From Lachnospiraceae bacterium (GTDB taxonomy: Bacteria > Bacillota > Clostridia > Lachnospirales > Lachnospiraceae): DNA of 64,000 bases. Shown in pieces: positions 1 through 64,000 of this stretch (the first letter of the stretch is position 1; each line of letters starts with the position of its first letter). The stretch lies in contig JAFLSY010000006.1 in assembly GCA_022510745.1 (NCBI GenBank), forward strand, positions 62,001-126,000, given 5' to 3'. The notes below the pieces were generated by a model that worked only from the letters and a program-made list of their open reading frames with translations, was not told the DNA's origin and made no database searches. Both the position numbers and the translations under genes were made by a program.

Positions 1-2
1 CA

Positions 3-278
3 ATTGATGCAGGAAGATATAGTTATGGCACAAATATATATACAATACAAGACGGTATGGTGATGCAAATTGATATTTCACAGAGTATGTCTGGAAAAAG
101 CTATTTAACTTTCCAAAATAGAAATACTAATACTTCACTTAGATTTACACAAACAGAAACAACAGATGGATGGCATGGCACAGTCACATTTGCAGGTATG
201 GTTACGACAATATACTCATTTGGTATTGAAAATGCATCAAATAGTACAATAACGTATTCTGGTACATATTCACTATAG
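3..278 (+). CDS. C-terminal part of an unrecognised protein (cut by left edge)
   Basis: The frame is open from the first bases of the window to the TAG at 276-278, so this is the end of a gene that begins outside. About 91 residues are visible. They are rich in Thr, Ser, Asn, Tyr and Gly with alternating hydrophobic residues, as in beta-rich secreted or surface proteins. I see no catalytic motif and no domain I recognise. The next gene starts 19 bases downstream with its own ribosome binding site, so the two are probably cotranscribed. An internal ATG at 57 has no convincing ribosome binding site and is not taken as a start. Confidence 0.6.
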   Translation: MDAGRYSYGTNIYTIQDGMVMQIDISQSMSGKSYLTFQNRNTNTSLRFTQTETTDGWHGTVTFAGMVTTIYSFGIENASNSTITYSGTYSL

Positions 279-297
279 TAAACGGAGGAGCAGATTA

Positions 298-537
298 ATG
301 AAGAAAAAAACAGCTATTGGCGTTGGTATCTGTATTTTTATATGTTGTGTTACTTATGTGTTAATTAATTTTAATTTGTATCGTGGTAATGAAGTGCAGG
401 AAAATAATGAAACATATATGAATGGAACAATGGTTGAAGATTATATTGAAAATCCTGCGCGGGAAGAGATGGAGGAAAGTGGAATAATAGTTGAGGAAAC
501 CACTGTGCATGAAAATAATCAAACATATATTGAATGA
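298..537 (+). CDS. Small single-pass membrane protein, function unknown
   Basis: A 79-residue protein preceded by a good ribosome binding site (GGAGGAG, 8 bases before ATG). Residues 5-25 form one hydrophobic segment with a Lys-rich start (MKKKTAIGV), so it is a signal anchor or uncleaved signal sequence. The rest is acidic and Asn/Glu-rich and would face outside. No family is recognised. It follows the partial gene at the left edge by 19 bases and precedes a strong terminator, so the two form the end of one operon. A processed peptide is conceivable but nothing shows it. Confidence 0.6.
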   Translation: MKKKTAIGVGICIFICCVTYVLINFNLYRGNEVQENNETYMNGTMVEDYIENPAREEMEESGIIVEETTVHENNQTYIE

Positions 538-596
538 TTATGAGGTCCTCTTTAACTAAACAATTTTGGTCTGGGCGTAAGCTCTTTGGACCACCG

Positions 597-627
597 TAGG
601 CGGGAAGAATTTCCCGCCATTTTTTTG
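597..627 (+). terminator. Rho-independent terminator
   Basis: An 8-bp GC-rich stem (GGCGGGAA 599-606 with TTCCCGCC 611-618) with a 4-base loop is followed by seven Ts at 620-626. It closes the small operon ending at 537. The convergent regulator gene ends at 653, so it may shield both. Confidence 0.85.
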
Positions 628-652
628 GTGTGTAAATAACTGTCCGCCCTTT

Positions 653-1654
653 CTATTTCTTCTTTCCTGACTTCATGATCACTTTTACAATTCCCATAAT
701 TGCTGCATACAAAACGCCGGCCACCGGCCAAACAATCCAAGTAAAATGCCACCTGCCGGTGTAGAAGGACCAGAATAAATATAATGCTGTTGCAAGGGAC
801 CAGTAAATACCTGCGATGGGTTCCATGGTGCGGCTAAAAGCAATATTTTCTTTCGTGTAATCTCCGATACGAAGCAATTTATCAAAACTTCCGTATATGA
901 TTCCGGAGTAAATGAACAGAAATACAGCAGTGGCGACCATTGCCAGAAGGAATACTGCGCAAACATATTCTGACAAGGTTTCTGTCTCGGTTTCTGACAG
1001 AAAAGTTAAGGGTACAATCCCCAGAATGCACAGTGCAACACCTATCGCTATGCAGATGGCAAAGGTTCCGCTAAATGCCTCTTTTTTCTTGGATGCAATG
1101 CCTTCCACACCGTAGCCCGGCACAATCTGCTCCTTTTCTAAATAATCATATTTACTGTAGTTGATTCCTTTTAAGATAAAAATGACCACGGCTACCGATA
1201 TCATGAGCAAAAGTACTGTAACACTAAGTCCGTCCACCATTGATTCGGACAGTGATATCCAACCGAATTCGGTTAATCCGCTTAGTAAGATGCCACAAAC
1301 AGGGGAGAGAATACAAAGGGCCACGCCCAATCCGATCATCTTGGCAAAATTCCTGGTCACCGACAAAAATTCTTCTGCTTCTTCTACAGATATTACCCGC
1401 TTGGGAGCCTCCTCTGTTTCGACTAAAGCCATTCCCTCTTCGGAAGACAATTCTTCCAATTCTTCTTTTAATAAGTAGTCCGTGGATACATTGAACAGAG
1501 CGCTCATTTTTATGATCTTATCCAGATCGGGAATGGAAGCTCCGCTTTCCCATTTGGATACGGACTGTCGGGAAATCATAAGCCGTTCGGCCAAATCTTC
1601 CTGAGACCAGCCGTTCCGTTTTCTTAACATAATAATCTTGTCAGCTAATATCAT
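653..1654 (-). CDS. XRE-family helix-turn-helix regulator with a C-terminal membrane domain
   Basis: A 333-residue protein. Residues 1-60 are a Cro/C1-type helix-turn-helix (WSQEDLAERL...SRQSVSKWESG), a form common in Firmicutes. A linker rich in Glu follows, then about six hydrophobic segments in three pairs, so the DNA-binding head is tethered to the membrane. I chose the ATG at 1654 because it has GAGAGG seven bases upstream; the open frame continues 17 codons further to 1705 but without a ribosome binding site. Such proteins often sense envelope or nutrient state, but the ligand is unknown. It is divergent from feoAB; whether it controls it cannot be told from sequence. Confidence 0.8.
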   Translation of the reverse strand: MILADKIIMLRKRNGWSQEDLAERLMISRQSVSKWESGASIPDLDKIIKMSALFNVSTDYLLKEELEELSSEEGMALVETEEAPKRVISVEEAEEFLSVTRNFAKMIGLGVALCILSPVCGILLSGLTEFGWISLSESMVDGLSVTVLLLMISVAVVIFILKGINYSKYDYLEKEQIVPGYGVEGIASKKKEAFSGTFAICIAIGVALCILGIVPLTFLSETETETLSEYVCAVFLLAMVATAVFLFIYSGIIYGSFDKLLRIGDYTKENIAFSRTMEPIAGIYWSLATALYLFWSFYTGRWHFTWIVWPVAGVLYAAIMGIVKVIMKSGKKK

Positions 1655-1793
1655 TTTCAAACCTCTCATTCTTTTCTTTTTGCTCAACGTTGATATTGCA
1701 ATCATAGCAGAAAAAGAGATTGACAGCCACCAAGTACGCTGTAATTCTTGTCAACCGGCGGTTGCAATTGCCAAAAACCCCAGTCTTTCCGCA

Positions 1794-1822
1794 TTGACAT
1801 TTTCCGACAGGACTTCTATACT
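1794..1822 (+). promoter_or_regulatory. Sigma-A promoter of feoAB
   Basis: TTGACA at 1794-1799 and TATACT at 1817-1822 are separated by exactly 17 bases. Transcription would start near 1829, giving a leader of about 79 bases before the feoAB start codon. Confidence 0.8.
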
Positions 1823-1849
1823 AGCAATAGCAAGTAAGAAAACGTAAAA

Positions 1850-1870
1850 ATTTGAAAGCTCCTTTCAAAT
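1850..1870 (+). promoter_or_regulatory. Perfect inverted repeat in the feoAB leader
   Basis: ATTTGAAAG at 1850-1858 and its exact complement CTTTCAAAT at 1862-1870 are separated by three bases. It lies about 20 bases after the predicted transcription start and 38 bases before the start codon. It has no T tract, so it is not a terminator. It may be an operator or a small RNA hairpin; it does not look like a classical Fur box. Confidence 0.5.
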
Positions 1871-1907
1871 ATTGAATTGATCATAGAGGCTGGCAAGGGG
1901 TGTAAAT

Positions 1908-4313
1908 ATGACACTGAAAGAACTGGAAATCGGAAAAAGTGCAAGGATTACTGCTGTAGGAGGAGAAGGCGCTCTCAGACAGCATTTTTTGGATATGGGA
2001 GTGATACCGGGAGCAGTGGTCACCTTGGAAAAATATGCGCCCATGGGGGATCCTATGGAGCTGCGGATTCAGGGCTATGAACTGACGCTGAGACTGGCGG
2101 ATGCAGAGCAGATTACTGTTGAAATGCTCTCTGATCGTCAGAAGAGTGATGGATATACGGAGGTATCTGGCTCTCAAGATTCTTCGGGAAAATCGAATAA
2201 AACGCAGGGAAAAGGCGCTAAGAAGCAGAAAATAGAACACCCGGGCCTGGGCGAGGGAGGCAGATACCATGTGAAGGCGGATGAAAATCCTCTGCCCGAG
2301 GGAACCACTTTGACTTTTGCTCTGGCAGGTAATCAGAATTGCGGCAAGACCACCCTGTTCAATCAGCTCACGGGTTCCAACCAGCATGTGGGAAACTTTC
2401 CCGGTGTGACGGTAGACAGAAAGAGCGGAAGCATCAAAGGCAATGCCCAGACGCTGGTGACGGATCTGCCCGGTATCTATTCCCTGTCTCCCTATACCAA
2501 CGAGGAAATTGTATCAAGGCAATTTATTCTGGATGAAAAGCCTACGGGCATTATTAATATTGTGGATGCCACCAATATCGAGCGAAATCTGTATCTGACT
2601 ATGCAGCTCATGGAACTGGATGTGCCCATGGTATTGGCGCTGAATATGATGGATGAAGTGAGGGGAAACGGCGGCTCCGTCTATATCAATCAAATGGAAG
2701 CCTTGCTTGGGATACCCGTGGTGCCCATTTCCGCTGCAAAAAACGAAGGTATCCACGAACTGGTGAGCCATGCGCTCCATGTGGCAAAATATCAGGAGCG
2801 GCCCGGCAGAGCGGATTTTTGTGACGAAAATGAAAACGGTGGCGCGGTGCACAGATGCTTACACGGCATCATGCATCTGATTGAGGACCATGCCACAGAT
2901 GCAGGGATACCCATTCGTTTTGCAGCTACTAAATTAGTCGAGGGAGATGAAAGGATTCTGGATGCCCTTTGCCTGTCTCAGAATGAGCAGGAAATGCTGG
3001 AACATATCATCTGCCAGATGGAAGAAGAGAGAGGTCTGGATCGGGCGGCAGCCATTGCCGATATGCGGTTTTCCTTTATTGGTAAATTGGTAGAGGCCTG
3101 CGTGGTGAAGCCGAGAGAGAGTAAGGAGAGGGAAAGAAGCCGTAGGATCGACAAGGTACTTACAGGTAAATATACAGCTATTCCTGTTTTTGTGGGCATC
3201 ATGGCGCTGGTATTCTGGCTTACCTTCAACGTAATCGGAGCCTTGCTTCAGGGGCTTTTGGAAAACGGAATTGATGCGGTGACAGAAGCTGTTTCCGGGG
3301 CATTTACGTCCTGGAAGGTGAATGAAGTGCTACACTCTCTGATAATCGATGGTATATTTAACGGTGTGGGAAGCGTGCTGAGTTTTCTTCCCATTATTGT
3401 AACGTTGTTTTTCTTTTTGTCATTATTGGAAGATACCGGCTATATGGCCCGGGTGGCCTTTGTCATGGACAAGCTGCTTCGTAAGATTGGATTGTCCGGA
3501 CGCAGTATCGTCCCCATGCTGATCGGTTTTGGCTGCACGGTGCCGGGAGTGATGGCCAGCCGTACCCTGCCTTCTGAACGGGATCGTAAGATGACAATTC
3601 TGCTGACACCCTTTATGAGCTGTACGGCAAAGCTGCCCATCTACGGATTTTTTGCTGCAGCTTTCTTCCCGAAACATAGCGGTCTGATTATGGTGGCTTT
3701 GTATTTCGGCGGGATATTGATGGGCATCCTGATGGCCCTGTTATTAAAAAATAGTTTGTTTAAAGGAGAGGCAGTGCCCTTTGTGATGGAACTGCCCAAC
3801 TACCGTATGCCGGGTGTGAAGAACGTGGCCCAGCTTCTGTGGGAGAAGGCAAAGGATTTCTTACAGAGGGCGTTTACGGTCATCTTTCTGGCTACGATTG
3901 TAATCTGGTTCTTGCAGAACTTTGACTATCGTCTGAACATGGTGACAGATTCCAAGGACAGTATCCTTGCTCTGGCAGCGGGAATTATCGCACCGATCTT
4001 TGCGCCTCTTGGCTTTGGAGACTGGCGGATATCCACTTCTCTGATTACCGGTTTTATGGCCAAGGAAAGTGTGGTGTCCACACTTACTGTCCTCTTTGGC
4101 GCGGAGGAACTTTCAACAGTTCTGACACCACTGTCAACTCTTTCTTTGCTGGCCTTCTGCCTGCTGTATACGCCCTGCGTGGCGGCAGTAGCATCCATCA
4201 AGCGGGAGCTGGGCGGCAAGTGGGCAACGATTGTAGTAATTAGCCAATGTGCCATTGCCTGGATCTGCGCTTTGTTAGTGAGAGGCGTGGGAAGTGTGTT
4301 TGGAATAGGATAA
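1908..4313 (+). CDS. feoB: Ferrous iron transporter, FeoA-FeoB fusion
   Basis: An 801-residue protein for GTP-dependent Fe(II) uptake across the cytoplasmic membrane. Residues 1-72 are a FeoA (SH3-like) domain, normally a separate protein; a charged linker of about 60 residues joins it to FeoB. The G domain shows G1 (GNQNCGKT, 141-148), G3 (DLPG) and a G4 variant NMMD. After about residue 410 there are the usual two Gate domains with several membrane segments and the FeoB core. The start has AAGGGG upstream and a canonical promoter. The fusion order FeoA then FeoB is known in some Clostridia and Bacteroidetes. No separate feoA or feoC is nearby. Confidence 0.95.
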   Translation: MTLKELEIGKSARITAVGGEGALRQHFLDMGVIPGAVVTLEKYAPMGDPMELRIQGYELTLRLADAEQITVEMLSDRQKSDGYTEVSGSQDSSGKSNKTQGKGAKKQKIEHPGLGEGGRYHVKADENPLPEGTTLTFALAGNQNCGKTTLFNQLTGSNQHVGNFPGVTVDRKSGSIKGNAQTLVTDLPGIYSLSPYTNEEIVSRQFILDEKPTGIINIVDATNIERNLYLTMQLMELDVPMVLALNMMDEVRGNGGSVYINQMEALLGIPVVPISAAKNEGIHELVSHALHVAKYQERPGRADFCDENENGGAVHRCLHGIMHLIEDHATDAGIPIRFAATKLVEGDERILDALCLSQNEQEMLEHIICQMEEERGLDRAAAIADMRFSFIGKLVEACVVKPRESKERERSRRIDKVLTGKYTAIPVFVGIMALVFWLTFNVIGALLQGLLENGIDAVTEAVSGAFTSWKVNEVLHSLIIDGIFNGVGSVLSFLPIIVTLFFFLSLLEDTGYMARVAFVMDKLLRKIGLSGRSIVPMLIGFGCTVPGVMASRTLPSERDRKMTILLTPFMSCTAKLPIYGFFAAAFFPKHSGLIMVALYFGGILMGILMALLLKNSLFKGEAVPFVMELPNYRMPGVKNVAQLLWEKAKDFLQRAFTVIFLATIVIWFLQNFDYRLNMVTDSKDSILALAAGIIAPIFAPLGFGDWRISTSLITGFMAKESVVSTLTVLFGAEELSTVLTPLSTLSLLAFCLLYTPCVAAVASIKRELGGKWATIVVISQCAIAWICALLVRGVGSVFGIG

Positions 4314-4369
4314 CAGAATAAGGGTATGATGGAATATCAGATTCGTTTGCTGAGTAGGAGGCATTTGCT

Positions 4370-5269
4370 ATGCAAGAGGGCCGATTGTTTAAGATATTAT
4401 ACCATCTGCTGAATAAAGGACATGCCACTGCACCGGAGCTGGCTGAGAAACTGGAGGTATCGGTACGCACTGTTTATCGTGACATTGATGCCTTAAGCGA
4501 AGCAGGAATTCCCATTTATACGGAAACCGGACGGAGCGGAGGAATCTACCTGATGTCCGACTTTGTCTTAGGCAAGACGATGTTATCCGATAAAGAAAAG
4601 AAAGAGCTGATAGCTGCTTTACAAAGTCTTGCCATTACAGGAGATGAAACTTATGAGAGCGGCCTTTTGGAAAAATTGTCCGCTCTTTTTTCGGCACCTG
4701 CAGAGAGCTGGTTTGAAGTGGATTTTTCGCGGTGGGGAAATGAAACAAGAGACAGGCAATTTTTTGAACTGTTAAAAACGGCAATATTGAAGCACCGTTT
4801 TGTGAAACTTCACTATGCAGGTACAAGTTCTGCTTTTACGGAAAGGAAAGTACAGCCTGTAAAGCTGATCTATAAATCAAGAGCGTGGTACTTAAACGCA
4901 TACTGCTTAGAACGGCAGGATTACCGTTTGTTTCGACTGAGCCGTATTTTAGACTGTGAACTGCTGGATGAAGGGATGGAACTTGTACCACCGCCGCAGA
5001 GTCAGGATACTTCTGCGCAGAAATATACAAAATATACATTTCGCTTTTCGAAAGAAGCAACCTATAGGGTATACGATGAGTTTGGACCGGAGTTTGTGAA
5101 GAGGCAGGAGAATGGTGATCTGCTTGTGAACGTATGGATGCCGGAGGATGAATGGATAATTGGTTTTCTGCTATCATGCGGCACTCAGGTGGAGGTAATA
5201 GAGCCGGTTTCCTTAAAAGGAATTCTGGCTGATCGGGCTAAAAAGATATATGAGAAGAATAAACCTTGA
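4370..5269 (+). CDS. YafY/DeoR-type HTH regulator with WYL domain
   Basis: A 299-residue transcription factor. Residues 5-60 form a winged helix of the HTH_11 type (APELAEKLEVSVRTVYRDIDAL is the hallmark stretch, residues 22-43). The C-terminal half is a WYL ligand-binding domain with a WCX extension; a WYL-like patch is seen at the WYLNAYC stretch. GAGGAGG-type Shine-Dalgarno sequence (TAGGAGG) precedes the ATG. Family members bind nucleic-acid or small-molecule ligands and regulate neighbouring operons; the target here is not evident. The gene ends inside its own terminator stem. Confidence 0.88.
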   Translation: MQEGRLFKILYHLLNKGHATAPELAEKLEVSVRTVYRDIDALSEAGIPIYTETGRSGGIYLMSDFVLGKTMLSDKEKKELIAALQSLAITGDETYESGLLEKLSALFSAPAESWFEVDFSRWGNETRDRQFFELLKTAILKHRFVKLHYAGTSSAFTERKVQPVKLIYKSRAWYLNAYCLERQDYRLFRLSRILDCELLDEGMELVPPPQSQDTSAQKYTKYTFRFSKEATYRVYDEFGPEFVKRQENGDLLVNVWMPEDEWIIGFLLSCGTQVEVIEPVSLKGILADRAKKIYEKNKP

Positions 5270-5289
5270 CATACATTGTCAAGGTTTTT
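5264..5289 (+). terminator. Rho-independent terminator overlapping a stop codon
   Basis: CCTTGACA 5264-5271 pairs perfectly with TGTCAAGG 5277-5284 around a 5-base loop, followed by TTTTT. The TGA of the WYL regulator lies within the 5' arm. Confidence 0.8.
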
Positions 5290-5360
5290 CTGATAGTATC
5301 AATGTATTATTTCGAAATGTACATGTTATGATAAGGACAAAGACAGAGGAGGATACAGAG

Positions 5361-6095
5361 ATGACAGAGCTTGAAAAAGTCAGCCACGAAACTATGAAGT
5401 TTATGAGGGGTAAGTATCGTTTGGACGAGGTGCCGGGCAAATATTACGATATCGATTGTCTGAAGTTCCGACAGGGTAAGAAAACGATTCTTTCTATAAA
5501 CATTCACGAAAATCATTATGATTTTCAGATAATATTTGGTAAAGCAGAATGTGCAAAGTTTGAAGCACAGCGTGATGAATTCCCAAAAGAGATACAGGAT
5601 CTTTACGACAAGGAACGCACACTTCATGATGGGAAGTGGATGTTAATTCGAGTAGATAATATGGCTATGCTGGAAGTTGTCAAAAAGCTCATCATGATTA
5701 AGAAGAAGCCCAACCGCAAACCGTTTCCAAAAGAAAATGCCGTACACAGCGGGTGTGGGCACAGATGTGATCTTTGCATTCATTATGAGGGCATGAATGA
5801 TGAATTGCGCAGTGAGATTGAACCGCGGCTGACCAGGGTCTGGGGGCAAGAAGATTGGAATATGCGCTGTGACGGCTGTTTGAGTGATAATTGTCATTGT
5901 AAAGATAATCCGTGCGACCAAAAACGCTGTGCAGCTGAAAAGAAGATCAAAAATTGCAGGGATTGCGCAGAATATCCCTGCATCAATGCAACCGTTGGAG
6001 ACAATACTTCCATGATTCACACGAATGCTTATCTGGCAGATGATATCACTTGGGCAATACTGCCATATGTGCCTATGCAGTATGAGAATGTTTAA
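5361..6095 (+). CDS. DUF3788-DUF3795 two-domain protein
   Basis: A 244-residue protein. Residues 1-115 look like DUF3788, a small YdhG-like domain (the stretch around KWMLIRVDN...VVKKLIMIKKKP is typical). Residues 125-235 look like DUF3795, a Cys-rich domain with CGHRCDLC, CDGCLSDNCHC and CRDCAEYPC clusters that probably binds metal. The function of neither domain is established. The ATG at 5361 has AGAGGAGG eight bases upstream; the frame is open to 5250 but no better start is seen. The Fpg-like gene starts 26 bases downstream, so the two are likely cotranscribed. Confidence 0.75.
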   Translation: MTELEKVSHETMKFMRGKYRLDEVPGKYYDIDCLKFRQGKKTILSINIHENHYDFQIIFGKAECAKFEAQRDEFPKEIQDLYDKERTLHDGKWMLIRVDNMAMLEVVKKLIMIKKKPNRKPFPKENAVHSGCGHRCDLCIHYEGMNDELRSEIEPRLTRVWGQEDWNMRCDGCLSDNCHCKDNPCDQKRCAAEKKIKNCRDCAEYPCINATVGDNTSMIHTNAYLADDITWAILPYVPMQYENV

Positions 6096-6121
6096 TAGGC
6101 AATTTACAGGGAGGGATTAAA

Positions 6122-6949
6122 ATGTTGGAACTGCCGGAAAGCTATACGATATCCAAGCAGATGGATCAAACGCTGACAGGGAAAATTATCAGCTATATTG
6201 AGATACTGCATACTCCACACAATCTTGCTTTCTTTTTCGGGGAGAAAGAGAAATTTGCAGATTATTTGGAGGGAGAAATAATTACGTGCACTTCATATCA
6301 CGGCGGTATGATTGAGATGGATACAGAGAATAGCATGATCGTATTTGCGGATGGGGCTTATCCGCGATATTATGAAGACAAGAAGAAGTTTCCTAAAAAT
6401 CATCAGATGGCTATTTATTTTGATGATGAAACGGCTGTTTTTGTATCAGTTCAAATTTGTGGATTTTTCTTTGTGTTTCCGCAGGGTGAATGCAGAAATG
6501 AGTATTATGTGTCTGCCTGCAGTAAAATAAGTCCTCTGTCTGATGAGTTTTCTTATGAATATTTTAAAAGCCTTTATCCTGCAGAGGATAAAAAACTTTC
6601 GGCTAAAGCTTTTCTTGCCACGAAGCAGCGTATACCGGGACTTGGAAATGGTGTGTTACAAGATATTTTGTGGGATGCCGGGATTGATCCTCGTTTCGAC
6701 ATGCGCAAAGCAGTGGAATCAGACTGGAGGGCTCTATATACTTCAGTCAGAAAAATCCTGAAAGAAATGTGCGAACATGGAGGCCGGGATACGGAAAGGA
6801 GTCTGTTTGGGAATAAGGGCGGCTATATTACACAGCTTAGCAAGAATTCGCTGGGTGAGCCATGTATCAAGTGCGGTCATGAAATCCGGAAAGCGAACTA
6901 CATGGGCGGAACGATATACTATTGTGAGAACTGCCAGAGAAAATCTTGA
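6122..6949 (+). CDS. Fpg/Nei-family DNA glycosylase-like protein lacking catalytic Pro2
   Basis: A 275-residue protein of the formamidopyrimidine-DNA glycosylase / endonuclease VIII family. The N-terminus is MLELPE where active family members read MPELPE, so the nucleophilic proline is replaced by leucine while the general-acid glutamate (Glu3) stays. The helix-two-turn-helix region (residues about 155-225, QRIPGLGNGVLQDILWDAG) and a C-terminal zinc finger (CIKCG...CENC) are intact. I recall a Firmicutes clade with MIELPE-type starts, so this is probably a family trait, not a sequencing error. It may bind damaged DNA, use another nucleophile, or do something else. A strong terminator follows. 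Confidence 0.82.
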   Translation: MLELPESYTISKQMDQTLTGKIISYIEILHTPHNLAFFFGEKEKFADYLEGEIITCTSYHGGMIEMDTENSMIVFADGAYPRYYEDKKKFPKNHQMAIYFDDETAVFVSVQICGFFFVFPQGECRNEYYVSACSKISPLSDEFSYEYFKSLYPAEDKKLSAKAFLATKQRIPGLGNGVLQDILWDAGIDPRFDMRKAVESDWRALYTSVRKILKEMCEHGGRDTERSLFGNKGGYITQLSKNSLGEPCIKCGHEIRKANYMGGTIYYCENCQRKS

Positions 6950-6951
6950 AT

Positions 6952-6995
6952 AACGTTCTGTGGATTGACAAAATCCGCAGAACGTTTTATTTATT
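6952..6995 (+). terminator. Rho-independent terminator
   Basis: AACGTTCTG 6952-6960 pairs with CAGAACGTT near 6978-6986, extended by GGAT/ATCC, followed by a T-rich stretch. It begins just after the stop of the Fpg-like gene. Confidence 0.8.
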
Positions 6996-7117
6996 AGGTG
7001 ATTTGGTAATACTATACCAAAATCCCGTATGTAAGCATTTCATTTATAAAATCTTAAGTTGCGCTTTTGATAAGAATATTGTAGAATTTTTACAGAATAC
7101 GGGGTTGGGTGGCGTTT

Positions 7118-8527
7118 ATGATAAAGGATAACCAAAAGGTTTTTAACAGGATGCACGTTTTAATGGATACACTGATCACCGTGGCATCCTATGCGCTGGC
7201 ATACTTTATAAGATTCTATATTTTTGATGCTGACAAGCAGATGGTCGGCGTACTGCCGCCGAGAGATTACTTTATTGTGCTGATCTTTTTGGTGCCCGGC
7301 TATGTGCTCCTGTATTTTTACTGCAATGTGTACGGACCTAAGCGGACGGTAAAGCGGCGGAATGAGCTTGCAAATATTATAAAGGCCAATACCATCGGTC
7401 TGGCAATATACATTGTTGTCCTGTATTTGTTTATACGGGAGATCAACTATTCCCGTAGTATGATGTTTATCTTTTATGTGCTGAACATCACGATTACTTC
7501 GTTTTTCAGGATATTACTCCGCAAGACACTGCGGACCATGCGGAAAAGAGGTTATAACCTAAAGCATGTGCTGGTGGTGGGCTATTCCAGAGCGGCAGAA
7601 AGTTATATTGACAGATTGCAATGGAATCCTCAGTGGGGTTATTCCGTCATGGGGGTTCTGGATGATACCGTGCCCGTGGATACTCCTTATAAAGGGGTTC
7701 GCGTAAAGGGCCGGATAGAGGAACTGCAGGGTATTTTGGAAGAGAACAAACTGGATGAAATTGCCATTGCCCTGTCCTTAAAGGATTACGGCCGCTTGGA
7801 AGAAATTGTGAATACTTGTGAAAAATCCGGTGTTCATACCAAATTTATCCCGGATTACAACAGTGTGATACCAACCAGTCCCTATACGGAAGATCTGATG
7901 GGACTGCCCGTCATTAACATCCGCTATGTACCGCTGTCCAATACGGGAAATATGGTGCTAAAGCGTATCATGGACATCGTGGGCTCTTTGTTTGGCATTA
8001 TCATTACCTCCCCCATTATGCTGGTTTCCGCAATCGGGGTAAAACTGAGCGGTCCGGGGCCGGTCATTTTTAAGCAGGAAAGAGTGGGGCTGCATAATGA
8101 GCCTTTTTATATGTATAAATTCCGCAGTATGAAGCAGCAGTCCGAGGAGGATGAGAAAAAGGCGTGGACAGTGAAGGATGATCCCAGAGTCACCCGCATC
8201 GGCAGATTTTTGCGCAGGACAAGCTTAGACGAGCTGCCCCAGCTGTTCAATATCCTGAAAGGGGATATGAGTTTAGTGGGACCGCGGCCGGAAAGAACGC
8301 AGTTTGTGGAAAAATTCAAGGAAGAAATTCCTCGCTATATGGTAAAGCATCAGGTCAGACCGGGATTGACCGGCTGGGCACAGGTGAATGGTTACAGGGG
8401 TGATACTTCCATCCGAAAGCGGATAGAGCATGATATTTATTACATCGAAAACTGGACGATAGGGTTTGACATAAAGATTATACTGCTTACGTTTTTGACA
8501 GGTTTTATCAATAAGAATGCATATTAG
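7118..8527 (+). CDS. Polyprenyl glycosylphosphotransferase (priming enzyme for surface polysaccharide)
   Basis: A 469-residue membrane protein of the WcaJ/CpsE family, which loads a sugar-1-phosphate onto undecaprenyl phosphate to start exopolysaccharide, capsule or wall-glycan synthesis. It has four N-terminal membrane segments, a CoA-binding-like (CoA_binding_3) domain around residues 145-250 (VVGYSRAAESYIDRL), a fifth membrane segment at about 285-310, and the catalytic Bac_transf domain with KFRSM, DELPQL and RPGLTGWAQVNGYRG motifs. The ATG at 7118 follows a G-rich stretch; a GTG at 7109 in frame is an alternative start. The glycosyltransferase 11 bases downstream should act next in the same pathway. 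Confidence 0.92.
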   Translation: MIKDNQKVFNRMHVLMDTLITVASYALAYFIRFYIFDADKQMVGVLPPRDYFIVLIFLVPGYVLLYFYCNVYGPKRTVKRRNELANIIKANTIGLAIYIVVLYLFIREINYSRSMMFIFYVLNITITSFFRILLRKTLRTMRKRGYNLKHVLVVGYSRAAESYIDRLQWNPQWGYSVMGVLDDTVPVDTPYKGVRVKGRIEELQGILEENKLDEIAIALSLKDYGRLEEIVNTCEKSGVHTKFIPDYNSVIPTSPYTEDLMGLPVINIRYVPLSNTGNMVLKRIMDIVGSLFGIIITSPIMLVSAIGVKLSGPGPVIFKQERVGLHNEPFYMYKFRSMKQQSEEDEKKAWTVKDDPRVTRIGRFLRRTSLDELPQLFNILKGDMSLVGPRPERTQFVEKFKEEIPRYMVKHQVRPGLTGWAQVNGYRGDTSIRKRIEHDIYYIENWTIGFDIKIILLTFLTGFINKNAY

Positions 8528-8538
8528 GGAAACGAAAT

Positions 8539-9486
8539 ATGAAGGTGGATGTCATTATTCCGGTATATAAACCGGATGCATCGTTATTTAAGTTAATGGA
8601 CAGCCTAAAGGCGCAGACCGTTCCGGTTCATAATATTATTCTGATGAACACGGAAGAAAAATACTTTCAACAGTTGGTTGCCGGTATCGATTTTCATAAG
8701 AGCTACCCAAACGTAAAGGTATATCATCTTTCTAAAAAAGAATTTGATCATGGTGGAACCAGACGTCGGGGTGTGCGGAAATCGGACGCGGAAGTATTCT
8801 TGATGATGACGCAGGATGCCATGCCGGGTGACGAGCATTTAATAGAGTATCTGCTGCAGGGACTCGGTAAAGAGAATGTGGCGGTGGCTTATGCCAGGCA
8901 GCTTCCCAGAGAGGACTGCCGTCCCATTGAGCGTTACCTGCGACAATTTAATTATCCGGAAACCTCTGGGATAAAATCGGCGGAAGATTTAAAGGATTTG
9001 GGAATCAAGACCTATTTCTGCTCCAATGTGTGCTGTGCTTATCGTCGGGATATTTATGAGAAATTAGGTGGTTTTATCCGTCATACCATCTTCAATGAGG
9101 ATATGATTTATGCAGCTTCCGTTATTAAGGCAGGATATCGCATTGCTTATATGGCTGAGGCGGAAGTGATTCACTCCCACAATTATACTTGTAAACAGCA
9201 ACTTCACCGAAACTTTGATTTAGGCGTTTCCCAAGCAAAGCATCCGGAGGTGTTTGAGGGTGTTCCGTCCGAGGGAGAGGGTATCAGGAGTGTGAAGGCT
9301 ACAGCCCGGTATCTGCACAAACAGCATTTGACCATGCAGATTCCTTATTTGGTTTTGCAAAGCGCCAGCAAATATATGGGATATCTTCTGGGCAAACATT
9401 ATCGCCTGCTTCCCGCCAGGCTGGTATATGCGCTGTCCATGAATAAGGACTACTGGAGGCGGACGGAAAGACGGAAAGCTTCTTAG
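8539..9486 (+). CDS. GT2-family glycosyltransferase, rhamnosyltransferase-like
   Basis: A 315-residue inverting glycosyltransferase. The N-terminal GT-A domain shows VDVIIPVYKPD (3-13) and the acidic motif DAM at about residue 94-96 in place of the usual DxD. The FNEDM stretch near residue 190 matches the catalytic (E/N)D region of GT2 enzymes. The pattern resembles dTDP-rhamnosyltransferases. There is no membrane segment, so it would act on the cytoplasmic face. The gene follows the priming transferase with an 11-base gap; only these two polysaccharide genes are here, so the rest of the pathway must be elsewhere. Confidence 0.85.
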   Translation: MKVDVIIPVYKPDASLFKLMDSLKAQTVPVHNIILMNTEEKYFQQLVAGIDFHKSYPNVKVYHLSKKEFDHGGTRRRGVRKSDAEVFLMMTQDAMPGDEHLIEYLLQGLGKENVAVAYARQLPREDCRPIERYLRQFNYPETSGIKSAEDLKDLGIKTYFCSNVCCAYRRDIYEKLGGFIRHTIFNEDMIYAASVIKAGYRIAYMAEAEVIHSHNYTCKQQLHRNFDLGVSQAKHPEVFEGVPSEGEGIRSVKATARYLHKQHLTMQIPYLVLQSASKYMGYLLGKHYRLLPARLVYALSMNKDYWRRTERRKAS

Positions 9487-9687
9487 CAGAACTCAAACTT
9501 AAGAAATTTACATCATAGTGTTTCATTTAAGGCAGTGTGGGCAAATTTTGTTCATACTGTTTTTGCTCATTTTAAGATGCTGCAATTACCCGCATATACC
9601 TAATCATATTGTGCCAATACAATATTTATATTATAATAAATTTCAATACAGAAAATGATAGGTGGATTGAGGTTTTTGGGAGATACT

Positions 9688-10191
9688 ATGGAATTAAGAA
9701 AATATAAAACCAGAGATTCGGCAATTATATGCAGCTGGATCAAAGATGAAAAAAGTTGTTATCAATGGTGTGCCGGCATTATAGGACAATATCCACTGGC
9801 TGATAATGCTTTGAATGAACATTATGCGCCTATGATGAATTGTGATAAGTCTATTCCACTTAGTGCATTTGATGAGAAAGGAAACCTTGTAGGGCATTTG
9901 CGTATCAGGTATCCGGAAGAAGCCGATGATCATACCGTGCGTTTTGGATTTGTTATTATCGATCCTGTTTTAAGAGGACAGGGAAACGGCAAAAGAATGC
10001 TGCAGTTGGCAATAGATTATGCCAAAAACGTTTTATGCGTTTCAAAGATTACACTAGGTGTATTTACGAACAATGATCGTGCAAGATATTGCTATGAATC
10101 AGTGGGATTTCGCTCTATTGGAAAAACCGAGATTTATAAAATGCCTATCGGCGAATGGGAGTGCACGGAAATGGAGTTAATAATAACATGA
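9688..10191 (+). CDS. GNAT-family N-acetyltransferase
   Basis: A 167-residue protein with the acetyl-CoA-binding core of the GNAT fold: FGFVIIDPVLRGQGNGKRML (motif A, R/QxxGxG/A pattern) and a downstream NDRARYCYESVGF stretch (motif B). The substrate is unknown; the RimJ/RimL-like shape suggests a protein or amino-sugar amine. The start at 9688 has GGGAG a few bases upstream; an in-frame ATG at 9655 lacks a ribosome binding site. The 168 bases upstream are AT-rich and hold no gene. Confidence 0.85.
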   Translation: MELRKYKTRDSAIICSWIKDEKSCYQWCAGIIGQYPLADNALNEHYAPMMNCDKSIPLSAFDEKGNLVGHLRIRYPEEADDHTVRFGFVIIDPVLRGQGNGKRMLQLAIDYAKNVLCVSKITLGVFTNNDRARYCYESVGFRSIGKTEIYKMPIGEWECTEMELIIT

Positions 10192-10239
10192 CAGCTATAA
10201 ATTTACAGGAGCGTAACATAGTAGAAAAGGAGAGGCATT

Positions 10240-10797
10240 ATGGATTATTCCCTTCAGCAAAGAACTGAACTGATTATTGCAGAGTGCATGAAGACCAGCA
10301 GCACAAACCCGTATGAAATCTTTAACATTATCGCTCATAAGGATTTTGTCAGCACACACGGCCCTGAACATCATGTTCTTGACGGGGCGTGTATTCTGAC
10401 AGCGTTTTACAATGCAGGTGGAGTCGTGGAGCTTGACGCTGCTTTGCAGAAACTAATGTCCGAAGGGCTAAAAATGCCCGGAGCAGTCTGCGGATTGTGG
10501 GGAGTATGCGGAGCGGTTATGTCAATCGGTGCGGCGCTTGCCATCATCGACGGTTCCGGTCCTCTCTCTACCGAGGACTGGGGAAGTCATATGGAGTATA
10601 CTTCCCAGGCTCTCACAAGACTTGCTAAAATCGGCGGCCCGAGATGCTGCAAGCGTGACGCTTTCTCGTCTATGGAGCTGGCAATCGGATACATCAAAAA
10701 GCGTTATGGCATAACCCTTGACATGCCACATATCAAATGTGATTTTGCATCGAAAAATGCGGAGTGTATTGGAGAGAGATGTCCCTATAATATTTAG
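10240..10797 (+). CDS. DUF5714 domain protein
   Basis: A 185-residue protein that matches the DUF5714 pattern as I recall it: HHVLDGACILTAFYNAG, GVCGLWGVCGAVMS and GGPRCCKRD. The domain is also found fused to radical SAM proteins, but here it stands alone. Conserved Cys in GxCG, CC and the C-terminal CxxxRCP region suggest metal or cluster binding. Its biochemical role is unknown. It starts 48 bases after the GNAT gene with GGAGAGG upstream and is followed by a terminator. Confidence 0.75.
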   Translation: MDYSLQQRTELIIAECMKTSSTNPYEIFNIIAHKDFVSTHGPEHHVLDGACILTAFYNAGGVVELDAALQKLMSEGLKMPGAVCGLWGVCGAVMSIGAALAIIDGSGPLSTEDWGSHMEYTSQALTRLAKIGGPRCCKRDAFSSMELAIGYIKKRYGITLDMPHIKCDFASKNAECIGERCPYNI

Positions 10798-10819
10798 ACA
10801 AATGAATAGTGTATCGGAT

Positions 10820-10846
10820 GGGGCGAGGTAATCGCCCCTTATTTTA
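10820..10846 (+). terminator. Rho-independent terminator
   Basis: GGGGCGA 10820-10826 pairs with TCGCCCC 10832-10838 around a 5-base loop, followed by TTATTTTAT. Confidence 0.8.
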
Positions 10847-10912
10847 TACCGATGTCGTATTCATGCATCACGCAGTAGAAAATAATATTTTTATGTTTTG
10901 GTGAAAAATCTT

Positions 10913-10941
10913 TTGACATTTATATTTCATGTAACTATAAT
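10913..10941 (+). promoter_or_regulatory. Sigma-A promoter of the chemoreceptor gene
   Basis: Perfect TTGACA (10913-10918) and perfect TATAAT (10936-10941) with a 17-base spacer. Transcription would begin near 10948, leaving a 90-base leader. A sigma-28 motility promoter, often used for receptor genes, is not seen. Confidence 0.85.
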
Positions 10942-11038
10942 GTTAATATGACTGAAAGTTTCAAGATTCAGCTCCTTAAAATAGTGTGGGGAGTTTGAGT
11001 ACAATATTAATATTGATGTATTGCGGAGGATATGTGTG

Positions 11039-12748
11039 ATGAAATTGAACATGAGCACAAAAGTATTATTACTTGCTGTTCTGCCATTACTGTCACTGGG
11101 AATCGCAGTTCTGGTGGTCAGCAATCTGAGAGTTAACACGGTAGTGACCGGGACCCTTGAGAATGGACTGCGAACCACAGCGGTAGCAATGGTTGAGTCC
11201 CTGCAGGGGCTTAACGATGATTCGTACTATGTCGGTGAGGATGATGATCTGTACAAGGGTGATTATAATATTACCGAGCATACCGAGCTGGTAGATAGAG
11301 TAAAGATGGAAGGCGGTACGGATGTTACAGTTTTCTTTGGTGAAATGCGTTATATGACTTCCATTTTAAATGAGGATGGGTCGCGTGCCTTGAGAACGCG
11401 GGCGGATGACCCGGCGATCATCACGAATGTATTAAACGGCGGGCAGGAATATTTTTCCACGTCAGTAACCGTAAGAGGAAATAAGTATTTCGGTTATTAT
11501 GTACCGGTTATTGACCAGACCACGGGGCAGGTTGTTGGTATGGTATCCGCCATCATGCCGCAGGCGTCTGCAAGGTCTGCAATTAATAACATCTTATACA
11601 TGCTTGCTGCTATAGTCTTTGGTGTTGTTATTGTGTCCATAGTAATTATCCTCATAATAGTAGGCGGGCTGTCTAAGAAACTCAAAGCATGTATAGGCGG
11701 ATTGAGACAGCTTTCAAAGGGTGTACTCACTTTTAAGTTTGGCGACGAACTGCTTGGCGGTACAGATGAGATCGGTGAGATCTGCAGAACCGTCAAAATG
11801 GTGAGAGAAGAACTGAAAGTCATTGTTGGCGATATTAAAGGTGTCAGCGATCAGTTATTGGATGAATCCCATACGCTGAGTGATAAGACCAATGATACAA
11901 GCGACCATGTGGACCAGATGGAGAAGGCAATCGGTGAGATTGCAATCGGCGCTACCAATCAGGCACAAGAGACGCAGGATGCATCAGATAATATTATTAC
12001 CATGGGTAATATGATTGAAGAGACGGTAGATGAACTGGCTGGCTTAAGCGAGAGTGCAAAATCCATGAAAGAGCGTGGTGAGGCTGCAATCAAAGCGCTT
12101 CGTGAGCTGCAGGATACCAACAAGAAGACGAGTTCGTCTATCGATATCATCTATGAGCAGACCAATGTAACGAATGAATCTGCACAGAAGATTAAAGAAG
12201 CAACCACGTTGATTACCGATATTGCGGGAGAAACGAATCTGCTTTCACTGAATGCATCAATTGAGGCGGCGCGCGCCGGTGAGCAGGGTAGAGGTTTCGC
12301 CGTAGTTGCGGCACAGATTCAGAAGCTTGCGGAACAGTCCAATGAATCTGCTAAGCAGATTGAGAGTATCATTTTATCCCTGATAGCGGATTCCGATAAA
12401 GCAGTTTCAACAATGAATGAAGTGAAAGAGATTATTGGTCAGCAGAGTGAGAATGTTGCTAACACAAATACGCAGGTTAATAATCTGTTGCAGGATGTAG
12501 AAGAATCTCTTGCAGAAATCGAGGAAGTAGTTGACAAGACGAACAGAATCAATGAAGTGAGAAGCAGCGTAATAGATACGGTACAGAGCCTGTCAGCAAT
12601 TGCACAGGAGAACGCAGCAAGTTCACAGGAGACATCGGCTTCTGTTACGGAAATCAACAGTATTGTTAGCGAAATCGCTACCAATGCAACAGATCTTAAG
12701 GAGATTTCTTACAAACTGGGCGAAAGTGTATCTATGTTCCAGATTTAA
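11039..12748 (+). CDS. Methyl-accepting chemotaxis protein
   Basis: A 569-residue chemoreceptor. One membrane helix (about 10-32) is followed by an extracellular single-Cache sensor of about 150 residues (ending near ...[20 protein letters not shown]), a second membrane helix at about 190-212, a HAMP domain, and the long coiled-coil signalling domain with the hairpin tip [20 protein letters not shown] that contacts CheA/CheW. The ligand cannot be told. The ATG at 11039 is chosen because GCGGAGG lies about 10 bases upstream; the frame extends to a TTG at 11021 inside the ribosome binding site. No che genes are in the window. Confidence 0.93.
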
Positions 12749-12800
12749 GAGTCGATGAACATCATATTAAAAGAAATGCGATAAGGTGTACCAAATACAT

Positions 12801-12845
12801 AAAGAAACTCCGGAGAGGTGTGGCTCTCTGGAGTTTCTTTTTAAA
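12801..12845 (+). terminator. Rho-independent terminator
   Basis: AAGAAACTCCGGAGAG pairs with CTCTCTGGAGTTTCTT around a short loop and ends in a T tract. One mismatch only. Confidence 0.85.
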
Positions 12846-12866
12846 CTAATTATCAATGAGGTCGCT

Positions 12867-13190
12867 ATGATAGGAGAGTTTGTTAAAGTAATCGTGGACA
12901 GACCGCTTGGCAGTTATCATCCGGAATACAAAGATATGTATTATCCTGTAAATTATGGTTATGTGGAAGGGATTATGGCTCCGGATGGAGAAGAGCAGGA
13001 TGCTTATATTTTAGGTGTCCATACTGCAGTTAAAGAATTTACGGGAAAAGTCATTGCTATCATTCATAGGTTTGATGATATAGAAGAAAAATGGGTAGTT
13101 GCGCCAGATCATATGAGTTTTAGCGTGGAAGAAATTGCAGAACAAGTAAGATTTCAAGAACAGTATTTTAAATATAAAATAATAGTGTAA
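12867..13190 (+). CDS. Short inorganic pyrophosphatase-like protein
   Basis: A 107-residue protein resembling family I soluble inorganic pyrophosphatase (PPi hydrolysis). The stretch VIVDRPLGSYHP...YPVNYGYVEG and the acidic DGEEQDAYILG (a DxxxxDV-like metal site) fit the family. It is much shorter than the usual 170-180 residues, but a short clostridial variant of this kind is known. ATG at 12867 has TGAGG upstream. Whether this compact form is a true pyrophosphatase is not certain. Confidence 0.75.
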   Translation: MIGEFVKVIVDRPLGSYHPEYKDMYYPVNYGYVEGIMAPDGEEQDAYILGVHTAVKEFTGKVIAIIHRFDDIEEKWVVAPDHMSFSVEEIAEQVRFQEQYFKYKIIV

Positions 13191-13197
13191 ATCGGGG

Positions 13198-13380
13198 GTT
13201 ATGCAGTAAGCCCAAAAAGAAAAGCGGGTGCAATCCCCCGCTTTCCGGCTCTGTCGTTATGTTTGCTGTGTAGATTTGTGTGCTGTGCACACAAAAAGCG
13301 GGTGATGTAAATCGGATCATACCTATGCTCAAAACACTAGGTAGAAAGGCACTTTGCACATCATCCCTTTAAAGTGTAAT
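13198..13380. repeat. Degraded left end of a tRNA-Gly element (copy A)
   Basis: About 165 bases here align well by eye with 15862-16028 (copy B). Shared pieces in order: an AGCGGG/CCCGCT hairpin, a TGTGTGC...GCACACA hairpin, the att-like core AAAGCGGGTGATG (13302 on), then AGGTAGAAAGG, GCACATC and TTTAAAGTGTAAT. Differences in the stems are partly compensatory (GCGGG here, GCAGG in B). The core differs from tRNA-Gly by one base and then diverges, so this copy is no longer an exact att site. I read it as the scar of an older insertion. Confidence 0.55.
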
Positions 13381-13412
13381 AAAAGCAGCCTACCCCTTAG
13401 AGTAGGCTGTTG
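13376..13412 (-). terminator. Likely terminator of the YD-repeat lipoprotein gene
   Basis: CAGCCTAC 13386-13393 pairs with GTAGGCTG 13402-13409. On the minus strand the hairpin is followed by GCTTTTATT. It lies 35 bases past the stop codon of the minus-strand gene. Confidence 0.6.
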
Positions 13413-13446
13413 TCATTTGGGAGTTAGTCAGGTGTTCCTGACCGTC

Positions 13447-14907
13447 CTATTCACGTATGCTGCCATCCGGGTTATATTCAGTTATTATTGTGCTGCCATC
13501 CGGGTTATACCATGTCAGCTTCGTTATGTTGCCGGCTGCATCATACTCATACTCATACCAACCACGTATACTGCCATCCGAGTTGTACCATGTATCCTTC
13601 GTGTTGTTGCCGGCTGCATCATGTTCAAATTCTACCCACTCACTTATGCTGCCATCCGGGTTATACCATGTTTCTTTTACTGTGTTGCCGTCCGTATCAT
13701 ATTCAAATTCAAACCAATAATCTATAGTGCCATCCGGGTTATACCATGTTCCTTTTGTTTGGTTGCCGTGCCCATCATATTCATATTCATACGATAAGCT
13801 GCCATCTGGATTATAGTGTGTAGCTTTCATAAGATATCCATCCGCATCATATTCATCCTCATACGATAAGCTGCCATCTGAGTTATACCCTGTTTCTTTT
13901 GTTCTGTTGCCGTCCGCATCATATTCATGCTCAGCCCAATAATCTATAGTGCCATCCGGGTTATAGAATGTATCCTTCGTTCTGTTGCCGTGCGTATCAT
14001 ATTCAAATTCAAACCAATAATCTATAGTGCCATCCGGGTTATACCGTGTTCCTTTTGTTTCGTTGCCGTGCGTATCATATTCATTTTCATACCAATAATC
14101 TATAGTGCCATCCGGGTTATAGTATGTGTCTTTTACTATGTTGCCGTCCGCATCATATTCAAGCTCAACCCAATAATCTATATGGCCATCCGGGTCGTAC
14201 CTTGTAACTTTTGTGTTGTTGCCATTCGCATCATATTCATACTCATGCGATAAGCTGCCATCCGGGTTATAGAATGTATCTTTCGTTCTGTTGCCGAGCG
14301 CATCATATTCAAACTCAACCCAAAAATCTATGCTGCCATCCGGGTTATAGTATGTAACTTTTGTTTCGTTGCCGAGCGCATCATATTCACACTCATACCA
14401 ACTGCGTATGCTGCCATCCGGGTTGTACCATGTAACTTTTGTGTTGTTGCCATTCGCATCATATTCACACTCATACCAACTGTGTATGCTGCCATCCGGG
14501 TTATACCATGTTCCTTTTGTTTCGTTGCCGAGCGCATCATATTCACATTCAACCCACTCACGTATAGTGCCATCCGGGTTATACCATGTTCCTTTTGTTT
14601 CGTTTCCGTCAGCGTCATATTCAAACTCAACCCAAAAATCTATGCTGCCATCCGGGTTATACACTGTTTGCTTCGTAATATTCCCGTCTGCATCATATTC
14701 GACTAACGCATAACTGCCATCCGGATAATAGATTTCTTCAACGCTGCCGCTTGGTTCCACGTGGTCGCCTGAATCAACGCTGCCGCTTGGTTCCACGTGG
14801 TCACTTGGTTCCGCACTGCCGCTTGGCTCCACACTGTTACCGCAGCCCGAAAGCATCATTGCCGCTATGGCTGCAAACATTATTACCGTTAAACCCCTCT
14901 TTTTCAT
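13447..14907 (-). CDS. Lipoprotein with about 16 tandem YD-like repeats
   Basis: A 486-residue predicted lipoprotein. Residues 1-22 are a signal peptide ending in a lipobox (MMLSGCG). A linker with EPSGS/DHVEPSGSV repeats follows, then about 16 tandem repeats of 22-26 residues with the consensus YNPDGSIDxWxExEYDAxGNxTKxTx. This is the YD/RHS-type beta-repeat, here without any RHS core or toxin domain. Such proteins are surface-exposed and may bind carbohydrate or partner proteins. ATG at 14907 is chosen; a GTG at 14925 in the same frame is possible. The gene sits between degraded element ends, so it is likely cargo of an older insertion. Confidence 0.85.
   Translation of the reverse strand: MKKRGLTVIMFAAIAAMMLSGCGNSVEPSGSAEPSDHVEPSGSVDSGDHVEPSGSVEEIYYPDGSYALVEYDADGNITKQTVYNPDGSIDFWVEFEYDADGNETKGTWYNPDGTIREWVECEYDALGNETKGTWYNPDGSIHSWYECEYDANGNNTKVTWYNPDGSIRSWYECEYDALGNETKVTYYNPDGSIDFWVEFEYDALGNRTKDTFYNPDGSLSHEYEYDANGNNTKVTRYDPDGHIDYWVELEYDADGNIVKDTYYNPDGTIDYWYENEYDTHGNETKGTRYNPDGTIDYWFEFEYDTHGNRTKDTFYNPDGTIDYWAEHEYDADGNRTKETGYNSDGSLSYEDEYDADGYLMKATHYNPDGSLSYEYEYDGHGNQTKGTWYNPDGTIDYWFEFEYDTDGNTVKETWYNPDGSISEWVEFEHDAAGNNTKDTWYNSDGSIRGWYEYEYDAAGNITKLTWYNPDGSTIITEYNPDGSIRE
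13450..14740 (-). repeat. Coding tandem repeat, unit about 66-78 bp
   Basis: The array inside the YD-repeat gene. Units begin at TAYAACCCGGATGGC (minus strand) and differ by whole codons: long units of 26 codons and short ones of about 22-24 codons that lack the IDxWx part. Near-identical units make copy-number change by recombination likely. The array produces long open frames on both strands that are artefacts. Confidence 0.85.
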
Positions 14908-15159
14908 ATCTGTCTCTCTTTCCACCGCTTTAGCGGCTATTTTGTAGTGTATATTTCCCTATTTGAACGGTGATGGGCAATTCTCGTTGACCGTTAATAA
15001 CGTTTAATTAATAATGATGATAACATAAGAGAAAGTAAATGAAAATAGATAGTTTTTGGGTGTGTTATTATATGATCAGAAAAGGAAAAGAGCGGTACAA
15101 AATGTTAGAAGGTGATTTGCCGCCCGGAGCATTGAAATCTCTCCTTTGGACTAAAGGTG

Positions 15160-15216
15160 CCTGTTTCTGCGCACACAAAAAGCAGGTGATTGCACATCTT
15201 CTTTTTAAAGTGTAAC
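15160..15216. repeat. Short degraded left end of a tRNA-Gly element (copy C)
   Basis: GCGCACACAAAAAGCAGGTGATTGCACATCTTC-like sequence: the first half matches the att core side of copy B (CACACAAAAAGCAGGTGAT), the second half its right side (GCACATCTTCTTTTTAAAGTGTAA). The 50 or so bases between them in copy B are missing, as if by deletion. Confidence 0.5.
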
Positions 15217-15253
15217 AAAGAACAAAATCAACGTTTGGCTATTTCAATCCTGT

Positions 15254-15484
15254 CTACATCAAACCGATTGCTTTCATGGCTTCCTCTGATGAGACAAAAG
15301 ATTTGCAGTCGGGGTCTTCCTTTATTTCTGCCAACATTTTTTTATCCCATTCATCAGGGGAAACAGTTTCCACACTATCCCAGTCAAAGGAAAAATGTTT
15401 GGTAATCATATCCCAAATTTTTTCTGCCTCAATATCACTCATAACGGTAACTGCACCAAGTATTCTTTCTTTTACTGCACTCAT
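15254..15484 (-). CDS. Probable antitoxin of a RelE/ParE-type pair
   Basis: A 76-residue acidic protein encoded 14 bases downstream of a RelE-like toxin. It has a predicted helical N-terminus (MSAVKERILGAVTVMSDIEAEKIWDMI) and an acidic C-terminus with a DEWDKKMLAEIKEDPDCKSFVSSEEAM pattern, as in small antitoxins that wrap the toxin. The helical opening resembles antitoxins seen beside RelE toxins in Clostridia, but the DNA-binding fold is not clear. The order toxin first, antitoxin second is like higBA. Confidence 0.7.
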   Translation of the reverse strand: MSAVKERILGAVTVMSDIEAEKIWDMITKHFSFDWDSVETVSPDEWDKKMLAEIKEDPDCKSFVSSEEAMKAIGLM

Positions 15485-15498
15485 ATAAAAGCCTCCTT

Positions 15499-15729
15499 TT
15501 ACTTGTAAATCTGTCCACGGCTGTCGATCTTGTTAATATATAGTATGTCCCCGTTGCGGTCAAAAATAACTCGGTAATCTCCAATACGCAGACGATAACC
15601 ATCTTCTCCCTGTAATTTCTTCACATCACCCTTAGGAAGCTGGTTGATAGCATCTACAATACGAACACGTGTAGGCTTATCCTGCTTATTCAAAAATTTA
15701 ATAGCTTGCTTTGAATAATTTACAAGCAT
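15499..15729 (-). CDS. RelE/ParE-family toxin
   Basis: A 76-residue basic protein with the RelE fold pattern: N-terminal YSKQAIKFLNKQDKPTRVRIVDAI, then LQGEDGYRLRIGDYRVIFDRNGDILYINKIDSRGQIYK, where the RLRIGDYRVIF strand and the basic C-terminal residues are typical of mRNA interferases or gyrase poisons of this superfamily. The ATG at 15729 is better spaced from GGGGAG than the one at 15732. The pair lies between element-end scars (copy C and copy B), a common place for stability modules. Confidence 0.83.
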   Translation of the reverse strand: MLVNYSKQAIKFLNKQDKPTRVRIVDAINQLPKGDVKKLQGEDGYRLRIGDYRVIFDRNGDILYINKIDSRGQIYK

Positions 15730-15837
15730 CATATCTCCCCTAAAAATATGATATTTTGACTTTAGCGATTATGTGTTTATATTATACTACAGCAAATAAA
15801 AGAAGTCCATTAATTTAGCAGTTACACAAAAGGATTA

Positions 15838-16040
15838 GGCATCAAGGTTTCCCGACCAAAAAATAAAGCAAGGTGTAATCCCCTGCTTTCCGGCTTCGCC
15901 GGTATGTCTGCTCCACAGACTTGTGTGCTGCACACACAAAAAGCAGGTGATGGGAATCGAAAATTTAACCTGTTAAAAAATGTAGGTAGAAAGGGGCTTC
16001 GCACATCTTCTTTTTAAAGTGTAATCAAAAGTGTAATCAA
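15838..16040. repeat. Element left-end region (copy B) with integrase arm-type repeats
   Basis: Contains the exact attL at 15940-15961. At 15845-15871 there is a second, older att-like stretch (TTTCCCGACCAAAAAATAAAG) resembling the sequence just inside the right end (23623-23650). GTGTAATCAA occurs twice, at 16019-16028 and 16031-16040; the same 10-mer occurs twice at the right end. These are candidate arm-type binding sites for the integrase. Confidence 0.6.
15940..15961. other. Left attachment site (attL) of the tRNA-Gly element
   Basis: These 22 bases, beginning AAAGCAGGTGATGG, are identical to 23647-23668, which is the 3' end of tRNA-Gly plus two flanking bases. The match stops at both sides. 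This is the direct repeat left by integration of the element into the tRNA 3' end. Confidence 0.85.
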
Positions 16041-16060
16041 AATTCACACGGTATGTAATT

Positions 16061-16090
16061 AAGGCTGATTAAGTTCAGCCTTTTTTATTT
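16061..16090 (+). terminator. Rho-independent terminator near the element left end
   Basis: AAGGCTGA 16061-16068 pairs with TCAGCCTT 16075-16082, then TTTTTTATTT. No plus-strand gene ends just upstream in the integrated form. In the excised circle the integrase gene (ending at 23560) would read across the joined att site toward this terminator. Confidence 0.75.
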
Positions 16091-16118
16091 GTGAACGAAG
16101 AACTATTTAATTATAACA

Positions 16119-16139
16119 ATAACACAAAAAATGTGTTAT
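16119..16139. promoter_or_regulatory. Inverted repeat upstream of the element's first gene
   Basis: ATAACACA 16119-16126 and TGTGTTAT 16132-16139, perfect 8-bp arms with a 5-base A loop, 31 bases before the first start codon. Probably an operator or leader hairpin. Confidence 0.45.
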
Positions 16140-16169
16140 GCAAATAGAAAGTGAAAAGGAGAAAAGACT

Positions 16170-16505
16170 ATGAAGAAACTGAACTTATTCCAAAAATTTG
16201 ATTTTGCCGCTTGGCAGAAAGGTAAAGCATTCATGGTACAGGGTATCAGGTACAATGAGAAAAAGGGTTGTGTGTCATTGGATGTGATCATTGTAGAAGA
16301 TAACACGAATTATGGTGATGCTTCCGTGAGCAATCTTTTTGAAAAATTCAAAGTACATTGTATCAAGGATACAGATGATGATGATACCGAGAAATATCAA
16401 ATCAGGGATATGATACGCTTTACCAGTGTAGGCAAATGTACTGTATGGGGAGACTATGCAAGCCAGCTTAGCGTGGAAGCGGTCGTTGAGGTGGTAAAAC
16501 AATGA
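16170..16505 (+). CDS. Conserved-type element protein upstream of the TcpA gene, unknown function
   Basis: A 111-residue soluble protein with no membrane segment and no motif I can name. It has AAAGGAG upstream and overlaps the TcpA-like gene by four bases (ATGA), so translation is coupled. In Tn916/ICEBs1-type elements the gene before the coupling protein is a small DUF961 or DUF961-like protein; position and size fit, but the sequence match is too weak for me to assert it. The central acidic run (DTDDDDTEKY) may bind metal or be a linker. Confidence 0.6.
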   Translation: MKKLNLFQKFDFAAWQKGKAFMVQGIRYNEKKGCVSLDVIIVEDNTNYGDASVSNLFEKFKVHCIKDTDDDDTEKYQIRDMIRFTSVGKCTVWGDYASQLSVEAVVEVVKQ

Positions 16506-17749
16506 TGATAAGCAAGCGGAGATATTATCGCAATTTTCTGCTTGCCATGATGGTTATGGGCGTGCTTATATTTATGGGTGCGCCTATAGCCAACAAATAT
16601 CTATGGCATATAGATTTCATAACGGTGATTTGCAGATATGCGATAATAGGAGAAATGGTAATGATCACCTCTGCCCTAATCATTACATTGATAAAGAATA
16701 GGGGCATAAAAAACTACATAGAAAACAGGATACTCTTACAGTCCATAGAAACAAATCTCATGGCAATCGGTGCGTATACAAAAAAGGATGATAAAGTGTT
16801 TGTGGAACTGCCAAAAATCAGGATAAAAAGAGGTATCATCATAATCAGTCTGCGAAACTTAAAAATCCGTACTATCATAGAGAGATACTTAGACTCATTC
16901 AGCACGGCATTACCTGACAGATATATCGTGGAGGACTATTATATCTCACAGAATAACGCAGAAGTAAATATCATATATGAGGATATAAAGAATTATAGAT
17001 ATGAGCAGTACAATATATCTGATTATGTGGATATTATTAAGTCTATGAATTTATTGGACATATACTTTGACCGCAAACACATAGTAAATGTAAATGATCA
17101 TCCGCATTTTCTTATCAGTGGTTCGAGCGGTTCGGGTAAGTCCTATCTTGCAAATGAGATAGTGATACAGGCTATTGCTAAAGAGTGGGAAGTCGTGATA
17201 TTGGACCTGAAGCGCTCCTATGGCTTATATAGGGCTTTCGTCGATTATAGTTATGAATTGGATGATATTTTGGATAAATTGCAATCCGTGGAGTCTGAAA
17301 TGCTCTCAAGGATGGAAAAATTACAGCCGGCACTGGACAATAATCCAAGGACCCTTGCGATAGATATAGGATATAAACCCATGCTGGTCGTCATAGAAGA
17401 ATATATCTCTCTACAGGCTTCACTTGATAAGAAGAAAAAAGAGGAACTGGAACGTATCGTGAAAAATATCAGCGTGCTTGCAAGACAGAGCAATATACAT
17501 CTTATGATAGTGATGCAGTCAGCAGGGACAGAGAATATCCAGTCAACGACAAGGAGCAATCTGACTAAGGTGTTATTGGGAAATGCGCAGTCTAATATCT
17601 TGACCGCTACTTTTGGTACTGGTGTTGATATTCCAAATATCAATACGAAGATGCATAAAGGAGAGGGTCTGATACAATTAGACAGGATAACCATGTTAAG
17701 GGTACCGAGAATAGATGATATAGAGAACTTTAAGGATATGATCTTCTGA
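16502..17749 (+). CDS. FtsK/TcpA-type DNA-translocating ATPase (coupling protein)
   Basis: A 415-residue protein with two N-terminal membrane helices (about 11-28 and 40-65) and a cytoplasmic FtsK/SpoIIIE-type ATPase domain. Walker A is GSSGSGKS (207-214) and Walker B is PMLVVIEEY (293-301); the IMVMQSAG stretch is a typical sensor. In Tn916/ICEBs1-type elements and in many IMEs this protein brings the nicked element DNA to the mating channel. It is small for the family but complete. Codon use is strongly AT-rich, like the rest of the element. Confidence 0.85.
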   Translation: MMISKRRYYRNFLLAMMVMGVLIFMGAPIANKYLWHIDFITVICRYAIIGEMVMITSALIITLIKNRGIKNYIENRILLQSIETNLMAIGAYTKKDDKVFVELPKIRIKRGIIIISLRNLKIRTIIERYLDSFSTALPDRYIVEDYYISQNNAEVNIIYEDIKNYRYEQYNISDYVDIIKSMNLLDIYFDRKHIVNVNDHPHFLISGSSGSGKSYLANEIVIQAIAKEWEVVILDLKRSYGLYRAFVDYSYELDDILDKLQSVESEMLSRMEKLQPALDNNPRTLAIDIGYKPMLVVIEEYISLQASLDKKKKEELERIVKNISVLARQSNIHLMIVMQSAGTENIQSTTRSNLTKVLLGNAQSNILTATFGTGVDIPNINTKMHKGEGLIQLDRITMLRVPRIDDIENFKDMIF

Positions 17750-17775
17750 GGCGCCGTAGGCAAGCCTCAGAAGAT
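17741..17775. repeat. Perfect 12-bp inverted repeat at the end of the ATPase gene
   Basis: ATCTTCTGAGGC 17741-17752 and GCCTCAGAAGAT 17764-17775 around an 11-base loop; the left arm contains the stop codon. No T run follows, so it is not a standard terminator. It could be a processing hairpin or part of an origin of transfer together with the repeats just downstream. Confidence 0.6.
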
Positions 17776-17864
17776 ATAAAAATGATGTATATTTGTATAT
17801 CTAAAAATTATAGTTTACTTAAATGCTTAATGGGATTATAATTGGTTAAAAGAATTTCATTTGG

Positions 17865-17924
17865 CTTATCATTCCTTATCATTCCTTATCATTCCTTATC
17901 ATTCCTTATCATTCCTTATCATTG
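17865..17924. repeat. Six tandem 10-bp repeats
   Basis: CTTATCATTC is repeated six times without a gap (last copy ends in G). The period is close to one helical turn, so all copies face the same side of the DNA, as in protein-binding iterons. Confidence 0.9.
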
Positions 17925-17986
17925 CCAAATTGTATATTGTATATCAACAAACAACAGCAGACAATCAGAGATGTACAAAAATCTAC

Positions 17987-18070
17987 AGACTATCAAGAAA
18001 TCACAATAGACTGTCAAAGATTTTCAACAGACTGTCAAAAAATCACAAGAGATTGTCAAAAAATTATCAC
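17987..18070. repeat. Four tandem 21-bp iterons
   Basis: Units at 17987, 18008, 18029 and 18050, each 21 bp, with consensus AGACTGTCAAAAAATCACAAN. A fifth diverged copy (AGACAATCAGAGATG) starts at 17959 but is out of phase. TGACAATCTG at 18071-18080 is the inverse complement of the unit start (AGATTGTCA). Two helical turns per unit and the position upstream of no obvious coding need make this a candidate replication or transfer origin. Confidence 0.8.
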
Positions 18071-18139
18071 TGACAATCTGCTGAATTTCAAGATATACGA
18101 TATGCAAAATGATATGGAAATCTGAAAGGAGAATTTCAC

Positions 18140-18817
18140 ATGAGAAAAAAATTTCTATCAATCAGCATAGTTGCAATCTTATCTGTGACAATGCTTGTAG
18201 GCTGTGGAGACAATGCGGTTGAAACATCTATGGAGCCTACTGAAGCGGAAGAGATTGAAGCTGAAACAGAAGAGACAGAAGAAACGGAAGCTGAAGCAGA
18301 GGCTGAAGCAGAAGCAGAAGAAACTGAAGAGACTGAAGAAGAGATTGAAGAAGCCGAAGCTGAAGCTGAAGTTGAAGCAGAAGAGACTGAAGTAAGTGCT
18401 AAGACCGCTGATGTAGAAGAAGTTGAAGAAGATGAAGAAGTTGTAGTACCTGTACACACTCACAACTACGCACTCACTGCAAGTACTGCTGGTACTTCTT
18501 GTACAAACGCTGGTATTGATACCTACACCTGTAACTGCGGTGACAGCTACACAGTGGCAAACAACAACTACGGTACACATACATGGACTACTGAAACCTA
18601 CAGCGAAACAATCCATCATGATGCAACTATGGACTATGTTGATGGTTATATTTGTGGTTGTGGTATCTTCTGGGCATTTGGTAATACTTACCATCCTGAA
18701 TATGAGTGTCCTAATGGTTATTCAACTGGTGGTCAGTGGAGAGAAACTTCTCCCGCATATGATGAGGTTGTAAATCATTCTCGTACCTACTGCACAAGCT
18801 GTGGTGCACAGCAGTAA
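18140..18817 (+). CDS. Lipoprotein with Glu/Ala-rich stalk and Cys-pair repeat domain
   Basis: A 225-residue predicted lipoprotein: signal peptide with lipobox (MLVGCGD, Cys at 22), a stalk at about 33-100 of alternating Glu, Ala and Thr repeats (EAEAEAEAEE), then a C-terminal domain starting HTHNYALTAST. That domain shows the pattern HxY...TCTNAG...YTCNCGDSYT and further CxC/CxxC pairs, as in the short His/Cys repeats of clostridial surface proteins. Good ribosome binding site (GAAAGGAG). It is cargo of the element; role unknown, possibly adhesion or shielding. Its base composition is less AT-rich than its neighbours, partly because of the GAA/GCA repeats. Confidence 0.82.
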   Translation: MRKKFLSISIVAILSVTMLVGCGDNAVETSMEPTEAEEIEAETEETEETEAEAEAEAEAEETEETEEEIEEAEAEAEVEAEETEVSAKTADVEEVEEDEEVVVPVHTHNYALTASTAGTSCTNAGIDTYTCNCGDSYTVANNNYGTHTWTTETYSETIHHDATMDYVDGYICGCGIFWAFGNTYHPEYECPNGYSTGGQWRETSPAYDEVVNHSRTYCTSCGAQQ

Positions 18818-18857
18818 ACCTTTGGTCAACAAAATCTTTTCATAAACGCCAAACCTT

Positions 18858-18888
18858 AAGAACCTTGGTAAAATCCAGGGTTCTTTTG
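18858..18888 (+). terminator. Rho-independent terminator
   Basis: AAGAACC 18858-18864 pairs with GGTTCTT 18879-18885, followed by TTG and an A/T-rich stretch. It follows the lipoprotein gene by 40 bases. Confidence 0.65.
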
Positions 18889-19118
18889 ATAAAAAAATAA
18901 AAAATTTTTTTAGGGGTCTTAGATGGATAATCTGAGGCTCTTAATTTTACAAGATGTATGAAAAAAGATGTTTCATTTAATAAAAATCCAGTATTTAAGC
19001 GGTTTTAGAACAAAAAAATAATAACACGGATTTTTTGAAATGTAAATAGAAAATGAATTATAAAATAAAATTATACCATGTAAATAGATTGTTCGCAACA
19101 TTTTTTTAAAATTTTAGG
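18889..19118. other. AT-rich noncoding stretch
   Basis: Together with the promoter and leader that follow, about 425 bases between 18889 and 19312 lack a normal gene. This first part is very AT-rich with runs of A and T and no open frame of note. I see no repeat or RNA family in it. Confidence 0.6.
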
Positions 19119-19147
19119 TTTTCATATGCATAATTGTAGGCTATAAT
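19119..19147 (+). promoter_or_regulatory. Probable promoter of the first paralogue gene
   Basis: TATAAT at 19142-19147 with a weaker -35 box TTTTCA at 19119-19124, spacer 17. Transcription would start near 19154, giving a long leader of about 158 bases. That leader contains AAGTGA/TCACTT complementarity (about 19156-19188) and then the conserved segment at 19232-19305. Confidence 0.6.
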
Positions 19148-19224
19148 ATAAATAGAAAGTGACGTAAGCGTTCAAAGTTACTTCACTTATGGAGCAAAAA
19201 ATGGAATATAGGAACGGCTAGTCA

Positions 19225-19305
19225 CTAATGTAGGGAATTTTTGTAAAATGAATGTAACTGTAGACAGACCTGCAAAAGGTCATTTTATCTTATAGCATAA
19301 AGGAG
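19225..19305 (+). promoter_or_regulatory. Conserved leader, copy 1 (tiny ORF plus hairpin)
   Basis: From CTAATGT to the ribosome binding site this matches a segment before the second paralogue (20114-20190). Shared in order: CTAATGT, a GGAA ribosome-binding-like motif, AAAATG, TGTAAC, GTAGACAGAC, and a 5-bp hairpin GACCT-gcaaa-AGGTC. In copy 2 the stem is GACTT/AGGTC, still paired through a G-U. The leader may work through translation of the tiny ORF, through RNA structure, or both. Confidence 0.65.
19248..19295 (+). CDS. Tiny leader ORF, 15 codons, copy 1
   Basis: Encodes MNVTVDRPAKGHFIL. An AGGGAA motif lies about 10 bases upstream. The counterpart before the second paralogue encodes MTVTVDRLIKGL, so seven of the first eleven residues agree, including VTVDR. 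The stop is 17 bases before the next start, a distance at which translation could affect the main gene. Whether it is translated is inference. Confidence 0.45.
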   Translation: MNVTVDRPAKGHFIL

Positions 19306-19312
19306 TTTTGTT

Positions 19313-19984
19313 ATGAGTGAAATTAGAAAATTTATTTTTGATGAATTGAATACGGAGGAACAAAGATTAAAACAGCAGAATAATTTAGAAGCGCTGAAGA
19401 TGAAAGATGATATGGGAAATACAATCTATCATCCGTCATATTTGCATCCTGTGAATATAACAACAGATGGATATATTGGTTTTTATCCAGCTTTAGGTAC
19501 AAATTTTCATGAAACGATGGATATTGTGTACAAATTAATTGATGATAGCTTTCTTGAAGAGCATCTTAGAGACGTAATTGCAAAGGAAATGCAGGATAGG
19601 CTTAGTGCTTCAGAAGTTGACGTATTACTTGATATTGTGCTGAATAAACATATAAGATATGTTTATGATCTTGATTTTATGCGTAGAGAGTTTACGCAAG
19701 ATGAAATTGAAGATATTATATTAAAATTATATATTATAGAAGAAGCCGCTGTTATTGAATATTATTTAACGAAAGAAGAACTTACTGAAGAACAAACAAC
19801 TTTGCTTACATATTATTTTGAAAAAATAAAGGGGACGCCTTTTTTTGAGATGATTGAGAAAAATGCAAGTGAAAAACTTGTTATGCAGATGTTAAATAGA
19901 ATGAATTCAGTTGCTAAAAAATATTTATTTTGCTCTATACCAAGGTGTATGAAATGCAAAAAAGTTAAATATTTTCGTAAATAA
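19313..19984 (+). CDS. Element protein of unknown function, paralogue 1
   Basis: A 223-residue, mostly helical, acidic soluble protein with a basic Cys-containing tail (CSIPRCMKCKKVKY). I recognise no family. Residues 122-176 align without gaps to residues 99-153 of the protein at 20201-20767 (shared FM, VI, K, T, YF, IK, P positions, roughly 30 percent identity by eye), and KLIDDSFLEEHL (74-85) aligns to RLIDSDYIKYHI. So the two are distant paralogues. AAAGGAG precedes the start. The pair lies just before rep, which hints at a role in control of replication or in defence cargo, but nothing shows which. Confidence 0.75.
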   Translation: MSEIRKFIFDELNTEEQRLKQQNNLEALKMKDDMGNTIYHPSYLHPVNITTDGYIGFYPALGTNFHETMDIVYKLIDDSFLEEHLRDVIAKEMQDRLSASEVDVLLDIVLNKHIRYVYDLDFMRREFTQDEIEDIILKLYIIEEAAVIEYYLTKEELTEEQTTLLTYYFEKIKGTPFFEMIEKNASEKLVMQMLNRMNSVAKKYLFCSIPRCMKCKKVKYFRK

Positions 19985-20113
19985 TAATTGTGTTCTATAA
20001 TTGTAAAAGTTTTAACTAAAAATAAAATTAATAATTTTAGATAAAAAGTTTTAATTTTAAGCGTACTCGGCTTTTAGAGAAAATCAGAAAATTGGAAATT
20101 ATAAACTTTTTGT

Positions 20114-20190
20114 CTAATGTGTGGAAATTAATAAAATGACTGTAACCGTAGACAGACTTATTAAAGGTCTATGATTTATTAATAGATTGG
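20114..20190 (+). promoter_or_regulatory. Conserved leader, copy 2 (tiny ORF plus hairpin)
   Basis: Second copy of the leader at 19225-19305; see there for the shared pieces. About 60 bases align with few gaps although the surrounding intergenic sequence does not. Upstream of it (19985-20113) the DNA is AT-rich with no clear promoter; TAAGCGT at about 20058 is shared with the first leader region. Confidence 0.65.
20136..20174 (+). CDS. Tiny leader ORF, 12 codons, copy 2
   Basis: Encodes MTVTVDRLIKGL, with a TGGAA motif about nine bases upstream. The shared Thr codon differs only at its third base (ACT against ACC in copy 1). The stop is 26 bases before the next start codon. Confidence 0.45.
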   Translation: MTVTVDRLIKGL

Positions 20191-20200
20191 AGACAAACCT

Positions 20201-20767
20201 ATGAAAAAGAGTGATGAAATTTTAGATTTTGAAGAACTTTTTGACGTGCCTGGTATGGAAGCATCTGCTGCTAATATGATGCTTGAGGATTATGGTATCA
20301 AGTTATGTGTTCAAAATGAAGCGGCGAGAAAAAGTGTTTTGCGGCTGATAGATAGTGATTACATTAAATATCATATTAAATTCTCGATTGCATGTGCAGT
20401 ACCGGATGAATTTTATTATTACGAAAAGCCGAAAATTAAGATGTTGGCTGACTTGATTTATTATTATGGTGATTTCAATATTATAGATATGCGTTTTATG
20501 AAAAAATTTTTATCAGCTAGTGAGTGTTCTCGGCTTAAAAGTTTTTTGCAGAGCATGTATGAGTGGGACGTGATTGGTTATATACTTAGGAAACGGTCTA
20601 TAACAGATTATGAAATTGAGATTTTAAAAGAATACTTTAATATAATAAAAGATGACCCTAAATATGATGATAAAATCGATTTGTCTAAAAATCTTAAAAA
20701 GAAATTGTATAAATGTTTAGGCTTGGCATCAGAAGGCGTTGTTGATATTGCTTGTAATGCCTCTTAA
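20201..20767 (+). CDS. Element protein of unknown function, paralogue 2
   Basis: A 188-residue helical protein, distant paralogue of the one at 19313-19984 (see the alignment given there). It lacks the N-terminal 25 or so residues and the Cys-rich tail of paralogue 1. Ribosome binding site TTGGAGAC. The rep gene starts 22 bases after its stop, so the two are probably cotranscribed. No known domain. Confidence 0.75.
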   Translation: MKKSDEILDFEELFDVPGMEASAANMMLEDYGIKLCVQNEAARKSVLRLIDSDYIKYHIKFSIACAVPDEFYYYEKPKIKMLADLIYYYGDFNIIDMRFMKKFLSASECSRLKSFLQSMYEWDVIGYILRKRSITDYEIEILKEYFNIIKDDPKYDDKIDLSKNLKKKLYKCLGLASEGVVDIACNAS

Positions 20768-20789
20768 TGATGGAAAGGAGCTGAGTTAA

Positions 20790-21965
20790 ATGGCAAATGA
20801 TAATCCAACCTATCGGAATGTCATTCTCAGAATATCTGTCATTAACAAAATTCATGTTGATAATGGTGACCTCGGTGTAAAAGCTGGGGACACTGTTATC
20901 AATACGATTGAAGCAATCAAAAAGGTACTTGATGATTGGACGAAAACGAAAGATTTAAAGTATTATATGATTGAACATAATGCAGGTACTGAGAGGGCTC
21001 ATGTACATATAGTCTTATGTTTCGCAAAAAATTCACAGTGTACTGGCAAGACACTGAAGAATAAATTTCCATATGGATTTATCGAAAAATGTAAGTATGG
21101 AGTTAAGAATGCAGTGCAGTATTTGGTGCATATGAACAATCCCGAAAAAACGCAGTATTCATGGGATGAGGTTATAACTAATGCACCGCATAAACTTGAA
21201 TTTTTTAAAGTGCCGGGTAGACAGATTTTGACTGTAAAGGCTCAAACAGTTATTGATAATATTATATCGGGTAAATTAAAGGAACATGAAATAGATAAAA
21301 TTGATCCTGATGTCTATATTGAGTTTGGTACAAAAATCAGGAATGCATTTGACTATAGACAAAAGCTTGTTATGACTAATCCTGAACGTGATATAGAGGT
21401 ACATGTTTTAGAAGGCCCCAGTCGCGTTGGAAAATCAACTTTTTGTAGAGTAATGGCTAAAAAATTTAATAAAAGTATTTATTTTTCATCATCCTCGAAT
21501 GACCCCTATCAAGATTTGAAAACTCAAGATATTTTAGTCTTAGATGATTTTGATTATAGGCATATTAAGATTGACGATATGAAGAAAATGCTTGACCCTT
21601 TTATAATGTCTACTATGTATGCAAGGTATAAGAATAAATTGTTTGTTGGAGATACTATCTTTATCTGTACTAATACTCCTATTATAACGTGGTATTCTCA
21701 AGAAAGTTTGATTGATAGAGAAGCAATATTTGGTAGGATTACTTCTGTAATGAGATTTGAGTTTTCTGATACAAAATATGTTGCAAACTATACTGTGAAT
21801 GAAATCGTTAAGGTAGAAGATGGTACAGAAGATGATATTGGTAATGGTTTTACATATAAACGTGTTAGTGATGAGATTAAAGTATTTGATATGAGAAAAT
21901 ATATTGATACTTCTCTTAACAAGACAAAGAATGAAGAATTTTTAAAAATGCTGGACGAAATTTAA
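20790..21965 (+). CDS. Rolling-circle replication initiator with HUH nuclease and SF3 helicase domains
   Basis: A 391-residue Rep. The N-terminal domain is of the Rep_2/pMV158 RepB type: HUH motif HVH (71-73) and the tyrosine motif AVQYLVHMNNPEKTQY, with Tyr111 the likely nicking residue. The C-terminal half is a superfamily 3 helicase of the kind in CRESS-DNA viruses: Walker A GPSRVGKST (209-217), Walker B ILVLDDF (248-254), motif C FICTN (291-295). Family knowledge: such HUH-SF3 proteins occur in plasmids and integrated elements of Firmicutes and are related to the Reps of small ssDNA viruses. Here it would replicate the excised circle and may act as relaxase for transfer, as no other relaxase is present. 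Confidence 0.9.
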   Translation: MANDNPTYRNVILRISVINKIHVDNGDLGVKAGDTVINTIEAIKKVLDDWTKTKDLKYYMIEHNAGTERAHVHIVLCFAKNSQCTGKTLKNKFPYGFIEKCKYGVKNAVQYLVHMNNPEKTQYSWDEVITNAPHKLEFFKVPGRQILTVKAQTVIDNIISGKLKEHEIDKIDPDVYIEFGTKIRNAFDYRQKLVMTNPERDIEVHVLEGPSRVGKSTFCRVMAKKFNKSIYFSSSSNDPYQDLKTQDILVLDDFDYRHIKIDDMKKMLDPFIMSTMYARYKNKLFVGDTIFICTNTPIITWYSQESLIDREAIFGRITSVMRFEFSDTKYVANYTVNEIVKVEDGTEDDIGNGFTYKRVSDEIKVFDMRKYIDTSLNKTKNEEFLKMLDEI

Positions 21966-21980
21966 AATTTTTATTGTTAC

Positions 21981-22039
21981 GTATTCACTCTATATGGTGT
22001 AATGCTAGTAAATAGATATTATGAGTATAGGGTGAATAC
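21981..22039. repeat. 14-bp inverted repeat downstream of rep
   Basis: GTATTCACTCTATA 21981-21994 and TATAGGGTGAATAC 22026-22039, one G-U mismatch, 31-base loop. No T tract follows. It could be a double-strand origin hairpin, an operator pair for the next promoter, or a terminator-like stem. Confidence 0.6.
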
Positions 22040-22060
22040 AAAACACAAAGGAGAAAATTC

Positions 22061-22123
22061 ATGCCAAAAAGAAAATTAGAAGAACTAGAGATAAGTTTAA
22101 AATGTGGTGTGAGGAAATCTTAG
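22061..22123 (+). CDS. Mini-ORF of 20 codons with a strong ribosome binding site
   Basis: AAAGGAG eight bases before ATG, then MPKRKLEELEISLKCGVRKS and stop. The position directly before the integrase gene is where excisionase (xis) genes sit in related elements; this could be the start of a decayed xis or a leader peptide. The following 165 bases (22124-22288) are over 80 percent A+T with several copies of AAAATAAT and no gene, ending at the integrase start. Confidence 0.4.
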   Translation: MPKRKLEELEISLKCGVRKS

Positions 22124-22288
22124 ATATTAAATAAAATAATAGATATAAATTGATAACAGATAAATAAAATTATTTCATAAAATAAAAATCTTAAAATAAT
22201 TAAAATCATATCAAAATAATACATTGTAAGATATAAATTTCAAAATAATCCCATATAATTTTTTCCTTACACTGCTAGAAGGCGGTTT

Positions 22289-23560
22289 ATGATGGAAGAA
22301 GATTTTATCAGTCAAAACGACGTGTTGCAACACCTTCTTTTACGGTGTAATATGACAGTAGAAGATGTGCAGGCTGAAGTTGAAAATATGAGAGATAAAA
22401 AATATTTAGAAACTCACTTGTACGAGATATGGCAGGGGACTGACGGTAGATGGCGAACATATTTACCGGACCCTACAGCAAAATTAGAAAGGCGGTTGAT
22501 TGCAAAAAGTACAAGAGAAAGTCTTGAAAAAGAAATCATACGGTATTATAGGTCCATAGACGAACGGGTACAGGCAAAGCGTATTACTTTAAGAGAGTGG
22601 TATCAAAAATGGCTTGATTACAAGAAACTGCAAACAAGGTCTGATATGTATGTCCGTAAAATTGACAGTGATTGGAGCAGATATTACAAAGACAGTAAGC
22701 TGATAGATATTCCTATTGTTAATTTGGATTATGATACATTACAGGAATGGGCATTACGCATTGTAAGAGAGAAGAAGCTGACTAAGAAACAATATTACAA
22801 TATGTCTTTGATTATCAGACAATCCCTTGATTATGCAGTACAGAAAAGGCTGATTACCGAAAATCCATTTTTAAGAGTGAAAGTCGATGGTAAGTTGTTT
22901 CGGCCAAAGAAGAAGCCTGTAGATAAATCACAGGTATTTCTGACGGATGAACAGCCAATGATTGAACAGGAAGCCTATAGTGATTTTGCTAAGACGGGAA
23001 CGGTATCTTGCCTTGCAATTCCATTTGCATTTCAGACAGGATTACGCTTAGGTGAAATCGTAGCTCTAAAAGAAAGTGATATTGACGGCAACTATATTCA
23101 TGTTCAGCGTATGGAAGTAAGACAGGTGGAACAGTTGGAAGATGGATCGTGGTCGAAACAGATTTTTGCTGTAGTAGATTATACGAAAACAGACGCAGGA
23201 GACAGGCAGGTTTATTTGAGTAAGACAGCAAAGAAAATTCTCGCTGACATCATTTCCAGCAACAGACAGCATGGATATTCAGACAGTGATTTTCTGTTTC
23301 TCGGTGAAAAGGGACGTGTTCATGCAAAAAGTGTGGATTATCGTATCAGAAAATACTGCCGTCACATAGGCATATCAGAGAAAGCGCTTCACAAGATAAG
23401 AAAGACTTATATCAGCACTCTGATTGACAGTGGATTGAATATCAACGAAATACGCAAGCTGGCAGGACATGAGGACGAGCGTACAACCTATAATAATTAC
23501 TGTTTTAACCGTATGACAAACGAGCAGACAGAAAATCTTTTGGAAGCTGCACTCAACTAA
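22289..23560 (+). CDS. int: Tyrosine integrase
   Basis: A 423-residue site-specific recombinase. N-terminal arm-binding region (residues about 40-95, with GRWRTYLPDP), a core-binding SAM-like domain (about 100-190) and the catalytic domain with TGLRLGEI (first Arg), HKIRKT (H-x-x-R), LAGHED (His) and Tyr in TTYNNYCF. It resembles integrases of Tn916-like and tRNA-targeting clostridial elements. AAGGCGG precedes ATG. The gene points toward tRNA-Gly and stops 86 bases before attR; two GTGTAATCAA repeats lie just after the stop. Confidence 0.93.
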   Translation: MMEEDFISQNDVLQHLLLRCNMTVEDVQAEVENMRDKKYLETHLYEIWQGTDGRWRTYLPDPTAKLERRLIAKSTRESLEKEIIRYYRSIDERVQAKRITLREWYQKWLDYKKLQTRSDMYVRKIDSDWSRYYKDSKLIDIPIVNLDYDTLQEWALRIVREKKLTKKQYYNMSLIIRQSLDYAVQKRLITENPFLRVKVDGKLFRPKKKPVDKSQVFLTDEQPMIEQEAYSDFAKTGTVSCLAIPFAFQTGLRLGEIVALKESDIDGNYIHVQRMEVRQVEQLEDGSWSKQIFAVVDYTKTDAGDRQVYLSKTAKKILADIISSNRQHGYSDSDFLFLGEKGRVHAKSVDYRIRKYCRHIGISEKALHKIRKTYISTLIDSGLNINEIRKLAGHEDERTTYNNYCFNRMTNEQTENLLEAALN

Positions 23561-23564
23561 AAAA

Positions 23565-23584
23565 GTGTAATCAAGTGTAATCAA
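23565..23584. repeat. Paired 10-bp repeats at the element right end
   Basis: GTGTAATCAA at 23565-23574 and again at 23575-23584. The same 10-mer occurs twice at the left end (16019 and 16031). Probable arm-type integrase binding sites. Confidence 0.6.
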
Positions 23585-23646
23585 AAAATTAAAAAAGTAA
23601 AAATTGCGGGAAGTCAGTAAAATCAAGGCTTCCCGAGCAAAAAAAC

Positions 23647-23668
23647 AAAGCAGGTGATGGGAATCGAA
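23647..23668. other. Right attachment site (attR) within tRNA-Gly
   Basis: Identical over 22 bases to 15940-15961. It covers the discriminator, the 3' acceptor strand and most of the T-arm side of the tRNA, so insertion kept the tRNA intact. Confidence 0.85.
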
Positions 23669-23719
23669 CCCACGTATCCAGCTTGGAAGGCTGGTGTTCT
23701 ACCATTGAACTACACCTGC
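23649..23719 (-). tRNA. tRNA-Gly (anticodon TCC)
   Basis: 71 nt. Acceptor stem GCAGGTG/CACCTGC, D-loop with GTTCAATGGTAGAAC, anticodon stem CCAGC/GCTGG around loop CTTCCAA (anticodon TCC), T-arm GTGGGTTCGATTCCCAT, discriminator T. CCA is not encoded. It is the integration site of the element to its left (downstream side). Confidence 0.95.
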
Positions 23720-23765
23720 ATATAATACTTATTCATAATATTTAAGAGAACAATTCTTTTGTAAA

Positions 23766-23838
<73 letters not shown>

Positions 23839-23902
23839 TTCTAAGCTTGAGAGCAAGAGAACTGCAACACATTACAGAAATCTTTGCGTCACAACATTTG
23901 TT

Positions 23903-23931
23903 ATTTTACCCAAAAGTAGCTACGTTGTCAA
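23903..23931 (-). promoter_or_regulatory. Promoter of the tRNA-Phe - tRNA-Gly operon
   Basis: On the minus strand TTGACA (23931-23926) and TAAAAT (23908-23903) with a 17-base spacer, about 65 bases before tRNA-Phe. Confidence 0.75.
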
Positions 23932-23976
23932 GGGGTTATGAAAAAAATACTGCAAAGTGTAAAAAGTATTTTTAAG

Positions 23977-24005
23977 TATACAGAAATTGCGATGAATGAT
24001 ATAAT
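23977..24005 (+). promoter_or_regulatory. Possible promoter of the pantothenate kinase gene
   Basis: TATAAT at 24000-24005 with TATACA at 23977-23982 (four of six -35 matches), spacer 17. It would give a leader of about 250 bases containing the large inverted repeat and the tandem repeats below. Confidence 0.5.
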
Positions 24006-24025
24006 GTACGCATAAACACGAATGC

Positions 24026-24082
24026 AATTTTCTATAGAAATGCACCGGCTGCTTGCAGACGGGTGTATTTCTACAGAAAATT
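24026..24082 (+). repeat. Large imperfect inverted repeat in the leader
   Basis: AATTTTCT 24026-24033 pairs with AGAAAATT 24075-24082; inside it TAGAAAT with ATTTCTA, CACC with GGTG and CTG with CAG continue the stem with single mismatches. The hairpin begins about 15 bases after the possible transcription start. No T run, so not a terminator. Confidence 0.6.
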
Positions 24083-24123
24083 ATGTGAGTGTAACGAACA
24101 CCGAGAAACCGAAGGTTTCGAGG

Positions 24124-24235
24124 ATGCATTCGTGAAAAGGATGCATTCGTGAAAAGGATGCATTCGTGAAAAGAATGCATTCGTGAAAAGAATGCATTCG
24201 TGAAAAGAATGCATTCGTGAAAAGGATGCATTCGT
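24124..24235. repeat. Tandem 17-bp repeat, six full copies and a partial one
   Basis: Unit ATGCATTCGTGAAAAGR repeated at 24124, 24141, 24158, 24175, 24192, 24209 and (partial) 24226. The last base alternates G/A. The period is not a multiple of three, so it is not coding. It ends 24 bases before the start codon of the next gene. Confidence 0.92.
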
Positions 24236-24259
24236 AAATCCCCATGGGAGGTTATTTGT

Positions 24260-25093
24260 ATGGAAGTCAGGATTGGTATAGATATTGGCAGCAGTACCAC
24301 AAAAATTGTAGCTTTTGAAAGGGAGAAAATGCTGGAACCCATGGTGGTACGGGCGGATACGCAGGTTGCCTCTCTCTACGGCGCCTTCGGACAGTATCTC
24401 TATGAAAATTCTCTGGATCTTTCCGATGTGGCAGGCGTATATATTACCGGCGTGGGAAGTAAATATGTAAATAAGCCCGTCTATGACTGTCCTACCTATA
24501 AGGTGGATGAATTTGTGGCCACCGGTACGGGCGGTTATTATTTGACAGATAAAAAAGAAGTAATTGTGATCAGTATGGGGACGGGCAGTTTCTTTGTCAA
24601 GGTGACAGAAAATGAAATGAAGCATTTAGGCGGTGTGGGCTTAGGAGGCGGTACGATTTGCGGGCTTTCCACCGTTATGTTGAATACGGGGGATTTTAAT
24701 GAGATCGCAGCCATGTCCGAAAAGGGGGATGTAGCAGAAATTGATCTGCGGATTGCTGATCTTTCCAAAGAAAAACTGCCGGGACTGGCATTGGATGTGA
24801 CAGCGTCCAATTTTGCAAAAGCGGATGCACAGTCCAAGTCGGAGGATTTGGCGGCGGGCATTGTACATATGGTACTGGAAAATATTTGCCAGACAGGAAT
24901 TCTGGCTTCCGTAAATATGGGTATAAAGGATTATATTCTGATCGGAGGACTGACGAAATTCTTTGAGTGCAGACAGATTATCGGAGCGTTTAAAGATCTA
25001 TGGGATGTGGATATCAGCATACCGGAGTATTCGGATTTTGCAACGGCAATCGGTGCGGTCATTGCAAGGGAGCAGGCGGAGAAAATCAAGTAA
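24260..25093 (+). CDS. coaW: Type II pantothenate kinase family protein
   Basis: A 277-residue ASKHA-fold kinase that phosphorylates pantothenate in the first step of CoA synthesis. Visible: phosphate-1 motif GIDIGSSTTK (5-14), ATGTGGYYLT, the phosphate-2 region VISMGTGSFF, and GGVGLGGGTICGLS; the pattern is that of CoaW and the eukaryotic PanK family. Start follows GGGAGG. Type II enzymes usually resist CoA feedback. It is followed after 75 bases by galK, so it may be in a loose cluster with the Leloir genes without a pathway link. Confidence 0.88.
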   Translation: MEVRIGIDIGSSTTKIVAFEREKMLEPMVVRADTQVASLYGAFGQYLYENSLDLSDVAGVYITGVGSKYVNKPVYDCPTYKVDEFVATGTGGYYLTDKKEVIVISMGTGSFFVKVTENEMKHLGGVGLGGGTICGLSTVMLNTGDFNEIAAMSEKGDVAEIDLRIADLSKEKLPGLALDVTASNFAKADAQSKSEDLAAGIVHMVLENICQTGILASVNMGIKDYILIGGLTKFFECRQIIGAFKDLWDVDISIPEYSDFATAIGAVIAREQAEKIK

Positions 25094-25168
25094 GAGTTTT
25101 CTACTGCAAGGAAAATAAAATGACAAGAACCCGGAGCAGTATAAAATAATATATCAGAAAGGCAGGCT

Positions 25169-26338
25169 ATGAATATGAAAGAAGTATTACTGGAAAAATT
25201 TGCAGAGGTTTTTGGAGACACGCAGGGGGCGCGGGCATATTTTGCACCGGGACGTGTGAACTTGATCGGAGAGCATACGGACTACAATGGCGGACATGTT
25301 TTCCCTTGTGCGTTGACTATCGGGACCTATGCGGTGGCCAGAAAACGTGAGGATAACAGGCTGCGCTTTTATTCTATGAATTTTGAAGAACTGGGTATTA
25401 TAGAGTCGTCACTGGAAGATTTAAAACCCTATAAAGAAGCGGATTGGACCAACTATCCCAAGGGCATTATCTGGGCTTTCGGAGAGAAAGGCATGCAGGT
25501 ATCCTGTGGTATGGATTTGTTATTAAACGGAAATATCCCCAATGGCTCAGGACTTTCTTCTTCCGCGTCCGTAGAAGTGCTTACCGGTTTTATCCTGCGG
25601 GATATGTTCGGCTTTGAAGTAAGTAATCAGGATCTGGCCTTGATAGGGCAGTTTTCGGAGAATCAGTTTAACGGTGTAAACTGTGGCATTATGGACCAGT
25701 TTGCCATTGCCATGGGCAAGGAAGGACATGCGATTTTTTTGGATACGGCAACGCTGTCCTATGAGTATGCTCCTGTCAGATTGGTAAACGCTAAAATTGT
25801 GATTGCCTGCTCTAATAAGAAAAGGGGATTGGGTGATTCTAAATATAACGAGCGCCGCAGCGAATGTGAGGAGGCGCTGCAGGAACTGCAGAAACTGGTA
25901 GATATTAGGAGTTTAGGCGAATTGACGGAGGAGCAGTTTGAAACGCTTGAGGGTGTGATCAACAGTCCTGTTAGAATCAAGAGGGCCAGACATGCGGTCT
26001 ATGAAAACCGACGTACCATCAAAGCCGTGGAAGCGCTGAAAAATAACCAGATAGATTTTTTCGGTACGCTGATGAATAATTCTCATGTATCCCTACGGGA
26101 CGATTACGAGGTGACGGGAATTGAATTGGATACTCTTGTTGAGGAAGCCTGGAAGGTGGACGGAGTGATCGGGTCCCGTATGACCGGAGCCGGTTTCGGA
26201 GGCTGTACGGTCAGCATTGTAAAAGATAATGCCATCGATACCTTCATTGAGCAGGTGGGAGCGGCTTATGAGAAGAAGATCGGATATAAGGCTGATTTTT
26301 ATGTGGTAGAAATCGGCGGAGGCCCCACTTTACTTTGA
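25169..26338 (+). CDS. galK: Galactokinase
   Basis: A 389-residue GHMP kinase; makes galactose-1-phosphate from galactose and ATP. Motif 1 is PGRVNLIGEHTDYNGG (28-43), the galactokinase signature; motif 2 PNGSGLSSSASVEV; motif 3 near MTGAGFGGCTVS. Length is normal. ATG at 25169 has AAAGG upstream; a second ATG two codons later is possible. galT follows after 44 bases, so galKT are one operon; no galE is in the window. Confidence 0.96.
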   Translation: MNMKEVLLEKFAEVFGDTQGARAYFAPGRVNLIGEHTDYNGGHVFPCALTIGTYAVARKREDNRLRFYSMNFEELGIIESSLEDLKPYKEADWTNYPKGIIWAFGEKGMQVSCGMDLLLNGNIPNGSGLSSSASVEVLTGFILRDMFGFEVSNQDLALIGQFSENQFNGVNCGIMDQFAIAMGKEGHAIFLDTATLSYEYAPVRLVNAKIVIACSNKKRGLGDSKYNERRSECEEALQELQKLVDIRSLGELTEEQFETLEGVINSPVRIKRARHAVYENRRTIKAVEALKNNQIDFFGTLMNNSHVSLRDDYEVTGIELDTLVEEAWKVDGVIGSRMTGAGFGGCTVSIVKDNAIDTFIEQVGAAYEKKIGYKADFYVVEIGGGPTLL

Positions 26339-26382
26339 TCGATAAAGAATGGTACCCCTGATGCGGGGAGAGGGAGGACGAA

Positions 26383-27906
26383 ATGTTAAAGGCAATCAAG
26401 GAATTGGTATCGTATGGTTTACAGACCGGTCTGTTAGATCCGGAGGATGAAATTTATACCGTCAACCGGCTGCTGGAACTGTTTGGTTCGGATGAAGGAA
26501 ATGGATATGACAATATTGTCATAAAAGAAATTTCGCAGGATCAGATTGACAGTGGAGAGGCGCTGGAGAGAATTTTGGCAAATCTGCTGGATATAGCGAA
26601 AGAAAAAGGTCTGCTGGAGGGGGACAGTGTAGTTTATAGGGATTTGTTTGATACAAAACTCATGGGTCTGCTCATGCCCCGTCCCAGCCAGGTGGTTGAG
26701 CGTTTCTGGTGGCATTACAGGGATACCTCCCCAATGGCTGCCACGGACGCATACTATACTTTCATGCAGAATGCGGATTATATCCGCAGATACCGCATCG
26801 TAAAGGACAAGAAATGGAAGACAAAAACGGAGTATGGGGAATTGGATATCACCATCAATCTCTCTAAACCGGAAAAGGATCCTAAAGCGATTGCGGCAGC
26901 GAAAAACGCAGTGCAGTCAGGCTATCCCAAATGCCTGCTCTGCAAGGAAAATGAGGGATATGCAGGAAGGGTGGATCATCCGGCAAGACAGAATCACAGA
27001 ATCATTCCAATGACTATAGGCGGAAGCGATTGGGGATTCCAGTATTCTCCCTATGTGTATTACAATGAGCACTGTATCGTGTTTAACAGTGAGCACGTAC
27101 CCATGAAGATCGAGAGAGCAACCTTTTCAAAGCTCTTTGATTTTGTTGGGCAGTTTCCACATTATTTTGTGGGTTCCAATGCGGATCTTCCCATTGTGGG
27201 AGGCTCCATTTTGAGTCATGATCATTTTCAGGGCGGACACTATGAATTTGCCATGGCTAAAGCACCTTTGGAAGAGGCGTTTTCGGTGCCGGGCTATGAG
27301 GATATAAAGGCCGGTATCGTCAAGTGGCCGATGTCCGTTATCCGGCTTTCCGGCAAGGATACGGATAGGATTATTGAGCTGGCTGACCATATTCTAACGG
27401 CATGGCGGGCGTATACGGATGAAGAGGCGTTCATCTTTGCAGATACGGACGGGGAGCCCCACAATACGATTACGCCCATTGCCAGAAAGCGGGAAGAGGG
27501 CTACGAGCTGGATCTGGTACTGCGTAATAACATCACCACCGAGGAACATCCGCTGGGTGTATATCATCCTCATGCCGAGCTGCACCATATCAAAAAAGAA
27601 AATATCGGACTGATTGAAGTGATGGGACTGGCGGTACTGCCGGCGCGTTTGAAAGAAGAGATGGAAATCTTGAAGGAAGCCATCTTAAACGGAAAGGAGC
27701 TGCGCGGGGACGAACGAATTGCGAAACATGCGGACTGGGTAGAAGGCTTCAAACATAAGTACATGGTATTGGATGAGGTCAATATCGACCGTGTGCTGGA
27801 AGAAGAGATCGGACTGGTCTTTTTACAGGTATTAAAGGATGCCGGTGTCTATAAGACCACACCGGAAGGCAGGGAGGCATTCAGACGTTTCATCAGAACC
27901 CTTTAG
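26383..27906 (+). CDS. galT: UDP-glucose-hexose-1-phosphate uridylyltransferase (Firmicutes type)
   Basis: A 507-residue GalT of the long Firmicutes family (about 490-510 residues), not the short HIT-type. It exchanges UMP between UDP-glucose and galactose-1-phosphate. Recognisable stretches: NADYIRRYRI, RQNHRIIPMTIGG, SILSHDHFQGGHYEFAMA (the HxHxxGG-like catalytic region) and YHPHAELHHIKKENIGLIEVMG. Strong ribosome binding site GGGAGG. It works directly after GalK. The stop is 9 bases from nth, so nth is in the same transcript. Confidence 0.95.
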   Translation: MLKAIKELVSYGLQTGLLDPEDEIYTVNRLLELFGSDEGNGYDNIVIKEISQDQIDSGEALERILANLLDIAKEKGLLEGDSVVYRDLFDTKLMGLLMPRPSQVVERFWWHYRDTSPMAATDAYYTFMQNADYIRRYRIVKDKKWKTKTEYGELDITINLSKPEKDPKAIAAAKNAVQSGYPKCLLCKENEGYAGRVDHPARQNHRIIPMTIGGSDWGFQYSPYVYYNEHCIVFNSEHVPMKIERATFSKLFDFVGQFPHYFVGSNADLPIVGGSILSHDHFQGGHYEFAMAKAPLEEAFSVPGYEDIKAGIVKWPMSVIRLSGKDTDRIIELADHILTAWRAYTDEEAFIFADTDGEPHNTITPIARKREEGYELDLVLRNNITTEEHPLGVYHPHAELHHIKKENIGLIEVMGLAVLPARLKEEMEILKEAILNGKELRGDERIAKHADWVEGFKHKYMVLDEVNIDRVLEEEIGLVFLQVLKDAGVYKTTPEGREAFRRFIRTL

Positions 27907-27915
27907 GAGGATACC

Positions 27916-28599
27916 ATGCCAGAGAAGAAAACAAGAAAACCACCGAAGAACATGCAGGGAATTCTTCAGGCGTTAGATGAACGTTACGGCACGGATTACC
28001 GTTGCTCTTTGGATCACGAAAACGCATGGCAGCTTTTGATCGCTACTATGTTAAGCGCTCAGTGTACGGATGCCAGAGTTAATATTGTCACCAAGGATCT
28101 GTTTCGGAAATATCCTTCCGTGGAAGCTTTTGCAGCGGCAGATTTAAAAGAACTGGAGCAGGATATCCACTCTACCGGTTTTTACCATAATAAAGCCAAG
28201 AATATCATTGCATGCTGTAAGCAGCTCATCGAAAGACATAGCGGCACGGTGCCCTCCGACATAGATGATCTGACCGCTCTTGCAGGTGTGGGAAGAAAGA
28301 CGGCAAATGTAATACGGGGAAATATTTTTCATGAACCCAGCATTGTGGTGGATACTCATGTAAAGCGTATCTCCAAAAAACTGGGGTTATCGAAATCGGA
28401 GGATCCTGTAAAAGCAGAACAGGAGCTGATGCAGGTGCTGCCGAAAGATCATTGGATTCTTTATAATATTCAACTGATTACCTTTGGACGGGAAATCTGT
28501 AAGGCGCCCACGCCCCGGTGTGGCGATTGCTTTTTAAGAGAGCTATGCCCCGACTATGAAAAACGCAGCAAAAAGCAGACGGTAAAAAAGGGGCGGTAG
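27916..28599 (+). CDS. nth: Endonuclease III
   Basis: A 227-residue DNA glycosylase/AP lyase for oxidised pyrimidines. It shows the helix-hairpin-helix LAGVGRKTANVI with the catalytic Lys, the catalytic Asp in VVDTHVKRIS, and the 4Fe-4S loop C-x6-C-x2-C-x5-C (CKAPTPRCGDCFLRELC). Start has TAGGAGG. Tightly linked to galT upstream and a DnaQ-type exonuclease downstream. Confidence 0.96.
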   Translation: MPEKKTRKPPKNMQGILQALDERYGTDYRCSLDHENAWQLLIATMLSAQCTDARVNIVTKDLFRKYPSVEAFAAADLKELEQDIHSTGFYHNKAKNIIACCKQLIERHSGTVPSDIDDLTALAGVGRKTANVIRGNIFHEPSIVVDTHVKRISKKLGLSKSEDPVKAEQELMQVLPKDHWILYNIQLITFGREICKAPTPRCGDCFLRELCPDYEKRSKKQTVKKGR

Positions 28600-28608
28600 A
28601 GGGATTTT

Positions 28609-29319
28609 ATGCGTGTGGCGGATTATGTTTGTCTGGATCTGGAAACAACGGGATTAAATCCTAAGACGGATAAGATTATAGAGATCGGTGCGGTCAGGGT
28701 AGAATCCGGAAAAGTGACAGGAACCTTTGAGAGTCTGGTCAATCCCGGGAGGCCGTTGGAAGAAAGAATTGCAGCGTTGACCGGACTGAAGGATGAGGAG
28801 CTGAAGTCCGCTCCGGGTATTGCGGAAATACTGTCTGAGATAATGGAGTTTGTGAAAGATGCCGTACTGCTTGGGCACAGCGTGCTCTTTGATTATTCCT
28901 TTTTAAAGAAAGCCGCGGTCAATCAAAGAATGACCTTTGAAAGACAGGGGATTGACACCCTGCGCATTGCGCGGCGGTATTTGCCTGAGCTGGAAAGCCG
29001 GAGTCTGGATTCCTTATGCGGCCACTATAAAATTCCTCATAGGGCTCATAGAGCACTGGAGGATGCAATGGCAACCTGCGCTCTCTATGATAAATTATGG
29101 GAAGATTTTCACGGCGCGGAAGATGCAGAAAAAATTTTTGCGCCGGTAAGCCTGCATTATCAGGTAAAGCGTGAGTCTCCCATCACTCCTGCACAAAAAG
29201 AAAGGTTATATAAGCTGCTTGTGCGGCATAAACTTATTACAGACTATGATTTAAGCTGTCTCACGAAGAATGAAGCCAGCCGCTATACGGACCTGATCCT
29301 TGCAAAGTACGGACGATAA
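28609..29319 (+). CDS. DnaQ-type 3'-5' exonuclease (DEDDh)
   Basis: A 236-residue exonuclease related to the PolC/DnaQ proofreading domain. Exo I is CLDLETTGLN (8-17), Exo II HSVLFDYSFLKK and Exo III HRALEDAMAT with the His-x4-Asp pair. The C-terminal 70 residues have no named domain. It is likely a repair or RNA/DNA trimming enzyme acting alone. It starts nine bases after nth. Its last 59 bases overlap the end of a convergent gene. Confidence 0.88.
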   Translation: MRVADYVCLDLETTGLNPKTDKIIEIGAVRVESGKVTGTFESLVNPGRPLEERIAALTGLKDEELKSAPGIAEILSEIMEFVKDAVLLGHSVLFDYSFLKKAAVNQRMTFERQGIDTLRIARRYLPELESRSLDSLCGHYKIPHRAHRALEDAMATCALYDKLWEDFHGAEDAEKIFAPVSLHYQVKRESPITPAQKERLYKLLVRHKLITDYDLSCLTKNEASRYTDLILAKYGR

Positions 29320-29893
29320 TGTTTTTGAACGGAGAACGGAGTTTTTCGGCAGTAAGGAGCAGATCGGCTTTTTTGTCCGAAGCGCCCGAAGCATCATAGA
29401 GGTCGGCCAGAAGATAATAACTGTGACTTACATCCGTTTCCGTAGAGATGGCGAACTCTAAGACTGTTATGGCTTCGCATGCATAGTTATGTTTATAAAG
29501 GGCTTCCGCCCATTCCTGCAAAGTACGCACCAATAGCGTATAGTTCTGGTCATATTCCGTCAGGCAGGTAATGTTGGCGGTACCGTATTCCAGTTTTAAA
29601 TCCGTATTGGTGTAACCGGTGAGGTTGACGATTTTCTGTGAGGACAAGGCCGTAAGCTGCCTGTGGCATTCAGACACGGCAGAATCCTCCTGCAGAACAT
29701 CCATGGGCAGCCGTTCAAAGGGAAGGGTGATATAGGGCAGATTGTCCAGAGGTTTTTTGCGGACATTGTTGGCCATCTCCTCCCTTTTCCAGAATTCCTG
29801 TTTATATTTTTCTTCCATCCGGCGGTGTTTTTTGTTTTCATAGGCAATGAGTCCGCAGAAAACAATTAAACTGGACAAAAATAGTGTTTTCAT
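29261..29893 (-). CDS. Membrane-anchored protein with TPR-like helices, function unknown
   Basis: A 210-residue protein. Residues 1-20 are a hydrophobic anchor or signal (MKTLFLSSLIVFCGLIAYE), then a charged linker. Residues 110-190 (TLLVRTLQEWAEALYKHNYACEAITVLEFAISTETDVSHSYYLLADLYDASG) look like tetratricopeptide-type helices. Ribosome binding site AAAGGA is well placed. Overlapping by 59 bases with the convergent exonuclease gene is unusual, but codon use and the good start support it as real. Confidence 0.7.
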   Translation of the reverse strand: MKTLFLSSLIVFCGLIAYENKKHRRMEEKYKQEFWKREEMANNVRKKPLDNLPYITLPFERLPMDVLQEDSAVSECHRQLTALSSQKIVNLTGYTNTDLKLEYGTANITCLTEYDQNYTLLVRTLQEWAEALYKHNYACEAITVLEFAISTETDVSHSYYLLADLYDASGASDKKADLLLTAEKLRSPFKNIIVRTLQGSGPYSGWLHSS

Positions 29894-29932
29894 ATATAAT
29901 TCCTTTCAAGCAGACGATAAGGAGTGGAGCTT

Positions 29933-30034
29933 ATGTTTCGCATGCATAATAGAAAGACACAACGGATAATTGCGGGAGTCATCGTCCTGTTTTTGGTACT
30001 GGCGATGGTAATTCCCATGCTGCTCGGTATGTAG
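29933..30034 (+). CDS. 33-residue membrane peptide
   Basis: Start ATG has AAGGAG upstream with good spacing. The product has a basic N-terminus (MFRMHNRKTQRIIAG) and one membrane helix ending MVIPMLLGM. I recall very similar small proteins (KxTQRIIAxVIV...LAMVxPM) in many Clostridia, next to VanW-family or similar genes. Function unknown. Its promoter must lie in the 40 bases shared with the divergent gene. Confidence 0.65.
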   Translation: MFRMHNRKTQRIIAGVIVLFLVLAMVIPMLLGM

Positions 30035-30101
30035 CTGTTATTAGCGTACCACATTTTTGCCGTAATTACAATTGTGCGGAAGTTGGAGGAGTGTGAACCG
30101 T

Positions 30102-31592
30102 ATGAAAAAATTTATTGCAAAAGGGAGTCTGTTTTTCTGTGTGGCGCTGTTTATTTGGTTTGTGCCAGCTTTGGAAGGCCGGGCAAAGGGCGGTGAAACG
30201 ATAAAGACGGGTGTTTACGCCGGAGATATTTCTTTGGCGGGGATGACAAAGGAAGAGGCGGAAAAAACCATACAGGAATACATAGCTTCTATGGAACCCG
30301 TAGAGATTGTATTGCTTGTGGCAGACAATCAGGAGGTTGTGACGACCGCCGGTGAGTTGGGAATCGGCTGGGCCAATCCGCAGATTGTCGATGAAGCGCT
30401 GCATTTAGGCACCCAAGGCAATATTGTGCAGCGGTATAAAGTGTTAAAAGATCTGGAGTACGAAAATAAAATTTATCCCATAGAGCTGGATTTTGATATT
30501 GAGGCGATTAATCTCATATTGACGGAACAATGTACGCAGTATAATACTGAGCCCGTGGATATGGGACTGGTAAGAGAAAACGGAGTCTTTGTCGTACAAG
30601 AGGGACAGATCGGTTATGGTCTGGATGTGGAGGCTTCCATTGATACTATTTATGAGTATTTGACCGGTGACTGGAACCGTGAAAACTGTTCTATTGTTCT
30701 GAATATAGAGGTAAACGAACCCAGAGGAACGGAAGAGGAATTACTTCTGGTGAAAGATGTGCTGGGAACTTTTACGACTTCCTACTCTACCTCGAATGGC
30801 AACAGAAGCGCTAATGTAGCCAATGGCTGCAGGCTGATTGACGGCACGCTGCTCTATCCGGGAGACGAGTTTTCCTGCTATGACGCGGTAGCGCCCTTTA
30901 GCGAGCGGAATGGCTATTATATGGCAGGTTCCTATCTAAACGGTAAGGTGGTGGATTCCTTAGGCGGCGGTATCTGCCAGGTATCGACTACCCTTTACAA
31001 TGCGGTACTCCTCTCCGAACTGGAAGTGACGGAGCGCAACAATCATTCCATGATCGTGACCTATGTGGATCCTTCTGCGGATGCTGCTATTGCGGAGTCC
31101 TCGGGTAAGGATTTCAGATTTGTAAACAATACGGATTATCCCATTTACATTGAAGGCCGCACGACTTCCGACAAAAAGATCACCTTTACAATATACGGTG
31201 TGGAGACCAGACCGGAAGGCCGTACCATAGAGTACGTCAGCGAGGTATTGGAAACCATCAATCCCACTACGGAAATCCTTTATCCGGATGCGGGTCTGCC
31301 CATCGGTGTGGTAAATGTCACGGGTGCGCATATCGGCTATAAGGCGCAGTTGTGGAAGGTTGTAAGGGAAAACGGCGTGGAGGTCAGCCGTGAGATCATC
31401 AACAACAGCAGTTACAAGATGGTGCCCAGAAGCGCCGTTGTAGGTACCGCGACTGCAGATCCCAATGCCTATAATGCTCTGATGGAGGCAATTGCAACCA
31501 ACGATATTAACCATGTGAGAAATACGGCAGCTATGCTGGCAGCACAGGCCAATGCTGCGGCTGCTGAACAACAGGCGGCCCCCACGGAGTAG
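30102..31592 (+). CDS. VanW-family protein with peptidoglycan-binding-like domain
   Basis: A 496-residue secreted or membrane-anchored protein. Signal sequence at 1-28, then repeats of a PG_binding_4 (YoaR-like) domain (about 35-215), then the VanW domain with its core LYPGDEFSCYDAVAPFSERNGY, GGGICQVSTTLYNAVL and RNNHSMIVTYVDPSADAAI. The C-terminus is Ala/Asn/Gln-rich. Despite the name, these proteins are not resistance genes; they act at the cell wall in an unknown way. ATG at 30102 follows GGAGGAG; the frame is open to 30072. Confidence 0.9.
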   Translation: MKKFIAKGSLFFCVALFIWFVPALEGRAKGGETIKTGVYAGDISLAGMTKEEAEKTIQEYIASMEPVEIVLLVADNQEVVTTAGELGIGWANPQIVDEALHLGTQGNIVQRYKVLKDLEYENKIYPIELDFDIEAINLILTEQCTQYNTEPVDMGLVRENGVFVVQEGQIGYGLDVEASIDTIYEYLTGDWNRENCSIVLNIEVNEPRGTEEELLLVKDVLGTFTTSYSTSNGNRSANVANGCRLIDGTLLYPGDEFSCYDAVAPFSERNGYYMAGSYLNGKVVDSLGGGICQVSTTLYNAVLLSELEVTERNNHSMIVTYVDPSADAAIAESSGKDFRFVNNTDYPIYIEGRTTSDKKITFTIYGVETRPEGRTIEYVSEVLETINPTTEILYPDAGLPIGVVNVTGAHIGYKAQLWKVVRENGVEVSREIINNSSYKMVPRSAVVGTATADPNAYNALMEAIATNDINHVRNTAAMLAAQANAAAAEQQAAPTE

Positions 31593-31613
31593 AGTCAGCG
31601 AAGGATTTTTTGT

Positions 31614-32588
31614 ATGAAAACCGGGAAAATATCGGAAAGCGTTTTAAAACGCTCTGTTTTAAAATACATAAAGAGCGGGAATCAAATGGTAAAAAATGGT
31701 GCAGGCGTAGGCTCGGACTGCGCCATTTTTGTATGCGGAAACGCTTTGGGAGTCCAGGCGGCAGCGGTTTTTTTGCTGCAGCAGCCGGCCGATATTTACT
31801 ATCCTTTTTATAAGGCCGCCAACAATGTGGCCTGCAGCGGTGCTGTACCAGGTATGGCCCTGCTTACCCTGACGCTGCCGGAGACGGCAGAGGAGCGGGA
31901 ACTGCAGGAGTTGATGAGAGAAGCGGATACAGCCGCAAAAAGCCTCGGTCTGCAGTTGGCGGGCGGACACACAGCCGTTTTAGCGGAGCTTTCCGCGCCG
32001 ATAGCTTCCGTAACCGTGACGGGTATCTTGGAAGAAGCCGCACCGCAGCCCAAAGGAGCCGGTCCCGGACAGGACATTGTCATGACGAAGTGGGCGGGAC
32101 TGGAAGGTACGGCCCTGTTGGCGGAAAGATACAAGGACAGACTGCGGGAGAGATATCCCCTGCATATGATAGAAGAAGCGGCCGCCTTTAAGCGGCAGCT
32201 CTCTGTAATACCAGAGGCTGCTACCGCCGCAAAGTCCAATGTGAGCGCTATGCATGATGTTTCCACAGGCGGGATTTTTGCAGCACTGTGGGAACTGGCA
32301 GAAAGCGCTGGCGTTGGACTGGCCGTAGACCTGAAAAAAATCCCCATAAAGCAGGAAACCGTAGAGGTGTGCGAATTTTTTGCTCTAAGCCCTTATGAAC
32401 TGCTTTCGGGAGGCTGTCTGCTGATGACGACGGACAGCGGAGAGCGTCTGGTGCAGGCTTTGGAAGCGGTGCATATACCGGCGGCTGTCATTGGAAGGAC
32501 GACTGATGGCAATGACAGGGTTGTCATAAATGAAGAAGAGAGCCGTTTTCTGGAGAGACCCAAAACAGACGAGATTACAAAAATCTAA
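31614..32588 (+). CDS. AIR synthase (PurM/HypE/ThiL)-related protein
   Basis: A 324-residue protein of the PurM-like ATPase superfamily. It has a recognisable GLQLAGGHTAVLAELSAPIASVTVTGI, DIVMTKWAGLEGTALLAERY and SAMHDVSTGGIFAALWELAESAGVGLAVDL, which corresponds to the HypE/AIRS C-terminal pattern. True HypE ends in a conserved Cys for cyanide chemistry; here the end is RPKTDEITKI, so it is not HypE. Its substrate is unknown. AAGGA precedes ATG. It is followed after 12 bases by an Lrp-type regulator. Confidence 0.8.
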   Translation: MKTGKISESVLKRSVLKYIKSGNQMVKNGAGVGSDCAIFVCGNALGVQAAAVFLLQQPADIYYPFYKAANNVACSGAVPGMALLTLTLPETAEERELQELMREADTAAKSLGLQLAGGHTAVLAELSAPIASVTVTGILEEAAPQPKGAGPGQDIVMTKWAGLEGTALLAERYKDRLRERYPLHMIEEAAAFKRQLSVIPEAATAAKSNVSAMHDVSTGGIFAALWELAESAGVGLAVDLKKIPIKQETVEVCEFFALSPYELLSGGCLLMTTDSGERLVQALEAVHIPAAVIGRTTDGNDRVVINEEESRFLERPKTDEITKI

Positions 32589-32600
32589 AGGAGATCAAAT

Positions 32601-33083
32601 ATGAGAGAAGAATTATTGCGTATTATCGAAAAAAACAGCCGTATGGATTTAAAGGAACTGGCGGTCATTCTGGGCGTGGAAGAAATCGATGTTGTCAATG
32701 AGCTGGCAGCCTTGGAGAGCGAGGGGATTATCTGCGGATACCACACTATGATCAACTGGGAAATGACCAGTATCGAGAAAGTAAACGCACTGATCGAGGT
32801 GCGTATCACTCCCCAGAGAGGACAGGGATTTGATAATATTGCAGAGCGTATTTACAAATACGCGGAGGTGAATTCCGTGTATCTGATTTCAGGAGGATAT
32901 GACCTTTTGGTATCTTTGGAAGGAAAAAGCTTAAAGCAGGTATCCAATTTTGTGTCCGACAAGCTTTCCACACTGGACGGGGTGCTGAGTACTGCCACTC
33001 ATTTTGTATTGAAGAAATACAAAGACCACGGCACTATTTTGAGCAGAAAATATGAAGACGAAAGAGAGCTGATCACACCATGA
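32601..33083 (+). CDS. Lrp/AsnC-family transcriptional regulator
   Basis: A 160-residue regulator: winged helix at 1-55 (RMDLKELAVILGVEEIDVVNELAALESEGII) and an RAM ligand-binding domain at 65-140. Such proteins sense amino acids. The gene overlaps the aminotransferase gene by four bases (ATGA), an arrangement widely seen in Clostridia, and likely regulates it. Confidence 0.9.
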   Translation: MREELLRIIEKNSRMDLKELAVILGVEEIDVVNELAALESEGIICGYHTMINWEMTSIEKVNALIEVRITPQRGQGFDNIAERIYKYAEVNSVYLISGGYDLLVSLEGKSLKQVSNFVSDKLSTLDGVLSTATHFVLKKYKDHGTILSRKYEDERELITP

Positions 33084-34261
33084 GAAATCCACTTGCAGAC
33101 CAGGTTGTAGAGCTGAAGCCTTCGGGCATCCGTAAATTCTTCGATATTGTCAGCGAAATGAAGGACGCTATTTCTTTAGGCGTGGGAGAACCGGATTTTG
33201 CTACACCCTGGCATATTCGAGACGAGGGTATTTACTCCTTGGAAAAAGGACATACCAAATATACATCTAATGCAGGATTAATGCCTTTAAGAGAAGAAAT
33301 ATGCAACTACATCTTCCGTACGCAGGGCATCCGATATAATGCTGCAGATCAGGTTGTTGTGACCGTGGGCGGTTCAGAAGCAATTGATATCGGATTGCGT
33401 GCCATGATCAATCCGGGACAGGGAGAAGAGGTGCTGATACCACAGCCCAGCTATGTTTCCTATGAGCCCTGTGCTATCTTGGCAGGCGCAAAGCCCATCA
33501 TCATCAATTTGAAGGCGGAAAATGAATTCCGCCTGACAGCAAAAGAGCTTAGGGACGCTATCACAGATAAGACGAAGTTGTTGGTTCTTCCTTATCCAAA
33601 CAACCCCACCGGTGCCATTATGGAACGCAAGGACTTAGAGGCCATTGCGGAAGTCATTAAGGAACATGACATCTTTGTCATGTCCGATGAAATCTACAGC
33701 GAGCTGACTTACAAAGAGAAGCATGTATCCATTGCCAGTCTGCCGGGCATGCAGGAGCGCACCATTTTAATCAACGGTTTCTCCAAAGCCTATGCTATGA
33801 CGGGTTGGAGAATGGGTTATGCCTGTGGACCGAAGGCTTTAATAGAGCAGATGACCAAAATTCATCAGTATGCCATTATGTGTGCGCCTACCACAGCGCA
33901 GTATGCGGGTGTGGAAGCATTGCGGAACGGTGATGAGGCAGTGGTGGAAATGCGGACTGCCTATAATCAGAGAAGACGTTATTTGATGCATGCTTTTAAA
34001 GAGATGGGACTGGAATGTTTTGAACCCTTTGGCGCATTTTATGTTTTTCCTTGTATCAAAGAGTTTGGCATGAGCAGCGAGGAGTTCGCTGCCCGGTTTT
34101 TAGCGGAGGAACAGGTTGCGGCCGTTCCCGGTAACGCATTTGGCGACAGTGGCGAAGGCTATTTAAGAATTTCCTATGCGTATTCCTTAGAGAAGCTGAA
34201 AGTCGCTATGGAAAGACTTTCTCGTTTTATTACAAAGCTAAGGCAGGAAAGAGGAAAATAA
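33080..34261 (+). CDS. PLP-dependent class I/II aminotransferase
   Basis: A 393-residue fold type I aminotransferase. Substrate-binding Gly in SLGVGEPDFATPWHI, PNNPTGAI with the Asn ligand, DEIYSELTY with the Asp that binds PLP, and the Schiff-base lysine in INGFSKAYAMTGWRMGY. The C-terminal Arg is in YLRISYA. The pattern is that of the PatA/AspB group acting on aromatic or dicarboxylic amino acids; exact substrate is unknown. Translationally coupled to the Lrp regulator. Confidence 0.92.
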   Translation: MRNPLADQVVELKPSGIRKFFDIVSEMKDAISLGVGEPDFATPWHIRDEGIYSLEKGHTKYTSNAGLMPLREEICNYIFRTQGIRYNAADQVVVTVGGSEAIDIGLRAMINPGQGEEVLIPQPSYVSYEPCAILAGAKPIIINLKAENEFRLTAKELRDAITDKTKLLVLPYPNNPTGAIMERKDLEAIAEVIKEHDIFVMSDEIYSELTYKEKHVSIASLPGMQERTILINGFSKAYAMTGWRMGYACGPKALIEQMTKIHQYAIMCAPTTAQYAGVEALRNGDEAVVEMRTAYNQRRRYLMHAFKEMGLECFEPFGAFYVFPCIKEFGMSSEEFAARFLAEEQVAAVPGNAFGDSGEGYLRISYAYSLEKLKVAMERLSRFITKLRQERGK

Positions 34262-34293
34262 ATTTTTGGTTTTTATGGCAGGAGGGCGAGTAA

Positions 34294-34791
34294 GTGCATA
34301 TTATACTTCATCAGCCGGAGATTCCGGCCAATACCGGGAATATTGGGCGGACCTGCGTTGCAACGGGAACTTCTCTGCATTTAATTGAACCTCTGGGTTT
34401 TCATTTAGATGAAAAATCTATCAAAAGAGCGGGAATGGACTATTGGGAACAGCTGGATGTGACAAGATATATGAACTATCGGGAGTTTCTTGATAAACAT
34501 CCCGGCGCAAGAATCTGGATGGCCACCACCAAGGCCAGACGTTCATATACGGAGGTGGTTTTCGGACCGGAAGATTTTATCATGTTCGGAAAGGAAAGCG
34601 CGGGGATTCCCGAGGAAATACTGGTGGAAAATGAGGAGCATTGTATCCGGATTCCCATGCTGCCCGCCATCCGCTCCTTAAATCTTTCCAATTCCGTTGC
34701 CATTGTACTTTATGAGGCGCTGCGCCAGAATCATTTTTCCAATATGCAGACGGAAGGGCAGTTACACAGGCTTTGCTGGAAAGAGGAATGA
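34294..34791 (+). CDS. trmL: tRNA (cytidine/uridine-34-2'-O)-methyltransferase TrmL
   Basis: A 165-residue SPOUT enzyme that methylates the wobble base of tRNA-Leu. It shows HQPEIPANTGNIGRTC (6-21), FGKESAGIPEEIL and RIPMLPAIRSLNLSNSVAIVLYEALRQ, the trefoil-knot motifs. Start is GTG at 34294 with GGAGGG upstream; no ATG fits. Length is normal. Confidence 0.93.
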   Translation: MHIILHQPEIPANTGNIGRTCVATGTSLHLIEPLGFHLDEKSIKRAGMDYWEQLDVTRYMNYREFLDKHPGARIWMATTKARRSYTEVVFGPEDFIMFGKESAGIPEEILVENEEHCIRIPMLPAIRSLNLSNSVAIVLYEALRQNHFSNMQTEGQLHRLCWKEE

Positions 34792-34849
34792 GTTCATAAA
34801 ATCCTAAGAAAACCTTAAGGTTGTTCTGGGGTTGTATCAGGTATAATAA

Positions 34850-34882
34850 AAGTCGGACGTAGATCCGGCTTTTATTATTTTT
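34850..34882 (+). terminator. Rho-independent terminator
   Basis: AAGTCGGA 34850-34857 pairs with TCCGGCTT 34864-34871 (one G-U), followed by a T-rich run. TATAAT at 34842-34847 just before it could also serve as a -10 box for the amidase gene; then the hairpin would lie at the start of that transcript. Confidence 0.65.
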
Positions 34883-34929
34883 ATGAAAATTTTCTGAAAG
34901 ACAAACACAGATATATCAGAGGGATAAAA

Positions 34930-35742
34930 ATGGGAGAAGAACAAAGGAGTAAATGGCAGGGGAGAGATGACCTGCAGATGGACCTGGCATCACTGCGGAA
35001 CCCGTATCTGGAAGAAGAGTTTCAAAGAAGAAATGTACGGGGGAATATGCAGCGAACCGGAAAACGGAAGAAAAGAAGGAAAAAGAGAAATGCCCTGTTA
35101 CAAGGGATGTTTTGGCTGCTTATCTGTATTGGCATATTTATTTGGGTCTTACAATTGTTTATAGCTTTTAATGAGAAGGCGGAAACCGGTGGGGAAGTGT
35201 TTAACGGAAAATCAAATGCAGGAGTTCTGACAGCGGATGCAAAGCCGGAGTGGACGGTGGATTATCTGACACTTAATCCCTATTCCAGGCCGGGAGAGGA
35301 ACTGCCCGAAGTAAGAAATATTTTTGTACATTACACGGCGAATCGGGATACCAGCGCGGCTCAAAACAGAAGCTATTTTGAATCATTAAAGGACAACCAT
35401 GAAAATTCGGCGAGCGCACATTTCATCATTGGCTATGAGGGGGAAATCATCCAGTGCATTCCATTAAATGAAATTGCCTATGCGGTGAAGACCAGAAATT
35501 ATGATTCCATTTCCATAGAGTGTTGTTACATATCGGAGGACGGAAGCTTTACCAAAGAAACGGAAGCCTCTCTGGTGGAACTGTTGGCATATCTGTTAAA
35601 AACCTATGAGTTGAATGAAGAGGATATTCTGCGGCATTACGACTGTGGGGGAAAGAAGTGCCCGCTTTACTATGTGGATCATGAGGATGCTTGGGAGGAT
35701 CTGAAAGAGGAGGTAGGAAAAAAACTGAAGGAAATCATATAA
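34930..35742 (+). CDS. Membrane-anchored N-acetylmuramoyl-L-alanine amidase
   Basis: A 270-residue peptidoglycan hydrolase. A basic cytoplasmic start (KRKKRRKKRN) precedes one membrane helix (about 57-78); the amidase_2 (PGRP-like) domain covers about 125-265 outside. Zinc ligands: His in VHYTAN, His in LRHYDCGGKKCP and the Cys two residues after Lys in that motif; SAHFIIGYEGEIIQCIP is typical. It likely cuts the stem peptide from MurNAc in wall turnover. Ribosome binding site AGAGGG. Confidence 0.88.
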   Translation: MGEEQRSKWQGRDDLQMDLASLRNPYLEEEFQRRNVRGNMQRTGKRKKRRKKRNALLQGMFWLLICIGIFIWVLQLFIAFNEKAETGGEVFNGKSNAGVLTADAKPEWTVDYLTLNPYSRPGEELPEVRNIFVHYTANRDTSAAQNRSYFESLKDNHENSASAHFIIGYEGEIIQCIPLNEIAYAVKTRNYDSISIECCYISEDGSFTKETEASLVELLAYLLKTYELNEEDILRHYDCGGKKCPLYYVDHEDAWEDLKEEVGKKLKEII

Positions 35743-35814
35743 GAAGTAAAGTTGCAGTACTGGACGTAGGTCGGCTTTTCTGTTACAATGCTTAGAGAAG
35801 AAAGGCGAAAGACT

Positions 35815-36468
35815 ATGAATATACTATCACCCTCTATTTTAGCAGCGGATTTTACTATATTGGGAGAGCAGCTGCGCTCTGTGGACAGAGCAGGCGCCGA
35901 GTACATACATATTGACGTGATGGACGGTATTTTTGTGCCTTCCATTTCGTATGGCATGCCGGTCATCCGTTCCATTAGAAAAGCTACGGACAAGGTGTTT
36001 GACGTACATCTGATGATCGAGAAGCCGGAGCGCTATATTGAAGCTTTTGCCGACTGTGGCGCGGATATTATTACTTTTCATCTGGAGGCTACGGACAGGG
36101 TGGCTGCGGTGATTGAGGATATCCACAGGCGGGGGTTGAAAGCAGGACTGGCGATTAAACCGGGAACGTCCGTTGAGTCATTCAGGCCTTATCTGGATGT
36201 GGCGGATATGTTTTTGGTCATGACGGTGGAGCCCGGGTTCGGCGGGCAGGTTTATATGGATGCCTGTACGGAGAAGGTGCGGGCGGCCAGAGCGATGGCA
36301 GAGGAGAGCGGACGAAGCATCGATATTCAGGTGGACGGCGGAATCAACAGGGAAAATATCGGGACCGTTCTGAAGGCAGGGGCCAATGTCATAGCTCTGG
36401 GATCGGCAATATTTGAAGGCGATATTGAAGATAATGTGCGGCATTTTTTAAACATTCTATCAAGATAG
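35815..36468 (+). CDS. rpe: Ribulose-phosphate 3-epimerase
   Basis: A 217-residue TIM-barrel enzyme of the pentose phosphate pathway. Metal and catalytic motifs: LSPSILAADF (Ser7 region), HIDVMDGIFVP, HLMIEKPE, MTVEPGFGGQ and QVDGGINRENI with the catalytic Asp. ATG at 35815 begins MNILSPS and is chosen over the open frame to 35788. It is normally followed by thiamine or ribosome GTPase partners; here a GH2 gene follows after 11 bases, so both may be in one operon. Confidence 0.94.
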   Translation: MNILSPSILAADFTILGEQLRSVDRAGAEYIHIDVMDGIFVPSISYGMPVIRSIRKATDKVFDVHLMIEKPERYIEAFADCGADIITFHLEATDRVAAVIEDIHRRGLKAGLAIKPGTSVESFRPYLDVADMFLVMTVEPGFGGQVYMDACTEKVRAARAMAEESGRSIDIQVDGGINRENIGTVLKAGANVIALGSAIFEGDIEDNVRHFLNILSR

Positions 36469-36479
36469 GAGAGGGTTAT

Positions 36480-39400
36480 ATGGAACGAAATCGGCTTTTT
36501 AACGACAACTGGGAATTTGTGAAAACTCCTTATGGAACGGAACTGGCGCAGTTAGATGCATGGGAAGATAAGTTCGGACCCGTGGATATTCCCCACGACT
36601 GGCTGATCTACAATACCGAAGCACTCTATGAAACCAGCACAGGCTGGTATCGGAAGCATTTTACGGCTACCCCTGGGAACGGGCATGTGCTGTTATACTT
36701 TGACGGCGTCTATATGGACTCCAGGGTATACGTAAACGGTACTTTGGCGGGAGAGTGGAAATACGGCTACTCTGCCTTTGAGTTCGATATTACGGAATAT
36801 TTAAAAGATGGAGACAATACGGTGGCGGTGCAGGTGAACCATCATGAACCGAATTCCCGCTGGTATTCGGGTGCGGGAATTTTCCGAAACGTCTGGTTAA
36901 AAAAGGTGCCCCGTGTCTATCTGGCTACCGACGGTATTTATATTGTGACCAGAAAGCAGGGTGATGATTTTACCGTTACGGTAGAGGCAGAACTGGCCGG
37001 AGCGGTGGAGGAGATAGCGTCGGCATCGGTAAGAATAGAACGTGACGGAAGTGTCATAAAAGAAGGCGTGATGGAAAAAGAGGAGAACGGCATTTTAAAG
37101 ACCGCTTTGGAAGTGTCTTCCCCTCTGCTATGGGATGCAGAGAATCCCAATCTCTATATGCTTACGGTGGAGTTACCAAACGGTGACAAGGAATCGCTGC
37201 GTTTTGGTTTTAGGGACTTTGTATTTAATCCGGACAAGGGTTTTGTGGCAAACGGGAAGCAGGTAAAACTTCACGGTGTCTGCGAGCATCATGATCTTGG
37301 CTGCCTCGGAGCTGCTTTTAATACCGCGGCAATGCGCAGAAAGATGGTAACTTTAAAGAAGATGGGCGTCAATGCCATTCGTACTTCCCACAATATGCCG
37401 GCAAAGGAATTTATGGATTTGGCGGATGAAATGGGCTTCTATGTGGATTCTGAAGCTTTTGATATGTGGGAAAAGCCCATGACGGAATATGACTATGCAA
37501 GATTTTTCCCGGAGTGGTCCGAGCGGGATGTGGCAAGCTGGGTGCGCAGGGACAGAAACCATCCCTCCGTCATTATGTGGAGTATCGGGAATGAGATTCC
37601 CGACACCAATGAACCCAGAGGACTGGAAATAACAAAGATGCTCAAAGGCTATGTGGAGCAGCATGATCCTGCACGCAACGCCATGGTTACCATCGGTTCC
37701 AACTATATGCCATGGCAGGGAGCGCAGAACTGTGCGGATGTGATTAAATTGGCGGGTTATAATTATGCGGAAAACCACTATGATAACCACCATAAAGAAC
37801 ATCCCGACTGGATTATTTACGGCAGTGAAACTTCGTCCATTGTACAGAGCCGCGGCGTGTACCATTTTCCTTTATCAGGTTCTGCATTAACGGAAGAGGA
37901 TGAGCAATGTTCTTCGCTGGGAAAAAACAGGCCCAGTTGGGCGGCCAAGAGTACGGAATACTGTATCTGCATGGACAGAGACAGAGAGTATGCGGCAGGC
38001 CAGTTTTTGTGGACCGGATTCGACTACATTGGAGAGCCCACTCCCTATAAAACCAAGAACTCCTATTTCGGTCAGATTGATACGGCGGGCTTTCCCAAGG
38101 ATTCCTTCTATCTGTATCAGGCTGAATGGACGGATTATAAAAAAGCGCCCATGGTGCATCTCTTCCCATATTGGGATTTTACACCGGGCCAGTTAATAGA
38201 TATCAGAGTATGCAGCAATGCGCCCAAGGTGGAGGTTTTTGTAAATGAGGAATCCTTGGGTATCGTGGAAATTGACCATGCCCATGGAGAAGAACTGTTC
38301 CCCAGTTTTCAGGCCCCTTATGCGCCGGGCGTTATTCGGGCGGTAGCATATGATGAAGCGGGAAATGTGATTGCCGAGGATATACATCGCTCCTTTACGG
38401 ATTCTGCAAAGCTTGTACTGCGGGCAGATAAGGATACCCTGTCAGCCGATGGCGAGGATTTGATCTTTGTGGAGATCAGTACGGTGGACGCACAGGGCAA
38501 TCCGGTAGAAAACGCGATGGACTATGTGGAGGTGGCGGTAAACGGTGCCGGCAGGCTCCTAGGTCTTGATAACGGCGACAGTACCGATTATGACCAGTAT
38601 AAAGGAACCTGCAGAAAGCTTTTTAACGGTAAGCTCTTAGCGGTTATCGGCGCCAAAACAGAAGCCGGACCCATACAGGTTAGCGTGAAGCCCATGAACG
38701 GCTCATCCGCCGTGGAGGCAGTCTCTCTTACCCTGCATGCAGAAGCTGCCAAAGTGAGAGAGGGTATCAGCGCGCGTACGGAAAACGCTGCACGGCCGCT
38801 AGTAACGGGCAGGGAAGATTTAGTTCCTGTCAGGAAGATAGAGCTTGTATGTGAGGGTGGACAAATCTTTACGGAAGAACAGCCGGAGGTTGTGGTCAAG
38901 GCATATTTATATCCGGCTGACGCTACGGATCAAGATATTATTTTTACGGCGGTAAACGATTTGGGCATTGTTTCCAATCTGGCCGAAGTAGAAGTGGTGT
39001 CCGCAGAAGACGGATGTACTGCAGCATGTCGTGTGAAAGCCAAGGGCGACGGCAAATTTAGGCTGCGTGCGGCTTCCCGCAGCGGCACGGACAAAGTAAA
39101 GCTTTTTACTTCCTTGGAATTTTCCGTAAGCGGTTTAGGAGAAGCCTATATCAATCCCTATGAATTTGTACCGGGCTCCTTATATAACTGCACAAAGGGT
39201 GAGGTAGGAGATTTCAGCCAGAACAGTGTTGCCAGTGCGCAGGAGGGCGTTACAGAAATCGGTTACAGAGGCATTGATTTCGGAGAATATGGTTCCGATG
39301 AAATTACCATTCCTATTTTTGCACAGGGAAGCGGCCCGCAGCATCTGCAGATTTGGGAGGGTATGCCCGAAGATGAGGGCAGCGAAATGCTGGCGGATGT

Positions 39401-39911
39401 CATCTACCAAAAGCCCAGTATTTGGGATGTGTATCAGCCGGAAACCTATAAACTGAAACGGCGTATCAAAGGCGTTGCAACACTTTGCTTTGTTATAAAG
39501 GACGAGCGCTATTTCATCAAGGGATTCTCCTTTACGAAACTGCAGAAGGCCTATGCGCGGTTACAGGCAGTGGAATACAGTAAGATTTACGGAGATACCT
39601 TTATACGCAAGGAAGATACGGTGGAGGGTATCGGCAACAATGTCGTTTTAGAGTATGAGGACATGAATTTCGGAGAGCAGGGCTTTTCACAGGTTACGAT
39701 CTGCGGGCGGACCAAGTTAAATAAAAACGACATCCATATCCGCTTCACAGGGGAGGATGGCGAAAGTACCAATCAGTTGGTGGAATTCCCGCACAGTGAG
39801 GAGTATCAGGAAGTGACTTTCCCTCTGCAGCCGGTGGACGGCGTGGCTAAGGTGGGCTTCTTATTCCTGCCGGGATGTGATTTTGATTTTAAATGGTTTC
39901 AATTTTCATAG
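36480..39911 (+). CDS. Glycoside hydrolase family 2 beta-galactosidase-like enzyme
   Basis: A 1143-residue cytoplasmic enzyme with no signal peptide. Sugar-binding domain (about 1-165), Ig-like sandwich (165-270), TIM barrel (270-560) with acid/base Glu372 (SIGNEIPD) and nucleophile Glu450 (YGSETSS), then DUF4982 and two further beta domains plus a C-terminal carbohydrate-binding-like region (about 900-1143). This layout is that of Clostridia GH2 beta-galactosidases with long C-terminal extensions. Likely cleaves beta-galactosides taken up from the gut; galactose would pass to GalK/GalT. Ribosome binding site AGGAGAGG. Confidence 0.92.
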   Translation: MERNRLFNDNWEFVKTPYGTELAQLDAWEDKFGPVDIPHDWLIYNTEALYETSTGWYRKHFTATPGNGHVLLYFDGVYMDSRVYVNGTLAGEWKYGYSAFEFDITEYLKDGDNTVAVQVNHHEPNSRWYSGAGIFRNVWLKKVPRVYLATDGIYIVTRKQGDDFTVTVEAELAGAVEEIASASVRIERDGSVIKEGVMEKEENGILKTALEVSSPLLWDAENPNLYMLTVELPNGDKESLRFGFRDFVFNPDKGFVANGKQVKLHGVCEHHDLGCLGAAFNTAAMRRKMVTLKKMGVNAIRTSHNMPAKEFMDLADEMGFYVDSEAFDMWEKPMTEYDYARFFPEWSERDVASWVRRDRNHPSVIMWSIGNEIPDTNEPRGLEITKMLKGYVEQHDPARNAMVTIGSNYMPWQGAQNCADVIKLAGYNYAENHYDNHHKEHPDWIIYGSETSSIVQSRGVYHFPLSGSALTEEDEQCSSLGKNRPSWAAKSTEYCICMDRDREYAAGQFLWTGFDYIGEPTPYKTKNSYFGQIDTAGFPKDSFYLYQAEWTDYKKAPMVHLFPYWDFTPGQLIDIRVCSNAPKVEVFVNEESLGIVEIDHAHGEELFPSFQAPYAPGVIRAVAYDEAGNVIAEDIHRSFTDSAKLVLRADKDTLSADGEDLIFVEISTVDAQGNPVENAMDYVEVAVNGAGRLLGLDNGDSTDYDQYKGTCRKLFNGKLLAVIGAKTEAGPIQVSVKPMNGSSAVEAVSLTLHAEAAKVREGISARTENAARPLVTGREDLVPVRKIELVCEGGQIFTEEQPEVVVKAYLYPADATDQDIIFTAVNDLGIVSNLAEVEVVSAEDGCTAACRVKAKGDGKFRLRAASRSGTDKVKLFTSLEFSVSGLGEAYINPYEFVPGSLYNCTKGEVGDFSQNSVASAQEGVTEIGYRGIDFGEYGSDEITIPIFAQGSGPQHLQIWEGMPEDEGSEMLADVIYQKPSIWDVYQPETYKLKRRIKGVATLCFVIKDERYFIKGFSFTKLQKAYARLQAVEYSKIYGDTFIRKEDTVEGIGNNVVLEYEDMNFGEQGFSQVTICGRTKLNKNDIHIRFTGEDGESTNQLVEFPHSEEYQEVTFPLQPVDGVAKVGFLFLPGCDFDFKWFQFS

Positions 39912-39964
39912 GTTAAAAATTTAATAAAAAGGTTATTGGTGTTCGGCTTTCTGCCGATATATAC

Positions 39965-40020
39965 AATATCCCTTACTGTCAGGATTCAGGCTGATCTCTG
40001 GGAGTAGGGGATATTTTGTT
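39965..40020 (+). terminator. Rho-independent terminator with long loop
   Basis: AATATCCC plus TACT (39965-39977) pair with AGTA plus GGGATATT (about 40003-40015), followed by TTGTTCTTT. Closes the rpe-GH2 unit. Confidence 0.65.
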
Positions 40021-40038
40021 CTTTGACAAATGTTGACT

Positions 40039-40084
40039 GGGGGAAGGATCCCCCGCAAATGTGCAGGCCCCATAAGGGCCGCAC
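40039..40084 (+). promoter_or_regulatory. Two GC-rich hairpins in a gene leader
   Basis: GGGGGA 40039-40044 with TCCCCC 40049-40054, then GTGC-GGCCC 40061-40070 with GGGCC-GCAC 40076-40084 (one bulged A). They lie 25-70 bases before the start codon of the EF-hand-like gene and after TTGACA at 40023. No T tracts follow; likely RNA structure affecting stability or translation. Confidence 0.5.
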
Positions 40085-40108
40085 GGCATGCAGACAAGGA
40101 GGTGCAGC

Positions 40109-41293
40109 ATGAGAATCAACCAAAGTACTGTCGTTATGGAATCAGAACGTCAGGCAAGCAGGGGCTACATGGATGAGGTAACCGTAGGACCGAGAGAGCG
40201 GGTACTCAATGCATGGGCAAGGAGTCCCAAAGAATCAGCGGGGCAAAAAAACACAGCAGGCGGAGAGGAAGCGGCAACCCTGGAACTTTCAGAAGAGGGA
40301 AAGAAAAAGAGCAGTTTAGCCGCACTGGAGGCCAGCATAGAGAAACAGAAAAATATGCTGGTGGCCGCCAATCAAAAATGGGGTCAGGATCCCTTTAGGC
40401 GCTCGGAAGAGGACTTTAAAATCAAGATGATGAAAATGCTTTTAGAGTCACTGCGGGCTTTTAGGGAGCACAGAGCACCGAATTACAAAGGGCTGGAGAA
40501 GAGGGAGAAGCAAAGCCTGGGCTTTTCTTTCAGCAGCAGCTGGCAGAGCTCGATGTCCTTAAACTGGATGAGTCAGAGCCAGACGGAAAGCCGCGGAGGT
40601 TCCAGGGTGTCTATCGGAGATACACACTGGGAAGAGCGTGTAACCAGATCCACTATTTTTGCGGAACGTGAAGCTACGGTATTCTCTTCGAGAGGCGTAG
40701 TGGAAACTGCCGACGGACGCAGGATTGAATTCAACCTGAATTTTGAAATGTCCAGGGAATTCATGCAGTCCACCAGTATGGAGTACACCAGAAAGATATT
40801 CTGTGTGGATCCGTTAGTCATCAATCTGGAAGGCAATCCGGCATCGTTTTCGGATCAGACCTTTTTCTTCGATCTGGACGGGGACGGCAAAGAGGAGGAG
40901 CTTTCTAAACTCCAAGCGGGAAGCGGATTTTTGGCGCTGGATAAAAACCATGACGGCATAATCAATGATGGCAGCGAGCTTTTCGGTACGAAAAGCGGGG
41001 ACGGATTTAAGGATTTGGCCGCCTATGACGAGGACGGAAACGGCTGGATTGATGAAGACGACAGTATTTTCGATGACCTGAAAATCTGGACTATGGATGA
41101 GAACGGCAACAGCCGCCTGATCAGTCTGAGGGAAGCAGGTGTCGGAGCCATCTATCTGGGAAATATTGACACGGAGTTTTCCTTAAAGGAACAGGGCACC
41201 AATAAAACACAGGGTATTATCAGAAAAAGCGGTGTATTCTTGAAAGAAAACGGAGAAGCCGGAACCATTCAGCATGTGGATTATGCGGTTTAG
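40109..41293 (+). CDS. Protein with EF-hand-like calcium-binding repeats, unknown function
   Basis: A 394-residue protein without a signal peptide. The N-terminal 110 residues are helical and charged; the middle (about 125-255) is Ser/Arg-rich. Residues 250-345 contain several Asp-rich loops: DLDGDGKEEEL, DKNHDGIINDGSELFG, DEDGNGWIDEDD and DENGNSRL, as in calcium-binding VCBS/EF-hand-type proteins of Lachnospiraceae. Start ATG at 40109 has AAGGAGG upstream. Function and location unknown. Confidence 0.78.
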   Translation: MRINQSTVVMESERQASRGYMDEVTVGPRERVLNAWARSPKESAGQKNTAGGEEAATLELSEEGKKKSSLAALEASIEKQKNMLVAANQKWGQDPFRRSEEDFKIKMMKMLLESLRAFREHRAPNYKGLEKREKQSLGFSFSSSWQSSMSLNWMSQSQTESRGGSRVSIGDTHWEERVTRSTIFAEREATVFSSRGVVETADGRRIEFNLNFEMSREFMQSTSMEYTRKIFCVDPLVINLEGNPASFSDQTFFFDLDGDGKEEELSKLQAGSGFLALDKNHDGIINDGSELFGTKSGDGFKDLAAYDEDGNGWIDEDDSIFDDLKIWTMDENGNSRLISLREAGVGAIYLGNIDTEFSLKEQGTNKTQGIIRKSGVFLKENGEAGTIQHVDYAV

Positions 41294-41309
41294 TAACGTA
41301 TTATGTAAG

Positions 41310-41347
41310 ACCGCCCGCAGAGAGAAATCTTTGCGGGCGGTTTTTGT
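41310..41347 (+). terminator. Rho-independent terminator
   Basis: ACCGCCCGCA 41310-41319 pairs perfectly with TGCGGGCGGT 41332-41341, then TTTTG. Confidence 0.9.
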
Positions 41348-41415
41348 GCGAAAGCATATGGCGGGCAGAAATATTTGCATTTTCATTTGCATTATGCATT
41401 TGCACAAATTGGTAG

Positions 41416-41463
41416 TTGACAAAGGTGTCTATAGGTGATAGACTTTGTCTATAGATTATAGAC
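41416..41463 (+). promoter_or_regulatory. Promoter with two tandem BlaI-type operators
   Basis: TTGACA at 41416-41421 and TAGACT at 41439-41444, spacer 17. Two identical dyads GTCTAT-N5-ATAGAC lie at 41427-41443 and 41447-41463, centres 20 bp apart. They cover the spacer, -10 and start, exactly where a BlaI dimer would block RNA polymerase. Best candidate for autorepression of the downstream pair. Confidence 0.85.
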
Positions 41464-41516
41464 AATCGATTTTATGTTTCAGGAAAGATTGAAGATCATG
41501 ATTTCAGGGAGGATAT

Positions 41517-41873
41517 ATGGAAGAATATACTTTGGGTATTGTAGAAGGTAAATTTGCGGATATTGTCTGGGAGAATGCTCCTCTTTCCACTGCGGCATTA
41601 GTAAAACTGTGCGAAGAGAGTCTGGACTGGAAAAGGACGACTACTTATACCGTATTAAAAAAATTGAGCGAAAGAGGGATATTTGAAAATCAGAACGGTA
41701 CCGTAGTAGTACTTGTTTCCAGAGAGGATTTTTTTGCCAGACAGAGTGAACAGTATGTACAACGTTCCTTCGGCGGTTCCCTGCCGGGATTTCTGGCGGC
41801 ATTTACTTCCCGTAAAAAGCTGACAGAGAAAGAGGTGGCGGAACTGCAGCGGATTATTGATGAGAGTCGTTAG
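41517..41873 (+). CDS. BlaI/MecI/CopY-family repressor
   Basis: A 118-residue winged-helix repressor. The pattern PLSTAALVKLCEESLDWKRTTTYTVLKKLSERGIFENQNG corresponds to the BlaI recognition wing, and the C-terminal part (FLAAFTSRKKLTEKEVAELQRIIDE) to the dimerisation helices. It is released when the partner protease cleaves it. The neighbour just downstream is that M56 protease. AGGGAGGA precedes ATG. Confidence 0.9.
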   Translation: MEEYTLGIVEGKFADIVWENAPLSTAALVKLCEESLDWKRTTTYTVLKKLSERGIFENQNGTVVVLVSREDFFARQSEQYVQRSFGGSLPGFLAAFTSRKKLTEKEVAELQRIIDESR

Positions 41874-41881
41874 GAGGGCCT

Positions 41882-44185
41882 ATGGAGCAGATTTTTATTA
41901 AAGTGATCAACTTAAGCTATCAGGCAGCCTTTGTGATTGGTATACTGTTAGCGGTGAGACTGATATTCGGTCTGGTGCGTGTGCCGAAAAAATTCTGCTG
42001 TTTGCTGTGGTATATTCCTTTTTTCAGACTGCTATGCCCAATCTCCATTGAGAGTATATGGAGTCTTCTGCCGAAACAGGAGCCTTTAGTGAGTGCGGAT
42101 ATCGGGTATATGGCACAGCCAATGGTGCACACGGGACTTCCTGCAGCGGATGTGATCATCAGCCAGACCCTGCCTGCGGCGACACCGACCTATAGTGTAA
42201 ATCCTATGCAGATAGTTCTGGCAGTCACATCAGCTATCTGGCTGGTCGGTGTTTGTATACTCCTTAGTTATAATCTGGGTTCATGGGTTTGGCTGAAGAG
42301 AAAGCTGCGCGTCAGTATATGGCTGAAGGAAAATGTCTATTTGGCGGACTATGCGGAGGTGCCCTTTATTCTGGGGATTTTGAAACCACGCATCTATCTG
42401 CCCTCAGATATTACGGACAAGGCAGCGGCACAAGTGTTACCCCATGAGCAAATGCATATCCGAAGATGTGACCCTTTGTGTAAATGTCTGGCCTTTTTGG
42501 CTTTGGCACTACACTGGTTCAATCCACTTGTATGGTGTGCATATGTGCTTTTGGGCCGGGATATGGAAATGGCCTGTGACGAAGCAGTGTTAAACAGCGA
42601 AAAGGAAGGCGTATCAAAAGACTATGCGGACATTCTCCTGCGCTATGCCTCCGGGAGACGGCCGGGCGGCGTGCCTCTGGCTTTTTCTGAAGGGAATCCA
42701 AAGAGGCGCATACAAAATATCCTGCGTTACAAAAAGCCTCTGGTCGGCGTATCCGTAGCAGTGGGGATCTTATTGATTGCACTGGCGGCAGGATTGCTTC
42801 TTAATCCCGTTATGGAGCCTGTTGCAGTGGAAGGGCAAGCGCCAGATACAATGGCCGGATTGCCGGAAGAGAGCGGTATTGGTGAACCCGGGGAGCCGTC
42901 AGCGGTCATGCCACAAACCTCGGATGTGAAGGATATGCGGACGGAAATAAGCGGCAATGTGTACAATCTGGAAAAAACGGAATGGTGTGTACTTGCGGTT
43001 TCGGCGGAACGTGCATTTTTCTTCCTAAATACCGACGAGGAAATCTGGCTGGAGGGTCCCTATAGCGTGGAGGAAGATATTTTTATCCTAACGGACGAAG
43101 CTGATAATCAGTACCGTTTCCGGATAGAAAAGGACGGACTGGTCTTTTTACAGGAAGGTTCTGCTGTGTTCCCGACAATGGAATCCGAAGGACAGAGCGT
43201 GAGCATAGAGGATGGCGATCGTCTGCGCCTTACCGGGACGCTGGATACCAGAGCGATGCATGTTCCGGCACCCCAGCTCAGTGCGGATATGCCCGTGGGT
43301 GAGGAATATGTGTTGATAGACTATGCAGATAGCAGATTGGTCATTTTCCACGGTTATTTCGGGCTGTTCGTATATGACAAGGCGGAACGGCTCATTGTCG
43401 GTGCGGTAGATATACAGAAAATATTCTATGACTCTGAACAAGGATATGCTCCGTATCAGGTATCCGTCGCAGCGGATGGCAGCGCGGTTTACCTTGAGAG
43501 TGAGCAGCTAATGCCCCTTGCCAATTCCCTCTTGTATGTCTATGATGTGGGAGCCCGGAGCCTGACTTTGGAGAGCACCGATTTCCGCAAGGAGCCCTTG
43601 TTTGATGATATTGTGTTCCGGCGGACGGGCGATTCTATAAATGGGGATCTCGGTTGGCGTTCTTACAGAGGTGTGTCACTTAGAATAGATGCCGGAGCTG
43701 TCATATATGGATATCTTCAGTCCACAGATGAAACTGTAGGCAGACTGGAGTATGTGGAAGGGGATGAGGTCTATCCATTGTTTGCACAGTACTTTGGCGA
43801 ATCTTCCGGCGGTGCGGTGATAGATGCAAATGCGGATTTCTCTGCTTATGCGATAACGATACGGGAAATAACCGCGGACGGAGCGGTACTTGAGATTTTC
43901 AACAACACAGAGGACAGTGAAATAACTTTTGGAGCAGATTTTACATTGTATCGGTGGGATGAAAATGGGGAATTCGTGGAATTGTCGCCTGCCGAAAGCG
44001 GCTGGGCTTATAATATGGTGGAATATATATTAAAGGGAGGCTGCTCTTTAGAACGGACAGTATATTGGGAGGCTAAATACGGCAGTCTGCCGGAAGGAGA
44101 GTATTATTTGATGATAGAAATTGAAATCCGGGGAGAGGATGGCATAACGGAAAGTCCTTTAGGCGTAGGATTTGCAATTTATTAA
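41882..44185 (+). CDS. BlaR1-like M56 membrane metalloprotease with novel sensor region
   Basis: A 767-residue membrane protein. N-terminal part has four membrane helices and the zinc motif HEQMH (188-192) in the context PHEQMHIRRCDPLCKCLAFLALALHWFNPLVWCAY, with the downstream Glu in DMEMACDEAVL. After a helix at about 287-308 an outer region of about 450 residues follows. It is not a penicillin-binding domain; its C-terminal 110 residues (NNTEDSEITFGADFTLY...YWEAKYGSLPEGEYYL) look like a Big_11-type Ig domain. So the signal sensed is not simply beta-lactam. Operon with the BlaI-like repressor. Confidence 0.87.
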   Translation: MEQIFIKVINLSYQAAFVIGILLAVRLIFGLVRVPKKFCCLLWYIPFFRLLCPISIESIWSLLPKQEPLVSADIGYMAQPMVHTGLPAADVIISQTLPAATPTYSVNPMQIVLAVTSAIWLVGVCILLSYNLGSWVWLKRKLRVSIWLKENVYLADYAEVPFILGILKPRIYLPSDITDKAAAQVLPHEQMHIRRCDPLCKCLAFLALALHWFNPLVWCAYVLLGRDMEMACDEAVLNSEKEGVSKDYADILLRYASGRRPGGVPLAFSEGNPKRRIQNILRYKKPLVGVSVAVGILLIALAAGLLLNPVMEPVAVEGQAPDTMAGLPEESGIGEPGEPSAVMPQTSDVKDMRTEISGNVYNLEKTEWCVLAVSAERAFFFLNTDEEIWLEGPYSVEEDIFILTDEADNQYRFRIEKDGLVFLQEGSAVFPTMESEGQSVSIEDGDRLRLTGTLDTRAMHVPAPQLSADMPVGEEYVLIDYADSRLVIFHGYFGLFVYDKAERLIVGAVDIQKIFYDSEQGYAPYQVSVAADGSAVYLESEQLMPLANSLLYVYDVGARSLTLESTDFRKEPLFDDIVFRRTGDSINGDLGWRSYRGVSLRIDAGAVIYGYLQSTDETVGRLEYVEGDEVYPLFAQYFGESSGGAVIDANADFSAYAITIREITADGAVLEIFNNTEDSEITFGADFTLYRWDENGEFVELSPAESGWAYNMVEYILKGGCSLERTVYWEAKYGSLPEGEYYLMIEIEIRGEDGITESPLGVGFAIY

Positions 44186-44199
44186 AATGTAAAATGCAC

Positions 44200-44228
44200 T
44201 TGACATTATGAGTAAAGCATACTATACT
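44200..44228 (+). promoter_or_regulatory. Sigma-A promoter of the regulator-ABC exporter operon
   Basis: TTGACA 44200-44205 and TATACT 44223-44228, spacer 17. Confidence 0.85.
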
Positions 44229-44254
44229 CCAATTAGAGTAAAGTGTGCTTTACT
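44211..44254. promoter_or_regulatory. Inverted repeat overlapping the promoter
   Basis: AGTAAAGCA 44211-44219 and TGCTTTACT 44246-44254, followed by TTTT. The left arm lies between -35 and -10, so it is a good operator candidate for the small XRE repressor encoded next; as RNA it could not form fully because half lies before the transcription start. Confidence 0.6.
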
Positions 44255-44303
44255 TTTTGCTTTCATAAGAGAAACCTATTTTAGGCGGATAGGGGGGGTG
44301 AGT

Positions 44304-44513
44304 TTGCAGACAAAAATACTGAAGCTGCGCAAGGAAAGAAAGGTGACGCAGAGCGAACTGGCGGATGCCGTCAATGTAAGCCGTCAGACCATTATTTCCT
44401 TGGAGAACGGCAAATATAATGCATCCCTGATACTGGCGCACAAACTTGCCCAGTATTTTGGGGTGAACATCGAGGAGTTGTTTATCTTTGACGAGGAGGA
44501 CGAGAATTTATGA
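44304..44513 (+). CDS. Small XRE-family (YozG-like) regulator
   Basis: A 69-residue Cro/C1-type repressor: LRKERKVTQSELADAVNVSRQTIISLENGKYNASLILAHKLAQYFGVNIEELF. Start is TTG at 44304 behind a G-rich Shine-Dalgarno sequence; a GTG at 44298 is possible. Overlaps the next gene by four bases. Small repressors of this type often control an adjacent membrane protein and ABC exporter in Firmicutes, as here. Confidence 0.88.
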   Translation: MQTKILKLRKERKVTQSELADAVNVSRQTIISLENGKYNASLILAHKLAQYFGVNIEELFIFDEEDENL

Positions 44514-44989
44514 AAGGATTATTTTGTTCGGAATGTAAAGCCCGGAATAATGAAGAATTCCGACAGGTGTTACGAAAGCGTGCAAGAATTATGTGGGTGC
44601 TTTTCGGTATCGGAATCTGTACGGCGGCAGCAGGCTTTGCGGCCGGATATTTCTGGGTAGACATCCTGCCCCATCAGATAGGCATGGTGGCCGGAATGGG
44701 AACGGGATTGGTTGTGGGAAGTATCATTGCTCTGTTACGCATAAACGGCCACTTGCGTGATGAAGAGAAGATCAAGAAGGAGCGCTTAAGGGAAACGGAC
44801 GAGCGGGAACTGGAAATCAGTTCTAAAGCCCTGAAAGCAACTGCCAAACTGCTGCTGGCGGCGTTATATATTGTTATGATCGTAAGCAGTATGTTCTATG
44901 AGCCCTGTGTGATGGTCTGCAGCTTGCTTATTGTTATTTTTTTCATCGGCTATATGGCGTTCAGACGCTATTATGAAAATGTATTATAA
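44510..44989 (+). CDS. Membrane protein of unknown function in the ABC exporter operon
   Basis: A 159-residue protein with four hydrophobic segments in two pairs and a charged middle loop (RDEEKIKKERLRETDERELEISSKALK). The DERE-x-I-x-x-KAL pattern is common in DUF2178-like or similar small membrane proteins next to YozG-type regulators, but I do not name the family. N-terminal CSEC could bind a metal. Translationally coupled to the regulator; the ABC genes follow 10 bases later. Confidence 0.7.
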   Translation: MKGLFCSECKARNNEEFRQVLRKRARIMWVLFGIGICTAAAGFAAGYFWVDILPHQIGMVAGMGTGLVVGSIIALLRINGHLRDEEKIKKERLRETDERELEISSKALKATAKLLLAALYIVMIVSSMFYEPCVMVCSLLIVIFFIGYMAFRRYYENVL

Positions 44990-44999
44990 GGAGAAGGAT

Positions 45000-45776
45000 A
45001 TGGAAGAGATTTTAAGGGTGGAAGGTTTGAAAAAGACCTTTAAGCTTTCCTCCAAACAGCAGAAGATTGAAAAGACAAATGAGAAAATGAAAACCGCAGT
45101 CAACGATTTGAGCTTTACAGCCTATAGGGGCGAAGTGTTTGGATTGTTGGGCCCCAACGGTGCGGGGAAGACCACGACGCTCCGAATGCTGGCCACCTTA
45201 ATTAAGCCTGACGAGGGGGATGCGGTACTGGACGGATCCAGCATTTTAAAAGAGCCGGAACAGGTACGCGGTAAGATCGGATTCTTAACCAGTGAATTGA
45301 AATTGGAGGAGTTTTTTACCCCCAATTATCTGTTTGACTTTTTTGCGGATCTGCACGGTGTGGATGCGACGGACAAAAAGATCCGCAGGGAGGAGCTTTT
45401 TGCACGTTTTGGTATTGATAAATTTGCGGAGGTGAAAGTGGCAAATCTGTCCACCGGCATGAAGCAGAAGGCTTCTTTAGTCATTTCCATGGTGCACAAT
45501 CCGGATATCATTATTTTCGACGAGCCCACCAACGGTCTGGACGTACTCACGGCCAAGGTGGTAACGGACTTTTTGGTGGATTTAAAAAAGCAGGGAAAAA
45601 CCGTTATCGTGTCCACCCATATCTTCAGTCTGGTAGAGAAAATCTGTGACAGAGTGGGCATTATCATAGACGGACGGATGGCGGTCTGCGATACTTTGGA
45701 GGCTGTTTGCGCAGGAAAGAGCCTGGAGGACAGATTTTTTGAAATATATGAAGAAAGGGTGGGTAGTATCGTATGA
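45000..45776 (+). CDS. natA: ABC transporter ATP-binding protein (NatA-like)
   Basis: A 258-residue ABC ATPase: Walker A LLGPNGAGKTTTLRM, signature NLSTGMKQKASLV (LSTGM), Walker B IIIFDEPTNGLD, and H-loop VIVSTHIF. The closest match by eye is NatA of the Na+ extruding NatAB type, based on the permease that follows. GGAG precedes ATG at 45000, which overlaps no coding need upstream. It overlaps the permease gene by four bases. Confidence 0.88.
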   Translation: MEEILRVEGLKKTFKLSSKQQKIEKTNEKMKTAVNDLSFTAYRGEVFGLLGPNGAGKTTTLRMLATLIKPDEGDAVLDGSSILKEPEQVRGKIGFLTSELKLEEFFTPNYLFDFFADLHGVDATDKKIRREELFARFGIDKFAEVKVANLSTGMKQKASLVISMVHNPDIIIFDEPTNGLDVLTAKVVTDFLVDLKKQGKTVIVSTHIFSLVEKICDRVGIIIDGRMAVCDTLEAVCAGKSLEDRFFEIYEERVGSIV

Positions 45777-46954
45777 AAAAGGATATGCTGACAATTATAA
45801 GAAAAGAATTCGCCCGGTTCTTTAAGGATAAAAGAATGGTGTTTACCACGGTTTTGATGCCCGGACTTTTAATTTATCTGATATATACCTTCATGGGGAA
45901 GGGTATGGCGCAGGAGTTCATGACGGATGATGCTTATGTGGCAAAAGCTTATGTGCAGAATTTACCGGAAGAGTTTTCTCCTATGCTGGAAAGCCTTTCT
46001 GCAGAATGGACAGAGATAGAGGCGGGTGAGACCGAAGAAATCAAGATGCTGCTGCAGGAGAAGAAAGCAGACGTGATGGTCGTATTTCCCAAGGATTTTG
46101 TGGCGAAAGTGGAGGCTTATGATGTGGCGCAGGGTAGTGCGGCGCCCAATGTGGAAATCTATTATAATTCCACGGAATCCGAGTCAGTCAAGATCAGTAA
46201 CCTGGTGATGGATATTCTGGATAGTTACGAGGCATCCATGGCAAATAAGTTCGATATCAATGCAGGGGAAGCAAGCTACGATATGGCTTCGGAAAAAGAT
46301 GTGACGGGACAGCTTTATGCCATGCTCCTGCCCATGCTGCTCATGACCTTTATGTACAGCGGCTGTATTGCCGTAGCGCCTGAGTCCATTGCGGGTGAAA
46401 AGGAGAGGGGTACTATTGCCACACTCTTGGTAACGCCCATGAAGAGAAGTTCATTGGCAATGGGAAAAATCGTGAGCTTGAGCTGTATTGCGCTGCTTTC
46501 GGGAATCTCCAGCTTTGCGGGGACCATGCTTTCCCTGCCTACCCTGATGGGAGGAGAGGAGAGCGGGGTGAACGCCGGCGTGTATGTGCTTTCCGACTAC
46601 CTGCTGCTTTTGGGAATTATCTTAAGCACTGTTTTGGTGATGGTATCGGCCATTTCCGTCGTTTCGGCTTTTGCAAAGAGTATCAAGGAAGCGGGGACCG
46701 CGGTATCTCCGCTGATGATCATTGTGATGTTAGTCAGCCTTACGCCTATGTTCGGCGGTAATGAAGCAAAGAGTCTGAGTATGTTTTTCATTCCTATTTA
46801 CAACAGCGTACAGTGCATGCACGGCATCTTCGCCTTCACATACGAGCCCATGCAGGTGCTCATCACCATACCGGTCAATCTAATCTGTGCAGGGCTTTTG
46901 GCTTGGGGACTGACAAGGCTCTTTGGCAGTGAAAAGGTGATGTTCTCCAGATAG
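45773..46954 (+). CDS. natB: ABC transporter permease (NatB/ABC2 type)
   Basis: A 393-residue ABC2-type permease: one N-terminal helix, a large outer domain (about 45-175) and five to six C-terminal helices with the stretch VAPESIAGEKERGTIATLLVTPMKRSS typical of NatB. With the ATPase it forms an exporter, for sodium or another cation or for a toxic peptide or drug; the substrate is inference. Ends 6 bases before the metG leader promoter. Confidence 0.87.
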   Translation: MKKDMLTIIRKEFARFFKDKRMVFTTVLMPGLLIYLIYTFMGKGMAQEFMTDDAYVAKAYVQNLPEEFSPMLESLSAEWTEIEAGETEEIKMLLQEKKADVMVVFPKDFVAKVEAYDVAQGSAAPNVEIYYNSTESESVKISNLVMDILDSYEASMANKFDINAGEASYDMASEKDVTGQLYAMLLPMLLMTFMYSGCIAVAPESIAGEKERGTIATLLVTPMKRSSLAMGKIVSLSCIALLSGISSFAGTMLSLPTLMGGEESGVNAGVYVLSDYLLLLGIILSTVLVMVSAISVVSAFAKSIKEAGTAVSPLMIIVMLVSLTPMFGGNEAKSLSMFFIPIYNSVQCMHGIFAFTYEPMQVLITIPVNLICAGLLAWGLTRLFGSEKVMFSR

Positions 46955-46960
46955 GCGGCG

Positions 46961-46989
46961 TTGACAAGCATGGAAAATTATGCTACGCT
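46961..46989 (+). promoter_or_regulatory. Promoter of the metG T-box leader
   Basis: TTGACA 46961-46966 and TACGCT 46984-46989, spacer 17. Confidence 0.7.
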
Positions 46990-46995
46990 TAACAA

Positions 46996-47322
46996 AACAG
47001 AAAACGCGGTGACGAAGAAAGTACCCATGCGGGAGTTTTACAGAGAATCTTCCGTTATGCCGCACTGAAAAGTGCGGCTGCTGAGAGGAAGAGAACGAGG
47101 GTAGGGGGAAGATGGCTTCCGAGCAGTGCACTGAGCCGTGGCAGGGGATGCATTACCATATCCCGGACGGTAAGGCTGCAACAGGTCCGCCTGTTATAGC
47201 GGGAGGGTGTGGATCGCACTCCATGAGGCATTTCCCCGCAAGGGGGATGTAAAGAGAAGTGGTAACACGGGTTTTGGCTCGTCTTCTTGCGCGGCAGCGC
47301 CGGAAGATGAGCTTTTTTATTT
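46996..47322 (+). ncRNA. T-box leader of metG
   Basis: The conserved T-box sequence is at 47257-47270 (AGTGGTAACACGGG); TGGT pairs with the ACCA end of a tRNA having A73, as tRNA-Met has. Stem I begins near GACGAAGAAAGTA (about 47011), with a GAGA-type bulge further on. The terminator is GCTCGTCTTC (47277-47286) with GAAGATGAGC (47302-47311) and TTTTTT. Uncharged tRNA-Met would bind and let transcription continue into metG. I did not fix the specifier; an ATG in the gggaagATGgcttcc region is a candidate. Confidence 0.88.
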
Positions 47323-47342
47323 TCAAGGAAAGGAATATGAAT

Positions 47343-49307
47343 ATGAGCAAAGAAAAGTATTACATTACAACGGCCATTGCCTATACTTCGGGAAAACCCC
47401 ATGTAGGCAACAATTACGAAATTGTCCTGGCGGACAGTATCGCAAGATATAAAAGGGCACAGGGTTATGAAGTGTTCTTTCAGACAGGTACGGACGAGCA
47501 CGGACAGAAAATTGAATTGAAGGCAGAAGAATCTGGAACCACACCTAAGGAATTTGTGGACAAGGTAGCCGGTGTCATTCAGGGACTTTGCGATATGTTA
47601 AATATCTCCTACGATAAGTTTATCCGGACTACGGACGACTACCATGAGAAGCAGGTGCAAAAGATCTTTAAGAGACTCTATGAACAGGGAGATATTTATA
47701 AGGGCGCATATGAGGGCCTCTACTGTACGCCCTGTGAGTCCTTCTGGACGGAATCCCAGTTGGTGGACGGCAAGTGTCCCGACTGCGGCAGAGAGGTAAA
47801 GCCCGCCAAAGAAGAAGCGTACTTCTTTAAAATGAGCAAGTATGCGGACCGTCTGATAGAGCATATCAATACTCATCCTGAGTTTATTCAGCCGGTATCC
47901 CGCAAGAATGAGATGATGAATAACTTCCTGCTGCCGGGACTGCAGGATTTATGCGTATCTAGAACCTCTTTTAAGTGGGGTATCCCGGTGGATTTTGATG
48001 ACAAGCATGTCGTTTATGTGTGGCTGGACGCGCTGACCAACTATATTACCGGTGTGGGCTATGACGCGGAGGGCGGCAGCACGGAGCAGTATCAGAAGCT
48101 CTGGCCGGCAGACCTGCATCTGATCGGAAAGGATATTATCCGTTTCCATACGATTTACTGGCCCATCTTCTTAATGGCGCTGGGAGAGCCCCTGCCCAAG
48201 CAGGTATTCGGCCATCCCTGGCTGATGATGAACGGCGGCAAGATGAGTAAGTCCAAAGGAAATGTTATTTATGTGGACGATTTGGTAGATTTCTTCGGTG
48301 TGGACGCCGTGCGGTACTATGTATTGCATGAGATGCCCTATGATAATGACGGTAATGTCACATGGGAACTGGTGGCTGAGAGAACCAATTCGGATTTGGC
48401 AAATACTTTGGGAAATCTGGTAAACCGTACCATCTCCATGAGCAACAAATATTTTGGCGGTGTGGTAGCGGACAAAGGCGCGGTGGACGAGGCGCTGGAT
48501 GCTGATTTGAAAAAGACTGTCTGCGGCGCATATGCAAAAGTAGAGGAAAAAATGGAAACTCTGCGTGTGGCCGATGCCCTGACGGAAATTTTTGCCATCT
48601 TTAAACGCTGCAACAAGTATATCGATGAGACGGAGCCGTGGATTTTAGCAAAAGAGGAAGCAAAGACGGACAGACTTTCCACCGTGCTCTACAATCTGGT
48701 GGAAGGCATTGTGATCGGTGCTTCCCTGTTACAGCCCTATATGCCCGAAACGGCAGAGCGCATTGCGGCGCAGTTAAATACTTCTTTAAGATCTTTTAAA
48801 GAACTGGAGCAGTTCGGACTCTATCCTAACGGAAACAAGGTGACGGAGCAGCCGGAAATCCTCTTTGCGAGACTGGATATGAAGGATGTGGAAAAGAGGG
48901 AAGAAGAGCTGGCGGCGGCCATGATGGCGGAAGCAGAGCCTGAAGAATCCGAGGAGGCGGTTATTGATATGGAAGCCAAGCCGGAAATAAGCTATGACGA
49001 TTTTGCAAAGCTGCAGTTCCAGGTGGGGGAGATCATTGCCTGCGAGGCGGTACCTAAGTCCAAGAAACTGCTGTGCTCCAAAGTAAAAATAGGCAGTCAG
49101 GTAAAGCAGATCGTATCAGGCATCAAAGCCCACTATTCGCCCGAAGAAATGGTAGGAAAGAAAGTAATGGTTCTTGTAAACTTAAAACCGGCTACTTTGG
49201 CAGGCGTGGTTTCAGAAGGTATGCTGCTCTGTGCGGAGGATGCGGAAGGAAATCTGGCGCTGCTGACACCTGAAAAAGATATGCCTGCAGGCGCGGAGAT
49301 CAGCTAA
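47343..49307 (+). CDS. metG: Methionyl-tRNA synthetase
   Basis: A 654-residue class I synthetase that charges tRNA-Met. HIGH-like motif AYTSGKPHVGNNYE, zinc knuckle CTPC...CPDC, KMSKS motif GGKMSKSKGN, anticodon-binding helical domain and a C-terminal EMAPII/Trbp111-type tRNA-binding domain (last 105 residues). ATG at 47343 is chosen from homologue starts (MSKEKYY); ATG at 47337 is also possible. The open frame to 47259 runs through the T-box terminator and is not coding. Confidence 0.96.
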   Translation: MSKEKYYITTAIAYTSGKPHVGNNYEIVLADSIARYKRAQGYEVFFQTGTDEHGQKIELKAEESGTTPKEFVDKVAGVIQGLCDMLNISYDKFIRTTDDYHEKQVQKIFKRLYEQGDIYKGAYEGLYCTPCESFWTESQLVDGKCPDCGREVKPAKEEAYFFKMSKYADRLIEHINTHPEFIQPVSRKNEMMNNFLLPGLQDLCVSRTSFKWGIPVDFDDKHVVYVWLDALTNYITGVGYDAEGGSTEQYQKLWPADLHLIGKDIIRFHTIYWPIFLMALGEPLPKQVFGHPWLMMNGGKMSKSKGNVIYVDDLVDFFGVDAVRYYVLHEMPYDNDGNVTWELVAERTNSDLANTLGNLVNRTISMSNKYFGGVVADKGAVDEALDADLKKTVCGAYAKVEEKMETLRVADALTEIFAIFKRCNKYIDETEPWILAKEEAKTDRLSTVLYNLVEGIVIGASLLQPYMPETAERIAAQLNTSLRSFKELEQFGLYPNGNKVTEQPEILFARLDMKDVEKREEELAAAMMAEAEPEESEEAVIDMEAKPEISYDDFAKLQFQVGEIIACEAVPKSKKLLCSKVKIGSQVKQIVSGIKAHYSPEEMVGKKVMVLVNLKPATLAGVVSEGMLLCAEDAEGNLALLTPEKDMPAGAEIS

Positions 49308-49319
49308 CGGAGGGTACGT

Positions 49320-50255
49320 ATGAAGAGAGAAGAGTTTTATTTCGATTCCAGGGATAACAGTTCCAAAATACATGCGGTCAGATGGACACCCGCGGGGGGG
49401 AATGTGGTGGGTGTTGTGCAGATCGTGCATGGTATGGCCGAATATGCAGACCGCTATGAGGAATTGGCAAAATTTTTGACCGGACGTGGATTTGTAGTGA
49501 CGGGAGAAGATCATCTGGGGCACGGAAAAAGTGTCGGAGAAAATGGGGTACAGGGATATTTCTGCGAGCAGGATCCGGCCACGGTGGTGGTAAGGGATGT
49601 GCACCGGCTGAAGAAAATGACTCAGGAGCTGTATCCCGGCGTGCCTTATTTTATCCTGGGGCACAGTATGGGGTCCTTTATTCTCAGAAATTATATCTGC
49701 CGCTATGGAACGGGTATAAGCGGCGCGCTGATACTGGGAACGGGCATGCAGCCGGGCGCCGTGCTGGCGTTTGCCCGGGCGCTTACTGCGATAGTGGGAG
49801 TTTTTAAAGGACAGAAGCAGCCCAGCCGTTTTATAAATCAATGCGCATTCGGCAGCTATAATAAGCGAATATCTGGTCCCGAGACTCCTTTTGACTGGCT
49901 GAGCAGGGATGCGGAAAGAGTGCAGGCCTATATTGTGGATGAGGACTGCGGTTTTGTATTTACCGTCAACGGCTTTAAAACGCTGTTTACCTTAATTTCC
50001 CGAATGCAAAATAAGAAAAATCTGGAAAATGTTCCCTCCAAGCTGCCCGTATTCATGGCTTCCGGTGAGGAAGATCCGGTGGGTGATTACGGACGCGGCG
50101 TGCAAAAAGCCTATGACTCCTTAAAGAATGTCGGAGTGGAGGATATTACATTTAAATTGTATCCTGAGGACAGGCATGAACTGATCAATGAACCGGACCG
50201 GGAAACGATCATGGAAGATATCGCCGAGTGGCTTACAAAACACCTTGATATTTAA
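49320..50255 (+). CDS. Alpha/beta hydrolase, monoacylglycerol lipase-like
   Basis: A 311-residue Hydrolase_4 (serine aminopeptidase S33) family protein. Oxyanion region HGMAEYADRY, DHLGHGKS, nucleophile elbow GHSMGS, catalytic Asp near ASGEEDPVGD and His in EDRHELINE. No signal peptide. Such lysophospholipase or monoglyceride lipase-like proteins are cytoplasmic. GGAGGG precedes ATG 12 bases after metG; probably cotranscribed under the T-box. Confidence 0.88.
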   Translation: MKREEFYFDSRDNSSKIHAVRWTPAGGNVVGVVQIVHGMAEYADRYEELAKFLTGRGFVVTGEDHLGHGKSVGENGVQGYFCEQDPATVVVRDVHRLKKMTQELYPGVPYFILGHSMGSFILRNYICRYGTGISGALILGTGMQPGAVLAFARALTAIVGVFKGQKQPSRFINQCAFGSYNKRISGPETPFDWLSRDAERVQAYIVDEDCGFVFTVNGFKTLFTLISRMQNKKNLENVPSKLPVFMASGEEDPVGDYGRGVQKAYDSLKNVGVEDITFKLYPEDRHELINEPDRETIMEDIAEWLTKHLDI

Positions 50256-50318
50256 GATTAGATTTGATATATTTGTGTAGTAAGATGGTACTGAAAAGCG
50301 TGGGAGTTCATAAGAAAG

Positions 50319-50807
50319 ATGGACATACGGAAATTAGAAAATCTGCCCTATGAGATTCGCTGGGCGACTACAGAGGATTGGCCGGACGTTATAGAAATGG
50401 TATGGCGGACCTTTATGCGCTTTGAGGCACCGGATTATACCGAGGAGGGAATTTCAAGTTTCCGGGATTTTCTCACGGACGGCAAAATATATCGCATGTT
50501 TCAGGATGGCAGTTATCTGATGATGATAGCGCTGGACGGCGATAAGGTCGTCGGGGAGATTTCTTTGCGCAATCGGAATCATATTTCCCTGCTCTTTGTG
50601 GAAGAAGCCTATCACCGGCAGGGGATCGGGCGTGCTCTGATAAAGGCCATGGGAGACTATCTGAAAAAAGAAAAGCAGGAGCTGTTTATGTCCGTGAGTG
50701 CCGCCCCCTATGCGATAGATTTTTACAGACGGGTAGGCTTTCATGCGTGTTCGGCGGAGGAGGAGTATTCGGGAATACGGGTGACCTCCATGGAAAAGTT
50801 TTTGTAG
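50319..50807 (+). CDS. GNAT-family N-acetyltransferase
   Basis: A 162-residue acetyltransferase with the acetyl-CoA loop LLFVEEAYHRQGIGRALIKAM (RxxGxG/A) and the later FYRRVGFHACSAEEE. Substrate unknown. The start has only a weak ribosome binding site (ATAAGAAAG). Lies between the hydrolase and a DUF624 gene. Confidence 0.85.
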   Translation: MDIRKLENLPYEIRWATTEDWPDVIEMVWRTFMRFEAPDYTEEGISSFRDFLTDGKIYRMFQDGSYLMMIALDGDKVVGEISLRNRNHISLLFVEEAYHRQGIGRALIKAMGDYLKKEKQELFMSVSAAPYAIDFYRRVGFHACSAEEEYSGIRVTSMEKFL

Positions 50808-50838
50808 GTAAGCGTGTGCAGAAGGGTCTGATAAAGAA

Positions 50839-51570
50839 ATGGGTAAGTTATTTGATATAGAAAGTCCTTTAATACAGGGATTGAATAAAGTTGCTGATCT
50901 GATGTGGCTGAATGTTCTGACGCTGATATGCTGTATTCCTATCATTACGGCCGGTGCGGCACTGACTTCGGCTCACTATGTAGCCTTGAAGATAAAGCGG
51001 AATGAAGAAGGCTATATCAGCAGAGAGTTTTTCAAATCCTTTAAAATGAACTTTAAGCAGTCCACGATCATTTGGCTGCTGGTATTGCTGATCGCATTCA
51101 TATTTTTAGTGGATTTCTATATTATCAAAGAAGGCGGAATCGTACTTTCCAATGTCTTGCAGGTCGTTTTGATGGCTATCTGCTGTCTGTTTGTTTTTAC
51201 GGTGATATGGGTATTTCCCATGCAGGCTAAGTTTGTTAATTCCATAAAGGGCACTTTAAAGAATGCGCTTGCCTTAAGTATTATTCAAATACCTAGAACA
51301 CTTCTGATGCTGGTAGTATATATCCTGCCCTATGTGATTCTGTATTTTACTCTGCAGGTATTTCCGCTGGTGTTTCTGTTTGGTATTTCGGTGCCCGTTT
51401 ATGTGAGCGCTATACTTTATAACAAGATGTTTAAAAAATTGGAGGAAAATATTTTAGAGAGGCTGGAAAAAGAGAAAGCCGGTGAGACCGGAAATGACTT
51501 ACAGCCGGAAACAGAAGAAGAGGATAAGATTTTCAGCGATAAACCGCTCATCGGTGATGAGCAGCAGTAA
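50839..51570 (+). CDS. YesL-family (DUF624) membrane protein
   Basis: A 243-residue membrane protein with about five helices; the start MGKLFDIESPLIQGLNKVADLMWLNVLTLICCIPIITAGAALTSAHYVALKI is the DUF624/YesL signature. YesL proteins occur beside sugar ABC transporters and sensor kinases for plant polysaccharides, role unknown. The C-terminal tail is acidic. A diguanylate cyclase gene starts 16 bases downstream. Confidence 0.88.
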   Translation: MGKLFDIESPLIQGLNKVADLMWLNVLTLICCIPIITAGAALTSAHYVALKIKRNEEGYISREFFKSFKMNFKQSTIIWLLVLLIAFIFLVDFYIIKEGGIVLSNVLQVVLMAICCLFVFTVIWVFPMQAKFVNSIKGTLKNALALSIIQIPRTLLMLVVYILPYVILYFTLQVFPLVFLFGISVPVYVSAILYNKMFKKLEENILERLEKEKAGETGNDLQPETEEEDKIFSDKPLIGDEQQ

Positions 51571-51586
51571 TGAGGGTGCAGATAGG

Positions 51587-53086
51587 ATGAATAGAAGATC
51601 GGATAGTTTAAATATGAAGCAGTGGTGGATTTCGGCAGGTGCGCTGCTGATTGTTGTTTTTTCACTGCTGATATGGTTTTCCAAGGTCGGTAGGGCTAAG
51701 GAGCAGTCAGAGGTGGAGGCTTCCATGGTGCAGCAGATGAAGTTAACGACGCTGCAAGTGGAAAAAGAATTTAACAATGCCCTTACCTATGCGGAGACCG
51801 CTGCATTATGTATCGCACAGGGGGAGACAGATACAGAAACGGCTCTCAAAATGGCGCTGGCTGCCGGACATAGAAGAGGCATATATGATGTGGTTTTGTG
51901 TAATGCAGACGGTATGGGTTACCACCTGCAGGAGAATAAGGTAGAAACAGTAACGATCAGTGAAGACATCTATGTGGCGAGCGCATATTCAGAGCAAGAA
52001 GCTATACTTTATATTGCCCAGGACGAGCTGCACGAGCGTTCTTCCGTTATTATAGTGGTTCCGCTGGACTATAGGGATAAAGAGGCGCAGTATTTGATCT
52101 GCTATTATGATATTGCTGATTTGCAGTGGCTGGTAACGGATAGGATATTTGGTTCCGATGTATTCTTTGTTCTTTTGAATAATACAGGGGAAAGCATATC
52201 TGTAGTTCAGAATAACAATACCTGGCAGAATCCGATGTGTAAGATTTCCGATGATTATTTTTCTCTTCTGAAGGACGTGACCGGTGATGCGGAAGCTGTT
52301 CAAAAATTGCAGGCAGGCATCCAGGAGCGGAACGGCGGAATAAGTTATTTGAGCAATGTTGTCGATGAAAGAGCTTTTGTTTATGCACCCATGGATTTTG
52401 GAGAGTTTACACTGGTGGCCGGAATGAGCAGCGCTTATTTACACCGTCAGGTAAATGAAGAGTGGTCATCGGGCAACACGGTGGTAATGGGTCTGACGAT
52501 CACCTTTATACTCTTTATGGTGATATTCCTTGTGATCAATATTGTCAATCGGGTAAAGGCCAGAAACAAACATAGGGATTTGGAAGAGAAGGCGGACACC
52601 GATCTTTTGACCGGGCTGTATAATAAAATCTCCACCGAACGCCGAATCAAGGATTATATGGCGGCGCACCCGGGTGAGCAGGGGCTGTTATTTATATTGG
52701 ATGTAGACAATTTCAAAAAAATCAACGATACCATGGGGCATGCCTTTGGCGATGAGGTGCTGCGGACACTGGGGACTTCGATTCGTTCGGAATTCCGTGC
52801 CAGCGACATTCTCGGCAGAACCGGAGGAGACGAGTTTACACTCTTTTTGTGTAACATGAAGGATGAGGATGTCATTAAGATGGAAGCAGAAAAGGTAGAG
52901 CGCTTCTTCAAGAACTTCCGGGCAGGAACCTATACCAAGTATTCTGTAACGGCCAGTATCGGCTGTGCGGTATTTTCACGTGACGGCGATAATTTTGAAG
53001 ATTTGTATAAAGCGGCGGATAACGCCTTGTATGTGGCAAAAAAACGGGGTAAAAACCAATTGGCTTTTTATGGCGAAAAGGTATAG
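51587..53086 (+). CDS. Membrane diguanylate cyclase (GGDEF)
   Basis: A 499-residue c-di-GMP synthase. Helix at about 15-35, an extracellular sensor of about 270 residues (Cache-like by arrangement), helix at about 305-330, then the GGDEF domain with an intact active site RTGGDEF and the inhibitory I-site RASD five residues before it. No EAL domain. ATG at 51587 has GATAGG upstream; the longer frame from 51482 lies inside the previous gene. With the chemoreceptor it is one of two signalling outputs in this window. Confidence 0.9.
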   Translation: MNRRSDSLNMKQWWISAGALLIVVFSLLIWFSKVGRAKEQSEVEASMVQQMKLTTLQVEKEFNNALTYAETAALCIAQGETDTETALKMALAAGHRRGIYDVVLCNADGMGYHLQENKVETVTISEDIYVASAYSEQEAILYIAQDELHERSSVIIVVPLDYRDKEAQYLICYYDIADLQWLVTDRIFGSDVFFVLLNNTGESISVVQNNNTWQNPMCKISDDYFSLLKDVTGDAEAVQKLQAGIQERNGGISYLSNVVDERAFVYAPMDFGEFTLVAGMSSAYLHRQVNEEWSSGNTVVMGLTITFILFMVIFLVINIVNRVKARNKHRDLEEKADTDLLTGLYNKISTERRIKDYMAAHPGEQGLLFILDVDNFKKINDTMGHAFGDEVLRTLGTSIRSEFRASDILGRTGGDEFTLFLCNMKDEDVIKMEAEKVERFFKNFRAGTYTKYSVTASIGCAVFSRDGDNFEDLYKAADNALYVAKKRGKNQLAFYGEKV

Positions 53087-53293
53087 CACATTGGTAAATG
53101 TGTACATGACAGAAGCTTGATTTTGGGCAAATTGTCGTATGAATTTAAAATTTTTTTGCAAAATAAGCAAAATTTACAATCATAGCCAAAATCTTTGTGA
53201 AATAGTGGTATAGCGGCTGCAAGGATTTTTCGGTATACTAGACCCAGACTAATTGATACAAACAGTATCATTATAGCGGAAAGGAGTCATAAA

Positions 53294-54406
53294 ATGGCAA
53301 GTTTATCTTTAAAGAATATCTGTAAGGTTTACCCTAACGGATTTGAAGCAGTAAAGAACTTCAATCTTGAAATTGCGGATCAGGAGTTCATTATCTTCGT
53401 AGGTCCTTCCGGTTGCGGTAAGTCTACCACCCTTCGTATGATCGCAGGTTTGGAAGACATCTCCTCCGGTGAATTAAGGATTGGCGACAGACTTGTAAAT
53501 GATGTTGAACCTAAGGACAGAGATATCGCGATGGTATTCCAGAACTACGCTTTGTATCCTCATATGTCCGTATACGACAACATGGCTTTTGGTTTGAAGT
53601 TAAGAAAAGTACCGAAGGATGAAATTGATAAGATGGTTAAGGACGCAGCTAAGATCCTGGATCTGACCCAGCTCCTTGACAGAAAGCCGAAGGCTCTTTC
53701 CGGTGGTCAGAGACAGCGTGTTGCTATGGGTCGTGCAATCGTTCGTAATCCCAAGGTATTCTTGATGGATGAGCCTCTCTCCAACTTGGATGCTAAGCTG
53801 CGTGTGCAGATGCGTATAGAGATTGCTAAGTTACACCAGAGACTGGGCACCACCATCATCTACGTTACCCATGACCAGACAGAGGCTATGACCCTTGGTA
53901 CCAGAATCGTAGTTATGAAGGATGGTGTTGTACAGCAGGTAGATACCCCTCAGAACCTGTATGAGAAGCCTCAGAACCTGTTCGTAGCAGGTTTCATGGG
54001 ATCTCCTCAGATGAACTTCTTAGATGCTACCGTAGAGGTAAGCGGCGATGTTGCAAGCTTGAAGATTGCCGGCCGCAGCATTCCTCTTCCTGCAGCTAAG
54101 TCCAAGAAGCTGATTGACGGCGGTTATGACGGAAAGGTAGTTACCTTTGGTATTCGTCCTGAAGACGTATATGATTCCGAGTCATTTATCCAGTCTTCTC
54201 CTAACAGTGTATTTGAATCTACCATTAAGGTTTACGAGTTGCTTGGTGCAGAAGTTTACTTATACTTTGATCTGGAAGAGTTCCCTGTAACCGCAAGAGT
54301 AGATTCCCGTACTACTGCAAGACCCGGTGACAGCGTTAAGTTTGCTCTGGATGTTGAAAAGATTCATGTATTCGACAAGGAAACCGAGCAGATCATTACC
54401 AACTAA
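53294..54406 (+). CDS. Shared multi-sugar ABC transporter ATPase (MsmX/UgpC family)
   Basis: A 370-residue CUT1-type ATPase. Walker A VGPSGCGKST, Q-loop FQNYALYPHMSV, signature LSGGQRQRVAMGRAI, Walker B VFLMDEPLSNLDAKLR, H-loop YVTHDQ, then a C-terminal TOBE/regulatory domain. Like MsmX it probably energises several sugar permeases encoded elsewhere, as no permease or binding protein is next to it. Codons are strongly biased, as in highly expressed genes. AAAGGAG precedes ATG. Confidence 0.94.
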   Translation: MASLSLKNICKVYPNGFEAVKNFNLEIADQEFIIFVGPSGCGKSTTLRMIAGLEDISSGELRIGDRLVNDVEPKDRDIAMVFQNYALYPHMSVYDNMAFGLKLRKVPKDEIDKMVKDAAKILDLTQLLDRKPKALSGGQRQRVAMGRAIVRNPKVFLMDEPLSNLDAKLRVQMRIEIAKLHQRLGTTIIYVTHDQTEAMTLGTRIVVMKDGVVQQVDTPQNLYEKPQNLFVAGFMGSPQMNFLDATVEVSGDVASLKIAGRSIPLPAAKSKKLIDGGYDGKVVTFGIRPEDVYDSESFIQSSPNSVFESTIKVYELLGAEVYLYFDLEEFPVTARVDSRTTARPGDSVKFALDVEKIHVFDKETEQIITN

Positions 54407-54416
54407 TAGAACATAT

Positions 54417-54460
54417 AAGAAGGTGCATTGCACAAAGGTGCATGCACCTTCTTTTTTTGA
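54417..54460 (+). terminator. Rho-independent terminator
   Basis: AAGAAGGTGCA pairs with TGCACCTTCTT around a short loop that itself repeats GGTGCAT, followed by TTTTTTT. Confidence 0.88.
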
Positions 54461-54540
54461 AATTTTTTGGGGATTCAACTTGCGGCATATTTTAAAATAC
54501 GATATGATTAAAAAAAGAGATTGAAGAAACGGAGTTTGAC

Positions 54541-55629
54541 ATGATTTCGGGCCAGATTATTCAGAACAGTATTGAAGAATTAAAAGCTATTACAAAGGTG
54601 GAGCTTTGTGTTTATGATTTAAACGGGATGCCGGTAGCCGGTACCGTAGACTTGCCGGAAATAGAAACAAGTCTGATCATAGGTTTTGCAGAGTCACCGG
54701 CGGACAGTCAGGTGATAGGCTCGCACTATTTATTAAAGATTTTGGATGAGCGGGAACTGTTGTATGTGCTTGTGGCCAAGGGTCATGGAGACGAGGCCTA
54801 TACCATAGGCAGGATTGCTGTGTGCCAGCTGCAGAATCTGGTAGTTGCTTATAAAGAGCGCTTTGACAGAAATAATTTTTTTCAAAATCTCTTGTTGGAC
54901 AATCTGCTGTTAATAGATATTTATAACCGCGCTAAAAAATTACATATAGAAACTACAATGCCAAGAGCGATATTCCTTATCGAAACCAAAATGGAGAAGG
55001 ACAATATTGCAACTGAACTCTTGAAGGAGATGTTTTCTACCCAAAGCGGGGATTACATTACCGCCGTGGATGAGAGCAGCGTGATACTCATAAAGGCTCT
55101 GCAGGAAAGTGACAGTCAGGAAGTTTTAGAACAGACGGCGAGTACCATTGTGGATATGATGAGTACGGAGGCTATGCTCAACGTAAAGGTGGCCTATGGC
55201 ACAGTTGTACAGGAATTAAAGGATGTTTCCAAATCCTATAAAGAAGCCAAGATGGCATTAGATGTGGGTAAGATCTTCTATGCGGAAAAAAATGTGATCG
55301 CTTACAATACGCTTGGTATCGGCCGTCTGATCTATCAGCTGCCCATCAATCTGTGCCGTATTTTTATTCGGGAAATTTTCGGAGAAGATATACCGGAAGA
55401 ACTGGATGAAGAGATGCTAAGCACCATCAATAAATTTTTTGAAAATAACCTCAATGTATCCGAAACCTCCCGCCAGCTTTTTGTTCATAGAAATACGCTG
55501 GTATATAGGATTGAAAAGCTGCAGAAGAGCACCGGACTGGACATCAGGACATTTGATGATGCGCTTACCTTCAAGATCGCTCTGATGGTGGTAAGCTACA
55601 TGAAATATCTGGATACAATGGAATACTAA
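54541..55629 (+). CDS. CdaR/PucR-family transcriptional regulator
   Basis: A 362-residue regulator. N-terminal putative sugar-diacid-like sensing domain (about 1-130), a GGDEF-like middle region, and a C-terminal PucR-type helix-turn-helix (FFENNLNVSETSRQLFVHRNTLVYRIEKLQKSTGLDIRTFDDALTFKIAL). Family members activate carbohydrate or purine catabolism genes. It follows the sugar ATPase in most Lachnospiraceae as I recall, so regulation of sugar uptake is plausible. Ribosome binding site GGAG. Confidence 0.88.
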   Translation: MISGQIIQNSIEELKAITKVELCVYDLNGMPVAGTVDLPEIETSLIIGFAESPADSQVIGSHYLLKILDERELLYVLVAKGHGDEAYTIGRIAVCQLQNLVVAYKERFDRNNFFQNLLLDNLLLIDIYNRAKKLHIETTMPRAIFLIETKMEKDNIATELLKEMFSTQSGDYITAVDESSVILIKALQESDSQEVLEQTASTIVDMMSTEAMLNVKVAYGTVVQELKDVSKSYKEAKMALDVGKIFYAEKNVIAYNTLGIGRLIYQLPINLCRIFIREIFGEDIPEELDEEMLSTINKFFENNLNVSETSRQLFVHRNTLVYRIEKLQKSTGLDIRTFDDALTFKIALMVVSYMKYLDTMEY

Positions 55630-55639
55630 ATTTATGAGC

Positions 55640-55697
55640 AGCTCCTTGGAGTTGCTTTAGCTCCTTGGAGTTGCTTTAGCTCCTTGGAGCTGTTTTT
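55640..55697 (+). terminator. Three tandem 19-bp hairpin units, terminator-like
   Basis: AGCTCCTTGGAGTTGCTTT at 55640-55658 and 55659-55677, then AGCTCCTTGGAGCTGTTTTT at 55678-55697. Each unit can fold into a 6-bp hairpin (AGCTCC/GGAGTT or GGAGCT) followed by Ts; the last has five Ts. A tandemly duplicated terminator or an expanded repeat. Confidence 0.75.
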
Positions 55698-55766
55698 AAA
55701 TGGGAATATAGTGGAAATCTCCCGAATATAATATACAGACAATGATATAGTATACGGGGGACCAAT

Positions 55767-56849
55767 ATGGGAAAAGAGGACAAGACTTTTTACGATAGGA
55801 AAATTGTATATTTGGATTATCTGGAGAACGGAGAGAAGATAAAAAATGGCGGTTTTGTAAAATGGGATGTCAGAGGTGAGGATTGCCGTATACAGATACA
55901 TATTCGAGGCTTGTATACAACGGATACTCTGCAGGGAGAAATCAGACTGATTTCCAGAGAGGAAACTTACGGGGCGGACAGAATCGGATTGCAATTTGGT
56001 GCCGGGGAGTATGCTTCCCATTGGAAAAACAGCGATTTGGCGGGGACGGGAATCCCCTATGCGGAATGCGACGGTATTCTGATCAAACTCTCCGATACCA
56101 GAGCATTAAAGGGACAGTGGAGAGAAAGGGCAAGAGAGGAAGAGCATATTCTGCAAGAAAAACAGGAGATGCCTGCAGTGCCGGAACCGATTCAGGAGAC
56201 CGCGGAAGAGATGCTGAAGGCGGCGCAATCTGAAAGAGATGAGACAGCACAGTCGGAAACAGTAATAATAGAAACTACAGAACCGGAAGTAGAAGTGATG
56301 GAAGCTGTTGAGGATGCAGTTTTCGGGGATACAGAAATGGCTCAGGACGAGGACTTAGAAGCAGGAACCGGGGAGGTTTCCGAAACAGAAGATGCCGGGC
56401 AGCTTAAGGAGGTTATTTCCGATCAACAGAGAACGGAGATAGGCGGGCAGCCGGAGACAGAGACGGTCAGACAGCCGGAGACATCCAACTTTCCTCTTTC
56501 CCAAGACAAGTGGGAGCAGTTAGAAAGGATTTATCCTAAAATCCATCCCTTTGGGGATAGCAGAGAGTATCTTTCCGTTACACCCAGGGATTTTGTCGTG
56601 CTTCCAAAACAGTATCAGGAGCTGGTGCAAAACAGCTTTTTGCTGCATGGTTATTATAATTACGGACATTTAATCCTGACAAAAATTGTGGAAGCGGAGG
56701 AAGAACGATACTATCTGGGTGTACCCGGCGCATATTATGACAGAGAAAAGCAGGCCGCCCTGATGTTCGGGTTTGAAGGCTTTGAAGCAGGTACCGACAA
56801 GATGGAAGACGGCGGCTTCGGCTATTACATGAAGCGGGTAGAAATATAG
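55767..56849 (+). CDS. DUF6128 domain protein
   Basis: A 360-residue protein typical of Lachnospiraceae. Residues 1-115 (KTFYDRKIVYLDYLENGEKIKNGGFVKWDVRGEDCRIQIHIRGL) and the C-terminal 110 (PFGDSREYLSVTPRDFVVLP...NSFLLHGYYNYGHLIL...YYLGVPGAYYDREKQAALMFGFEGFE) are conserved; a 140-residue Glu/Thr-rich low-complexity linker joins them. Function unknown; perhaps surface or spore-related. Its stop codon lies in the left copy of a 7-bp direct repeat that borders the palindromic element next door. Confidence 0.75.
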   Translation: MGKEDKTFYDRKIVYLDYLENGEKIKNGGFVKWDVRGEDCRIQIHIRGLYTTDTLQGEIRLISREETYGADRIGLQFGAGEYASHWKNSDLAGTGIPYAECDGILIKLSDTRALKGQWRERAREEEHILQEKQEMPAVPEPIQETAEEMLKAAQSERDETAQSETVIIETTEPEVEVMEAVEDAVFGDTEMAQDEDLEAGTGEVSETEDAGQLKEVISDQQRTEIGGQPETETVRQPETSNFPLSQDKWEQLERIYPKIHPFGDSREYLSVTPRDFVVLPKQYQELVQNSFLLHGYYNYGHLILTKIVEAEEERYYLGVPGAYYDREKQAALMFGFEGFEAGTDKMEDGGFGYYMKRVEI

Positions 56850-56850
56850 G

Positions 56851-57037
56851 GTAACAGTTCAGCCATGCAGAAATGATTATGCGGATTGTCCGTGGGAGCT
56901 TGCTCACAAAGGGTAATCCGCATAATCATTTCTATAGGGCGGACGCCCGTCATGAAATAAGTTGGCGGCAAAAGTGTGCAATGGAAAGTAAAAGGTATAT
57001 TCCGCCAACTTATGAATGGCATGGCTGTACTGTTATT
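56851..57037. mobile_element. MITE-like nested palindromic element, 187 bp
   Basis: Terminal inverted repeats TAACAGTTCAGCCATGC (56852-56868) and GCATGGCTGTACTGTTA (57019-57035): 17 bp with one mismatch. Both sides are bordered by ATATAGG (56844-56850 and 57038-57044), as a 7-bp target duplication would be. Inside are an exact 18-bp inverted repeat (56870-56887 / 56915-56932), a GGGCG-ga-CGCCC hairpin (56937-56948) and an exact 12-bp inverted repeat (56957-56968 / 57002-57013). No reading frame. Could instead be a structured RNA or a bidirectional terminator between the convergent genes. Confidence 0.65.
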
Positions 57038-57057
57038 ATATAGGAGAGGAGCTCGTG

Positions 57058-57945
57058 CTATATGCCTTCATAATCAAAGGGAGGGATGAAGCTTTCAGAA
57101 GCGGTTTCGCCCTCCTGAATAAATGCATTTTCCACACCCAGGGAAATGCAGTAATCCACAAGTTCCCGATACTCCTTGTGGGAAACTCGCCGGTTTAGCT
57201 CCGGTCTGTCAGGAAATGAGCGGATGGGTGTGTACTGATTCATGAGGCTGATATAGACAGAGTTTCCATAGGTGTCAAATAGATATTTAACTACTCGTTT
57301 GGAGTCCGCCAGATGTCTGGGGAGCAAAAGATGACGCACAATAACGCCACGTTTCATCAGCCCGGTTTCTTCGCAAAAGACTGGCGGTCCCGTCTGGGTG
57401 AACATTTCCGCAAGGGCCGCAGAAGCAACTTCGAAATAATCGGGTGCATTGGAATAGCGGGCTGAAAGCCGGGAAGAAACATATTTGAAATCCGGCAGAT
57501 AGATATCCACAAGACCCTCCAGCATGCGGAGGGTTTCTGCTTTTTCATAACCGCCGGTATTGTAGACAATCGGAAGCTGAAGGCCATCTTCTTTTGCAAG
57601 TTTTATAGCCAAAGCAATCTGAGGTACAAAGTGTGTGGGAGTCACCAGATTGATATTACAGGCTTCCTGCGACTGCAGTTTTAGAAAGATCTCTGCAAGT
57701 CTCTCCACGGAAACGGGTTTTCCAACGAGAGAGGAAGCAATGGAGGCATTCTGGCAGAAAATACACTTAAGAGAACAGCCCGTAAAGAAAACGGTGCCGG
57801 AACCCGTATTTCCGGAAATACAGGGTTCCTCCCACATATGAAGTGCTGCCCGTGCCAGACGCAGCTGCGCAGTCTCACCGCAGTAGCCCCTTTCATCCGC
57901 AGCCCTGTTTGCATGACATTTTCTGGGGCATAGTTCACAGCCCAT
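57058..57945 (-). CDS. Radical SAM protein, PflA-like
   Basis: A 295-residue radical SAM enzyme. The N-terminus has CELCPRKCHANR and YCG, which may hold an extra cluster. The CxxxCxxC motif is GCSLKCIFCQN (about 58-66). NLVTPTHFVPQI and YNTGGYEK are typical of the group annotated as putative pyruvate-formate-lyase activating enzymes (YqeR/AmmeMemo-related). The glycyl-radical partner is not here. Ribosome binding site GGGTGA. Downstream of SRP RNA on the same strand. Confidence 0.87.
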   Translation of the reverse strand: MGCELCPRKCHANRAADERGYCGETAQLRLARAALHMWEEPCISGNTGSGTVFFTGCSLKCIFCQNASIASSLVGKPVSVERLAEIFLKLQSQEACNINLVTPTHFVPQIALAIKLAKEDGLQLPIVYNTGGYEKAETLRMLEGLVDIYLPDFKYVSSRLSARYSNAPDYFEVASAALAEMFTQTGPPVFCEETGLMKRGVIVRHLLLPRHLADSKRVVKYLFDTYGNSVYISLMNQYTPIRSFPDRPELNRRVSHKEYRELVDYCISLGVENAFIQEGETASESFIPPFDYEGI

Positions 57946-57967
57946 CGTTCACCCATCCTTCCAAAAC

Positions 57968-58180
57968 AAAACCGCACATTTACCCTTGAGAGGGCCCTTC
58001 TATGCGATACCTCCATACAGGCTCCGCCAGGCACCCTTACGGCACATGGACGGTTCTTCTTAGTGCTGCTGTGTTCCCACCCTGACACGGTTCGTAGATG
58101 TCCATTGCGCAAGACCCAAACTTCATCACCTGCATAAAAGGCCGGCCATAGAAGTGCCCGCTCAAAGGCACATATGCGGC
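57968..58180 (-). ncRNA. ffs: Signal recognition particle RNA
   Basis: On the minus strand the conserved SRP core is seen: GAACCGTGTCAGG, GGGAACACAGCAGCACTAAG (tetraloop region and asymmetric loop bound by Ffh), then the complementary return strand CCGTCCATG...GTGCCTGG. The ends pair as GCCGCATATGTGCC (5') with AAATGTGCGGT (3'). About 213 nt; ends are estimated from the promoter and the terminal T-rich stretch. The position after tadA is the usual one in Firmicutes. Confidence 0.85.
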
Positions 58181-58186
58181 TTTTTT

Positions 58187-58215
58187 AGTATAGCTATTTT
58201 CTGTAGCACTGTCAA
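58187..58215 (-). promoter_or_regulatory. Promoter of the SRP RNA gene
   Basis: On the minus strand TTGACA (58215-58210) and TATACT (58192-58187), spacer 17, start near 58180. Confidence 0.85.
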
Positions 58216-58250
58216 GCAAACACCGGATTTTATTTTCCGTCTGCGGCATT

Positions 58251-58781
58251 CTATGCCTCTTCCGCATCACCCTGCGTTTCTTTTTCTTGGCGGACCCGCT
58301 TACGCAGTTCCTTAAAAAAGTTTACCAGCATGGCGCTGCATTCCGCTTCCAGTACGCCGGTAATCGTATCGACCTGATGATTAAATTCCGGAGTCTGTAA
58401 AATATTCAAAATGGAACCGGCGCACCCCGCCTTAGGATTCATGCAGCCGATCACTACTTTCGGAATACGGGCCTGCACAATGGCCCCGGAGCACATCTGG
58501 CAGGGCTCTAACGTCACATAGAGGGTACAGTCTTCCAGCCGCCAGTCCCCGATGACCCTGCTGGCCCGTCTGATGGCGGTGATCTCCGCATGGGAGAGCG
58601 TATTTTTATCGGTGTTGCGGCGGTTATAGCCCCTGCCGATAATTTTATCCTGATATACGATGACGCAGCCAATGGGAACTTCACCTAATTTGTAAGCCTT
58701 TTTTGCTTGCTTCAACGCTTCTTTCATGTATTTTTCATGATCAGAGTTTTCCGTGTAAGCTTCTGCCCCGCTATTTGCCAT
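58251..58781 (-). CDS. tadA: tRNA-specific adenosine deaminase
   Basis: A 176-residue enzyme that makes inosine at the wobble base of tRNA-Arg(ACG). Zinc-deaminase motifs HAEITAI (His and catalytic Glu) and PCQMCSGAI (PCxxC); the C-terminal FFKELRKR helix is typical. The N-terminus is about 18 residues longer than usual; an internal Met at 19 (MKEALKQA) is a possible start, but GGAGG lies before the first ATG. Upstream of ffs on the same strand. Confidence 0.94.
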   Translation of the reverse strand: MANSGAEAYTENSDHEKYMKEALKQAKKAYKLGEVPIGCVIVYQDKIIGRGYNRRNTDKNTLSHAEITAIRRASRVIGDWRLEDCTLYVTLEPCQMCSGAIVQARIPKVVIGCMNPKAGCAGSILNILQTPEFNHQVDTITGVLEAECSAMLVNFFKELRKRVRQEKETQGDAEEA

Positions 58782-58891
58782 ATAAGCCTTTCCTCCGTGT
58801 TGTCTAACTAAAGCCTATTACATTGTTCATTATACCTGTGAAGCAAAAAAGGGGCAAGGAATTAATTTTCTCTCGATTGATAAGTCTCATA

Positions 58892-58933
58892 TTGACAATA
58901 TGTATTATTTGTATTAGTATAAGTAATACAAAT
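58892..58933 (+). promoter_or_regulatory. Promoter and operator of the GntR-type regulator
   Basis: TTGACA 58892-58897 and TAGTAT 58915-58920, spacer 17. A perfect dyad ATTTGTATTA (58907-58916) / TAATACAAAT (58924-58933) with a 7-base centre covers the -10 box, so the YtrA-type repressor encoded next probably binds here. Confidence 0.8.
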
Positions 58934-58952
58934 AGCGGAGAGGTGAAATATT

Positions 58953-59324
58953 ATGGTGATCATATTAAATGACGACTCGGATGTACCCGTATATCTGCAG
59001 ATCCGCAATCAAATTATCATCGGAATCTCTGACGGGAGACTGGCACCTGGAGAAAAACTTCCTACGGTGCGGGCACTGGCGGAGGAGATCGGTATCAATT
59101 CCATGACGGTAAATAAAGCCTATCAGCTGCTAAAGCAGGAGGGCTATATTTTAACGGATAAGCGTAACGGTGCGAGAGTGCGGGAAAGCTTTGAAAAGCG
59201 GGGTGGACTTTCCCCGGAGACCGGAGCGCAGCTGCAGCGTATCATATCGGAAGCAAAAATAAGCGGCATGACGAAGGAAGCTTTTTTTAAGGAATGCAGC
59301 CGCTATTTCGGAGAGGAGGAATAG
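58953..59324 (+). CDS. GntR-family regulator, YtrA subfamily
   Basis: A 123-residue repressor. GntR-type winged helix (PVYLQIRNQIIIGISDGRLAPGEKLPTVRALAEEIGINSMTVNKAYQLLKQEGYILTDKRNGARV) with the short YtrA-type C-terminal tail. YtrA regulators control ABC or membrane genes in their own operon; here a DUF5808 membrane protein starts three bases after the stop. Start has GGAGAGG. Confidence 0.92.
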   Translation: MVIILNDDSDVPVYLQIRNQIIIGISDGRLAPGEKLPTVRALAEEIGINSMTVNKAYQLLKQEGYILTDKRNGARVRESFEKRGGLSPETGAQLQRIISEAKISGMTKEAFFKECSRYFGEEE

Positions 59325-59326
59325 AA

Positions 59327-60697
59327 ATGTCAATCAAGATTATTATGCTGGTACTCATGTATCCTGTGGTATTCATTCTGTATTTTGTATTAAAAAATGA
59401 GGCAGTGTCCGCAAAGAATTTGAGCTATGGCGTGAGTCTTACGGGGGAGCAGTGTCAGGCACCCGAAGTGCAGGGTATTCATGCCGCGTATAAAAGGCAG
59501 ATGCTGCATATATTTCTTTTCATGTTTCTTATACAGGTTCCGGCACTTTTTATTCCATGGATTTCCGTATACATCACTTTTGAACTGGTCTGGACATTTG
59601 CCAATGTGATAGCCTTTTGTCTGCCTTTTGCTCAGGCTAATCGTAAACTGAAATTGTTAAAGCAGGAGAAAGGGTGGAAAAAAGCGGAAGAAGGGCAATT
59701 GACGGCGGAGATAAAAAGTGCCGGAAAAATCCGCAAGGTCAAATTCTCGCAGTTTGCACCTCCCTGCATTTTAAGTCTGGTTATTTTGATAGGCGCACTG
59801 ATAAAATTTTATGGAGAAAGACTGTGGGCTCTAAGTATCTGCATAGGCAGTCTGGCTTTTATAACGCCTTTATTTTATGCTATAGCAGTCTGGATGGATA
59901 GAATGTCCACACTGGTCATCAGTACGGACAGTGAAGTGAATGTAAACTATGCCAGAGCCAAGAAAAAGTTATGGAGAGATTTTTGGCTGGCGAATGCATG
60001 GATAAATACTCTTTATACCGCGGCCATGCTGTTTACTATGGGGTGGCAGGGCGGCATAGGAGGACTTTTTCTCCCAGCTACGGCTGCATATCTTGTGGCG
60101 GTGACTGCACTGTTGTTCTGGATAGTAAACAAGAAAAGAAAGCTGGATATTTCCTATAAGGATTATATGGATGCACCGATTCTGGACAATGATGATAACT
60201 GGATTTGGGGTATGCTCTATTACAATCCCCGGGATAAGCATATCATGGTAGAAAAGAGATGTGGCGTAGGCACTACGGTCAATATGGCTCGTCCTGTGGG
60301 AAAGGCAATGATAGGCTTGACTGTACTTGCCCTGTTACTGTCTCTGTATGCTTGCGGATGGACGGTTCTGCTCGAATTTACTCCTATTAATCTTTCGGTG
60401 GGAAACGGTTATTTGCAGGCAAGCCAAATGAAGGAGGACTACAGCATTCCACTGGAAGCTATGGAGAATCTGATGATGCTGGAAGAACTTCCCCATCTTT
60501 CTAAAGTAAACGGCACCGGTATGGATAATCTGCTAAAGGGCACTTTCCGGATACCGGAAGAGGGGCGGTGCGAGGTGTTTTTAAACCCTCAGAATACATT
60601 GTTTATCCGCTTTGAATATGCAGGTGAGACTTACTATATGAGCGGTTATGACGATGAGGAAACCATGCGGGTGTGGGAGGCATGTGTGGAGGAGTGA
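59327..60697 (+). CDS. DUF1648/DUF5808-type membrane protein
   Basis: A 456-residue polytopic membrane protein with about nine helices. The region PILDNDDNWIWGMLYYNPRDKHIMVEKRCGVGTTVNMARPVG is the DUF5808 signature; the family is typically encoded next to YtrA-like GntR regulators. The C-terminal 110 residues lie outside the helices. Function unknown. ATG at 59327 has GAGGAGG upstream; the frame is open to 59294 within the regulator gene. Confidence 0.82.
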   Translation: MSIKIIMLVLMYPVVFILYFVLKNEAVSAKNLSYGVSLTGEQCQAPEVQGIHAAYKRQMLHIFLFMFLIQVPALFIPWISVYITFELVWTFANVIAFCLPFAQANRKLKLLKQEKGWKKAEEGQLTAEIKSAGKIRKVKFSQFAPPCILSLVILIGALIKFYGERLWALSICIGSLAFITPLFYAIAVWMDRMSTLVISTDSEVNVNYARAKKKLWRDFWLANAWINTLYTAAMLFTMGWQGGIGGLFLPATAAYLVAVTALLFWIVNKKRKLDISYKDYMDAPILDNDDNWIWGMLYYNPRDKHIMVEKRCGVGTTVNMARPVGKAMIGLTVLALLLSLYACGWTVLLEFTPINLSVGNGYLQASQMKEDYSIPLEAMENLMMLEELPHLSKVNGTGMDNLLKGTFRIPEEGRCEVFLNPQNTLFIRFEYAGETYYMSGYDDEETMRVWEACVEE

Positions 60698-60784
60698 GTT
60701 TTATTAAGAATTTTTAATAGAATCCCGGTATGATTTTTCGGTAGAAAATGATACAATCACATTATAAAAATTCAAAAAGTAAAA

Positions 60785-60812
60785 TGTGCATATGATCATG
60801 TGCATATGATCA
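60785..60812. repeat. Two tandem 14-bp repeats
   Basis: TGTGCATATGATCA at 60785-60798 and 60799-60812, directly before the lipoprotein gene's ribosome binding site. Each contains the palindrome TGCATATGATCA in part; possible regulator sites or a small duplication. Confidence 0.7.
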
Positions 60813-60830
60813 GTGGAAGGGAAATCACTT

Positions 60831-62582
60831 ATGAAAAAGATACTTCTGGCAGGTGCCGTTCTGACATTATCTTTGTTAAGCGCCTGCGGCAGTCAGGCAG
60901 GAACAGGGGAAGATAACGGGAATACAAGCAGTTTCAATGAATATGAGTCCATGAAAAGTACGGAGAATGAATCCGAGCAGGCGGATATCATAGAACCTGC
61001 TTCGGAACAGGAGGAAGTGATCCTGCCCGCCGAAGAGGCTTTTCGGGCGGTGCTGTTAAATGAGAAGCCGCTTTTCTATGTGGAGAATGATGTGCCGTAT
61101 TCCGATAGGGAAATTATTTATGAATACTATGATTATCTGGATGAAATTCCATTTAATGATATGCCCATGGTAATCCCACATTTTGCTATTGTGGATATGG
61201 ACGGGGATACCGTACCGGAGGTGGTGCTGGAGCTGGATAATTATATGGGTTTTGTTCTCCTGCGCTATAAAGATGGCGAGGTATACGGAAATGAAGTGGG
61301 CTACAGATTCATGAGTGAACTGAAAGTAGATGGTTCCGCTATGGGCTTCGACAGCGCATTTGAAAGTTCGATCGGGAAAGTGTTTTTTATCGGCAATACC
61401 ATTCTTTCTTGTGACATTGGAGCCGTATCCTATGACTCTTATTACAGCAATAATATGCCCATCGATGAAAAGACTTGGGAGAAACTACAGACGGCATTTG
61501 AGGAAACTCCGTCTGTAGAATGGCATGAATTTTCTGAAGAAGCGATAGAGGAATGGCTGGTGGACAATCCTGCATTTACAGATCTATCCGAAGAGAGCAT
61601 GGCAGTGATAGAGGAACGCCAAAATTATCTGGATTCCCTTTCGTATCTGATCGAGCTGACCTATGATAATACTGTAAAAAGTCCGGAGCAGTACAATATG
61701 GATGCCAGAAACTATTATCACAGCTGCTACGAAGAACTGAATAGGCTGTATCAGTTGTGTGAAGTAAAATTATCGGATAAAGAATTTCTGGAAGTGGCGG
61801 CGGAACAGCAGTTTTGGGAGGAGCATCTGTACTGGAGTCTATGGGATGATATGAATGATACTTACTATAACAGCATAGAGCAGATTGAAGAACAGGCAGG
61901 AAGTCTGTATTATCGTTATGGAGATATGGTATTGAGGCGTATATTCCGCCTGATCAATCTGTGCTACGGCAATCATTTTTATGACATCACGGTACCTGCC
62001 CATTGTTTTGAACAGGAAGAGATTTCAGTGGTGCCGGAAGTTCAGAAGTATCCGTTCAAGGATGCAGTGCAAATGGGGGAAGTGCAGGAACTTGACGGGG
62101 TACTGCCGTACTACGGTGATTACAGGAATGCCGGAACTTGGTATATTGTGAAGATAGACGGCGTTGAGTATTATTATATCCGTTATGATTTAAGACCGGA
62201 AGAATATATTTTAATGAGCTGGGCCATTGTGGATGCTTCTTATGAATTTGCAGGCGGGCTGAAAGTTGGTATGAAGGAAGAAGAAATCTTGGCCCAATAT
62301 CCCGATATGGCAGTGATCGAATTTGAAGATGATTACATTTATGATGAGACAGCCGCGGTCATGGGATGGAACGGATATGCTTATCCCCATAGCTATGCAG
62401 GCAATGACAGTGATTGGGATTATGGCGGAAAAAACTACTATGTATGGACGGACAGATTTGACTATATGATAGTAGCTGATATCGATCCGGGTGATACGCA
62501 GGCTTTGCACCAACATCTGGGACTGCTCATGAAGGATCATACCGTAGCGGCAATAACCTTTTATTATCCCGTTGTAGGTTGA
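60831..62582 (+). CDS. Large lipoprotein with acidic domain, unknown function
   Basis: A 583-residue predicted lipoprotein: signal with lipobox LLSACGS (Cys at 20), then a Ser/Glu-rich linker. AIVDMDGDTVPEVVLELDNYMGFVLLRY at about 120-150 looks like a VCBS/FG-GAP strand. Residues about 290-390 (NYYHSCYEELNRLYQLCEVKL...AAEQQFWEE) recall LprI-type lysozyme-inhibitor domains, which are often in the same order, but I do not assert it. ATG at 60831 has GGAAGGG. Followed after 42 bases by the debranching enzyme gene. Confidence 0.72.
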   Translation: MKKILLAGAVLTLSLLSACGSQAGTGEDNGNTSSFNEYESMKSTENESEQADIIEPASEQEEVILPAEEAFRAVLLNEKPLFYVENDVPYSDREIIYEYYDYLDEIPFNDMPMVIPHFAIVDMDGDTVPEVVLELDNYMGFVLLRYKDGEVYGNEVGYRFMSELKVDGSAMGFDSAFESSIGKVFFIGNTILSCDIGAVSYDSYYSNNMPIDEKTWEKLQTAFEETPSVEWHEFSEEAIEEWLVDNPAFTDLSEESMAVIEERQNYLDSLSYLIELTYDNTVKSPEQYNMDARNYYHSCYEELNRLYQLCEVKLSDKEFLEVAAEQQFWEEHLYWSLWDDMNDTYYNSIEQIEEQAGSLYYRYGDMVLRRIFRLINLCYGNHFYDITVPAHCFEQEEISVVPEVQKYPFKDAVQMGEVQELDGVLPYYGDYRNAGTWYIVKIDGVEYYYIRYDLRPEEYILMSWAIVDASYEFAGGLKVGMKEEEILAQYPDMAVIEFEDDYIYDETAAVMGWNGYAYPHSYAGNDSDWDYGGKNYYVWTDRFDYMIVADIDPGDTQALHQHLGLLMKDHTVAAITFYYPVVG

Positions 62583-62624
62583 GTGAAAGGGACCGGACTG
62601 TATCTGGGAAGGCGGGGGTATAGA

Positions 62625-64000
62625 ATGAGATTTGTTTACGGGAAACAGGATTTTAGTACCTTTGAGCGCGGAGAGGAAAACTGCTGGCTGATGACGAATG
62701 GGCTGGGGGGATTTTCCTCTCTTACCATGCTGGGCTCCTGCAGCAGAAATGACCATGCGGTGCTGATGAGCTGCAGTCGAAAAGAGGCGCCTAATCATAG
62801 ATTTAATATGATTCACGGGCTGGAAGAAATTCTATACATAGGAGATGAAAAATTCTTTCTCTCCAGTCAGGATTTTGCAGAGAAAGGAAAACGGCAGGAA
62901 GGGTATCGGTATCTGAGTTGTTTTACGTATGAGGATTATCCTTGTTGGGACTATCTGGCGAAAGGCGTGGAAATTACAAAAAAGATCTTACTGCAGCCGG
63001 AGCACAATACGGTGGGAATCTCCTATCGGATGCAGAACCGTTCCGGTCAGCCGGTATGTCTTGAGGTAACGCCGCTGCTTCAATTTGTGCCAAAAGGACA
63101 GCAGCTTTCCAAGGATCAGACATTCTCCATAGAGCAGATATTCTCTAGAGAGCAGAGTTTCTTCATGGAGAATGAGTCGGAAGCAGAGCAAAATGACAGC
63201 CGGGGAATAATCTGTTCCAATAATAAGCAGCTCTACTATCGGACGAACGGAAACTTAAAAGAACAGGAAGTCTGCTTTCGGAAGAATTTGTACTATGCTT
63301 ATGATGCCTGTGATGGGCGGAGGGAGACGGGCTGCTGTGCAGTGAATCATAGCGTTTGCTTTTCTCTGAAAGCGGGGGAGTGCTTCATGGGGGAACTGGT
63401 CTATAGCACGGAAGAACCGGCCCAAATCAAAGCTGTACAGATAGAAGATATGCTGGTGCAGAAACGTCAAAAACTTGTGGAGAGGGCAGGACTGAAAGAT
63501 GGAACCGCGCAGGTGCTTGTGAAGGCGGCGGATCAGTTTATTGCATATCGGGCTTCCACGGGAAAGCAGACGATTTTGGCGGGATTTCCTTTTTTCGAGG
63601 ACTGGGGCAGGGATACCATGATCGCCCTGACCGGATGCTGTCTGTCCACCGGACAGTTTGAGAGGGCAAAGGAAATTTTGCGAACCTTCATGCAATACTG
63701 TCATAGGGGATTAATGCCCAATCTGTTTCCGGAGGGTGGACAGAAACCCTTATATAATACTGTGGATGCGTCACTGTTATTTATTTTAGCGGTATATGAT
63801 TATTATAGCCGTACAGGGGATGTTGCTTTTACGGCAGAATGTTATCCCGTAATGGAGGAGATTGTTACCCGGTATAGGAAGGGAACGGATTTTGATATCT
63901 GTATGGAGGAAGACGGTCTCATTCGGGCGGGCCGGGGATATGATCAGGTAACGTGGATGGATGTGCGGGTGGGAGATATTCTGCCCACACCTAGGCATGG
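62625..64000 (+). CDS. Glycogen debranching enzyme, partial (cut by right edge)
   Basis: 458 codons are visible before the window ends, so the gene continues. N-terminal GDE_N region (MRFVYGKQDFSTFERGEENCWLMTNGLGGFSSLTMLGS) and the start of the GH133-like catalytic domain: FFEDWGRDTMIALTG, PNLFPEGGQKPLYNTVDASLLFI and TWMDVRVGDILPTPRHG match archaeal/bacterial-type amylo-alpha-1,6-glucosidase. It removes the branch stubs of glycogen. ATG at 62625 is preceded by GGCGGGGG. Together with the GH2 enzyme and GalKT it fits carbohydrate storage and use. Confidence 0.93.
   Translation, partial: MRFVYGKQDFSTFERGEENCWLMTNGLGGFSSLTMLGSCSRNDHAVLMSCSRKEAPNHRFNMIHGLEEILYIGDEKFFLSSQDFAEKGKRQEGYRYLSCFTYEDYPCWDYLAKGVEITKKILLQPEHNTVGISYRMQNRSGQPVCLEVTPLLQFVPKGQQLSKDQTFSIEQIFSREQSFFMENESEAEQNDSRGIICSNNKQLYYRTNGNLKEQEVCFRKNLYYAYDACDGRRETGCCAVNHSVCFSLKAGECFMGELVYSTEEPAQIKAVQIEDMLVQKRQKLVERAGLKDGTAQVLVKAADQFIAYRASTGKQTILAGFPFFEDWGRDTMIALTGCCLSTGQFERAKEILRTFMQYCHRGLMPNLFPEGGQKPLYNTVDASLLFILAVYDYYSRTGDVAFTAECYPVMEEIVTRYRKGTDFDICMEEDGLIRAGRGYDQVTWMDVRVGDILPTPRH

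Follow-up and report, generated by a model that had tools for sequence, protein, structure and literature searches.

Why should two genes whose products are strongly diverged be preceded by almost the same leader? The window considered here (the whole stretch of DNA that was analysed, 64,000 nucleotides from a contig of a Lachnospiraceae bacterium) contains such a pair: a block of 57 bp stands ahead of the genes that start at 19313 and 20201, and whose products are called P1 and P2 below. We argue, with a probability of about 0.5, that both leaders derive from a single cis-regulatory block (operator and/or 5'-untranslated region), which was duplicated and stands ahead of paralogous accessory genes in an integrative and mobilizable element (IME).

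The repeated leader and the genes that follow it

The two copies of the block lie on the plus strand, at 19225–19281 (copy 1) and 20114–20169 (copy 2), 888–889 bp apart, and 45 of the 57 columns of their alignment are identical (79% nucleotide identity). Their local score, 58, is not reached by any of 2000 dinucleotide-shuffled pairs (maximum 41; Gumbel p 6.7e-7), which bears out the claim of an earlier, sequence-only reading of this DNA that the same leader precedes both genes. The pair is also the best match among the upstream regions of the window ORFs that were kept, the next one scoring 31, and this comparison did not reveal the block upstream of the other genes of the element. The distance between the end of the block and the start codon is 31 bases for P1 and P2 alike. 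The identity is patchy, with one indel and invariant boxes interspersed, and the flanking sequence aligns weakly. TAAAAT is present in both copies and a -35 match is listed for copy 2 only; no convincing -35/-10 promoter common to both leaders was found. A SigH promoter, judged by eye, was dropped, copy 2 having no -10 element.

P1 (223 amino acids, 19313–19984, plus strand) and P2 (188 amino acids, 20201–20767, plus strand) are orphan proteins, without a family match above the cut-off in Pfam, PHROG or NCBIfam. BLASTP aligns residues 72–189 of P1 with residues 46–169 of P2, including the KLID/RLID block (E=2e-7, 26% identity over 124 columns). This match confirms the earlier description of the two genes as strongly diverged paralogues that share this block: P1 and P2 are true, very diverged paralogues. 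When the coding regions are aligned by codon, the identity is 28% at the amino-acid level and 46% at the nucleotide level, to be compared to 79% for the leaders; the leader had been said to be much better conserved than its surroundings, and it is.

The AlphaFold model of P2 is nearly all helical (pLDDT 73) and has no convincing structural relative in the PDB or among viral structures. P1 is predicted to be mostly helical, from a poor model (pLDDT 56). Homologues of P1 or P2 were not found in viral contigs, phages, plasmids, the genomes of the genus or the PDB. The search of the family sample returned one match, which has internal stop codons, and that of the class-wide sample returned four weak matches, of which the three that were inspected look unrelated and the fourth has an internal stop. 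The matches of P1 to Csx1 and to DUF7945/TRASH are too weak for use.

The leader is just as isolated. With up to 3 mismatches, the block occurs in its own genome only at the two known sites and, among 299 genomes of the family, only as these two copies, being absent from the 298 others. A covariance model run over 138 genomes of the genus gave only weak further matches, the seven best of which look like chance on inspection, and exact scans of viral and genome contig collections found the core of the block without the rest of it. Overall, the searches of the genus, family and class samples, and of the viral, phage, plasmid, Rfam, Pfam, PHROG, NCBIfam and PDB collections, revealed nothing credibly related to P1, P2 or the leader. 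Since there is no third copy, it is from two sequences that we infer that the block is under selection.

A putative mobile element around the two genes

The sequence-only reading had given the genes no mobile-element context; such a context is established by direct repeats and by empty sites. Two exact copies of a 22-bp sequence, AAAGCAGGTGATGGGAATCGAA, found at 15940 and 23647, delimit an integrated element of 7.7 kb (15940–23668). The second copy lies at the 3' end of a tRNA-Gly(TCC) gene (23649–23719), and the element is a putative IME inserted at this end of the gene. When the flanks of the element are joined, they match two congeneric genomes (G332 and G310) across the junction with 84% identity (query 48–318 and 46–318); on this alignment, the matching sites are empty integration sites.

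The genes of the element are all on the plus strand. The first (16170–16505) codes for a 111-aa protein, whose homologues in the related elements L053 and L054 adjoin the ATPase–Rep module. It is followed by the gene of an FtsK/HerA-like ATPase (16502–17749), which is a candidate TcpA-type coupling protein (FtsK_SpoIIIE PF01580, E=1.1e-7, above the cut-off; PHROG FtsK-like, E=5e-20). Three cargo genes separate the ATPase gene from the relaxase gene: that of a putative lipoprotein (18140–18817; an N-terminal hydrophobic stretch, then a Cys, and EAEE-like repeats), and those of P1 and P2. The 391-aa rolling-circle initiator/relaxase (Rep, 20790–21965) combines an HUH Rep_OBD domain (PF01719) and an SF3 RNA_helicase domain (PF00910), both above the gathering cut-off, and a tyrosine integrase comes last (22289–23560; PF00589, E=3.5e-18). 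No further conjugation gene, and no full T4SS mating-pore set, was recognised among the ORFs of the 7.7-kb element; nor did Pfam, PHROG and NCBIfam reveal a known family of DNA-binding regulators among its genes.

Only 22 bases separate the stop codon of P2 from the relaxase gene, and the two genes likely form one operon. The GC3 is low in P1, P2 and Rep (22–28%) compared to the integrase and the ATPase (37–44%). Because of this short gap and the common low GC3, P1, P2 and Rep look like one module.

Relatives of Rep are present in genomes of the family, and several of the Rep loci that were fetched share the ATPase–Rep–integrase layout; P1, P2 and the leader were not found in these related elements. 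One of them, L056, has two similar-looking lipoprotein genes and a repeated upstream region with a good promoter match, and by analogy, elements of this kind may undergo duplications of a gene plus its control region. Near the core genes of L053, L054, L056, L057 and L058, there is a gene for a putative secreted protein or lipoprotein, as at 18140–18817 here.

Some other features of the window are worth recording. The motif AAATAGAAA(G/A)TGA is seen at 16115–16155, before the first gene of the element, at 19017–19057, before P1, and also around 19150; it may be a motif common to promoter regions of the element. At 15179 there is a 12-bp piece of the att core (AAAGCAGGTGAT), and between it and attL stands a pair of small genes on the minus strand that look like RelBE by eye (15254–15732); the 15179–15940 segment may be what is left of a previous integration at this tRNA. 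Farther from the element, a DUF3800-XI RNA is detected at 567–614 (48.4 bits, for an Rfam gathering score of 37.8), and a 492-aa lipoprotein-like protein with YD/RHS-looking repeats (EYDADGN..YNPDGS) is encoded at 13447–14925 on the minus strand.

Possible functions of the leader

Each leader contains a tiny ORF on the plus strand (MNVTVDRPAKGHFIL at 19248–19295 and MTVTVDRLIKGL at 20136–20174), and one hypothesis is that its translation, or a hairpin, sets the expression of the downstream gene by translational or transcriptional attenuation. It is in keeping with this that both ORFs start with ATG, are 12–15 codons long and end shortly before the ATG of the gene, and that copy 1 has a weak terminator-like hairpin followed by a T-rich tail. 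The sequence-only reading had seen in these ORFs a peptide M-x-VTVDR-x-x-KG with one synonymous change. The ORFs and the synonymous change are indeed present, but over 11 codons there are six substitutions (one at the first codon position, three at the second and two at the third), which change three amino acids. Random placement of six changes is expected to alter 3.96 amino acids and alters three or fewer in 31% of the trials (P=0.31), in a test whose power is low with two short sequences. The Shine–Dalgarno duplexes of the tiny ORFs (-4.8 kcal/mol for copy 1 and -3.3 kcal/mol for copy 2) are the weakest measured in the element, whose genes range from -6.4 to -9.0 kcal/mol. Moreover, the conservation reaches upstream of the ATG and ceases before the end of the ORF, and the two ORFs differ in length (15 and 12 codons) and C-terminus. 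Since the substitutions are random-like, the Shine–Dalgarno duplexes are the weakest, the conservation crosses the ATG and the ORF ends differ, the tiny ORFs probably do not encode a conserved peptide, and the peptide is likely a by-product of a conserved nucleotide block; the earlier description of the ORF as a conserved one is not supported by these comparisons. Searching the viral contigs for the degenerate peptide pattern gave no match. The VTVDR of FeoB (2405) and the VIVDRP of a pyrophosphatase gene (12887), in the same window, were taken as chance likenesses of a short motif.

The RNA itself gives little more to the idea of attenuation. The 5-bp hairpin GACCT/AGGTC that had been noticed is there, with a C-G to U-G change between the copies, but the folds of the leader RNAs are not better than those of shuffles (z -0.32 and -0.17), which speaks against a conserved RNA switch structure. 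The predicted folds differ, this single hairpin is the only pairing common to both leaders, no alternative pairing being shared, and one such base change among two sequences is negligible support for it. No Rfam family matches the leaders, either at the gathering threshold or with E up to 10. On these grounds, we consider attenuation quite unlikely.

The block could also be a DNA site for the HUH relaxase/initiator of the element, rather than a leader that regulates the genes themselves: either a transfer or replication origin, or an operator by which Rep, once bound, would control its own operon. Nick regions usually show a conserved box that comes after an inverted repeat. Here, the Rep_OBD and RNA_helicase initiator is encoded just downstream, an inverted repeat precedes each copy (19159–19226 before copy 1, z -1.5; an AT-rich one at 20037–20117 on the plus strand, RNA fold z -3.2, with a 3' arm that extends into the CTAA of copy 2) and copy 1 forms a short hairpin as single-stranded DNA. 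However, the two inverted repeats look unrelated in sequence, there are two copies of the block, each tied to the start of a paralogous gene, and the single-stranded DNA folds no better than shuffles. In addition, there are better origin candidates. Iteron-like arrays (a 10-mer repeated 5.9 times, then a 21-mer repeated 3.8 times, detected with TRF at 17865–18065 on the plus strand, between the ATPase and lipoprotein genes) are a candidate origin region of the element, and a 15-bp hairpin just after rep (21981–22039; z -3.3 compared to shuffles as single-stranded DNA) is a candidate oriT, replication origin or recombination-factor site. The leaders themselves fit the iteron profile poorly (rank 13 for copy 1 and 152 for copy 2), so the idea that they are copies of the iterons was rejected. 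A relaxase site is therefore an unlikely function for the block.

Another explanation dispenses with selection altogether: recombination or gene conversion may have recently replaced one leader with a copy of the other. Just two copies exist, a short distance apart on a mobile element, and conservation and copying look alike in two sequences, so that selection and recent copying or conversion are indistinguishable by sequence alone. Recent copying is expected to leave a sharp tract of high identity, though, whereas the 79% identity is patchy, interrupted by an indel, with invariant boxes and weak flanks, and we regard it as improbable. As to the possibility that the leader is a small RNA acting as a partner of the protein encoded next, or neutralising it, like in type III toxin–antitoxin systems, a repeat of the size of an RNA does stand directly ahead of each protein gene; but each gene has a single copy rather than tandem repeats, the leaders have neither a stable fold nor an Rfam match, and P1 and P2 have no meaningful match to a toxin in PADLOC, in Pfam or by fold, all of which makes this hypothesis very hard to believe.

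We come back to the duplicated cis-regulatory block. That the leader and the gene were duplicated together, as initially proposed, is the most simple account of genes that diverged to near saturation behind a leader that changed much less. The contrast between 79% and 46% conservation, the significance against shuffles, the equal spacing of 31 bases and the presence of only two strong sites in the genome are in favor of the cis-regulatory reading; against it are the lack of a convincing common promoter and of a recognised regulator gene, and the existence of related elements that do not have the block. In this scenario, a gene would have been duplicated along with its control region inside the IME, the proteins would then have diverged to 28% identity, and most of the 57-bp block would have been kept because the same factor, encoded by the element or by the host, reads both copies. 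P1 and the transcription unit of P2–relaxase would thus be switched together, and the block would help set the expression of the relaxase/replication initiator, at the level of transcription or translation. Given the 22-bp gap between P2 and Rep and the low GC3 of P1, P2 and Rep, it is plausible that the block controls the module that contains the relaxase. A more speculative proposal, which we put forward as a long shot, is that P1 and P2 belong to an orphan family of small helical proteins with cognate recognition blocks, the latter being bound by P1/P2 or by the relaxase and timing the mobilisation of the IME.

To our knowledge, the regulation of small IMEs with rolling-circle-type relaxases has been little studied. 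If the block controls the P2–relaxase unit, it provides a compact and testable entry point into the activation of such an element, and P1 and P2 become candidates for its regulators or for accessory proteins of the relaxosome; a block that is just a duplicated promoter region would be an ordinary remnant of gene duplication. Until further copies come to light, the interest of an orphan regulatory block and a pair of orphan proteins, in a mobile element of a known kind, will stay modest.

Comparison with known systems

The leader-peptide attenuator of mef(E)/mel, as far as it is described in PMC4335068, likewise has a short leader region that separates a promoter from its gene, and is carried by a mobile element. 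In that case, experiments demonstrated attenuation, whereas the coding-signature and RNA-fold tests are negative for the present leaders.

Regarding the initiator, plasmids of phytoplasma, Lactococcus and Staphylococcus encode proteins of the same Rep family (26–32% identity over much of the query). These are small plasmids, and P1 and P2 are unmatched in the plasmid collection.

The closest parallel is with the IMEs whose relaxase belongs to the superfamily Rel_PF01719-PF00910, described by Coluzzi et al. 2017 (PMC5357655; see also the review PMC5704250). According to the portion of that description we rely on, these IMEs are compact, have a tyrosine integrase and often, although not necessarily, a TcpA coupling protein, and are often inserted at tRNA or ribosomal-protein genes. 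Those described there are from streptococci, while the host of the present element is of another genus; the lipoprotein, P1, P2 and the duplicated leader between ATPase and relaxase are absent from this portion of the description, and, as a further difference, no recognisable excisionase gene was seen between Rep and integrase in the present element. The similarities lie in the PF01719 and PF00910 relaxase, the FtsK-related coupling protein upstream of it, the integrase in last position, the insertion at the 3' end of a tRNA gene, the compact size and the lack of a full T4SS set (PMC5357655, within the same limits). Judging from its gene content, the layout of the element matches this class, and we consider it a putative IME with a Rel_PF01719-PF00910 relaxase.

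Follow-up and report, generated by a model that had tools for sequence, protein, structure and literature searches.

A MITE whose ends are of the IS66 type, and whose fold is conserved and strand-specific, is spread widely among hosts of one bacterial family, the Lachnospiraceae. The copy described here occupies 186 bp of the window, the whole 64,000-nucleotide stretch of Lachnospiraceae bacterium DNA that was analyzed. It is best explained as a non-autonomous DNA transposon (MITE) with ends of the IS66 type, which an IS66 transposase would move in trans and whose fold would be selected in single-stranded form, a reading to which we assign a probability of about 0.88. This reading rests on the ends, on target duplications far above the control level, on an empty orthologous site, on dispersed copies found family-wide, on an IS66 transposase gene that neighbors identical ends and on a covarying fold. 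An earlier note had already suggested a MITE that also folds into a multi-branched RNA; the same evidence supports the first part of that suggestion, and covariation together with strand asymmetry lends further support to the second.

Structure of the element and its target duplications

In comparison with its relatives, the MITE proves to begin with GTAAC and to end with GTTAC, and it accordingly spans 56851–57036 of the window (186 bp, GTAACAGTTCAGCCATGC...GCATGGCTGTACTGTTAT). It is composed of the following parts:

56843–56850, no strand: left copy of the target duplication, AATATAGG, in the 8-bp register of relatives with exact repeats
56851–57036, + strand: the MITE, + being the orientation in which G-U pairs outnumber A-C mismatches
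56851–56868, + strand: left terminal inverted repeat (TIR), GTAACAGTTCAGCCATGC, which the right end of the IS66 element in genome G427 matches at 18 of 18 bases
56869–56933, + strand: stem A with its apical hairpin (GAGCTTGCTC), the helix with most covariation
56937–56948, + strand: small GC hairpin, GGGCGGACGCCC
56957–57013, + strand: stem C with a variable loop, its 12-bp exact arms at 56957–56968 and 57002–57013
57019–57036, − strand: right TIR, ATAACAGTACAGCCATGC, which differs from the left TIR at two bases
57037–57044, no strand: right copy of the target duplication, TATATAGG, identical to the left copy at 7 of 8 bases

The earlier note had described a 187-bp palindrome with 17-bp TIRs that differ at one base and a 7-bp flanking repeat. 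The inverted repeats at both ends, the nested repeats and the duplicated flanks are all there, but the element measures 186 bp, beginning one base further out, with the G at 56851, and running to 57036, its TIRs are 18 bp long with two differences, and the flanking repeat is 8 bp long with one changed base. The rest of that description stands as it was: there are two inverted repeats in the interior and a small GC hairpin, the element lies between convergent genes (a DUF6128 gene on the left and a radical SAM gene on the right), and the TAG stop codon of the DUF6128 gene (56847–56849) falls inside the left copy of the duplication. Within the 64-kb window, the pattern TAACAGTNCAGCCATGC (up to three mismatches) is present only at the two ends of the element. 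No transposase gene lies inside, as the room is too small and the overlapping ORFs are all short; because 186 bp cannot encode an IS66 transposase, we regard the MITE as a derivative or passenger and not as an insertion sequence.

The flanks AATATAGG and TATATAGG constitute an 8-bp target duplication of which seven bases are kept, one base having probably been altered after insertion. We adopted the 8-bp register because it follows from the consensus ends of the family and from relatives with exact 8-bp repeats. The 226 loci yielded 122 end pairs, 121 of them with both flanks scored, a set that retains a few doubtful nested pairs (e.g., L068, L130, and L204). The flanking 8-mers were identical in 48 of these 121 pairs and agreed at seven bases in 28 more, so that 76 of 121 matched at 7–8 positions, whereas none of 483 control pairs taken 10–40 bases further out agreed at seven or more of eight. 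The 48 exact duplications had an A+T content of 78%, compared with 54% in their loci.

Conservation and strand asymmetry of the fold

The + strand of the window copy folds with a predicted energy of −97.7 kcal/mol, against −50.2 ± 4.3 for shuffled sequences (z −11.1), and the − strand reaches a z of −12.5 against its own shuffles. For the comparison among copies, we aligned 31 of the 34 window-type elements (183–189 bp; alignment A1), leaving out L107 and L198, which did not align, and L179, a near-copy of L145. On these 31 elements RNAalifold predicted 53 pairs, of which 34 had changed on both sides, and 96.3% of the cells of the predicted structure were paired. The covariation score was 0.391, compared with 0.136 for shuffles and at most 0.087 with slid partners; the slid control is flattering, since the structure was derived from the same sequences, and it is the shuffles and the double changes that carry weight. 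Covariation is strong and goes beyond the controls, as in a conserved structured RNA, and the fold was kept while its letters changed. Rfam returned no family, only three chance microRNA matches far below their gathering scores, and we rejected a known RNA family for want of a match.

Palindromes that matter only as DNA should show about as many G-T as A-C oppositions in one orientation, composition aside, and the observed numbers were unequal. The three helices of the 31 elements contained 54 G-U pairs and 14 A-C mismatches (35 and 4 in stem A), a G-U fraction of 0.79 compared with at most 0.64 when the 3′ letters were dealt anew with composition kept (0.90 vs 0.67 in stem A). Among 54 representatives less than 80% alike, with helices chosen by Watson-Crick pairing, the counts were 96 and 49, and 30 elements were richer in G-U against five richer in A-C; these representatives were drawn from 106 of 223 rows, the opposite-strand, cut-off and weaker rows having been left out by hand, and the orientation of types unlike that of the window came from the model, which could favor G-U. 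The inner helices of 53 long-type elements (180–206 bp), most of them plain in orientation from sequence, gave 94 G-U and 52 A-C. The excess was not significant in stem C (8 vs 6) or in the terminal repeats (11 vs 4; 10 vs 4 in the representatives). Moreover, the p-values of the strand tests are too small, because the elements are related and not independent and because the orientation of the unlike types was set by the model. Taken with these limits, the counts argue moderately for single-stranded folding of the + strand, most simply as RNA, and we infer that the fold is probably selected as a one-stranded molecule, most likely an RNA from the + strand of the element.

The palindromes of the same MITE could instead be kept by template-switch correction between their arms (quasi-palindrome repair), with no selection on the fold, a mechanism that we consider possible but unlikely. 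The arms are very long and near-perfect, in keeping with it, and exchange between arms can act, because one element (L162:1558–1744) carries the apical hairpin of its stem A the other way round from the rest, as if flipped by such an exchange. Nevertheless, arm repair treats both strands alike, yet G-U exceeds A-C both in the aligned elements and in the representatives (54 vs 14 and 96 vs 49). Conservation is also highest elsewhere than in the long arms, the mean identity being 0.88 in the junction and small hairpin, 0.74 in the arms of stem A and 0.66 in loop C.

Terminal sequences and the probable link to IS66 transposases

The ends of the MITE begin with GTAA, as do those of the IS66 family, whose insertions are described in two sources as having 8-bp repeats and a GTAA start (PMC11946415; PMC3281130). 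One of them also states that IS66 ends begin with GTAAGCG (PMC11946415), whereas those of the MITE begin with GTAACAG. A GTAAC start is likewise seen in the IS66 elements of L074 and G427, so the longer motif fails for these IS66 subgroups. In G427, the gene for a protein that matches PF03050 (69.7 bits) terminates 37 bp short of a right end, GCATGGCTGAACTGTTAC, at which 18 of 18 bases agree with the MITE. The left ends of this element, GTAACAGTTCAGCCTTGC, lie at four contig edges and diverge from the MITE at base 15, and three left/right edge pairs have exactly matching 8-bp flanks (GTTCTTTC, AAAAAATA, and CGGAAATC), as expected of three insertions with an unassembled interior. Because contig ends break the element, its length and the pairing of its ends are deduced from the matching flanks. 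A second IS66 subgroup (L074 and L075) has ends GTAACTATTCAGC and exact 8-bp duplications, and genome G006 holds two copies of an 1817-bp IS66 element with one transposase gene, the same ends GTAACTATTCAGC and exact 8-bp duplications. Among the loci examined for ends, which came from the searches other than that with the G427 protein, no full-length autonomous element with identical ends was found save the broken copies of G427. The search for a transposase with the same TIRs, proposed in the earlier note, thus led to an IS66 transposase gene beside an identical 18-bp end, in an element incomplete at contig ends.

These ends point to an IS66-family transposase, and the subgroup represented in G427 is probably the one that moves the MITE. 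Such a DDE transposase, acting in trans, would recognize the MITE by binding to its GTAACAGTTCAGCC(ATGC) ends and would place it in AT-rich intergenic DNA, thereby creating the 8-bp target duplication; the window copy inserted at the DUF6128 stop codon and left the protein unchanged.

We looked for a PF03050 gene in the genome of the window and found none. Across 397 genomes, PF03050 showed no association with the presence of the MITE (33 with both, 52 with the MITE only, 103 with IS66 only and 209 with neither; odds ratio 1.29, p 0.37). The specific IS66 partner is rare, being found in 17 of the 397 genomes at 1e-25 with alignment A2 and in 8 of 260 when the G427 protein served as query at 1e-20, and G427, which carries the matching transposase, had no match to our covariance model R1 at 1e-10 and is absent from its 85 positives. 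We suggest that the relation between transposase and MITE may be old or roaming, with the transposase coming and going. Both the rarity of the partner and the missing association would also suit a different DDE transposase that likewise gives 8-bp duplications. We hold that rival to be improbable in view of the right end of the G427 element, with its 18 identical bases of 18 and its 8-bp duplications, in a comparison of ends made within IS66.

Distribution, empty site and genomic setting

Besides its one full copy, the genome of the window has a truncated one (L002:1501–1608), which likewise lies in a convergent gap. This truncated copy has lost stem C and one end, and it adjoins the stop codon of an ORF that by eye, from its sequence, resembles phosphoglycerate dehydrogenase. 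At a third TIR-like site in this genome (L339), inspection by eye found no element of this kind adjoining. The 187-bp query matched in 8 of 61 genomes, its own included, and the matches reported for a single genome numbered up to 13. Covariance model R1, scored at no more than six places per genome, had matches at 1e-10 in 85 of the 397 Lachnospiraceae genomes. In genome_contigs, the exact 18-mer end was found in at least 120 stretches, most of which bear the name of Lachnospiraceae or of one of its genera in their titles; it was not found in viral_contigs, for which reason carriage by phages was rejected. The same 18-mer occurs in contigs of MAGs labelled Bacteroidetes or Gastranaerophilales (L131, L212, and L214), through either mis-binning or transfer. 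In one genome (G166, L291:480–1007), window-type elements form a tandem row of three at intervals of about 200 bp. Muricomes intestini (L123, L142, L195, L199, and L200) carries a 202-bp family with the same ends and an unrelated interior, and these ends are also found on several other interiors of 68 to 357 bp. The MITE belongs to a large, apparently undescribed family. The count of copies that the earlier note had proposed as a check thus revealed a dispersed multi-copy family, and the single copy conserved in position among relatives, which the note had set against its own proposal, was not found.

The comparison of empty sites, proposed there as well, agreed. In the closest relative, whose radical SAM protein is 86% identical, the orthologous site lacks the element, and the stop-to-stop gap of the convergent pair is 20 bp compared with 208 bp in the genome of the window; once the element and one copy of its duplication are taken out, the window has a gap similar to that of the relative. 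The locus search matched 57 of 61 genomes, and of the 30 loci retrieved from it 29 gave a gap measurement (L282 is without the second gene). Among the 28 relatives measured, 27 had a gap of less than 132 bp. L261, the sole relative outside this range, has a radical SAM–DUF6128 gap of 1366 bp.

On the basis of crude ORF calls, 30 of the 34 window-type elements had genes on both sides and three of the 34 overlapped a called ORF. The 30 comprise 11 elements oriented along and 10 against a tandem pair, five in divergent and four in convergent gaps. No orientation bias towards the neighboring genes was seen among them, and with 11 along and 10 against we rejected a role exerted on those genes through orientation. 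A stationary RNA gene, riboswitch or bidirectional terminator fixed between convergent genes, which the strong fold on both strands and the convergent neighbors of the window copy might suggest, is rejected as very improbable by the empty site in relatives and by the dispersal of the element with target duplications, and it agrees neither with four convergent gaps in 30 and an even orientation nor with an Rfam search that gave chance microRNA matches alone. For the MITE, the role of the fold may instead lie with the element itself, in its transposition, stability or tolerance, or the fold may result from non-selective repair between arms.

Relation to known elements and significance

The Nezha, ERIC, RUP, BOX, and Correia elements are palindromic, multi-copy, intergenic and folding, like the MITE described here, and they have other ends and hosts. 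With the IS66 insertion sequences (TnpC-type transposase, PF03050) the MITE shares GTAA ends, the 8-bp duplication and the 18-bp right end of G427; it differs from them in being 186 bp long and non-coding and in ends that read GTAACAG, not GTAAGCG as quoted in PMC11946415. QMITE1 and the CbsR16-related MITE of Coxiella burnetii are also bacterial MITEs with very stable predicted folds, and some of them are transcribed as sRNAs (PMC5896051). As that source describes them, they belong to one species and have other repeats, and a covariation test is absent from the description (PMC5896051). MITEPsy1 of Pseudomonas syringae is likewise short, with 18-nt TIRs near-identical to those of an insertion sequence, and its transposition was shown (PMC3189936). 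It differs, in the account given there, by an IS5-like assignment that carries a question mark, by a 4-nt duplication and by close copies restricted to the P. syringae group (PMC3189936). Among the literature found, no title or opening of an abstract presents a MITE of the IS66 type.

Finally, we consider it possible, though doubtful, that these MITEs are mobile structured-RNA genes, in which the conserved multi-branched fold of the + transcript is bound by the transposase or by a host protein and is needed for spread or tolerance. If true, an IS66-type DDE transposon would depend on an RNA from its own non-coding passenger. With many copies of one fold under selection, the question of why bacterial MITEs keep elaborate palindromes, for reasons of DNA or of RNA, becomes testable. 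Its presence in 85 of 397 Lachnospiraceae genomes makes the family a common one in a major lineage of gut bacteria, and it accounts for a frequent intergenic repeat that annotators would encounter unnamed.
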